From Candidatus Altarchaeales archaeon WOR_SM1_SCG (GTDB lineage Archaea; Altiarchaeota; Altiarchaeia; IMC4; WOR-SM1-SCG), in contig MCBE01000011.1 of assembly GCA_001723845.1 (NCBI GenBank), positions 1 to 36,196 of the forward strand: 36,196 nt of DNA, in the 5' to 3' direction. The notes beneath the pieces are model-generated. The model saw nothing but the letters and a program-made list of their open reading frames with translations. It made no database searches and was not told where the DNA came from. A program made the translations under genes and the position numbers. Positions 1-36,196 of the stretch are shown one piece after another. Each line of letters starts with the position of its first letter. Within the stretch, counting starts at the first letter, position 1.

Positions 1-2
1 AT

Positions 3-149
3 ACATATTACAGCATTGCTGAACCATACTGGGATAAAAAAACAAAGAAAAATGAAAAGAGAATAGTATTATACCTGGGTAGTTTACCAGATGAAACAGC
101 CGAACAACTAAGGAGTTATTTGACAAATTGGGAATTGATGTTAAAGTGA
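3..149 (+). pseudogene. transposase N-terminal fragment (truncated)
   Basis: This frame is open from the window edge to a TGA at 147-149 and encodes about 48 residues. The segment with AEPYWDKKTKK followed by RIVLYLGSLPDETAEQLR looks like the extreme N-terminal region of IS1634/IS4-like DDE transposases, which typically begin with a short tyrosine-rich strand and a 'YLG-L' motif. Everything after about residue 38 is lost, because the DNA becomes the coding sequence of a signal peptide peptidase in another frame. The beginning lies outside the window. Family assignment rests on eye recognition of a short stretch, so confidence is moderate. Confidence 0.45.
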
Positions 150-559
150 TAACATCGGGTGAGAAAAAAGACATCGGAAGCCCTTACAGGAACATGACGG
201 AAGAAGAAGAAGAGCGGCTGCAGGAAATAATTAATAAAATTTACTACCACTTTATAAGCGATGTAGCAGAGAACAGGAACATGGAAATTTCAGATATTGA
301 AGAAATCGCAAACGGGGATATTTATCTCGGATCCGAAGCCGTTGAAAACGGGCTTGTGGATAAACTCGGGAACCTTAATGATGCAACCCTCGCAGCGGCA
401 GAACTCGCGGGAATTGAGGGTGAGCCGAGAGTTAAATACCTGTACCATGAGCCGACTTTTTATGACCTGTTCGCAGAAGGTGCAACACACATCGGTTACG
501 GTATCGGGAAGGCATTTATAGAAGTAAGTAACGGGCAGGATAAAGAAATTAAAATATAA
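113..559 (+). pseudogene. sppA: signal peptide peptidase SppA, C-terminal part only
   Basis: The frame from ELFDKLGIDVKVITSG onward matches the C-terminal half of archaeal/bacterial SppA (S49 family), a membrane-bound Ser/Lys peptidase that degrades cleaved signal peptides. Visible landmarks are the TSGEKKDIGSPYR segment, which carries the family's lysine region, and the late LGSEAVENGLVDKLG motif. The N-terminal membrane anchor and the domain holding the serine nucleophile are missing. Upstream, the frame closes at a TGA (92-94) and the DNA instead encodes a transposase fragment. About 150 residues remain, against roughly 250-330 in intact family members. It is most likely an inactive remnant made by an insertion-sequence rearrangement. 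An internal TTG at 128 could be misread as a start. Confidence 0.75.
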
Positions 560-717
560 ATTTTTTGGGAGTGTTCCAACTTTTAAATTAAAAATTTTCA
601 ATCAATTTATAAAGAGTTCCAATCTAATATATAATAAGTATATATTTTTAATAAAATTTAATAAATTTATCAATATTTAATAAAAATTTAAAATTTGAGT
701 GTCCACTCTATCCCCCT

Positions 718-743
718 GAGGGTGCCAATTCATTGGCACCCTC
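718..743. terminator. perfect hairpin between convergent sppA remnant and aroE
   Basis: GAGGGTGCCAA and TTGGCACCCTC form a perfect 11-bp stem around a TTCA loop, followed by CTTT. It sits between the end of the sppA remnant (559, plus strand) and the end of aroE (780, minus strand), so it could work as a shared terminator or mRNA 3'-end structure. The surrounding 560-717 is nearly pure A/T and holds no gene. The hairpin is seen directly; the function is inferred. Confidence 0.6.
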
Positions 744-779
744 TTTATGCTCATTCTGTTCATGCTGACGCTATTTAAA

Positions 780-1637
780 TTAATCTTTAAATTCCGCCAT
801 CACCACTTTCTTCATCAAATCAACCGGCGGCTCAATACCGGGGAACCAGATTTTCAATGCTTCAGCCCCCTGGTGAACAAACATCCCGATTCCCGGAACA
901 ATTTTGCATCCGTTCCCTGCCGCAAGTTTCAAGAACTTTGTTTCAACCGGGTTATACACAATGTCCATTACAGTTAAATGCGGGGGGATGATTTCTCCGG
1001 GAATTATGCAGTTATCAACATTCGGAAACATCCCGACAGGTGTTGTGTGAATCAAAATATCCGAATTATTTAGTGCATCAGCAATTGCTTCATTATCAAA
1101 ATCAATAACCGGGACACCTTTATCTAATTTTTCCCTGATGTCACTGCTCAGGTCGTATGCCATAAACATCTCCTCTGTCCTGTTTGTAATCGTCACATTC
1201 GCACCTTCTAAAACGCACTGGAATACAATTGCACGGGCAGCGCCTCCCGCACCGATTATGAAAATATTTTTTCCCGCGATCTCCTCACCAGATTCCTGCA
1301 ATGCACGGATGCAGCCCAGACCGTCCGTATTGTAGCCCTTAATTTTATCGCCGAATCTGACTGTATTCACGGCACCGATTAATTCCGCTTCCCTGCTTAT
1401 CTCGTCAAGGTATTTCATAATTCCAACCTTATGGGGAATTGTCACATTTATTCCGACAATGCCCATTGCTTTTGCCCCTTCAACAAACCTGCCGATGTCT
1501 TCCGGCTTGATGTCAAATGCAAGATAAATTGAATTAATATTTAATTCATTAAAGACGGTGTTGTGCATCAGGGGGGATAAACTGTGCCCTATCGGGTGTC
1601 CGATCACGCCGAGTAGTTTTGTTTTTGAGTTAATCAT
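780..1637 (-). CDS. aroE: shikimate dehydrogenase (NADP+)
   Basis: Reduces 3-dehydroshikimate to shikimate with NADPH in the cytoplasmic aromatic amino acid pathway. At 285 aa it has the normal family length. The substrate domain opens with VIGHPIGHSLSPLMHN. The catalytic lysine lies in NVTIPHKVG, followed by GYNTDGLG. The Rossmann nucleotide loop is GAGGAARAI, with NRTEE after it. The C-terminal FVHQGAEALKIWF helix is intact. The start is the ATG at 1637, giving MINSKTKLLG. No other aro gene is in the window. Its 5' end is duplicated in truncated form at 5734-5808, on the far side of the TPR/ATPase module, so the region upstream of aroE appears to have been rearranged. Function is very likely retained. 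Confidence 0.95.
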   Translation of the reverse strand: MINSKTKLLGVIGHPIGHSLSPLMHNTVFNELNINSIYLAFDIKPEDIGRFVEGAKAMGIVGINVTIPHKVGIMKYLDEISREAELIGAVNTVRFGDKIKGYNTDGLGCIRALQESGEEIAGKNIFIIGAGGAARAIVFQCVLEGANVTITNRTEEMFMAYDLSSDIREKLDKGVPVIDFDNEAIADALNNSDILIHTTPVGMFPNVDNCIIPGEIIPPHLTVMDIVYNPVETKFLKLAAGNGCKIVPGIGMFVHQGAEALKIWFPGIEPPVDLMKKVVMAEFKD

Positions 1638-1688
1638 TTTTTATTTATCGTGAATGTTAATAATTATAAGTGGGATTAATTTTAAAAT

Positions 1689-4112
1689 TTATTTTCGGGT
1701 GAATTGCCTATTTTCCCATAACATTTGGGAAGCTTCAAAGGCATCATCAAGCCGATTTTGCTCCAAAAACAATTCGTATGCAATTTTTAATTCGTCCTCT
1801 GCTTCCTTATATCTTTTTAAATGTTTTAATAAACTTCCTAAATTTGCATGTGCTTCTGCATATTCAGGATTTATCTCTATTGATTTTCTGAATGCTTCTT
1901 CTGCTTCCTTATATCTTTTTAGTTCTGCTAACAAAACCCCGAAACTTCCTTGTGCTCCTGCATATTCAGGCTTTATTTCTATTGCTTTTCTAAATTCTTC
2001 TTCTGCTTCTTCATATCTTTTTAATTTTATTAATAAAAGTCCTAAATTGCTGTGTGCTTCTGCATATTCAGGGTTAATCCTCATAGCTCCCCTGTATTCT
2101 CCCTCTGCTTCCTTATATCTTTTCAAATCGTATAATAAAGTCCCTAAATTAATGTGTGCGTTTACATCTTCAGGATTTATCTCTATTACTTTTCTGTATT
2201 CTTCCTCTGCCTCTTCATATTTCTTTAAATTGTGTAATAAAAATCCTAACTTTTTGTGTATGTGCGCATCTTTATCCGGCAGTTCATCTTTTAATTTTAT
2301 TGCGGCTTTATACTCTGCTTCTGCTTCTTCATATCTCTTTAACTCTACTAATAACTCACCTAAATTTCGATGTGCTTCTGCATATTCAGAATCAATCCCT
2401 ATTGCTTTTCTGAATTCTTTCTCTGCCCCCTCATATTTCTTTAAATTTTGCAGTAAAACACCTAAATCGCTGTGTATTCGTGATCCTTTATCTGGTAATC
2501 CGTCCGTTAATTTAATCGCTTTTCTATATTCTCCCTCTGCTTCACCATATCTTTTTAACTTTTGCAGTAAAACACCTAAATTTGCGTGTGCATCTGCGTC
2601 TTCAGGATTTATCTCTATCGATTTTCTGAATGCTTCTTCTGCCTTTTTGTACCTCTTTAGTTCAGCTAATAAAACACCTAAATTGTTAAGTACTTTTGTA
2701 AGTTCAGGATTTATCTCTATTGCTTTTCTATATTCTTTCTCCGCTTCCCTATACCTTTTCAGAATTTGTAATAAAGTTCCTAAATTAGAGCGCGCATCTG
2801 CAAGGTCGGGATTTATCTCTATTGCTTTTCTATATTCTTTCTCCGCTTCCCCGTACCTTTTCAGAATTTGTAATAGAATTCCTAAATTTGCGTGTGCATC
2901 TGCAAGGTCGTGGTTTATTTTTGTTGCTTTTCTATATTCCTCTTCTGCATATTCATATCTTTTTAACTTCATTGATAAAACTCCTAAATTGTTGTGTAAT
3001 TCTGCAAGTTCAGGATTTATCTCTATCGCCTTTCTATATTCCTCTTCTGCCTCTTCATATCTCTTTAAGTTTTGCAGTAAATTTCCTAAAAGAGCATGTG
3101 CTTCTGAAAATTCAGGATTTATCCCTATCGCTTTTTTGAGTTCCACCTCAGATTCTTCATATCTTTTTAACTTTTGCAACAATTTCCCTAAATTATAATG
3201 GGCTTCTGCAAGTTCAGGATTTATCTCTATCGCCTTTCCATATTCATTCTCTGCTTCTTCATATCTTTCTAAATCCGCCAATAAAATCCCTAAATTGGCG
3301 TGGGCTTCTGCATCTTCAGGATTTATCTCTATTACTTTCTGATATTCTTTTTCTGAATATTCAAAATTTTTTGTATAATAATAAATTAATCCTAATTTCA
3401 AGGAGAGCAGTGAAATCCAGTTTTCATCTTTCTTTTTTTCAGCAATTGCAATTGCTTTTTTGCAAGATTCTTCTGCTTTTTCAAACTCTTTTAGTTTCAT
3501 GTAAGAATCAGCAAGCGCCGAATATAGCGAAATTTTCGTGTAATCATCCGCATCTTTCAATAGGAATTCATCTACTTTTATTGTTTTCTTTATATCCTCA
3601 GTTTCTTCATTACTTCCTGCAAATTTAAAAATTTCTGTTTTTGGTTCTTTTATAGAGGGTTCGGGAAGCATTCTTCTACTTTCTTCATCTTTTTCAACAA
3701 ACCAATAGACACTTGATCTGAACCTGAAAAAATCAGGGCTTTTGAGCGGAATTTCCTTGAAAATATATTCCGGAACCCACAAAAGTATCGGTCTTCCAAT
3801 TCCCGCAATTGTCTCCCTATGAACCTGGATAAATCCGTAAATTTCAGGAACTCCCTTTTCAAATCCAAAAACATTGAAAATAACATTTTCATCGATTCCT
3901 TTAACCTTCTTTTCATGTAAAATGCCCGGCAAGTATTTTGTTTCAAACGATTCCGGGGAAAGAGTAATATCTTCAAATTTTATTTCATTTAAATCGTTGA
4001 TTAATTTATTTTTAATTTCATCAATCTGCCATTTCTCGCAAACTATAAAAATTATTGCTCCATTTCCTTTTGCGATTCTTATCTCATTTTCTAATTTTAG
4101 TAAAGAACTCAT
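1689..4112 (-). CDS. TPR-array protein paired with an upstream ATPase
   Basis: An 807-residue protein with two parts. Residues 1 to about 175 form a globular domain with ends such as RPILLWVPEYIF and KSPDFFRFRSSVYWF. I recall this pattern from N-termini of STAND-associated TPR proteins but cannot name the family. From about residue 190 to 780 there are some 17 tetratricopeptide repeats of 34 residues (consensus EEYRKAIEINPELAEAHNNL). Two are expanded to 38 residues by a DxLPDK insertion. No signal peptide or membrane segment is visible, so it is probably cytoplasmic. Its ATG overlaps the stop of the ATPase gene as ATGA (4109-4112), which points to translational coupling and a shared complex. 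The near-identical repeats suggest recent repeat amplification. Likely role: sensor or scaffold of the ATPase partner. Confidence 0.85.
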   Translation of the reverse strand: MSSLLKLENEIRIAKGNGAIIFIVCEKWQIDEIKNKLINDLNEIKFEDITLSPESFETKYLPGILHEKKVKGIDENVIFNVFGFEKGVPEIYGFIQVHRETIAGIGRPILLWVPEYIFKEIPLKSPDFFRFRSSVYWFVEKDEESRRMLPEPSIKEPKTEIFKFAGSNEETEDIKKTIKVDEFLLKDADDYTKISLYSALADSYMKLKEFEKAEESCKKAIAIAEKKKDENWISLLSLKLGLIYYYTKNFEYSEKEYQKVIEINPEDAEAHANLGILLADLERYEEAENEYGKAIEINPELAEAHYNLGKLLQKLKRYEESEVELKKAIGINPEFSEAHALLGNLLQNLKRYEEAEEEYRKAIEINPELAELHNNLGVLSMKLKRYEYAEEEYRKATKINHDLADAHANLGILLQILKRYGEAEKEYRKAIEINPDLADARSNLGTLLQILKRYREAEKEYRKAIEINPELTKVLNNLGVLLAELKRYKKAEEAFRKSIEINPEDADAHANLGVLLQKLKRYGEAEGEYRKAIKLTDGLPDKGSRIHSDLGVLLQNLKKYEGAEKEFRKAIGIDSEYAEAHRNLGELLVELKRYEEAEAEYKAAIKLKDELPDKDAHIHKKLGFLLHNLKKYEEAEEEYRKVIEINPEDVNAHINLGTLLYDLKRYKEAEGEYRGAMRINPEYAEAHSNLGLLLIKLKRYEEAEEEFRKAIEIKPEYAGAQGSFGVLLAELKRYKEAEEAFRKSIEINPEYAEAHANLGSLLKHLKRYKEAEDELKIAYELFLEQNRLDDAFEASQMLWENRQFTRK

Positions 4113-5380
4113 TTCTCAATGATTTCAATGATTGGATTGACATTATGTTCAATTATCGGGTGAACATCATACCAGGGTTCTGCATTATAGTATTTTAGGA
4201 TGCATAAACTTGCGATCAAATCCCTGATTGTATTGCTTCCTTCTTCAACAATTGCAGCTTTATTTTTATAAACTTCCTTCAACTTTTCTATATGTTCTTT
4301 TGTCAGAAACGCGTAATCATCTCTCATTGAAATAACAACTTCAAGAACATCATCCTCTTCTATCATTTCCTTTCTCTTAACCATTGCAACATTTGCGGAA
4401 TTACTCACTATTCGTATAAAATCAAACACCACGCCGCCAGAATATTCTATACATTTATCAAGAGCCTCTTTTGCTATTAAATTATCATTTGCCCTTTTAT
4501 AAAAGATTTCACTCATTATTTCATAACCCCTCTCTCTGACTTTCCCTGATTTTGTATGAATCGTTATGTTTGGAATAATTGTGGGTTTTTTGAATGTTCT
4601 TGAAATAATACTCCACTTATGTGAAAGCATCAAAGCAAAAGGGAATGTAAATATAATTTTACAATTCAGTTGCATGAAGGGAGATATATTTGAATAAAAC
4701 AATTCTATTGCAGAATCCGAGGGTAATTTGTCAAGGTCTTCAATAACAAGCAAAATTGGTTTGCTGTTCTGGATATCGGCAAGCATCCTGTTTATATTAT
4801 AAACTAAATCACTTACTTTTTGTTTTATTTCCTTTCTTATTTCCTTTCTTGTAGAATCTTCAACTTTGAGCCATGAACCAATTTTTGCGTATATAAAATC
4901 AAGTTTCACTCCCCCTTCTACCTCTCCGCTCTTGGTCTTTGTTTTTATTATTTCTATCTTATCCGTCCATCTTTCAATATCATTTAAAACATCTTTAGTT
5001 ATCTTAATTTTCTCATTTTTGGCAGAATTATAAATTTGTGCCGAGATTACCAGTAGTAGATCCTTGTAATCAAAATCAAAAACATCAAGAACCTCTTTTA
5101 TTGAAAATTTAACAACAAGGAAATTTTTCTTAATGTCTTCATCAGTACACAGTCGGTTCAGCTCGGTTGATTTACCGCAACCCTTGTAACCAGACAAAAG
5201 AAATTTGTCGGGATTTTCAGAAGTCAATAAAGGGCTTTTAAGTTCCTCAAACAACCTTGGTCTTATTTCACTGTAAGGGGGAACATAAAATGATTTTAGA
5301 TAATCACCTTTCAGGGGCGTCATCGGATCAAACAGATTATACACTTCTTTCAAATTTTTTGCCTTTTCCATTTTTTTCAA
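4109..5380 (-). CDS. P-loop ATPase (AAA/STAND-like) coupled to TPR protein
   Basis: A 423-residue nucleotide-binding protein. Walker A is LLSGYKGCGKSTELNR near residue 55, and Walker B is PILLVIEDLDKLP near residue 205. Just after it, IIFTFPFALM resembles the sensor-1 strand of AAA+/STAND folds. A helical C-terminal half includes KCIEYSGGVVFDFIRIVSN, a sensor-2 or winged-helix-like segment. It lacks an obvious nuclease, protease or transmembrane effector. The gene precedes and overlaps the TPR gene by four bases, so the two are co-expressed. A similar division of labour (NTPase plus repeat sensor) is known in single-chain STAND proteins such as AP-ATPases and Avs proteins. Here it would be split over two genes. 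The defence role is inference; plain AAA ATPase is the safe call. Confidence 0.8.
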   Translation of the reverse strand: MKKMEKAKNLKEVYNLFDPMTPLKGDYLKSFYVPPYSEIRPRLFEELKSPLLTSENPDKFLLSGYKGCGKSTELNRLCTDEDIKKNFLVVKFSIKEVLDVFDFDYKDLLLVISAQIYNSAKNEKIKITKDVLNDIERWTDKIEIIKTKTKSGEVEGGVKLDFIYAKIGSWLKVEDSTRKEIRKEIKQKVSDLVYNINRMLADIQNSKPILLVIEDLDKLPSDSAIELFYSNISPFMQLNCKIIFTFPFALMLSHKWSIISRTFKKPTIIPNITIHTKSGKVRERGYEIMSEIFYKRANDNLIAKEALDKCIEYSGGVVFDFIRIVSNSANVAMVKRKEMIEEDDVLEVVISMRDDYAFLTKEHIEKLKEVYKNKAAIVEEGSNTIRDLIASLCILKYYNAEPWYDVHPIIEHNVNPIIEIIEK

Positions 5381-5477
5381 TATTTGAGTAATATTTAAGT
5401 ATTAAGTTCAATATTAAAAATTAAAATCCAGAAGATATATCAAAACACACAAATTTTAAAACACTTGGAACCAATGT

Positions 5478-5690
5478 TCATTGAACCGAAGCATATTTTT
5501 TCATACGCTCTTTAACTTCCTCATGGGAAATGCCTTTACCCTCATCAAGTTCTTTAAGCCCCAAATTAACTTTCTGGTGAAAATATAATTTTGCCATTAT
5601 ATCTGTTGTGCTGACTTCTTCTGGCATACCTTTTATCAGGTTAATAACTTCTTTTTTTGTTCCATATATTTTTGCTTGCCCGGATTTCAT
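5478..5690 (-). CDS. small antitoxin-like protein
   Basis: Seventy residues. The second half (KVNLGLKELDEGKGISHEE and a helix after it) matches the pattern 'GL-E-xx-GK-xSHEE-xxR' seen in many small archaeal and cyanobacterial antitoxin-like proteins encoded beside RelE/ParE toxins. No toxin gene follows it: downstream (lower coordinates) are only about 97 bases of AT-rich DNA and then the ATPase operon. It may be an orphan antitoxin or a regulator of the adjacent ATPase/TPR pair. It starts with ATG at 5690. Confidence 0.6.
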   Translation of the reverse strand: MKSGQAKIYGTKKEVINLIKGMPEEVSTTDIMAKLYFHQKVNLGLKELDEGKGISHEEVKERMKKYASVQ

Positions 5691-5733
5691 TGTTTTTAGG
5701 TTATTTAATCATTATGATTTTAAAATAAATTAA

Positions 5734-5808
5734 TCATTTTTTAAATTCGTTTATGTGCCCGACCAGGTGTCCGATTACGGCTAAAAGTTTTGTTTTTGAG
5801 TTAATCAT
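5734..5808 (-). pseudogene. truncated duplicate of the aroE start
   Basis: The minus strand reads MINSKTKLLAVIGHLVGH and then stops after about 24 codons. This is the aroE start (MINSKTKLLGVIGHPIGH) with three substitutions. At DNA level 5755-5815 aligns without gaps to 1584-1644 (offset 4171) at roughly 85% identity by eye. The match ends abruptly inside the coding sequence and continues a few bases 5' of the ATG. It is a non-functional relic marking the edge of the inserted ATPase/TPR region. Confidence 0.85.
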
Positions 5809-5883
5809 TTCTTATTAGATAATTTTTTTAACATTAAATTTTAGAATGTAAATTTATAATAATAAATATGGAAAAAACATCAA

Positions 5884-6564
5884 CTATTCCATCCGCATAA
5901 GTCCAATATCCAGTGTTCCCGTATCAATAATCCCGCACCTCATACTGCCGAGCATCCCGATGTTTGCAATTTTTGTTTCACCGATTTTATCCGTTTCCCC
6001 GCCGCATTCATGAATGTGAGAGCATACAACCAGACCCGGCTGAAATTCCTCAACAATTTTTCTCAATGAACCCGAGCCGACATGCCCGCTTCCCGTGTAA
6101 TCGCATTTCGTGTCTTTCGGCGGGCAGTGTGTTATCAAAATTTTATTTTTATTGTCCGCGCATTTTTCCATAATCTCTTTTAATTTATTGTAAATTTCCT
6201 GCTCGTTGAATTCAAACGGGGTGTTAAAAGGCGTCGGGTTTGAGCCGCCGAGTCCTATAAAAGCGATGCCGCAAATTTCTTTAACTTTTTCGTGCAAATT
6301 AGAATTAAATTCATTGAATAATTTTAAAATTTCCTTTGAATCGCAATTCCCGGGAATTGCAAGTATGTTAAAATCAAATGAGTCAAGCGTGATAAAAACA
6401 TATTCCGCGTCCCCTAAATTCCGGTTTACATCGCGAAACTTCCCGGACTTTGTAAAATCCCCGAGTATTATAATATCCCGGATTCCCCTCTCCTTTGCAA
6501 ACATCCCGACCTTTAAGATACTTTCCAGTTCACCATGAATATCTGCTATACATAAAATTTTCAT
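5884..6564 (-). CDS. metallophosphoesterase, YfcE/Icc-like
   Basis: A calcineurin-like phosphoesterase of about 226 residues with all metal-ligand motifs: IADIHGE (D-x-H), ILGDFT (GD), IPGNCDS (GNxD), THCPP and CSHIHE (the G/S-H-x-H pair). GNCD in place of GNHD is usual in the YfcE-type group. It is predicted to be soluble and cytoplasmic. The frame can be opened at a TTG at 6579, inside the eL14 gene, but ATG at 6564 gives the standard MKILCIADIHG start and lies four bases after the eL14 stop, so I use that. It is probably co-transcribed with eL14. Substrate is unknown; broad phosphodiesterase activity is typical. Confidence 0.85.
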   Translation of the reverse strand: MKILCIADIHGELESILKVGMFAKERGIRDIIILGDFTKSGKFRDVNRNLGDAEYVFITLDSFDFNILAIPGNCDSKEILKLFNEFNSNLHEKVKEICGIAFIGLGGSNPTPFNTPFEFNEQEIYNKLKEIMEKCADNKNKILITHCPPKDTKCDYTGSGHVGSGSLRKIVEEFQPGLVVCSHIHECGGETDKIGETKIANIGMLGSMRCGIIDTGTLDIGLMRME

Positions 6565-6568
6565 TTTA

Positions 6569-6814
6569 TTAGCTGCCAAAACCTTTCTTGCTCAATTCAC
6601 TTACAACTGCTTCCGTATTTGCATTTTTTTCTATTTCCAGGACAGAAGGAAGCGGCTCTAAATGCGCCGTATTAACCTTTCTTCTTTTAACACCTGCACC
6701 GTCAATCGTTACGAAATTTTTATCTCTTCTTCCAAGCCGGTTAACAACAACGCAGTACTTTCCTGCTTCTTTTCCTTTTACTATTTTGCAAACTCTGCCT
6801 ATACTCATTATCAT
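6569..6814 (-). CDS. rpl14e: large ribosomal subunit protein eL14
   Basis: An 81-aa protein with the KOW-like start IGRVCKIVKGKEAGKYCVV, then VKRRKVNTAHLEPLP, diagnostic of archaeal/eukaryotic eL14 (L14e). It is part of the 50S subunit and marks the window as archaeal, since bacteria lack it. Two ATGs are possible (6814 or 6808); the second gives MSIGRVCK, closer to the usual start. The gene diverges from the tRNA cluster and is followed at once by the metallophosphoesterase. Confidence 0.92.
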   Translation of the reverse strand: MIMSIGRVCKIVKGKEAGKYCVVVNRLGRRDKNFVTIDGAGVKRRKVNTAHLEPLPSVLEIEKNANTEAVVSELSKKGFGS

Positions 6815-6884
6815 CTTGTCTTATATTATTTTTTAGATTGTAATTTTAATTAATAAATGCCATTAAATTAATTTATTTTCAAAG

Positions 6885-6892
6885 TTTATATA
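6885..6892 (+). promoter_or_regulatory. TATA box of the tRNA cluster
   Basis: TTTATATA centred about 33 bases before the first tRNA base, preceded by a short purine stretch (AAAG) where the archaeal BRE would lie. Spacing fits an archaeal TBP/TFB promoter starting a few bases before the tRNA. Confidence 0.55.
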
Positions 6893-6921
6893 GTTAGTTT
6901 AAAAATTTAAATTAAATTTAT

Positions 6922-6994
6922 GCCTTGGTAGCTCAGTTGGTGGAGCGCTCGGCTGTTAACCGAGTGGTCGCAGGTTCAAGTCCTGCCCAAGGCG
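6922..6994 (+). tRNA. tRNA-Asn (GTT)
   Basis: Full cloverleaf of 73 bases: acceptor GCCTTGG/CCAAGGC with discriminator G, D-arm with AGCTCAGTTGGTGGAGC, anticodon stem CTCGG/CCGAG around loop CTGTTAA (anticodon GTT), and T-arm with GGTTCAAGTCC. No CCA is encoded. It is the first gene of a tRNA cluster, five bases from the next tRNA. Confidence 0.95.
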
Positions 6995-6999
6995 TATTT

Positions 7000-7075
7000 G
7001 GGCCCGTAGCTTAGGTTGGTTTAGAGCGCGCGACTCATAATCGCGAGGTCAAGGGTTCAAATCCCTTCGGGCCCA
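7000..7075 (+). tRNA. tRNA with CAT anticodon (Met, or Ile2)
   Basis: Seventy-six bases: acceptor GGGCCCG/CGGGCCC with discriminator A, anticodon stem CGCGA/TCGCG around loop CTCATAA (CAT), and T-loop GGTTCAAATCC. A CAT anticodon can mean elongator Met, initiator Met, or Ile with an agmatidine-modified C34. Elongator Met is favoured by the GGGCCC acceptor, but I cannot settle this by eye. Confidence 0.92.
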
Positions 7076-7134
7076 TCATAATCTAATAATTTAATTAATG
7101 AAAAATTACATAATCACTTAAAAACTACCTCCAT

Positions 7135-7218
7135 GCGGGGGTACCCGAGTCGGCCTAAGGGGCAGGACTTAAGATCCTGTGACGTAAGTCTTCGTGGGTT
7201 CGAATCCCTCCCCCCGCA
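7135..7218 (+). tRNA. tRNA-Leu (TAA)
   Basis: Eighty-four bases: acceptor GCGGGGG/CCCCCGC with discriminator A, anticodon stem CAGGA/TCCTG around CTTAAGA (TAA), and a long variable arm (TGACGTAAGTCTTCG region) as in class II Leu tRNAs. The T-arm contains GGTTCGAATCC. No intron and no CCA are present. It is likely co-transcribed with the two tRNAs before it. Confidence 0.95.
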
Positions 7219-7348
7219 TTTATTATGAGTGATGCGAATAAATGCCTTTACCGATAGGTAAAACGAAAATTTTAGAAAAAATTTGAACAAAAAAGTGGTT
7301 TTAGCCCGCCGCAATAATTTTAAAATTTATAAATAAAAAAGCACCCGA

Positions 7349-7537
7349 TTACGATGATTCCGGTTCTCCGCTTCTCTTTACACTTATCGGAAGCACGCCT
7401 TTTTCAAGTTCTAATTTTGCTATTTCCATAGCAGCAGTCATATCTCTCGGAACTTTAATTAAAATCGGCGCACCCATCCTTATCTGCAATGCTCTTGCGC
7501 CAATCAACCTTGCCTTTTCAAATCGGGTATAATCCAT
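7349..7537 (-). CDS. rpoK: DNA-directed RNA polymerase subunit K (Rpo6)
   Basis: Sixty-two residues matching archaeal Rpo6/RpoK, homologue of eukaryotic Rpb6 and bacterial omega, which helps assemble the polymerase core. The start YTRFEKARLIGARALQIRMGA and the later LELEKGVLPISVKR are signatures of the family. It is encoded downstream of rpoN in the same direction, the usual archaeal pairing, with 47 bases between them. Confidence 0.95.
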   Translation of the reverse strand: MDYTRFEKARLIGARALQIRMGAPILIKVPRDMTAAMEIAKLELEKGVLPISVKRSGEPESS

Positions 7538-7584
7538 ATTGTCCTTTCAATTATTTTTAAAATTATTTTTAAATTTTATTAAAA

Positions 7585-7782
7585 TTAAAAAATTTTATAG
7601 TGCATCACTTCGTCAATAATTTCCGTGTGGCTTAAAAACATACGCCTGCAGCAATATCTTTCGTAACCTAACGAGTCCAGGATTTCTTTTTTTGAGTCAC
7701 CGGCAGAAACCCTCCCGGCATATTCTTCCCAGTCCTGTGCTATCGGTTTTCCGCAGGTAAAGCATCTTATAGGTATAATCAT
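7585..7782 (-). CDS. rpoN: DNA-directed RNA polymerase subunit N (Rpo10)
   Basis: Archaeal Rpo10, homologue of Rpb10, with its atypical zinc site: [10 protein letters not shown] provides two cysteines and YCCRRMF the other two. About 65 residues, the family norm. The frame could extend two codons to a TTG at 7788, but ATG at 7782 gives [12 protein letters not shown], the standard start. It is followed by rpoK. Ribosomal genes rps9/rpl13, often adjacent in euryarchaea, are not in this window. Confidence 0.95.
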
Positions 7783-7954
7783 TTTCAATTATGAATTATA
7801 TGATTAGATTTCATTGATTTTATTTAGATTTATAAAATTGCCAAAAATCAGGATTAATTAAAATAATTACTATGTAAATAAGTTATAATGTAAATAATAT
7901 AAATAATATTATGATATCTAAAACAATACCCACAAATAATACCCAAAACTAAAA

Positions 7955-8863
7955 ATGACAGAAAAAACCCTTGAACAACACACCACGGATTTAAATGAAG
8001 ATGTTGCAGCGATAATAAATGCTGTTGCGAATTTAACAGATGAAATTTTCAATGAACTGCCTCACAGGAGAGGTATGGCTGGAACTAAAAATGTTTTCGG
8101 GGAAGAGCAAAAAGCACTTGATGTATGGACAAACGATGTTTTAGTTGAAGAACTTATGAAAACAGGCGTTGTTAGAACAATAGTTTCCGAGGAACTTGGA
8201 GAGCCGCTGCACAACCCTGAAGAGACAGGTGATTATGTTGTGACGCTTGATCCTCTTGACGGCTCGTCAAACATTGAAAGCAACAACCTTTTCGGAACCA
8301 TCGTCGGTGTCCATAAGGAAAAGGAAACCCTCACAAAAGGTAAAAACCAGGTGTGTGCTTTCTATAACCTGTACGGTCCGATAACGACTCTTGTGTGCGC
8401 TACAAAAGACGGCGTTAATGAATTCGTGAAGCACCGGAAAGGTTCAACTGATTATTTTTTAAGCAGAAAGAACATGAAACTAAAGGAGCCGGGAAGCTTG
8501 ATGAGCATCGGGGGGCTTCCAAAGGACTGGACTCCGGCGTACAGGGAGTTTGTACAGGAAATGATGGATGCCGGTAAAAAAATCAGGTACGGCGGAGCGT
8601 TTGTAGGTGACTTCAACCAGATTCTCTACTACGGCGGTTTCTTCAGCTACCCGTCGCTTGTTGATAAGCCAAACGGTAAACTCCGGCTTGTGATTGAGGC
8701 AAACCCGATGTCGTTTATTATTGAAGCGGCAGGGGGGGCATGCTCAAATGAAAAAGGTTCTGTTCTTGAAATACTCCCGGATGACCCGAACCAGAGAACA
8801 CCGATACATGTCGGGAATAAGGATTTAATTAAACGGCTTGAAGAAATTCATGGAAAATATTGA
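7955..8863 (+). CDS. fbp: fructose-1,6-bisphosphatase, class I
   Basis: Hydrolyses fructose-1,6-bisphosphate to fructose-6-phosphate in gluconeogenesis. At 302 aa it is slightly shorter than the bacterial or eukaryotic average. The metal and phosphate motifs are present: IVSEELGEP (metal ligand Glu), VTLDPLDGSSNIE (the class I signature), and IRYGGAFVGDFNQ with LVIEANPMSFIIEAAGG near the C-terminus. Archaea more often use the class V FBP aldolase/phosphatase, so a class I enzyme was probably acquired early from bacteria. The gene is single, with an AT-rich upstream region and no Shine-Dalgarno site, fitting a leaderless transcript. Confidence 0.95.
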   Translation: MTEKTLEQHTTDLNEDVAAIINAVANLTDEIFNELPHRRGMAGTKNVFGEEQKALDVWTNDVLVEELMKTGVVRTIVSEELGEPLHNPEETGDYVVTLDPLDGSSNIESNNLFGTIVGVHKEKETLTKGKNQVCAFYNLYGPITTLVCATKDGVNEFVKHRKGSTDYFLSRKNMKLKEPGSLMSIGGLPKDWTPAYREFVQEMMDAGKKIRYGGAFVGDFNQILYYGGFFSYPSLVDKPNGKLRLVIEANPMSFIIEAAGGACSNEKGSVLEILPDDPNQRTPIHVGNKDLIKRLEEIHGKY

Positions 8864-9185
8864 TTAAAATTATAAAAACAATTTAATTATAATTTAATAA
8901 GTAAAGAGAGCATGACTGGATGAAGCGTTAATTCAATTCTTCATTACATCGAACTCATTATAAAATATTAGCATTTGCTAAAATTGGATGGTACAAAAGC
9001 AAAAGAAACTGTCCGACAAACAGTGCTAACTTTCTCCGGAATTAGACGCGCATCAGGTAAAAAATGTTGAAATACCAGGATGCAAACAAAATAGCACCAC
9101 CCTGGGATATGTAACTTAAAAAACTAACCGGGATGATAAAATATCTTGATTTAAATAGTTTGAAATCTCATATTTAATTTAATGC
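8864..9185. other. intergenic region, no gene recognised
   Basis: 322 bases. It holds one small palindrome (TTAGCA-TT-TGCTAA, 8968-8981) and an AT-rich stretch before the next gene. A short open stretch (about 8980-9068) reads TKAKETVRQTVLTFSGIR, which could be a gene remnant, but I do not recognise it. Confidence 0.4.
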
Positions 9186-10982
9186 ATGTTTAAAGTTAAT
9201 TATAATAATTATTTATTTAATTCAATAAAAAGGAAAATGAAAAACATAAACAATAAAAAGGAAAATAGTTTTAAAAATTTAAGGATTATGGTTTTAAGTA
9301 TAATTATTTTGATTTTTTTAGCCATTTCAAACACAGGTGCATTTACGCCCATTGAGACAATAACCCTTGATAAAACCGCAATTTATAAGGTATGCACCTG
9401 CGGAGGGGTGTGCTGTACTTCAACGCAATACTGCGAAAGCAATGTATGCAAGCCAAAAAAAGAAATAGGATACGGGTGTGCAAATGACTATGAGTGTTTA
9501 ACCGGGAACTGCCTGGGAGGGACATGTAAGGCGGGTGATGCCTGCGACACAAACGCAGACTGTGCATCTGAAAAGTACTGCGGTGCGGATAACACATGTC
9601 ACGGCAAAAAGCCGAACGGTGAAGCATGTAATGCAAATTATCAATGTTCAAGCAATAATTGCTATAAAAATACAATATGCGAGAAGGAGGGTTTCTGCGG
9701 GGAGGATGCTGACTGCAAAGCTGGAGAGTACTGCGGCAATGATACTAACTGCCACACAAAAAAAGATAATGATGAAATCTGCACGAATGATAATGAATGC
9801 AAAAACCGTTGTATAGAAGGGAAATGCAAGGAGCCGACCTGCGGAGATGATGTCTGCACGGACTTGGAATACTGCGAAAATAATGAATGCAAGCCAAAAA
9901 AAGCACCTAGAGAAGCATGTACTGGTAATGAGGCATGTGTCAGCAATTTTTGTGTCCATGAGATATGCAGAACGGAAGCAACATACTGCGGCGACGGATT
10001 TTGCGATACCGGTGAAAGTATCTCTTCATGCCCTGACGACTGCGGTGAATGCAGTGAAGGGGACACAAAAACCTGCACAGCCCAAAACGGCTGCGAGGGA
10101 ACTCAAACCTGCACGGATGCGAAATGGAGCGACTGCACAACAAACTTAAAGAAATGCGAGAACGAAACCTGCATTCCGGAAACAGGAAAATGTGCCGAGG
10201 AAGTAAAAGCAGATAAAAAGGCACAGGCGGATTCGTTAATGCAGCAGGCGCAAGAGGCAGTTACTTCAGGGGACTATGAAACGGCAAGAGAAAAGGCAGG
10301 CGATGCAAAGGAAATTTATGAAGACATAGGAGATGTGAACAGCTTAAGTGATATTAATTCAATTCTTGGAAACATTGAAAATCTTGATAAAAACATATTT
10401 GAAAAAATCCTCGGTGCAATCTTATCGCCCGCGGGAATTTTAATAATAATTTTAATAATTTTAATAATTATTCTCTTTTTTGCATTTAAATTTTTAAGCA
10501 ACCCCGCGAAAATAAGTATAAAAGTAAATCCTGACCACATCCCGGCAAACGGTAAAACATCAGCGGACATAATTGTCAGGATTCTAAATAAAATCGGGAA
10601 GGAAACAGGTGCAAAAGAAGATATTATAGTTGAACTCACATCCGGCTCAGGCGAGATAAAACCAGACAGGGTGACAATACTTAAAGGAAAAAGCGTTGAA
10701 AAATCACAGGTCACCTCATCAACAACACCCGAAATCGTTGACATCACCGGAAACTGCGAGGGACTTACTGAAGGAAAAGCAAAGGTGACATTCACATCTG
10801 TTTCTGCGAGGTTCTGCATGCACTGCGGGGCAAAACTCCTTGCCGAGGGCGAACCCTGCCCGAGATGCGGGAAACTTCCTCCTTCGGGAACGGACACCAA
10901 GGTATGCCAGAACGCCGACTGCGGGGAAATTATACCAAAGCAGGCGAGGTACTGCAGGAAGTGCGGGGCGGCACAGCCGTAG
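9186..10982 (+). CDS. Cys-rich membrane protein with C-terminal zinc ribbons
   Basis: A 598-residue multi-domain protein. Residues about 33-52 form an N-terminal hydrophobic segment (signal or anchor). Residues 60-340 are a chain of Cys-rich repeats (patterns such as EYCENNECKPKK and CGDGFCDTGES). Residues 340-400 are a charged, TPR-like helical stretch (SLMQQAQEAVTSGDYETARE). A strong transmembrane helix lies at about 410-433. Residues 436-540 resemble a bacterial Ig-like/invasin domain (NPDHIPANGKTSADI). Residues 541-598 carry two zinc ribbons (FCMHCGAK..CPRCGK; YCRKCGAAQP). The first ATG is at 9186; ATG at 9237 has an AAGG site five bases upstream and may be the real start. It precedes three contractile-tail genes, so it could anchor or cap that apparatus. 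No overall family is recognised. Confidence 0.8.
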   Translation: MFKVNYNNYLFNSIKRKMKNINNKKENSFKNLRIMVLSIIILIFLAISNTGAFTPIETITLDKTAIYKVCTCGGVCCTSTQYCESNVCKPKKEIGYGCANDYECLTGNCLGGTCKAGDACDTNADCASEKYCGADNTCHGKKPNGEACNANYQCSSNNCYKNTICEKEGFCGEDADCKAGEYCGNDTNCHTKKDNDEICTNDNECKNRCIEGKCKEPTCGDDVCTDLEYCENNECKPKKAPREACTGNEACVSNFCVHEICRTEATYCGDGFCDTGESISSCPDDCGECSEGDTKTCTAQNGCEGTQTCTDAKWSDCTTNLKKCENETCIPETGKCAEEVKADKKAQADSLMQQAQEAVTSGDYETAREKAGDAKEIYEDIGDVNSLSDINSILGNIENLDKNIFEKILGAILSPAGILIIILIILIIILFFAFKFLSNPAKISIKVNPDHIPANGKTSADIIVRILNKIGKETGAKEDIIVELTSGSGEIKPDRVTILKGKSVEKSQVTSSTTPEIVDITGNCEGLTEGKAKVTFTSVSARFCMHCGAKLLAEGEPCPRCGKLPPSGTDTKVCQNADCGEIIPKQARYCRKCGAAQP

Positions 10983-11048
10983 AATAAATGAGATAAAAAA
11001 ATAAATTGAAAAATTTTAATTGAAATTAAAATTAAATTAAATTAAAAA

Positions 11049-11441
11049 ATGGGTCAGCCGGCAGCTAAAATGGGCGACAGAATTGTTGCAACAGACACGC
11101 ACATAATAATGATTCCCTCACCGGGGGGACCTGTCCCGACACCGCTTCCCCATCCTTTTAACGGGATAATAAACGGGGATTTAAGCAGTGATGTTTTCAT
11201 TGAAGGAAAACCGGCTGCAATTGTCGGAAGCACCGCGATGAACACGCCGCCGCATATACCCCAGGGAGGTCCGTTCCAGAAGCCACCTTCAAACCAGGGA
11301 AAAATACAGGTAGGAAGCCCGGCGGTTTTTATAAACGGGAAGCCTGCTGCAAGAAACGGCGATACGGCAGTGACATGCAACGACCCCGCGGATTTGCCTG
11401 TCGGGAAAGTCATTGCCGTTGGCACGGTGTTTTTCGGGTAA
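11049..11441 (+). CDS. PAAR-domain spike-tip protein
   Basis: One hundred and thirty residues rich in Gly, Pro and Ala, with repeated PAAR-type turns: MGQPAAKMGDRI at the start, EGKPAAIVGS in the middle, INGKPAARNGDTAVTC near the end, and a central PSPGGPVPTPLPHPF. PAAR proteins form the sharp cone at the tip of the VgrG or phage spike in contractile injection systems. No C-terminal toxin domain is attached. The gene starts 66 bases after the Cys-rich membrane protein and is followed by gp25-like and baseplate-J-like genes, which supports assembly into one spike/baseplate. Confidence 0.9.
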   Translation: MGQPAAKMGDRIVATDTHIIMIPSPGGPVPTPLPHPFNGIINGDLSSDVFIEGKPAAIVGSTAMNTPPHIPQGGPFQKPPSNQGKIQVGSPAVFINGKPAARNGDTAVTCNDPADLPVGKVIAVGTVFFG

Positions 11442-11511
11442 ATAATAAAAATAATAATTAAGAAACAATACAAAAAAACAATACAAAAAAAACAGCAAAA
11501 TAACAACAAAA

Positions 11512-11940
11512 ATGACAGAGGAACTGCTCGGGATTGATTTAAAATTGTCGGGAACGCGGGTTGATAAATTCCTTGAATTCAGGGATTTGCAGGTGAATGC
11601 AAAAGGGGATTTTGATGTTGTGAGCGGAAACTACAACCTGGGGCAGGCGATTTTCAACCGCATCAGCACGAGGCAGGGCGAACTTGAGGAATTCGGGCAT
11701 CCGGCTTACGGCTCACGGCTTTATGAACTAATCGGCGAGCCAAACAATGAGAGAACCAGGGAACTAATAAAAATGTATGTCAGGGAATGCCTCATGCAGG
11801 AACCGCGTATAAAGGATATCCCGGGTATTTCGGTTAAAGAAAGAACCAGGGATTCGGTTGATGTGAGCATTACGGTGATTCCGATTGAAAGTGAAGTTGC
11901 CCTGAACATTGTATTCCCGTTTTACCTTGAAATTGTGTAA
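11512..11940 (+). CDS. GPW/gp25-family baseplate wedge protein
   Basis: One hundred and forty-two residues of the GPW/gp25 family, the baseplate wedge protein found next to the sheath ring in phages, type VI secretion (TssE) and extracellular contractile systems. Motifs in favour are GNYNLGQAIFNRISTRQGELEEFGHPAYGS with YELIGEPN (the classic 'R--T--GE-----YG' core) and the DSVDVSITVIPIES strand pair. It sits between PAAR and the baseplate-J-like gene, the typical order in archaeal and bacterial contractile clusters. The upstream 70 bases are A-rich and without a clear ribosome site. Confidence 0.9.
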   Translation: MTEELLGIDLKLSGTRVDKFLEFRDLQVNAKGDFDVVSGNYNLGQAIFNRISTRQGELEEFGHPAYGSRLYELIGEPNNERTRELIKMYVRECLMQEPRIKDIPGISVKERTRDSVDVSITVIPIESEVALNIVFPFYLEIV

Positions 11941-11990
11941 TTATACTCAATTATTTAATTATAATAAAATTCAAAAATAATTTTTTAATT

Positions 11991-13559
11991 ATGGCATTTG
12001 CAAAAAAACACTACAACGAAATAGTAGAGGATGTGCTTGCGAGAATAACAAAAGGAGTTGTTAACGAACGGCATGAATTTGTTCCGGGAAAATCAAGATA
12101 CCTGCTTTCATCAACGCCTGCCGGGGAAATCATAAAAATTGAGGGTACATTAAACGCAACGAACACCGCATTCAAAAAAGACAGGGACTACGCTCTTGAG
12201 GATAATTCAATCGCCTGGAAAGAAGACGGTGAAAAACCCGATGATTCAACATATTTTCTTGTAAATTATATTTTTGGCGACTCAACAAAAACAGCAGGCA
12301 TAACGGACATAAACCCGGGGAGCGTTGCAAGAACACTTGTTGAAGCGGTTGGAAGAGAGATTGATTTTGTGTACGAGGAAATGAACCAGATTTACCTTTC
12401 GGGTTTTATTGACACGGCAAGGGGTTCTGCACTTGACATGGTTGTTTCAATTCTCGGTATTGAAAGAAAACCGCCCGAGCGCGCAGGCGGCAGTATAACA
12501 TTCGGGAGAAACACGCCGCCCGGGGAGATTTCAAAAACCGAATCAATAATAAGCGACGGGAGAAAAAGATATGTCCTTAAAAATGCTCCTGTGAAAAATA
12601 TAATTAAAATTTCAGGTACCGTAAATTCCGAATCAACGGAGTTTGAGGAAGATACAGGTTACAGGTTAATTGAAGGTGAAAAAGGAATTTTAAGTACAAT
12701 TGAATTTTTAAATGATTCAAAAAAGCCGGATATTAAAACCGTTTTTAATGTTGAATACGCTGCGTATGAAAAAATAATTATTCCCGGCGGAACCGTTATT
12801 TCAACCGCAGGTCCGGTTCCTGAAAATGTAAAAACATTTAAAACAGGAAAAGAAGCAATTCTCCTGCCTTCAAAAGAAGATAAAAACAGGTGGCTTGCAG
12901 ATGTCTTTGCGGTATCGGAAGTTCCCGGAAAACAGGGAAATGTTAATGCAGGTGCGGTAACGGTAATGCCGAAGCCCCCTGTTGGAATTGAATATGTTAT
13001 AAATAAAAATGATATTTTAACCGGCTCGGACGAGGAATCCGATTATGACCTGAAAAAAAGAGCAAAACACGCGCTTGAAGCAGCAGGAAAAGCAACATAC
13101 AATTCATTAAAGACCGCTGTCATGGGCGTTGAAGGTGTTAATTCCGCGGTTGTTGAAGACATGCCAGAGGGCGTTTCAGGAGTTGTTAAAATAATTGCAG
13201 ACGGCGGGTGGGAGGATGAAATAAAAGAGGTTATTGAAAACACACGCTCTGCGGGAATAAAAGTTGAATTTTACCGCCCGAGGATTGTTGACATTGGAAT
13301 TGAATTGAATTTAAAATTAAGAAAGGAAGTTGATGAAATTTCCGTTAAAGAAATTGAGCCGGAAGCAAAAAACAGGGTGAAAGATTACATTGACTCGCTT
13401 GACATCGGCGAGGATGTCATCTATAACCAGGTAATAAACCGCGTGCTTGATATTGAGGAAATTCTTGATGTCATTGTGAAGGTAAACGGAGCGGAAGAAG
13501 ATGTTGAAATAGCGTCCGATGAAATGGTTAAGTTGAAGAATATTGATGTGTTTTTTTAG
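11991..13559 (+). CDS. baseplate J-like protein with duplicated insertion
   Basis: A 522-residue baseplate protein of the phage Mu gp47/P2 gpJ type. PGSVARTLVEAVGREIDFVYEEMNQIYLSGFIDTARGSALDMV (about residues 105-150) is the family N-terminal region. SDEESDYDLKKRAKHALEAAGKATYNSLKTAVMGVEGVNSAVV (345-387) is the conserved core, and a repeated beta region follows. Two parts, about residues 36-93 and 190-260, are similar to each other (RYLLSSTPAGEIIKIEG and RYVLKNAPVKNIIKISG), showing an internal duplication of a small beta domain. It is the last gene of the spike/baseplate set and converges on ilvN. J-like proteins bridge the hub and the sheath-bearing baseplate. Confidence 0.88.
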   Translation: MAFAKKHYNEIVEDVLARITKGVVNERHEFVPGKSRYLLSSTPAGEIIKIEGTLNATNTAFKKDRDYALEDNSIAWKEDGEKPDDSTYFLVNYIFGDSTKTAGITDINPGSVARTLVEAVGREIDFVYEEMNQIYLSGFIDTARGSALDMVVSILGIERKPPERAGGSITFGRNTPPGEISKTESIISDGRKRYVLKNAPVKNIIKISGTVNSESTEFEEDTGYRLIEGEKGILSTIEFLNDSKKPDIKTVFNVEYAAYEKIIIPGGTVISTAGPVPENVKTFKTGKEAILLPSKEDKNRWLADVFAVSEVPGKQGNVNAGAVTVMPKPPVGIEYVINKNDILTGSDEESDYDLKKRAKHALEAAGKATYNSLKTAVMGVEGVNSAVVEDMPEGVSGVVKIIADGGWEDEIKEVIENTRSAGIKVEFYRPRIVDIGIELNLKLRKEVDEISVKEIEPEAKNRVKDYIDSLDIGEDVIYNQVINRVLDIEEILDVIVKVNGAEEDVEIASDEMVKLKNIDVFF

Positions 13560-13792
13560 ATGTTACATTGCAGCAAGAATGTCCCCTTCCCGGGGGAAAA
13601 GTGAAATTGCACATTGCTTCGGATAAAAACAAAATCCGTGTCCGGCACGATAAAACACTGATTAAAATCATTAATTTAAAGGATCGGACGAAAAAGTGTC
13701 AATCTATCTGCAACATAACAATTTATATTAAATTTATTCGGGAGAGGGGCGTCATTTCCTGTATTCCGCGCAATTTTTCGGAAGAGAGTTTA

Positions 13793-14275
13793 TCACGCTC
13801 TTTGCATTGCAGTAGTTCCTGTTCTTGCAACCTCTTTTATCCCGAATGATCGCATGAGATTGATAAATGCATCAATTTTATCCGCATCGCCCGTTATCTC
13901 CACTGTTAGTGATTCGGTTGCAACATCAACGATTTTCCCGCGAAAAACATCAACATACTGGATTACCTCTGATTTCTGTTTTTCTTTGGGAGTGTGTACT
14001 TTAATAAGGCAAAGTTCCCTGCACACCGCCTTTTCCTTATTGATGTCGCTTACCTTTATAACATTCACAAGTTTGTTCATCTGCTTTATGACCTGCTCTA
14101 AAACACGGTCATCGCCGGTTGTAAGAATCGTCATCCTTGCAATCTCCGGGTGATCTGTCGGACCGACGGTAATATTGTCAATATTAAACCCCCTTCTTGA
14201 AAACATTGAAGAAACCCTCTGCATAACTCCCGGTTTGTGCTCAACCGTTGCCGTAAAAATATGTGTTTGAATCAT
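13793..14275 (-). CDS. ilvN: acetolactate synthase small (regulatory) subunit
   Basis: A 160-residue protein of the IlvN/IlvH family, which binds branched-chain amino acids and feedback-regulates the IlvB catalytic subunit of valine/isoleucine/leucine synthesis. The N-terminal ACT domain reads TATVEHKPGVMQRVSSMFSRRGFNIDNITVG, and the C-terminal half continues with TESLTVEITGDADKIDAFINLM and ARTGTTAMQR. It is intact and of normal length. The large subunit gene, usually directly upstream, is absent. Upstream here (above 14275) is a tyrosine recombinase on the opposite strand, so the operon was either split or never joined. Upstream AT-rich DNA probably holds the divergent promoters. Confidence 0.93.
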   Translation of the reverse strand: MIQTHIFTATVEHKPGVMQRVSSMFSRRGFNIDNITVGPTDHPEIARMTILTTGDDRVLEQVIKQMNKLVNVIKVSDINKEKAVCRELCLIKVHTPKEKQKSEVIQYVDVFRGKIVDVATESLTVEITGDADKIDAFINLMRSFGIKEVARTGTTAMQRA

Positions 14276-14405
14276 TTTTTAGTTTATTTTTTTAAAACTT
14301 AATTGAAGTTCTATTGAATTATATTATTAAAATTTTAAATTAATGAATATTTAATGAAATTTATTTGAATTTGAATTTAATCAATTAAAATAATATTCAA
14401 GAAAA

Positions 14406-15477
14406 ATGATTTCTGTTGAAAAAATTGATGGCAGAATAGCAGTTAAATTTCCATACAACACAGACCACATCGAGAAGATTAAATCTATTGACGGCTACCG
14501 GTGGCATATTCAAAAGAAATACTGGTATTTTCCAAACAATGATGGAATTGTGGAAAAGATTTTATCTGCGTTCCCCGGGGAAGACATAAGTATTGATCTG
14601 GAATTAAAGGAATTTTACACTCTTGAAAGAGAACTTGTTTCAAGAAAATATCCTTTCACTGTCGTTCAAGGCTTTATTCGTATAACTCATAAACAGTCCA
14701 AAAACAGTTAAAGCATACCTTCACTACAACAAGGAACTTGTTAAATTCGCAGGCAATCGTTCATCCGATATAGATGAATCCGACATAAAAAATTACCTTT
14801 TTTATCTTGTTGAGAAGAAAGACGCTTCCGCTTCCACTTTGAATGTTGCAGTGAATGCCCTGAATTTTTACTACGGAAAAATTTTAAAGAGAAAATTCAT
14901 GTATGAAATAAAGAGACCGAGAAAGGATAAAAAGCTGCCGGTTGTTTTAAGTGGGGGCGAGGTTTCAAAAATTCTTTCTGCGGTTTCAAATATCAAACAT
15001 AAAGCAATTTTAATGATTATTTACTCCGCGGGTTTGAGAGTCAGTGAAGTTGTAAAGTTAAAGGTTGAAGACATTGATGATGAGAGAAAGTTAATTCGTG
15101 TTAAGGGTGCGAAAGGAAGGAAAGACAGATATACAATTCTCTCTGATAAAGCATTAGAAACATCGGAGATTTACTTGAAATCTCATAAACCCAAGAAATG
15201 GCTTTTTACAGGGGCAAAAAAGACAGGACACTTGAATATAAGAAGCGTGCAAAAAATATTTGATAATGCTGTAAAGTCCGCAGGGATAAGAAAGGATGTT
15301 TCTGTTCATTGTTTGAGGCATAGTTTTGCAACTCACTTACTTGAAAGCGGTGTTGACCTAAGATATATTCAGGAATTACTTGGACATAAAAGTAGTAAGA
15401 CAACAGAGATTTATACACATGTAAGCAATAAGAATCTGGGGAAAATTAAAAGCCCATTAGATAATTTGAATCTGTAA
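14406..15477 (+). pseudogene. XerC/D-like tyrosine recombinase with frameshift
   Basis: Two reading frames make one recombinase. The first (14406-14711) encodes a small N-terminal domain of a kind found in front of some integrases (VKFPYNTDHIEKIKSIDGYRW..KYWYFPNNDG; possibly HARP-like). The second frame, readable from about 14686, holds the SAM-like core domain (NSPKTVKAYLHYNKEL) and the catalytic domain to 15477: Arg in SAGLRVSEV, HCLRHSFATHLLESG, LLGHKSSKTTEIYTHV with the tyrosine. So R, H-x-x-R, H and Y are all intact. The frame shifts near 14683-14691. Either this is a recent null mutation, a sequencing error, or a recoding site. The gene is next to inverted repeats that flank the giant surface protein gene. 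Confidence 0.8.
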
Positions 15478-15565
15478 AAATTAAAGAAATTCAATTTTAT
15501 TTTTATACTCAAATCTAAATTAACTGTATATTCAAATTTAACAAATAATATTCATGATTCATCCA

Positions 15566-15673
15566 GAGAGCGTGAAAACCCCTATTTTTGCAAAATTGGG
15601 TTTTCAAAACCAATATCTCAAGCAAGCCCAAAATTTGAAATTTGCTTAATTTTGGACTTTTTCGGGCGCTCTC
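15566..15673. other. structured element: outer stem with two inner hairpins
   Basis: GAGAGCG (15566-15572) pairs with CGCTCTC (15667-15673) as an outer stem. Inside, GAAAACCC (15574-15581) pairs with GGGTTTTC (15598-15605), and CCAAAATT (15628-15635) pairs with AATTTTGG (15648-15655). Together this makes a three-way-junction-like fold. It lies downstream of the recombinase and has no coding frame. It could be a recombination site, a transcribed structured RNA, or a terminator complex. Pairing is read directly; function is unknown. Confidence 0.5.
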
Positions 15674-15680
15674 ATTCATT

Positions 15681-15754
15681 AGAGATATAGACGAACTAAA
15701 GTTCGCATATATCTCTAAATAGAGTTATATGTGAACATAAGTTCATATATAACT
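15681..15754. repeat. two tandem similar hairpins before the giant gene
   Basis: Hairpin one, 15681-15716: AGAGATATA..CGAAC, loop TAAA, GTTCG..TATATCTCT, with one two-base mismatch. Hairpin two, 15723-15754: a 14-bp stem AGTTATATGTGAAC (one G-T pair) around loop ATAA and GTTCATATATAACT. They share the GAAC-loop-GTTC top and AT-rich base, so they look like a duplicated site. They sit just before the left inverted repeat. Binding sites for a recombinase or regulator are plausible. Confidence 0.5.
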
Positions 15755-15780
15755 TGTTATATGAAATTTCTTTGGGGGGG
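15753..15780 (+). repeat. left inverted repeat flanking giant gene
   Basis: Contains CTTGTTATATGA (15753-15764) and, two bases later, TTTCTTTGGGGGGG (15767-15780). Both parts recur inverted on the far side of the 1604-aa gene, at 20719-20730 and 20671-20685. It ends in a run of seven G, mirrored by eight C on the right. It is interpreted as a boundary of a mobile or invertible cassette; see the right repeat. Confidence 0.55.
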
Positions 15781-15833
15781 AATTTTACACATCAATATTG
15801 TCAAAATTTAATTATATCAAAATTTAATCCAAA

Positions 15834-18800
15834 ATGGGGTTTTCAGAGATTAAAAAAAGCGGGGAAAGAAATTGTGAATTACAATTTAATTACCAAAAAA
15901 TTAAAATGAAGGGAAAAACACTTGAACAAAAACCCCTTCCATCAGGGGGAAGAACGGATAAAAATAAACGGGAAAATTCGGTCAGGAAGATTTTGGTTGT
16001 GGTTTTTGTTTTGATTCTGGGGTTTAGTGGGGGAGTGAGTGCACATACGGCAGATCAAATTCACTTGACACTTACAGGTCCTGAACATTGTCATTGTGAA
16101 GATGTTGTATGGGGCAAAAAATACTGTATGCCTTATCCTAAATCTGATAACTGGGTTGAAAACGGCGAAAAAATCATGTATAAATTTTCTTATGAGACAA
16201 CCCCTAATTATCTCACATTAGAAACGCCGGCAACTCACGATGCTATACAGATAATATACGATCCTGAATATTTTGAATATGTAAGTTATTGGGCTGAACT
16301 AGATGGTATTGCTGATGAATTTTTTTGTGTATTAGGGAATGCTGCAACTAATGAAGATTTAACTAATTTTCGGACAGGACTCACAGCAGCTTCTCTGACT
16401 TTTGGAGTTCATAGTTGCGCAACAGGAGCGGGTTGTGTTCTTCCTGCCACATGGATGCTGCTGGAATATGGTGCATTTGAAACAATGGAAAGTACGCGTT
16501 GTTTTGAAGTCCATGAAATTACCAAGGATGTTAATGGAAAAGATGTTGGAATACTAACATTTTTTTATAAAGAACATGCAGATGGAGATACTGGTGCAGT
16601 ATATATACAACTCAGGGCTAAAAAGTGTGGTGAAACAGGCATTCAAGGATTTTACAAGCATACTTATCATGATCATATATTTGATTTTTCCGTACATAAT
16701 ACTGAGAAGTCATATCCACATATTACAACAAAAATATCTGGAGAAGGATGCAATTGTACGGGTAGCGATAATAAATGTTTTGTTACAATACCTAATTTTA
16801 CTATATATAACTATCCTGGGACAGTTATATGTACAGATATACCAAGTGAAGCATCTGAATTCGGTTGTTGGAAATATACTCAAGAGGACGATTATACTTG
16901 CCATACCACTTGCGCTCCAGACGGAAGCTACTCACCAACATCAGAAGCATGTTGCTCTGGTTTAAACTATGATACAGACGCAAACCAATGTATTTCCAAT
17001 TGTCCAGAGGTATGCAAATGTAAAAATTCAACTACGATTGGATCTCAAAATTCAGATTGCACTTGGACTGACGAAACAAATTGTCCTAATGGTTGTGATG
17101 TTGGCGGAACAGAACAGTGTTTTCCAGATGAAACGACGACGAGCAATTGCTCTGAAACAACCGGCTGGAAATGCAAAGATGAAAACACACGAGGGTATCG
17201 GGATTCTGATTGTAATTGGAGCGGTATAGCAACCTGTAATCATGGATGTAATTACACTACTGGCACATGTAATCCAACACCTTCAGGCACCTGCACCCCA
17301 GAATGGTATTGCGACGCATTTGACCAAAGAAGATACAAGTTATCTGATTGTTCAGTTTGGACTACTCCTGCTTGCCATTATGGATGTGAAAATGGTTTCT
17401 GCAAACCTGAGAACCCTCCAACAAATCCTATTTGCACACCAAACTCCCTTGAATGTGTTGATTCAGATACTATAAAAAAATGTTATTTGGATGGAAGCGG
17501 CTGGAAATACTACGAATGCCCCGGCGGTTGCGAAAATCAATTATGTCATGCTTGCCTTGCGGAAGGATTAATGGCTTGCGGTGATCAGTATGGAATAGGA
17601 GATAAAAATAAAAATAGATATAAATGTAAAATGAAATTTGGCAGCATTACCGGAGGACCGACACGATCTTGGGTTTATACTGGATTGTGGGAGTGCTACT
17701 ATGGATGCACAAATGGAGAATGTAATATCTGTGAAGTCGGACGAACAAAATGTAATGGAAATAACCTGGAAACTTGTAATGGTCTCGGCTGGGATGTGAC
17801 TCACTGTAACATCGCCTGCTCAACATCTGGCACCGACCACTGTATGATATGTACGCCCGGAGCGCAGTACTGTAGTGGAAATATAAGTTATGAATGTGAT
17901 TACGATGGCAGTGAATGGGAGCCAGATGATTGCAATAACGGCTGTTCTGTTGGAGGATGTATAAAATGCACTCCCGGAGAAAGACACTGTGACGCCGTAA
18001 ACCTAAAAATCTGCAACGGTCACGGCACAAGTTACGAAACAATAAACTGCCCTAACGGCTGTTCAAATAATTACTGTAATTTATGTGTTCCTTCAAGTAA
18101 AACATGCAATGGCTTCATGTCGGAGGACTGCAATGCTAATGGCACATGGCTGAATACAACATTCTGTTCATGGGGATGCTCGTTAGGTGAATGCAAACCT
18201 GAACCGCCGAAATGCCCTGACGGGACTTATTCGGGTTACTGCAACTGGACAACACGAGAATACTGCGATAATGGAACACTTGTTAATAACTGCACTATGT
18301 GCGGGTGTGCAAATATTTCACAGATTTGCCATCAGGGGCAGTGTGTGATTCCAGTGGCATGTGAGAATGTGATCTGCGGAGAGAATGCTTATTGTGTAAT
18401 GGGAGAATGTTATTGCAGCGGCGGATATAAAAATTGTAATGGAAACTGGAGTGATGGGTGTGAGGCGGAGTGCTGTGGGAGTGAAACAAGAACCTGTGAT
18501 ACAGGAGGATGTAATGGAACCCAGACATGCAACAGCACTGGTGGATGGGGGGAATGTGTGAAGGAGGATATGTGTTGTGGAGTAACTTGTGGTACAGGAT
18601 ATAATTGTTCACGTGGAAACTGTGGTGTGATTCTTGGCTGCAATACAGAGATAACGACAACTAACCCAGGAGGTAACAATGTAACTTTAGCAGCAGATTT
18701 AAATTGTGGTGGCGATGGTTTGGAGATTGAAGCAGGAGGAATTACACTAGACTGCAACGGGCACACAATATCTGGAAGTGGCTCAGGAACAGGCATTTAT

Positions 18801-20648
18801 ATTGATGAAGTGAATAATGTAGTAATCAAAAATTGTATTATAAGAAATTTCAGAGAAGGAATTATATTAGATAGTGGAAATTCTAATAAAATTATAAATA
18901 ATACAGTTTACAATAACCGCGAATCAGGGATTCTTTTCCATAGTAGTTCCACTTGTAATAACATAATATCTGGCAATAATATATATGGTAATGGCAACGA
19001 AGCGAGTGATTGGGAGGGGGGTATTGTTTTAAATACCCCCTCAAACACCAACAATAATTTGATAATCAACAATCAAATTCATGATAATTTACCCAGTGGT
19101 ATTTATATGGACATAGATGATGGAGGCAATAACAAGATAATCAACAATACTATATATCATAATTTTTATAAAGATGAAGATTGTGATTTATATGGAGGTA
19201 TTACTATAAATGATCATGATATTGTAGCTGAAATAACTGGTAATTATATCTTTGATAATCAGTGTAGTGGAATATGGGCTGAGGATTTAGATCACGGTAC
19301 TCTAAATGCAAATATTATTTATGGGAATAAATATGGAATATTCCATATTTTTCCTGATGACATTGTTGTAAATTCAAATATAATTTGTGAAAACGATGTC
19401 GCAGATGTCGTTGGTAATGATAATAAGAATTACAATTTTTTTCACAATAATTATTGTGATGGGATAGTTGATGAGAACAACTATAATAAATTTAGAAACT
19501 GCGCCCATATTTGCAGTTCAAAACCCGCCTGTGATTACCTTTTCTGCGGCGAAAACGCCAACTGCTCAAACAGCACTTGTGTTTGTGATTCCGGGTGGAA
19601 AAATTGTGATAATTCTTATGGAACTGGGTGTGAAGCGCACTGCTGCGGGAATGAAACGCAAAACTGCACGGCATCAAACGGGTGCGGCGGGAATCAAACC
19701 TGCGCGGATGGGGAATGGAGTGAATGCAACACAACACTCAATTACTGCGATACGAACTGTGACGGGATAAAAGATGTATGTCAGTTGAATTCTTGCTCTC
19801 CCTGCGAATGCGTAAACGGGCAGACACGATCCTGCATTGCACAAAACGGCTGCATTGGCTCTCAAAATTGCACATCGGGAGCATGGGAGAATTGCACAAC
19901 CACACTTAATTACTGCGATACGAACTGTGACGGAGTAAATGATACATGCCAGTCCGGTGAATGCCAGACCTGTGAATGTATCGGTGAAGGACCGAAAACC
20001 TGTATGGTTGGCGGGTGTTCCGGGGCTAAAAATTGCACAAATGGGATTTTAGGGAGTTTTTTAAAGAATGATCTCTGCTGCGGAGTGGATTGCAGTGACG
20101 GGGATTCCTGCACACATGATGTCTGTTCTGCTGGAGTATGCTCAAATCCGGCGGTAACGGAATGCACGCACAATGACGGGTGCTGTGTTAATGGGTGCAG
20201 CCCGGTGGATGATAACGACTGCCCCTGCGCAAATGATTCGTGTTGTGATGACAGTAATTTCTGCACGATTGACTCCTGCTCTACCGGAGTATGCTCGGGG
20301 ACATTAATATCGCAGTGTTTTGATGGTGATGGCTGCTGTCCTGCAGGATGTACCAAAGAGAATGATAATGACTGCGGATGTATGAATGATCTGGACTGCG
20401 CGAGTAGTCAATTTTGCAATGAATCAGATTTATGTCAAAATTTAACTTGCAATGAATTTCATAAACCATTCAACCACCAGTGTTTTCATAACTGCGACTT
20501 GAATTATGATAATATTCATTTTCACGACTACAACGACTTAATGACTACCTACAAATGCTTCCTCGGAATCAATAATTGCGATAATTATTATCAAAATTGG
20601 AATCTAATTAAACAGGAATATCAGTGTTTCATAAATTCAGATAATTAA
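15834..20648 (+). CDS. giant secreted Cys-rich beta-helix surface protein
   Basis: A 1604-residue exported protein. The hydrophobic core ILVVVFVLILGFSGGVSA (about residues 53-70) is a signal peptide; ATG at 15906 (residue 25) gives a more normal n-region than the ATG at 15834. Residues 75-330 are a unique N-terminal domain. Residues 330-930 carry many Cys-rich repeats (CxxGCxxGxC patterns with Trp). Residues about 940-1215 are a right-handed parallel beta-helix (NosD/pectate-lyase-like; GGITLDCNGHTISG and repeated NNKIINNTI). Residues 1220-1560 are further Cys modules, including paired NYCDTNCDG units. No C-terminal membrane anchor or sorting signal is seen. The fold suggests glycan binding or adhesion outside the cell with many disulphides. 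The gene lies between inverted repeats next to a recombinase. Specific function is unknown. Confidence 0.85.
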   Translation: MGFSEIKKSGERNCELQFNYQKIKMKGKTLEQKPLPSGGRTDKNKRENSVRKILVVVFVLILGFSGGVSAHTADQIHLTLTGPEHCHCEDVVWGKKYCMPYPKSDNWVENGEKIMYKFSYETTPNYLTLETPATHDAIQIIYDPEYFEYVSYWAELDGIADEFFCVLGNAATNEDLTNFRTGLTAASLTFGVHSCATGAGCVLPATWMLLEYGAFETMESTRCFEVHEITKDVNGKDVGILTFFYKEHADGDTGAVYIQLRAKKCGETGIQGFYKHTYHDHIFDFSVHNTEKSYPHITTKISGEGCNCTGSDNKCFVTIPNFTIYNYPGTVICTDIPSEASEFGCWKYTQEDDYTCHTTCAPDGSYSPTSEACCSGLNYDTDANQCISNCPEVCKCKNSTTIGSQNSDCTWTDETNCPNGCDVGGTEQCFPDETTTSNCSETTGWKCKDENTRGYRDSDCNWSGIATCNHGCNYTTGTCNPTPSGTCTPEWYCDAFDQRRYKLSDCSVWTTPACHYGCENGFCKPENPPTNPICTPNSLECVDSDTIKKCYLDGSGWKYYECPGGCENQLCHACLAEGLMACGDQYGIGDKNKNRYKCKMKFGSITGGPTRSWVYTGLWECYYGCTNGECNICEVGRTKCNGNNLETCNGLGWDVTHCNIACSTSGTDHCMICTPGAQYCSGNISYECDYDGSEWEPDDCNNGCSVGGCIKCTPGERHCDAVNLKICNGHGTSYETINCPNGCSNNYCNLCVPSSKTCNGFMSEDCNANGTWLNTTFCSWGCSLGECKPEPPKCPDGTYSGYCNWTTREYCDNGTLVNNCTMCGCANISQICHQGQCVIPVACENVICGENAYCVMGECYCSGGYKNCNGNWSDGCEAECCGSETRTCDTGGCNGTQTCNSTGGWGECVKEDMCCGVTCGTGYNCSRGNCGVILGCNTEITTTNPGGNNVTLAADLNCGGDGLEIEAGGITLDCNGHTISGSGSGTGIYIDEVNNVVIKNCIIRNFREGIILDSGNSNKIINNTVYNNRESGILFHSSSTCNNIISGNNIYGNGNEASDWEGGIVLNTPSNTNNNLIINNQIHDNLPSGIYMDIDDGGNNKIINNTIYHNFYKDEDCDLYGGITINDHDIVAEITGNYIFDNQCSGIWAEDLDHGTLNANIIYGNKYGIFHIFPDDIVVNSNIICENDVADVVGNDNKNYNFFHNNYCDGIVDENNYNKFRNCAHICSSKPACDYLFCGENANCSNSTCVCDSGWKNCDNSYGTGCEAHCCGNETQNCTASNGCGGNQTCADGEWSECNTTLNYCDTNCDGIKDVCQLNSCSPCECVNGQTRSCIAQNGCIGSQNCTSGAWENCTTTLNYCDTNCDGVNDTCQSGECQTCECIGEGPKTCMVGGCSGAKNCTNGILGSFLKNDLCCGVDCSDGDSCTHDVCSAGVCSNPAVTECTHNDGCCVNGCSPVDDNDCPCANDSCCDDSNFCTIDSCSTGVCSGTLISQCFDGDGCCPAGCTKENDNDCGCMNDLDCASSQFCNESDLCQNLTCNEFHKPFNHQCFHNCDLNYDNIHFHDYNDLMTTYKCFLGINNCDNYYQNWNLIKQEYQCFINSDN

Positions 20649-20670
20649 ATCATAAAAAAAGATATATGAA

Positions 20671-20730
20671 CCCCCCCCAAAGAAACTCTCGCTCCTTCGT
20701 CGCTCGGTGCTATCGCACTCATATAACAAG
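20671..20730 (-). repeat. right inverted repeat flanking giant gene
   Basis: Inverted copy of the left boundary: CCCCCCCCAAAGAAA (20671-20685) answers TTTCTTTGGGGGGG, and TCATATAACAAG (20719-20730) answers CTTGTTATATGA. Between the two parts the right copy has 33 extra bases, which contain a GTGC-TATC-GCAC hairpin (20707-20718). The left copy has only two bases there. The pair brackets 4.9 kb holding only the giant gene. Confidence 0.55.
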
Positions 20731-20802
20731 AGGATATACGCGGCGGGCTTCCAGCCCTTGCCTTTCAGGAAATTTTGCTATCGCAAAACTTCGTATATCC
20801 TC
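20730..20802. other. long inverted repeat with inner hairpins, right flank
   Basis: GAGGATATACG (20730-20740) pairs perfectly with CGTATATCCTC (20792-20802). Inside are GGGCT-TCC-AGCCC (20745-20757) and TTTTGC-TATC-GCAAAA (20773-20788). Like the left flank it is an outer stem with two inner hairpins. No gene is supported in 20649-20973; a 65-codon frame here is only the translation of this structure. A TATA-like GATATAATAT (20951-20960) precedes the next gene by about 23 bases. Confidence 0.5.
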
Positions 20803-20973
20803 CATCCGTTATACGACATATTACTCGGCGAATACTCAATATCAAAAAAATCAAAATCTATAAAATATGGGTAACAAAATTTTAATTGAATTTACCGGAA
20901 TTTGAATTTTGAAGAAGTTGATAGAATGATTTATTAACTTTTAAATCCAAGATATAATATAACATAAAAAAAG

Positions 20974-21492
20974 ATGGTATTAAATCGTAAAAAATTTGAG
21001 TCAGTGCTTTTGTATATTCTCAAGCGATGCGGTTCTTATCCGCAGGTGGGTAAAACCGTAATTTACAAACTCCTTTATTTTTCAGATTTTAATTATTACG
21101 AGTTGTATGAAAAACACCTGACAGGAGAAATATATAGGAAAATAGATAGAGGACCTGCACCATGTAATCTTGAAAAGATTGCAGATGAGATGATAGAGGA
21201 AAATAAATTGCAGAAAATTGAAATTAGCCTTGATGGGAAAAAACAAATTAAACAAATTAAATATCTTCCCCTTATAGACCCTGATTTAAGTGTATTAAAT
21301 GCCCGGGAGATAAAAGTTATAAATGATGTAATCAGCGAGATTTCTCCAATGAACGCTTCACAAATAAGTGCATACTCGCATGGAGATATGCCGTGGAAAG
21401 CAACCGGGGATAAAGAAATTATTGATTACGAACTTGTGTTTTATCGTGATCCGGTGTATTCTGTCCGCGAGTACGAAAATGATGAAGAATGA
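20974..21492 (+). CDS. Panacea/SocA-like antitoxin (DUF4065)
   Basis: One hundred and seventy-two residues with the Panacea domain: GKTVIYKLLYFSDFNYYELYEKHLTGEIYRKIDRGPAP is the characteristic start, followed by a helical middle and the closing SAYSHGDMPWKAT. Panacea antitoxins neutralise many unrelated toxins encoded beside them. The toxin frame here begins inside the antitoxin stop (ATGA at 21489-21492), so the two were translationally coupled. The toxin gene is interrupted by a stop codon, leaving this antitoxin possibly unpartnered. A TATA-like sequence about 23 bases before the ATG fits a leaderless mRNA. Confidence 0.85.
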   Translation: MVLNRKKFESVLLYILKRCGSYPQVGKTVIYKLLYFSDFNYYELYEKHLTGEIYRKIDRGPAPCNLEKIADEMIEENKLQKIEISLDGKKQIKQIKYLPLIDPDLSVLNAREIKVINDVISEISPMNASQISAYSHGDMPWKATGDKEIIDYELVFYRDPVYSVREYENDEE

Positions 21493-21833
21493 CTTATGAC
21501 ACCGTTCCTGAATTTGAAAAGGACTTAAAGAAACTAAAAAAGAAATACAAACCCCTTGACGGCGATTTAGAGGTATTCAAAAAAGCATTGAAAGTAGATC
21601 CGGAAAATCTTACAGGCGTTGTTAGAATTTCCTCATTAGGTTAAAAAATTAAAACCGGGATATACAAAGCAAGAAAATTTTACTGTAAATCATTAAAAGG
21701 CAAAGGTGCTAAAAGCGGGATTAGGGTAATTTATGCTTATGTCCCCGAAGAAGATAAAATCATATTCATTGAGATATATCACAAGGGAAATAAATCCAAT
21801 CACGACATAAAAAGAATTGAAAAATATTTTTAA
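21489..21833 (+). pseudogene. RelE/ParE-like toxin with premature stop
   Basis: The frame reads TYDTVPEFEKDLKKLKKKYK to GVVRISSLG, meets TAA at 21642-21644 (codon 52), and continues as KIKTGIYKARKFYCKSLKGK and IIFIEIYHKGNKSNHDIKRI to a final TAA at 21831. Without the stop it would be a 114-residue RelE/ParE-superfamily protein, a ribosome-dependent mRNA nuclease or related toxin, with the usual C-terminal 'FIEIYHKG' strand. A single GAA-to-TAA change would explain the break (family members often have Glu after 'LG'). UAA is not a pyrrolysine codon, so readthrough by that route is excluded. It is probably a natural loss of the toxin. Confidence 0.8.
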
Positions 21834-21841
21834 TTATTAAA

Positions 21842-22645
21842 ATGCAGATGGAAAAATTCAGGAAAAATTCAATGAAAATTATTGCCGTTTTACTTGCGGC
21901 AGGCATTCTTTTAGCATTCCACCTGTTCCCGGTTCTGGTTTACTGCGTCACGGGAGAAAATGTTTATGAAAAAGTATCCCCCGTGCATCTGTCAGGGAAA
22001 ACGGTTTTCATATCAGATATGCATCTTACAAGGAACCATCTTAAAGAAAAAAGCAATTTTCCCGTTAATCTCCCGGATGATACAAAAAACCTGGTTATCG
22101 CCGGTGATCTTTTTGACTCGCCGGGATTTTTCAATGAATTGGGAGGAGACGAGAACAATGTATCAAAACCGTTTTGCACGGCGCTAAAATTTATAAACAA
22201 TTCGCCTGGAAACATATATTTCACGGTCGGGACACCGGTGCATGACCCCGGATTTCTTGCAGATTCAAGATTTTCAAATTACGGGATAAACTGCAATCAA
22301 ACGACGATTCATATTGCTGGCAGGGCGGCTATTTTTGAAATTGATGGATTGAATGTTGCAGCACACCACGGAGATTACATTGCAAGCGGCGTTTTTGACT
22401 GCATGACTTCATATTTTTCAAAGAAACTTGGAAAACCATTAATACTTGAGCGTTTATGGAAAAGTTCCATTAACCTGGACAACAATTACTGGCTTATTAC
22501 CGCACACAGCCACATTCCTGCGATAGATTATAAGCACAAAATTGCAAACCCGGGCGCATGGAATCCTGTTCCTGTTATAGGCGGGGATTTGAAAAATGCG
22601 GTTGTTGTTGAAAACGGAAGTGTTTTGCTTGTTAAATTAAATTAA
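21842..22645 (+). CDS. membrane-anchored metallophosphoesterase
   Basis: Two hundred and sixty-seven residues with an N-terminal hydrophobic segment (IIAVLLAAGILLAFHLFPVLVYCV, about 13-36). The phosphoesterase core follows: FISDMHL (D-x-H), IAGDLFDS (GD-x-x-D), VAAHHGDY (His) and TAHSHIP (H-x-H). The usual GNHD motif is replaced by VGTPVHDP, so the conserved Asn is absent, while the Asp/His may still be offered by the shifted HD. It resembles UDP-diacylglucosamine pyrophosphatase-like or archaeal lipid-related phosphoesterases in outline, but the substrate is unknown. It starts eight bases after the toxin remnant. The substituted motif could lower or change activity. Confidence 0.8.
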   Translation: MQMEKFRKNSMKIIAVLLAAGILLAFHLFPVLVYCVTGENVYEKVSPVHLSGKTVFISDMHLTRNHLKEKSNFPVNLPDDTKNLVIAGDLFDSPGFFNELGGDENNVSKPFCTALKFINNSPGNIYFTVGTPVHDPGFLADSRFSNYGINCNQTTIHIAGRAAIFEIDGLNVAAHHGDYIASGVFDCMTSYFSKKLGKPLILERLWKSSINLDNNYWLITAHSHIPAIDYKHKIANPGAWNPVPVIGGDLKNAVVVENGSVLLVKLN

Positions 22646-22649
22646 AATT

Positions 22650-22784
22650 TTGAGAACGGCAGAGACATTCAAAAGTCAAATCTTCTCTGCAGGAGTTTTT
22701 ATATTCGGAATACTAATAATTTTTATGGGTGTTTCTGTCGTTAATGATTTCATATTAATAATATTATCGGGTCATCAGGTCTAA
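22650..22784 (+). CDS. small single-pass membrane protein
   Basis: A 44-residue frame starting at TTG 22650: a short polar start (RTAETFKSQIF), then a hydrophobic helix AGVFIFGILIIFMGVSVV, then VNDFILIILSGHQV. It begins four bases after the phosphoesterase stop and ends 22 bases before the next gene, so it fits an operon. No ATG or ribosome site supports it, hence the low confidence. Confidence 0.35.
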   Translation: MRTAETFKSQIFSAGVFIFGILIIFMGVSVVNDFILIILSGHQV

Positions 22785-22806
22785 AATAATAAAATAAACA
22801 CATAAA

Positions 22807-23007
22807 ATGACAAAGGTGAATAAAGTTGAATTTAAAGATTTAAGAGGGGATGTAATCAAATACGATCCCGAAACCGACAGCACCATAAAGAGAATAGAAA
22901 TTAATGTTGAAGGAATTATTGAAGTGGAACGGGACAAAGTAGTTGAATATATAAAAGCCGCTGAATGGAAAGCGTACGGCAAGAAAGAAAGGTTAGGATT
23001 TGTTTAA
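22807..23007 (+). CDS. small hypothetical protein
   Basis: Sixty-six residues, acidic and basic mixed, with no signal peptide, no cysteine and no recognised motif (NVEGIIEVERDKVVEYIKAAEWK). It ends two bases before the CYTH gene and therefore probably shares its transcript. No Shine-Dalgarno site is evident. Real-gene status is supported mainly by tight spacing and a plausible beta-alpha composition. Confidence 0.6.
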   Translation: MTKVNKVEFKDLRGDVIKYDPETDSTIKRIEINVEGIIEVERDKVVEYIKAAEWKAYGKKERLGFV

Positions 23008-23009
23008 AA

Positions 23010-23513
23010 ATGCTTGAAGTTGAAGTAAAAGCAAGGGTTCCGGGTTTTTCGGAAATAGAAGAAAAATTAAAGAACCTTAACGCGAGATTCATTAAAACAG
23101 AAACGCAGGAGGACATTTATTTCGCGCATCCTTCAAGGGACTTCGGCGAGACGGATGAAGCCGCAAGGGTGCGTAAAATTAATGATAAATTTTTCCTGAC
23201 CTACAAGGGACCGAAAATTGATGCGGAAACAAAAACAAGAGAGGAGATTGAAATCCCGGTTGAAGAGAACATTATCATAATCCTTGAGAAACTGGGTTTT
23301 ACGAAATGGAGAACTGTGAGAAAGGAAAGAAAAACATACAAACTAAATGACCTGACAATCTGCCTTGACGATGTTTCCGGACTCGGAAATTTCATAGAAA
23401 TTGAAACAAAAGAATACGAAAATAAAAATAAAATTTTTGAACTCTTCCGAAAGCTCGGGGTTGATAAAAAGGACTGCATAACAAAATCTTATGCCGAATT
23501 GTTTGACGGGTGA
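23010..23513 (+). CDS. CYTH-domain phosphatase/cyclase (class IV AC-like)
   Basis: One hundred and sixty-seven residues of the CYTH superfamily (CyaB-like adenylate cyclase / thiamine triphosphatase), which hydrolyse or cyclise triphosphates inside a beta-tunnel. The N-terminal EVEVKARV is the ExExK motif. Later strands carry AARVRKI, LTYKGPK, REEIEIPV, VRKERKTY, ICLDDVSGLGNFIEIE and KSYAELF, matching the alternating charged residues that line the tunnel. ATG at 23010 gives MLEVEVKAR; an alternative GTG/ATG further up would extend into the previous gene. In archaea these proteins often act on inorganic triphosphate or thiamine triphosphate; which one is not decidable here. Confidence 0.88.
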   Translation: MLEVEVKARVPGFSEIEEKLKNLNARFIKTETQEDIYFAHPSRDFGETDEAARVRKINDKFFLTYKGPKIDAETKTREEIEIPVEENIIIILEKLGFTKWRTVRKERKTYKLNDLTICLDDVSGLGNFIEIETKEYENKNKIFELFRKLGVDKKDCITKSYAELFDG

Positions 23514-23710
23514 ATTAAGAAATTGTTTTTAATAATATAATTTAATAATTTACTGTGATAATCGCCTGAAAACCAAAAAAGAAGTTACACCGCAGGAAAT
23601 TGCGGGATTACCCGGTTAAAATTCCCGCAGCCCACCTATGTTTTACGGCGTTATACGGAACGGGAAAAAGCAATTAAAAAATAGGCGTCGGTTTTTCAAA
23701 CCTCGCGATA

Positions 23711-23752
23711 TTTTTTATTGTAAAATCATATAGTTTATAGTACAATAAAAAA
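23711..23752. promoter_or_regulatory. 12-bp inverted repeat at the start of the pRiA4b ORF-3-like gene
   Basis: TTTTTTATTGTA (23711-23722) is matched perfectly by TACAATAAAAAA (23741-23752), which ends on the A of the ATG. The 18-base spacer holds a TATA-like CATATAGTTTATAG. It is likely an operator over the promoter, or an mRNA hairpin covering the start. A weaker GGTTT-TTC-AAACC hairpin lies just upstream. Confidence 0.5.
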
Positions 23753-24351
23753 TGAAAAAGAAATTCAACAAGGTGTATCAATTCAAGATTACACTAAAAG
23801 GGACAAAGCCGCCGGTCTGGCGGAGAATACAGGTACCTGAAACTTATTCGTTCTGGGATTTACATGTCGCAATACAGGACGCTATGGGCTGGGAGGACTA
23901 TCACCTGCATCAATTTGAGATTGCCGACCCCTCCACGGGAATGAAAATTGAGATAGGAATCCCGGAAGAAGGATACGGTGAGTATGGAAACACAATTCCC
24001 GGATGGAAACGAAAAATATCCGGGTATTTCTCAATGGAGAATAAATCCGCGGATTATGTGTATGATTTCGGCGACTACTGGGAACACAGGATACTTCTGG
24101 AAAAGATACTTCCCGGAGAAAAAGACATTAATTACCCGGTATGCATTAAAGGAAAGAGGGCATGCCCGCCTGAGGACTGCGGCGGAACTTACGGTTATGA
24201 GGAATTTTTAGAAGCAATAAAGGACCCGGAGCACGAGGAACACGATGAGATGCTAAACTGGATCGGCGAAAAATTTGATCCCGAGTACTTTGACCCCGGC
24301 GATGTTTGTTTTGACGACCCCGGCGAGCGCAGGAGAACGGCACTTAGTTAG
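23752..24351 (+). CDS. pRiA4b ORF-3-family protein
   Basis: A 199-residue member of the plasmid pRiA4b ORF-3 family (IS1096 passenger TnpR-like), recognisable from VYQFKITLKGTKPPVWRRIQVPETYSFWDLHVAIQDAMGWEDYHLHQF and, after it, DYVYDFGDYWEHRILLEK with PVCIKGKRACPPEDCGG. The family is widespread on mobile elements and its biochemical role is unknown despite the TnpR-like name. A perfect inverted repeat precedes the ATG. The next gene begins 22 bases later, so the two likely form an operon. Confidence 0.9.
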   Translation: MKKKFNKVYQFKITLKGTKPPVWRRIQVPETYSFWDLHVAIQDAMGWEDYHLHQFEIADPSTGMKIEIGIPEEGYGEYGNTIPGWKRKISGYFSMENKSADYVYDFGDYWEHRILLEKILPGEKDINYPVCIKGKRACPPEDCGGTYGYEEFLEAIKDPEHEEHDEMLNWIGEKFDPEYFDPGDVCFDDPGERRRTALS

Positions 24352-24373
24352 TATTTGTTGATAAAGAAAAAAA

Positions 24374-24787
24374 ATGGCAGGAAGAAAAAAAGTATGGTTA
24401 TATAAACCACCGCGAGAGCCAAAACCCGCGGTTCCGGAGTCAACCAGGGTTGATGTTGAAAGAAGATGTAATGAACTGGTTGAGACAGTATTGAAGCCCG
24501 GGCACATTAAACCCCCTCCGAAAGACAAAAAGTTTAACTACCTCGTTGACATATACACGAAATGGTACCGCAATTATTTCTATTTCTGCTCAAAATACCT
24601 CTGCCCGCATCCTGATGCAATATCGCCTTCCTTTGAAGATAAATTCGCCCGGTTAGAGTATGTCGGTAAAGACCGTTTCAATCTGTCGTACATGAGGCAC
24701 ACCGGTCAGTGGTGGGAGATTTTCAGCGAGATAACTCTTGACGAATGCATAAAAGAAATAAAGGAAATGCCCCACTTCATGCCGTAA
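24374..24787 (+). CDS. conserved hypothetical protein (possible DUF3024-like)
   Basis: One hundred and thirty-seven residues, soluble. It has a Pro/Lys-rich N-terminus (KKVWLYKPPREPKPAVPES) and a compact domain with VDIYTKWYRNYFYFCSKY, FEDKFARLEYVG and LSYMRHTGQWWEI. I recognise the layout from small proteins of mobile regions in bacteria and archaea, sometimes labelled DUF3024, but the family name is uncertain. It follows the pRiA4b ORF-3-like gene by 22 bases. Confidence 0.7.
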   Translation: MAGRKKVWLYKPPREPKPAVPESTRVDVERRCNELVETVLKPGHIKPPPKDKKFNYLVDIYTKWYRNYFYFCSKYLCPHPDAISPSFEDKFARLEYVGKDRFNLSYMRHTGQWWEIFSEITLDECIKEIKEMPHFMP

Positions 24788-25003
24788 TAGGAAGAATTGA
24801 TTTAATATCTCCTATCACCTGCTCGTAAGGTAACCCTTGATGTAAGCAGTTTCATAGTTCTCCACTATAACTCTTATGCCGTTGTTTTTGTTTTTCCATA
24901 AGAACGGTATATGTTTTATAATAAAAATAATATTTCAATATTTAATTGTAATAATAGTTGTAATGCGTTTGAATAGAACCGGTAATTGTTTGATGAAAAA
25001 AAT

Positions 25004-26053
25004 ATGAAAAAATTTAAACCAAAATTATCTTTTTACGAACTTGAGTATTTAACTGAAACCCGGGTAGGTGAGAAGGAAATAAAAAGCGATTCAGTGTATA
25101 ATCTGGTTGAAAAACTCACAGGAATTGCAGCACCCACCAAAAAAACAAAATTTGACACTATATGGGAGAGCTTCTATTTGCCTGTGAGAAGAAGCGGGAG
25201 AAGGGTAAGCATACCGTTTAGTGTTATGAAATATAAAGATGATTTTTATATCAGTTTCAGGTTCACAGGCAATTTGAAAATAAGCCGGGGGAATGATGAG
25301 ATAGAAAAAGAGTACAAAGAAATTTTTGAAGACGCCTTAAGGTTTTCCTCGCTTATCAGAGATACGAATGGGGAAATTGCCGTAAAAACCGTACCTTACG
25401 ATTACAGGACAGGGAAAATAAAGGGAAAGTATGTGATGGATAAGTTGATGCCGGGAAAAGAAAAAACGAGGATGCTTAAATTGTATGAAAAACACAGGGA
25501 AAAGAAACTGAAAACATCTGGTGTTTCCCTGGATGACTACCTTGATACTGCTGCCGTCTGCTACCGGGCTGCATACCCGAAAAAAGCAAAGGGGCTTTCT
25601 TCCCTGGAAATGTATAAAAAGTGGGCTGACGGCAGGCACGGCGGCATGCTTGATATTAAGGATTTTAACAGCAGGGATGAATTTATGGGCTGGAAGAAAA
25701 GCAGCGAATGGATTGGAGCGCACCCGTACGAGATTGTTTTCAGCTGGCACCGGCACGGGATTCATCTATACCCGCCCGATGAGGATTACGGGAAGCCGTA
25801 CTATGTTTTGGGGGTTACAAATTATGCTTATGCAGGTGATTTTATTAAGATGGCAAAAGCCCTGATAAAAGAGGAAATCCCGTTTCATGCGAACGATTTT
25901 GATGATGTGTTAAATTTTCTCGCAGGGGAAAAATATTTTACCGTAAACGACTACGACGAATTAAGGTTTTTATATATCCCGTCAAGAGAATATAAAAACA
26001 AGTATTTCAAGTATATAGAATGGGATGAGTTAAAGGTTGTTGAGTTCAAATAA
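25004..26053 (+). CDS. hypothetical protein upstream of the cas operon
   Basis: About 349 residues with no recognised family, signal peptide or membrane helix. The N-terminal half is charged and includes KYKDDFYISFRFTGN. The C-terminal half has SSEWIGAHPYEIVFSWHRHGIH, with several His and Trp residues, and VTNYAYAGDFIKMAKAL. ATG at 25004 is preferred over a TTG at 24986. It runs in the direction of cas8b and ends 138 bases before it, with a TATA-like element between, so it is probably outside the cas operon. Confidence 0.65.
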   Translation: MKKFKPKLSFYELEYLTETRVGEKEIKSDSVYNLVEKLTGIAAPTKKTKFDTIWESFYLPVRRSGRRVSIPFSVMKYKDDFYISFRFTGNLKISRGNDEIEKEYKEIFEDALRFSSLIRDTNGEIAVKTVPYDYRTGKIKGKYVMDKLMPGKEKTRMLKLYEKHREKKLKTSGVSLDDYLDTAAVCYRAAYPKKAKGLSSLEMYKKWADGRHGGMLDIKDFNSRDEFMGWKKSSEWIGAHPYEIVFSWHRHGIHLYPPDEDYGKPYYVLGVTNYAYAGDFIKMAKALIKEEIPFHANDFDDVLNFLAGEKYFTVNDYDELRFLYIPSREYKNKYFKYIEWDELKVVEFK

Positions 26054-26087
26054 AAAATAAATAAAAAAGTATTAAACTAAAATCCCG

Positions 26088-26097
26088 TATATAATAA
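26088..26097 (+). promoter_or_regulatory. candidate TATA box of the cas operon
   Basis: TATATAATAA preceded by CCCG, about 95 bases before the cas8b ATG. It is the best TATA-like site in the 138-base gap. It would imply a leader of about 65-70 bases; not tested. Confidence 0.35.
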
Positions 26098-26191
26098 TAA
26101 TTAAATTTAATTAATTACACCGGAAACAAAAACAAGAAAATACAATACAAAATTTTTTTAGTTTTCGGTGTTAAAATAAATTAAACTAAAC

Positions 26192-28045
26192 ATGATCGGG
26201 GCGATTAAAAACATCGGGGAATACGCAATCAAGAAGGATGGTAAAAGTATTGATGAGCCATTGGAGATGTTAGGTTTTTTAATTGATGATCCAGAAACAA
26301 ATCCAAAAGAACCATCATACAAAAATATCTTATCCATTAATATAAATAGAGTAAATGGCATTTATGAATATAAAACGATTGGCTATAAACAGTATAATCA
26401 TTCAGACGATGATTCAGACGATGACCTAAAAAAATATTTATTATATAAAGGGGGTAGCTCCAATGCGCATCCAGATATAACTCCTACATCAAGAATAACA
26501 AGAATAAAGGAGGAAAAAGGTAAAAAGCCAACATTTGAAGTTAAAATTTTGCCTTGGTTTAACACCGAAAGGGTGCCAGATAAAGACATTAATTTAGTTG
26601 ACGTAGGAAATTGTCTCAGAAAAAACAAGGAAAAAATTCAAATGGGTTTAGAGGAAAGACATGCAAAAATCAACAAAAAAGAAAAATCAGTTCTTACTTT
26701 AAAAATTGATGATAAATACATAGGAGAGTATGATGTTTTTAAAAAGATATTAATTGAAAAGTTTGAAGAAGAACTTTATTCGAAATATGGTGTGGAATCA
26801 AAAGCAGAAGATGAGACTTGTTGTGTTTGTAATGAGAAAAAAGCAGAAGTTTATGGTTTTGTAGGACCTTATAAATTTTCCACTTTTGATAAACCGGGAT
26901 TTGTAAGTGGGGGGGTTCAGCAAAAAGATGCATGGAAAAATTATCCCGTATGTAAAGAATGTGCATTTACTCTCGAGGCAGGCAAAAAGTATATAAAAGA
27001 TAAACTAAACTTTAAGTTTTATGGTCGTTTTAACTACTATCTAATCCCAAAATTTATTAATAAAGAAGATTCTGAGATAAAAAAATTTTATGATCCAATA
27101 AATAGGTGGAATCGGGATCCAAAATTTAGAGATACGTATATTGAAAAACTGACCACCACCGAGAATGATGTACTGGATTTGATGAGTAAAGAAGGAAATT
27201 ATTTAAACCTGAATTTCATGTTTTATATGGAATCGAATGCAGAATTTAAGATTTTGCTTTATGTTGAAGATATTTTGCCTTCGCGATTGAAAACACTGTT
27301 TGATGTAAAAAAGAAGGTTGACAAAATTAATATTTTTGAGAAATGTTTGGTTGACAAAAACCAAATAAAAAAAGGGGAGAAACCATTAGAGTTTAATTTT
27401 GGGGTGGTTAGAACATTTTTCTCAAGAAAATACTTTTTAGACATTACAAATAAAATATTCACAGGAAAACTTATTGATTACGATTTTCTACTACACCTTA
27501 TCATGCAAAAAATAAGAGAGGAATTCGTCAATAAATATCCAACAGAAATTTCAACTCTTAAAGGATTTATGCTGCTAAATTATCTAAACAATCTAAAGCT
27601 TTTAAAAACAAACAAAATCAAATCAAAAATGGAACCAAACGCAATAAATGTGCCGGGGGGCGATACTTCGGAAAAAGGTGAAGTAAAACAAAAAACAGAT
27701 GCTTTCTTTGAGCAATCTGCTGACTTCTTTGACAGCGATGCAAAAAGGGCAATATTTTTAGAGGGTGCTTTGACGCAGTTTTTGCTGAATATACAATATC
27801 GAGAAAGGAAGGCAACACCTTTCAGATCAAAATTAAGAGGATTAAAATTGAATGAAAAAATGATAAGGGGACTCTTACCCAAAATACAAAGCAAGTTAGA
27901 GGACTATGATGAAAATTATTATAGAGTTTTGGAAAAGATAATATCCAATTATTTTGTTTCAGCAGGAAATGGATGGAAATTAACGAACGATGAAATAAGT
28001 TTCTATTTCGTGCTTGGAATGAATTTATCTAATAAATTTAAATAA
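26192..28045 (+). CDS. cas8b: CRISPR type I-B Cascade large subunit Cas8b (Csh1)
   Basis: Large subunit of the type I-B surveillance complex, 617 aa, of the TM1802/Csh1 group, which recognises the PAM and helps recruit Cas3. A zinc-finger-like pair is visible: CCVCNEKK near residue 210 and YPVCKECAF near residue 252, a feature of Csh1 proteins. The C-terminal half is helical, as expected for the region that contacts the R-loop. It is the first gene of the operon and is followed after 19 bases by cas7. Large subunits diverge strongly, so the family call depends on the zinc motif and gene order. Confidence 0.88.
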   Translation: MIGAIKNIGEYAIKKDGKSIDEPLEMLGFLIDDPETNPKEPSYKNILSININRVNGIYEYKTIGYKQYNHSDDDSDDDLKKYLLYKGGSSNAHPDITPTSRITRIKEEKGKKPTFEVKILPWFNTERVPDKDINLVDVGNCLRKNKEKIQMGLEERHAKINKKEKSVLTLKIDDKYIGEYDVFKKILIEKFEEELYSKYGVESKAEDETCCVCNEKKAEVYGFVGPYKFSTFDKPGFVSGGVQQKDAWKNYPVCKECAFTLEAGKKYIKDKLNFKFYGRFNYYLIPKFINKEDSEIKKFYDPINRWNRDPKFRDTYIEKLTTTENDVLDLMSKEGNYLNLNFMFYMESNAEFKILLYVEDILPSRLKTLFDVKKKVDKINIFEKCLVDKNQIKKGEKPLEFNFGVVRTFFSRKYFLDITNKIFTGKLIDYDFLLHLIMQKIREEFVNKYPTEISTLKGFMLLNYLNNLKLLKTNKIKSKMEPNAINVPGGDTSEKGEVKQKTDAFFEQSADFFDSDAKRAIFLEGALTQFLLNIQYRERKATPFRSKLRGLKLNEKMIRGLLPKIQSKLEDYDENYYRVLEKIISNYFVSAGNGWKLTNDEISFYFVLGMNLSNKFK

Positions 28046-28064
28046 ACAGAGGAGGAAAATAAAA

Positions 28065-29006
28065 ATGACTGAAATAAAAAACAGATCGGAAATCGTATTT
28101 TTATACGATATAAAGGATGCGAACCCCAACGGGGATCCACTGGATGAAAATAAGCCAAGAATAGATGAAGAAACGGGAATAAACATCGTTACAGATGTGA
28201 GATTGAAAAGGACGATAAGGGACTATTTGCATGATTTTAAAGGATACAATGGCGAAAATGAAAAAGATATTTTAATAAGAGAGATTAGAGATAAAAACGA
28301 TATAGTTAAGGATATGAAAACACGTGCCAGAGACTTTGGTAAAAACAAAAAAGAAATAGAGGACAATCTTTTGAAAAATTGTATTGATGTGCGACTTTTT
28401 GGTGGGACTGTAGCATTACCAAAAGATTCTGTAACTTTTACAGGGCCTGTGCAATTTAAAATAGGGCGGTCTCTGAATAAAGTAGAACTTAAAGAGGTTG
28501 GTCATTCTTTTACAATGGCTGGAAAGGGGAAAAACGAAGAAGGTGAAGGACCAAAAGCGGGTTCATTAGCCTCTGAATATGTTGTTAACTATTCGTTGAT
28601 ATGTTTCTATGGCATTATAAACGAAAATGCGGCAAAACACACGCAACTAACAAAATCTGATGTAGGTCTGCTTTTAGAAGGTATGTGGAACGGGACCAAA
28701 AATCTGATTTCCAGAAGCAAGGCAGGGCAGATGCCAAGATTGTTGTTGAAGGTGAATTATAAAGAGAAAGATTACCACATTGGTGATTTAGACGGTGATG
28801 AGATGATTAAATTGGTATCTGAAAAGAACGAGGAACAAATCAGGGATATTTCAGAGATAACTCTTGATGCAAGTAAACTTGTTGAAAAGTTAAACAAGAA
28901 TAAGGACAAAATTGAAAGCATTAACTTAAAAGTTGACGATAGAGTTAATATTGATCTTGATGGTTTAGATAAAGAAATACCAATAAACGAAATACAAATC
29001 AAATAG
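28065..29006 (+). CDS. cas7: Cas7 backbone protein (Csh2)
   Basis: Three hundred and thirteen residues of the Csh2/Cas7b family, the repeated RNA-binding backbone of type I-B Cascade. The start EIVFLYDIKDANPNGDPLDENKPR, TDVRLKRTIRDYL and DVRLFGGTVAL are diagnostic. A strong ribosome site (GAGGAGG) lies 10-15 bases before the ATG, one of few clear Shine-Dalgarno sites in this window and consistent with the high expression Cas7 needs. cas5 follows after five bases. Confidence 0.95.
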   Translation: MTEIKNRSEIVFLYDIKDANPNGDPLDENKPRIDEETGINIVTDVRLKRTIRDYLHDFKGYNGENEKDILIREIRDKNDIVKDMKTRARDFGKNKKEIEDNLLKNCIDVRLFGGTVALPKDSVTFTGPVQFKIGRSLNKVELKEVGHSFTMAGKGKNEEGEGPKAGSLASEYVVNYSLICFYGIINENAAKHTQLTKSDVGLLLEGMWNGTKNLISRSKAGQMPRLLLKVNYKEKDYHIGDLDGDEMIKLVSEKNEEQIRDISEITLDASKLVEKLNKNKDKIESINLKVDDRVNIDLDGLDKEIPINEIQIK

Positions 29007-29011
29007 AGAGT

Positions 29012-29779
29012 ATGGTTCAAGAGCAAAATATCAAGAAGGTGTTAGTATTTGATGTGTGGGGTGATTACGCTCATTTTAGGATAGGTTACACGACCACTTC
29101 CCCCCTCACTTTTTCTATACCTCCAAGAACTGCTTTATGCGGTTTGATTGGTGCTATATTGGGTTTAGAAAAGGAGAATAACGAATATTTAAAGAATTTT
29201 ACATTAAAAAAAGCAAAGATTGGTTTGAAGTTATTTAAAGAAAACCCGGTTAAGAAAGTTACGGTTTCGGAGAATTTGATTGATACAACGACATCGCCAA
29301 AAAGTTTTTACAACATCAAACGAACCAGAATCAGATTTGAATTTCTAAAAGATCCGCGGTATAGAATTTATTTCTTGCATAGTGATAGCCGGATATACAA
29401 TCAATTAAAAAAGAATTTGATGGAACACAAATCCGTTTATACGCCCTGTCTTGGTATAAGTGAACACATAGCAAATTTTGATTTTGTCGGAGAGTTCGAT
29501 ATAGATATCAAAAAAACTAATGACAAAATTCCAATACATTCAGCCATACCAACTGAAAAATTGAGGGATAAGAAAAGTATTAACTTCGACTCAATAGGGG
29601 AATATTTTTCAGTAAGATTACCTGTTGAAATGGATCAGGAACGGGTCATTAAAGAGTATTCGGATGTTCTTTTTGAAAGAAATGGTAATCCGATAGAATT
29701 AAAAATAAAAGAACCTTATTACGAAATAAACTATAATGATGGAGAGCATGAAAATGAAAACATTGTCTTTATCGAATGA
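29012..29779 (+). CDS. cas5: Cas5 (Cas5h/Cas5b)
   Basis: Two hundred and fifty-five residues with the conserved Cas5 RAMP start VLVFDVWGDYAHFRIGYTTTSP and the PPRTALCGLIGAILGL helix. Cas5 caps the 5' handle of the crRNA at the foot of Cascade. The gene overlaps the start of cas3, so translation is probably coupled. Order cas8b-cas7-cas5-cas3 is the standard I-B arrangement. Confidence 0.95.
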   Translation: MVQEQNIKKVLVFDVWGDYAHFRIGYTTTSPLTFSIPPRTALCGLIGAILGLEKENNEYLKNFTLKKAKIGLKLFKENPVKKVTVSENLIDTTTSPKSFYNIKRTRIRFEFLKDPRYRIYFLHSDSRIYNQLKKNLMEHKSVYTPCLGISEHIANFDFVGEFDIDIKKTNDKIPIHSAIPTEKLRDKKSINFDSIGEYFSVRLPVEMDQERVIKEYSDVLFERNGNPIELKIKEPYYEINYNDGEHENENIVFIE

Positions 29780-32270
29780 TCTTAAATCGCATCCTGATAA
29801 AACATTATTTGATCATTTAAAAAAGGTCGGGAATTTATCCAAAGAAATTTTAGAATCAAAAAAATTGAATCTTGATGAGTTCATTGATTTTGAAACTCTC
29901 AAAGAGGTTTCTTATTTGATTGGCATAACTCATGATTTTGGGAAAGCAACGGGGTTTTTTCAGAAATACATAAATGCAGAAGATGAAAAAAGAGAAAAAC
30001 TAAAAAACAAACAAACTTACCACGCATTCATCTCCTCAATATTTACTTATTATGTTGTTAAGGATTATTTAAACAAAAAAGGATTGTTAAGAGAGGACTA
30101 TTATAAATATTTACCGATCATAAGTTTTTTTGTTGTGAAAAAACATCATGGAAATTTAGTTAATGCAGAGGATGAAGTTCTTAGTTTTTATGAAAAACAT
30201 CAGGATATTTTAGAAAGCCAATTTAAAAATATTGACCTTTCTAAAGTGAAAGAAATCTATAACAAACTTTACACTTTTGATTTTAATTGGGATAACCTCC
30301 TGCAAAAATTTGAAAGAGGTTATGATTATAAAGAGTACGAGAGAAACGTAGGAAAAACAGGTTATGAACTCATAATCAAAAAATATCTCGCTTTAGTAAA
30401 AGATTTTAAGGAAGAGGAAAAAGAGATAGTTGATATAAAAGGTTATAGCTCTCTTTTCTATTATTTTGTGTCAATTTTGCTTTACTCTGTGCTTTTAGAT
30501 GCGGATAAAACAGATGCTGCAAGTTTGAAACTTATTGAAAGAAGGGGCATACCACTCGATATTGTTGATAATTACAAAAAATTAAAATTCGGGGAACCGG
30601 AAAATAAAATAAACCAGATAAGAGAGAAAATCTATAACGAAGTTATTTCAAGAGTTGATGAACTGGATTTAGATAGGGATAAAATTCTGTCACTGAATGT
30701 TCCAACAGGAACAGGGAAGACCCTTACTTCTCTATCCTTTGCCCTTAAATTAAGAGAACGACTTGAAAAAGAAAAATGCTTTAGCCCAAGAGTAATCTAC
30801 TCTCTTCCTTTTTTGAGCATTATTGACCAAAACAGCGATGTTTTTGCTGATTTGTTATACAATCCGACAACGGACATACTTTTAAAACACCATCATCTTT
30901 CAGATATTGTTTATACAAAAAAAGATGAAGAAGAAAACTATGAATTTGAAAGTATAGAAACTGAAAAAGACATCAGTAAAAGCCTTCTGTTAATTGAGGG
31001 CTGGAATTCTGAGATAATTGTAACAACCTTCGTGCAGTTTTTTTATTCATTTATCTCAAATAGAAACCGAGCAATACGAAAATTTCACAATATAGCAAAC
31101 TCTATTGTAATACTTGATGAAGTTCAGGCAATACCCCATAAGTATTGGCTACTGCTAAAAGAAACAATGAGGTTTTTTGCTGAACATTTCAACACCTATT
31201 TTGTTTTTGTTACTGCGACACAACCATTGATTTTTAATGAGAATAAAGGGGAGATAAAACCATTGATAAAAAACAAAAAAGATTACTTTAAAAAATTTGA
31301 CAGAGTTCAGTTAGTCCCGATACTTGAACCTTTAGACATGGAGAATTTCAAAGAAAAACTTAAAGAAGACCTCTTACAAAATCCAAAAAAGGACTTTCTA
31401 ATTGTTATGAACACAATCAACTCTTCAAAAGAAATCCATAAGTTCATTAAAAAGAAATCTAACGAGTTGGGGGGTTCAAAAATTTATTATCTCTCAACAA
31501 ATATCGTTCCAAAAGAGAGATTGAAACGAATAAAGGAGATAAAAGAAAAAACAAAGGAAAGAAAAATAATTGTCAGCACCCAACTCATTGAAGCAGGAGT
31601 GGATATAGACGTTGATGTTGTTTACAGGGATTTTGCGCCACTTGATTCAATAAATCAGGTTGCAGGAAGATGCAACAGAAATTTTGGGGAGAAAAAAGGC
31701 ATTGTCAGAATTTTTGTTTTGAAAGAGCAAAGAAATGGAAAAACATATTACCCCCATAGTATTTACGGAAGTTTTATCACTGGCGAAACTCAAAAAGTTT
31801 TTGAAGAATTTGAACCAGAGAAATATAAAAAGATAGAAGAACCAAGTTTTTTAAAATTGAATAACTCGTACTTTAATAAAGTAAATGAAGGAAAGAGTGA
31901 TGAGGAATCAAAAGGTATATTAAATAATGCAAAAAAGTTAGAATTCGCCAAGTTATCAAAGTTTGAATTAATTGAAAAAGCACCTTACAAGGCCGATATT
32001 TTCGTAGAGGTGGATAAAAAAGCAAAGGTAATATGGCAGAAATATCAAGAAATCATAACTAACGAGAAACTCAAAAGGTTTGAAAAGAAAAATAAGTTTC
32101 TTGAGATAAAAAAGGAGTTCTATAATTATGTAATATCAGTCTCTGTATCTGAAAAAGATATCGGTCTTGTTCCCAGTGAACTGAACTATATTGAAAGGGA
32201 AGATTTAAAGGATTGTTATGATAAAGAAACAGGATTCAAAGAATTCAAAAAAAGTACCCTGATGTGTTGA
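29748..32270 (+). CDS. cas3: Cas3 nuclease-helicase (HD plus SF2 helicase)
   Basis: About 840 residues in one chain. The HD nuclease site is GITHDFGK near residue 63, with KKHHGNL further on. The helicase has Walker A NVPTGTGKT (about 320), the DEVQ box in VILDEVQAIP (about 458), motif III VTATQP, and the motif V/VI segments STQLIEAGVDIDV and QVAGRCNRN (about 614-645). All key residues are intact, so it should degrade target DNA after Cascade binding. The frame opens at 29736. A GGAG at 29741-29744 favours ATG 29748 or 29754, both inside the cas5 gene. Confidence 0.95.
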   Translation: MKMKTLSLSNDLKSHPDKTLFDHLKKVGNLSKEILESKKLNLDEFIDFETLKEVSYLIGITHDFGKATGFFQKYINAEDEKREKLKNKQTYHAFISSIFTYYVVKDYLNKKGLLREDYYKYLPIISFFVVKKHHGNLVNAEDEVLSFYEKHQDILESQFKNIDLSKVKEIYNKLYTFDFNWDNLLQKFERGYDYKEYERNVGKTGYELIIKKYLALVKDFKEEEKEIVDIKGYSSLFYYFVSILLYSVLLDADKTDAASLKLIERRGIPLDIVDNYKKLKFGEPENKINQIREKIYNEVISRVDELDLDRDKILSLNVPTGTGKTLTSLSFALKLRERLEKEKCFSPRVIYSLPFLSIIDQNSDVFADLLYNPTTDILLKHHHLSDIVYTKKDEEENYEFESIETEKDISKSLLLIEGWNSEIIVTTFVQFFYSFISNRNRAIRKFHNIANSIVILDEVQAIPHKYWLLLKETMRFFAEHFNTYFVFVTATQPLIFNENKGEIKPLIKNKKDYFKKFDRVQLVPILEPLDMENFKEKLKEDLLQNPKKDFLIVMNTINSSKEIHKFIKKKSNELGGSKIYYLSTNIVPKERLKRIKEIKEKTKERKIIVSTQLIEAGVDIDVDVVYRDFAPLDSINQVAGRCNRNFGEKKGIVRIFVLKEQRNGKTYYPHSIYGSFITGETQKVFEEFEPEKYKKIEEPSFLKLNNSYFNKVNEGKSDEESKGILNNAKKLEFAKLSKFELIEKAPYKADIFVEVDKKAKVIWQKYQEIITNEKLKRFEKKNKFLEIKKEFYNYVISVSVSEKDIGLVPSELNYIEREDLKDCYDKETGFKEFKKSTLMC

Positions 32271-32292
32271 TTATAATTATTATTCAATTAAA

Positions 32293-32943
32293 ATGCTCTT
32301 AAAAACCCTAACACTGAAACTGGAATCAGACAAAAAAATCATCGGAAAACCTCAGTTACTCAGGGGTTTCTTCGCAACAAAATTCAACGAGTATGTTTTG
32401 CTGCACCAGCATCACTTAGGCGAGTTTATTTATAGTTATCCTCTTGTCCAGTATAAAATATTAAATAATATTCCAACCGTCATCGGCATAAACGAGGGCG
32501 CAGAGGTTTTAAAGGAAATTTACGATAAATATGATTCAATAAAATTAGGGGATGAGGAATACAGGATATACCAGAGGGAAATCATTATTAAAGAGCAGGA
32601 ATTCGGCGTCTCCGGTAAATTCCATAAATATAAATTCCTTACTCCGTGGTTTGCTTTAAACCAGAAGAATTTCCAGGAATACAAGGAGTTAAACAATAAA
32701 GACAGGAAAGAAAAATTGAGGAAAATCATGATAGGAAATATAATCGCCGTGTCAAAGGGTCTTTCTTATGTCGTTGACAGGGAAATAAAACTGGACGCCG
32801 AACTGGTTGAGGTTAGAAGTCCCTTTAAGGGGCAGGAGATAACAACTTTCAACGGCGAATTTATCGTGAACTTTAATATCCCTGATTTACTCGGTATCGG
32901 GAAATCAGTGTCAAGAGGTTTTGGAACGATCAAAAAATGTTAA
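32293..32943 (+). CDS. cas6: Cas6 crRNA-processing endoribonuclease
   Basis: Two hundred and sixteen residues of the Cas6 family, which cuts the CRISPR transcript within each repeat to give mature crRNAs. The C-terminal glycine-rich loop GIGKSVSRGFG is typical. The N-terminal RAMP fold includes KLESDKKIIGKPQLLRG, and HHLGEF supplies a histidine that may be catalytic. It ends at TAA 32941-32943. The frame stays open after this stop for about 45 codons through the start of a tandem repeat. Confidence 0.9.
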   Translation: MLLKTLTLKLESDKKIIGKPQLLRGFFATKFNEYVLLHQHHLGEFIYSYPLVQYKILNNIPTVIGINEGAEVLKEIYDKYDSIKLGDEEYRIYQREIIIKEQEFGVSGKFHKYKFLTPWFALNQKNFQEYKELNNKDRKEKLRKIMIGNIIAVSKGLSYVVDREIKLDAELVEVRSPFKGQEITTFNGEFIVNFNIPDLLGIGKSVSRGFGTIKKC

Positions 32944-32956
32944 GGTATTTTACCCG

Positions 32957-33303
32957 GAGACATGGAATGGTTATTCTGTAAAGAGGAATGGTTATCATTC
33001 CACAAGAAAGGATTAACCGGAGACATGGAATGGTTATTCTGTAAAGAGGAATGGTTATCGTGTAGAAGGAAATGGTTATCCTGAGACAAGGAATGGTTAT
33101 AATTCCCGGTGAATAATCATCCGGAGACAAGGAATGGTTATAATTCCATAAGGAAGAATACCCCGGAGACAAGGAATGGTTATAATTCCCGGTGAATAAT
33201 CATCCTGAGACAAGGAATGGTTATAATTCCCTAAGGAAGAATACCCCGGAGACAAGGAATGGTTATAATTCCCTAAGGAAGAATATCCATGAGACAAGGA
33301 AGA
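32957..33303 (+). repeat. minisatellite between cas6 and cas1
   Basis: Eleven occurrences of a core that reads GGAATGGTTAT (cores at 32964, 32985, 33027, 33048, 33068 with one extra A, 33090, 33131, 33173, 33214 and 33255, and a decayed one near 33298). Spacing is 20-22 or 41-43 bases, so the unit is 41-42 bp with half-units of 21. From 33090 the units share GGAGACAA before the core and ATAATTCC after it. The inter-core segments alternate between a GTGAATAATCATCC type and a TAAGGAAGAATA type. GGAAT and ATTCC can form a small hairpin in each unit. It is not a CRISPR: spacers are themselves repeats. No gene is supported in either strand. Confidence 0.9.
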
Positions 33304-33548
33304 AGAACCATGAGGAATCGAATGGCATTCATTTAAACGGGTTTGCTCTTAAAATAATGCGTTTTTAGTTTTAATAAATTCAAGCCAACAACAACTTTCC
33401 ATGAATTCCCGGCATAAGACATGAAATAGAAATACCCCCTGTTTCAGGTTTAACATATTTCTTTAACCTGTTTGCTTTACATTCAATTTTTAATTTTATT
33501 TAATTTTATTTAAATTCCTAATTCTTAACACGGCATCCTGAATAAAAA
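33304..33548. promoter_or_regulatory. non-coding region upstream of cas1
   Basis: No gene. Holds AT-rich runs just before cas1 (TTTTATTTAATTTTATTT) and an imperfect inverted repeat, CAGGTT (33445-33450) with AACCTG (33465-33470). The cas1-cas2-cas4 genes are separated from cas6 by about 600 bases, so a second promoter is likely here. Confidence 0.4.
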
Positions 33549-34520
33549 ATGCAGCTTGTAATAAACACATACGGATCGTATTTACGAAAAAAGAATAATT
33601 GTTTTCTCGTTAAAAATGAAGACACTGTTTTTGAGGTATCGGTAAATAAGGTGGACAGCATCCTGATAACCACTTCTGCGTATCTTTCAACCGACGCCGT
33701 TAAATTTGCAGTTGACAACAACATTGACATTGTTTTTCTTGACCACTTCGGCGACCCCTACGGCAGGGTGTGGCATTCAAAACTCGGAAGCACAACTTTA
33801 ATCAGGAGAAGGCAGCTTGAAATCTACGATAAGCCGGAGGGCTTGAAGTTAGCAAAAAACTGGGCGTCCAAAAAAATCGGGAACCAGGTTAAATTGATTA
33901 AGAAATTGAAGAGCACGAGAAGTGAAGGATTAGAGAAATTCCAGGAACACATAGATAAAATAGAGAAACTGAAAGAGAAACTCAGTGACTTAAAAGGTAC
34001 GGTGGATGAAAGGCGGGCGGATATTATGGGTCTGGAGGGTATGGCATCCCGGATATATTTTGAAGCAATAAGTTCGGTAATGCCCGAGAGATTTAAATTC
34101 AGCGGGAGGAGCAGGAACCCTGCAATAGACGAGTTTAACTGCCTGTTGAATTACGGTTACGGAGTTTTATATTCAAGAGTTGAGAAAGCGTGCATTATCG
34201 CGGGGCTTGACCCTTATATCGGCTTTATACATACTGATAACTACAATAAAAAATCACTGGTTTTTGACCTTATTGAGATGTTTCGAATTTATGCGGATAA
34301 AACCGTGATTTACTTATTTTCCAAACGAAAAGTTAAGGAAAAACACTTTGACGAAGTTCCGGGGGGCTTGAGTTTAAACAAAGAAGGTAAAGCGATATTA
34401 ATTGAGGAACTCAACAAAACATTTGAGAAAAAAATAAAGTACAGGGGAAGGGAAATTAAAGTTAAAAACATAATCCCGATGGAATGCCACAGGATTGCTA
34501 ACGAATTGATAAAAAAATAA
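33549..34520 (+). CDS. cas1: Cas1 spacer integrase
   Basis: Three hundred and twenty-three residues of the type I-B Cas1b kind, the metal-dependent integrase that inserts new spacers next to the leader. Motifs: VDNNIDIVFLDHFGDPYGR in the N-terminal beta domain; MASRIYFEAIS, holding the catalytic Glu near residue 160; GFIHTDNYN (His about 227); SLVFDLIEMFR (Asp/Glu about 240). All appear intact. cas2 starts two bases after the stop, a tight adaptation operon. Confidence 0.95.
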   Translation: MQLVINTYGSYLRKKNNCFLVKNEDTVFEVSVNKVDSILITTSAYLSTDAVKFAVDNNIDIVFLDHFGDPYGRVWHSKLGSTTLIRRRQLEIYDKPEGLKLAKNWASKKIGNQVKLIKKLKSTRSEGLEKFQEHIDKIEKLKEKLSDLKGTVDERRADIMGLEGMASRIYFEAISSVMPERFKFSGRSRNPAIDEFNCLLNYGYGVLYSRVEKACIIAGLDPYIGFIHTDNYNKKSLVFDLIEMFRIYADKTVIYLFSKRKVKEKHFDEVPGGLSLNKEGKAILIEELNKTFEKKIKYRGREIKVKNIIPMECHRIANELIKK

Positions 34521-34522
34521 AA

Positions 34523-34813
34523 ATGCTTGTCTGGGTTATTTACGATATAACGGATGATAAAACAAGGAACAATGTTGCGAAAACATGCAAGGGCTACGGT
34601 CTTTACCGGGTGCAGAAAAGCGCATTTCTCGGGAACCTGAACATGAATGAATTAGATTCCCTGGCTGTTGAATGCGAGGAAATGGTTAATGAGGATACTG
34701 ACTCCGTTTATGTTTTCCCTGTCTGCGACGGGTGCTTTAAAAAGGTAAAGCTTATCGGTGATTCATTTGACAGGGAACTCGTGAGCGATCAGGTAATAAC
34801 AAAAATCTTTTAG
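34523..34813 (+). CDS. cas2: Cas2 adaptation protein
   Basis: Ninety-six residues with the ferredoxin-like Cas2 start LVWVIYDITDDKTRNNVAK (Asp8 at the end of strand one), GLYRVQKSAFLG and the closing VYVFPVCDGC. Cas2 dimers bridge two Cas1 dimers and measure spacer length. It is sandwiched between cas1 and cas4 with gaps of two and four bases. Confidence 0.95.
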   Translation: MLVWVIYDITDDKTRNNVAKTCKGYGLYRVQKSAFLGNLNMNELDSLAVECEEMVNEDTDSVYVFPVCDGCFKKVKLIGDSFDRELVSDQVITKIF

Positions 34814-34817
34814 AAAA

Positions 34818-35402
34818 ATGAATGAAACATACATAACAGTATCGGATGTCATGGAATATTTATTCTGCCCCCGATTCATTTACTTTATGTACTGTCTTGA
34901 CATAAAACAGCATGAAGATAAAAGATATAAGGTTTTGAAGGGCAGGAAAGTGCATGAGGTGAGGGAGAAAATAAACAAGGATTACATAAGAAAGAAACTT
35001 AACTGCACAAGGAAAGAAAGTTCCGTTTACATGGCATCAAAGAAACATCATGTTAAAGGAATCGTTGATGAGGTTTTATTCATGGATGACGGGACAGCAA
35101 GCCCGTTTGATTATAAATACGCTGAAGATAAGGGGAAATTATTTAAAACATACAAATACCAGTCGGTGATTTACGGGCTGCTGATAAAAGAAAACTACAA
35201 TGTTGATGTCAGGAAAGGATTTATCTGCTATACAAGAAGTAATAATTCAGTCAAGGAAATAACATTCAAGGAAAAAGACTTCACTGAAGCAGTGAAAATA
35301 ATAAATGAAATTTTAGATATAATCCAAAAGGGGGTTTACCCCAAGAAAACCAAATCTTTAATGAGATGTGTTGACTGCACATACAGGAATATCTGTGTTT
35401 AA
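34818..35402 (+). CDS. cas4: Cas4 Fe-S exonuclease
   Basis: One hundred and ninety-four residues of the RecB-like Cas4 family, which trims prespacers and helps PAM selection. Visible residues: Cys17 in FCPRF; Asp84 in GIVDEV; Asp98-Tyr-Lys100 in FDYKYA; and three C-terminal cysteines (184, 187, 193) in RCVDCTYRNICV. With Cys17 these bind the iron-sulphur cluster. It ends 115 bases before the first CRISPR repeat. Confidence 0.95.
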   Translation: MNETYITVSDVMEYLFCPRFIYFMYCLDIKQHEDKRYKVLKGRKVHEVREKINKDYIRKKLNCTRKESSVYMASKKHHVKGIVDEVLFMDDGTASPFDYKYAEDKGKLFKTYKYQSVIYGLLIKENYNVDVRKGFICYTRSNNSVKEITFKEKDFTEAVKIINEILDIIQKGVYPKKTKSLMRCVDCTYRNICV

Positions 35403-35517
35403 TCACGGATGCTTAATTAAATATAAAATTTAAAAATTAACCATATATTTTTAAAGGATTTCATAAAAAACATATATGTTAAAATTCGAGTGAAAAAACC
35501 AGCATGCTGGGCGTGCT
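35403..35517 (+). promoter_or_regulatory. CRISPR leader
   Basis: AT-rich region between cas4 and the first repeat, the normal place for the leader, with TATA-like ATATATTTTTAAA near 35443. It contains a perfect palindrome CAGCATGCTG (35500-35509) about ten bases before the first repeat. The repeat orientation (ending ATTGAAAC) agrees with transcription away from cas4. Confidence 0.65.
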
Positions 35518-36190
35518 GTTGCAGAGGAACTTCCATTAAAATAAGGATTGAAACAAGGAAGAAGATATTTTGATAGATAAGGGGTATGGGTTGCAGAGGA
35601 ACTTCCATTAAAATAAGGATTGAAACACATAATAACAAAAATACCAAGTCCGTAAACAATCCGGTTGCAGAGGAACTTCCATTAAAATAAGGATTGAAAC
35701 CTGTTCGGGACTTTTCTGTCTTTTAATGAATTATGTTGCAGAGGAACTTCCATTAAAATAAGGATTGAAACTGCCGCAGTTCGTTATGTTATTGTAATCA
35801 GAACCAGTTGCAGAGGAACTTCCATTAAAATAAGGATTGAAACAGTCCAATGTATCAAGATGGGTTTTGTCGTGTTTTTGTTGCAGAGGAACTTCCATTA
35901 AAATAAGGATTGAAACCTTCCGGGAAAAACCGGAGAGGGGAAGAAAGAGGAAGTTGCAGAGGAACTTCCATTAAAATAAGGATTGAAACATCGGTGAAGG
36001 ATCACCGACGCGGCTTTTTACGCCAGTTGCAGAGGAACTTCCATTAAAATAAGGATTGAAACCGGACACAAGGGAAGACTTGGAAAAGTCGGCGGCTCGT
36101 TGCAGAGGAACTTCCATTAAAATAAGGATTGAAACATTATTATTTACTTATCCAGAACCCCCCCGCCATCCGTTGCAGAGGAACTTCCAT
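35518..36190 (+). CRISPR. type I-B CRISPR array, nine repeats plus a truncated tenth
   Basis: Nine 37-bp repeats, all alike, beginning GTTGCAGAGGAAC and ending AAGGATTGAAAC (starts 35518, 35590, 35664, 35735, 35807, 35880, 35953, 36026, 36099). A tenth begins at 36172 and keeps only its first 19 bases before the final six bases of the window differ. Nine spacers of 34-37 bp lie between. The ATTGAAAC end is the typical crRNA 5' handle of type I-B systems, matching the adjacent cas genes. Repeats are identical throughout, so no decayed distal end is reached. No spacer was seen to match elsewhere in the window by eye. Confidence 0.98.
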
Positions 36191-36196
36191 CGCTTG

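Follow-up and report, generated by a model that had tools for sequence, protein, structure and literature searches.

A 21-bp minisatellite between cas6 and cas1 in the CRISPR locus of Candidatus Altarchaeales archaeon WOR_SM1_SCG

The gap between cas6 and cas1 in Candidatus Altarchaeales archaeon WOR_SM1_SCG contains a non-coding, head-to-tail minisatellite at positions 32943–33297 (forward strand) of the window, the whole 36,196-nt stretch of contig MCBE01000011.1 that was analysed. It is most likely an ordinary minisatellite that arose by slippage in this lineage, within a spacer that tolerates added DNA and at a junction prone to insertions, and it probably has no dedicated function; as a repeat it looks ordinary and does not look like a new CRISPR component. 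With the interference genes (up to cas6) on one side and the adaptation genes (cas1-2-4) on the other, the array fills the cas6-proximal part of a 605-bp gap and is situated ~250 bp upstream of cas1. The features of this region are as follows.

32293–32943, forward strand: cas6 (Cas6b; Pfam Cas6b_N and Cas6b_C), with its stop codon where the array begins
32943–33297, forward strand: minisatellite, a partial unit plus 16 units (Tandem Repeats Finder [TRF], unit layout, autocorrelation, sequence)
32954–33079, forward strand: 5′ part of the array, two 63-bp higher-order copies (TRF period 63, 86% match)
33080–33245, forward strand: 3′ part of the array, two 83-bp higher-order copies, 96–98% identical (TRF period 83, direct repeat family D6)
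33298–33548, forward strand: non-repetitive, AT-rich rest of the gap (sequence), probably holding the cas1 promoter
33549–34520, forward strand: cas1 (Pfam Cas_Cas1)
35518–36190, forward strand: CRISPR array with 37-nt repeats (repeat families D1/D5), unrelated in sequence to the minisatellite

The array opens at the cas6 stop codon with a partial unit, GGTATTTTACCCGGAGACAT, at 32943–32963, slightly upstream of the start at 32957 given in the original prediction, which otherwise located it correctly. Sixteen units follow, fourteen of 21 bp and two of 20 bp (at 33111 and 33194), all with a GGAATGG-like start, and the array thus falls within the definition of a minisatellite (a head-to-tail unit of roughly 10–100 bp). 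TRF identifies an array at 32950–33100 with periods of 21 and 63 and another at 33078–33301 with periods of 42 and 83; together with the exact core copies these confirm that the repeat is real and lies between cas6 and cas1 as claimed. Ten of the 16 units carry an 11-bp core, nine of them exactly (GGAATGGTTAT at 32964, 32985, 33027, 33048, 33090, 33131, 33173, 33214, and 33256) and one with a single mismatch (33069), which gives ten cores in place of the earlier count of about eleven. The other six lack the core and end in GAGACA plus one base. In the ten units that carry it, the core hardly varies, whereas the other 10 bp differ strongly; an 18-bp motif, GAGACAWGGAATGGTTAT, is present in seven copies. 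The 21-bp steps of the original prediction correspond to adjacent core-bearing units, and its steps of 41–42 bp each span two units, one with the core and one without, the unit being 21 bp throughout.

Autocorrelation of the array has peaks at lags of 21, 42, 63, and 83 and none at 7, 10, or 11; the absence of a 7-bp periodicity rejects an origin of the 21-bp unit from a heptamer. An extra 41-bp dimer (33246–33286) follows the two 83-bp copies. The nested periods (21, 42, 63, and 83) and the almost identical 83-bp copies are what stepwise duplication in tandem typically produces. A protein repeat is rejected, with stop codons in all forward frames, frame shifts introduced by the 20-bp units, and an array that begins only once cas6 has ended; on the reverse strand a spurious ORF of 80 codons overlaps part of the array.

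We infer that slippage during replication, or unequal recombination, made head-to-tail copies of a 21-bp sequence immediately after the cas6 stop codon, an origin close to the recombination scar that was one of the options originally put forward. The copies would then have diverged, and re-duplication of larger blocks (63, 83, and 42 bp) would have produced the 16 units with their alternating flank types. The array would persist because the cas6–cas1 junction is tolerant, related loci gaining and losing insertions there, and at most it may lengthen the cas6 3′ untranslated region and distance cas1 from it. The cas1-2-4 genes would be transcribed from a promoter of their own, and a TTTAAAT-type box is predicted from the sequence ~35–45 bp before the cas1 ATG. 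A short inverted repeat (CAGGTT..AACCTG, 33444–33471) is also present between the array and cas1, and is possibly an operator or a terminator-like stem.

The host genome readily carries intergenic tandem repeats, since TRF finds 412 arrays in 1.38 Mb of it, and the non-coding tandem clusters of 90 bp or more in that sample number at least 28. A period of 21 is the commonest (50 arrays, compared with 6 for period 20 and 11 for period 22). The cas array is left out of the 28 clusters solely because the spurious reverse ORF overlaps it, and it would rank third longest among the non-coding clusters of the 1.38 Mb sampled. Many of the non-coding arrays consist of G-rich heptamers (CCCCTAA and its variants), and this family has no relation to the cas array. 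Intergenic tandem repeats have been described for some archaea (PMC6749651).

The cas6–cas1 junction is a flexible joint, an insertion-prone module boundary, as seen in a comparison set of 29 related loci in which cas6 is followed by cas1. The two genes overlap or are separated by no more than 135 bp in 23 of these, and in the other six the gap holds an MNT/HepT-like (MNT/HEPN-type) toxin-antitoxin pair or its remains. These six, Methanoperedens-type I-B loci (L046, L047, L050, L055, L061, and L069), have gaps of 560–900 bp; the nucleotidyltransferase (MNT)/HepT pair in L055 was typed by Pfam, and in locus L058 the two ends of such an insertion are all that remains, a clear scar of internal deletion. 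The closest relative in the same order, with a Cas1 72% identical, has a 3.1-kb gap (L110:133–3239, G021:C125) with an AAA/DUF4143 ATPase and an AbiEii-like toxin together with its upstream partner. Tandem arrays occur at cas junctions of two other archaea: eleven copies of AGGGAAT run out of the 3′ end of cas6 at L075:2603–2680, with the stop codon inside the array and a CRISPR array beyond, and a 16-bp unit is repeated 4.7 times between cas1 and cas2 in L042. Both are unrelated to the 21-bp minisatellite. Nothing comparable is found between cas6 and cas1 in any of the 29 loci, which bears out the earlier view that arrays of this kind are no usual component of type I-B loci, and a minisatellite at this position is not reported in the open-licence literature searched.

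Searches for the unit point to a single site. The array unit has no homologue elsewhere in its own genome (an assembly that is 74% complete), is absent from 28 other genomes of the phylum, and has no match in phage and plasmid collections; an exact 17-mer has three isolated single matches in viral contigs, none in an array. The clustering of the core is far beyond chance, because the remaining 2.5 Mb of the genome holds just six more copies of the 11-mer, scattered singly. Five of these six were inspected: each stands alone, and four fall within reading frames. According to the original prediction, absence of the array from all relatives and from transcripts, or a unit common throughout the genome as a generic minisatellite, would speak against a special role. 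None of the relatives tested has the array; the unit itself is not common in the genome, though non-coding minisatellites generally are.

Some observations run against neutrality. In length, the cas array ranks near the top of the non-coding tandem repeats sampled from this genome. In a crude neutral simulation of mutation with duplication of blocks, with overall identity matched, 6 of 595 runs yield as many distinct flanks around a single shared 11-mer and 29 of 595 an equally large contrast between core and flanks; the statistic was chosen post hoc and the result depends on the model. This better conservation of the core than of its flanks (about 1–5% in the simulation) is no more than a hint of either constraint or a recombination-prone core.

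An unlikely alternative is that the 11-bp core, together with the GAGACA to its left, is recognised by a regulator or a chromatin protein, which would insulate the adaptation genes or control their expression; repetition would then raise occupancy, as at iterons or operator arrays. The better conservation of the core than of its flanks, the seven copies of GAGACAWGGAATGGTTAT, the position upstream of cas1, and the presence of a gene for an archaeal histone-fold protein in the genome are consistent with it. However, all copies of the core on the contig lie within the array, so it is present neither at the cas8 promoter nor in the CRISPR leader; the array unit is absent from the 28 phylum genomes, and the inspected copies of the core outside the contig are isolated and mostly within reading frames. 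The binding array originally suggested is accordingly unsupported, and it is distinctly improbable that selection maintains the invariant core for binding and that the array acts as a control element or insulator, specific to this lineage, that uncouples cas1-2-4 from the interference operon.

The same proposal had every core facing one side of the helix. With a 21-bp unit, the cores are spaced in multiples of 21 with no need for selection on helical phase, and the phase drifts: at 10.5 bp per turn, the first 20-bp unit displaces the cores after it by −34 degrees and the second brings this to −69 degrees, a drift of ~70 degrees in all. Phasing is therefore rejected as a designed feature and is a trivial by-product of tandem copying, and regular spacing within a tandem array should not be taken for designed helical phasing.

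It is very unlikely that the array yields a repetitive small RNA, for example one processed by Cas6 or resembling CreA. The array is directly behind cas6 on the coding strand, where transcription probably includes it in the cas6 3′ end, and CreTA modules are known from type I-B intergenic regions, such as that between cas6 and cas8 in Haloarcula hispanica (PMC8501985). A 5-bp GGAAT/ATTCC stem could form in six units, although it had been proposed for every unit and is possible in only six of the ten cores. The RNA fold of the whole array is no more stable than those of shuffled sequences (z-score −1.27), and an Rfam search returns no family, with one chance match (E 0.82) far below the cut-off, which leaves the idea of a structured repetitive RNA without support. 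Degenerate CRISPR or CreA repeats are rejected: neither the array nor the rest of the gap is similar to the cognate CRISPR repeat (local alignments are no better than those of shuffles), and the conserved ATTGAAAC handle is missing save for single one-mismatch octamers. The stretches between the cores are not unique spacers and alternate between two repeated types, as the original prediction had noted of the flanks. CRISPR spacers that target the array are likewise rejected, the best local score being 22 with a shared stretch of ~10 nt that is taken as chance.

It is equally improbable that the array is the surviving repeat of a decayed insertion (a toxin-antitoxin module, a MITE, or a plasmid-like origin with iterons): relatives do carry toxin-antitoxin and other insertions at this junction, with deletion scars, and the unit length resembles that of plasmid iterons, but nothing of the toxin, antitoxin, or ATPase proteins seen in relatives is left in the gap (best tblastn E 0.25), by which a toxin-antitoxin relic is rejected, no terminal inverted repeats surround the array, plasmid and phage records hold no match, and no replication gene is seen nearby.

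The minisatellite has close counterparts in the archaeal non-coding satellites and minisatellites of Subirana and Messeguer (2019; PMC6749651), which are similarly head-to-tail, intergenic, and of a unique sequence at one site in one species; the present array differs in its location between cas6 and cas1, its 21-bp unit, and its higher-order structure of 42, 63, and 83 bp. It also resembles bacterial VNTR loci as a general class in the length of its tandem unit and its local duplication pattern, here in one genome. With the CRISPR arrays and CreA repeats of type I-B systems (PMC8501985) it shares regular spacing, a cas locus, and a neighbourhood where CreTA can occur, but it is unrelated to the CRISPR repeat, its "spacers" are repeated, and the processing handle is absent. 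The G-rich heptamer repeats of Xanthomonas and Nostoc (PMC4692102) are similarly intergenic, tandem, and often near a stop codon, whereas the cas array has no 7-bp periodicity and a separate heptamer family is found elsewhere in this genome. The value of the array is modest, as one example of the cas6–cas1 boundary in type I-B loci acting as a flexible joint, where archaeal loci acquire toxin-antitoxin pairs, lose them, or expand tandem repeats.

Several other repeats and genes were seen. The 74%-complete assembly has a histone-fold gene, but no gene for ribosomal protein S28e was found in it. Intergenic CCCCTAA/TTAGGGG heptamers occur genome-wide (e.g. C12:5607–5718, C185:21196–21300, and C234:19903–19965), where a 21-mer search allowing up to three mismatches gives 163 matches, against no match in the 28 other genomes of the phylum; they are reminiscent of the heptamer repeats that form quadruplexes in Xanthomonas and Nostoc (PMC4692102). 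A gene for a large TPR-repeat protein (1689–4112, reverse strand) is the source of the window's longest tandem DNA array, and PAAR, gp25/sheath-initiator, and baseplate-J genes at 11049–13559 form part of a contractile injection system.
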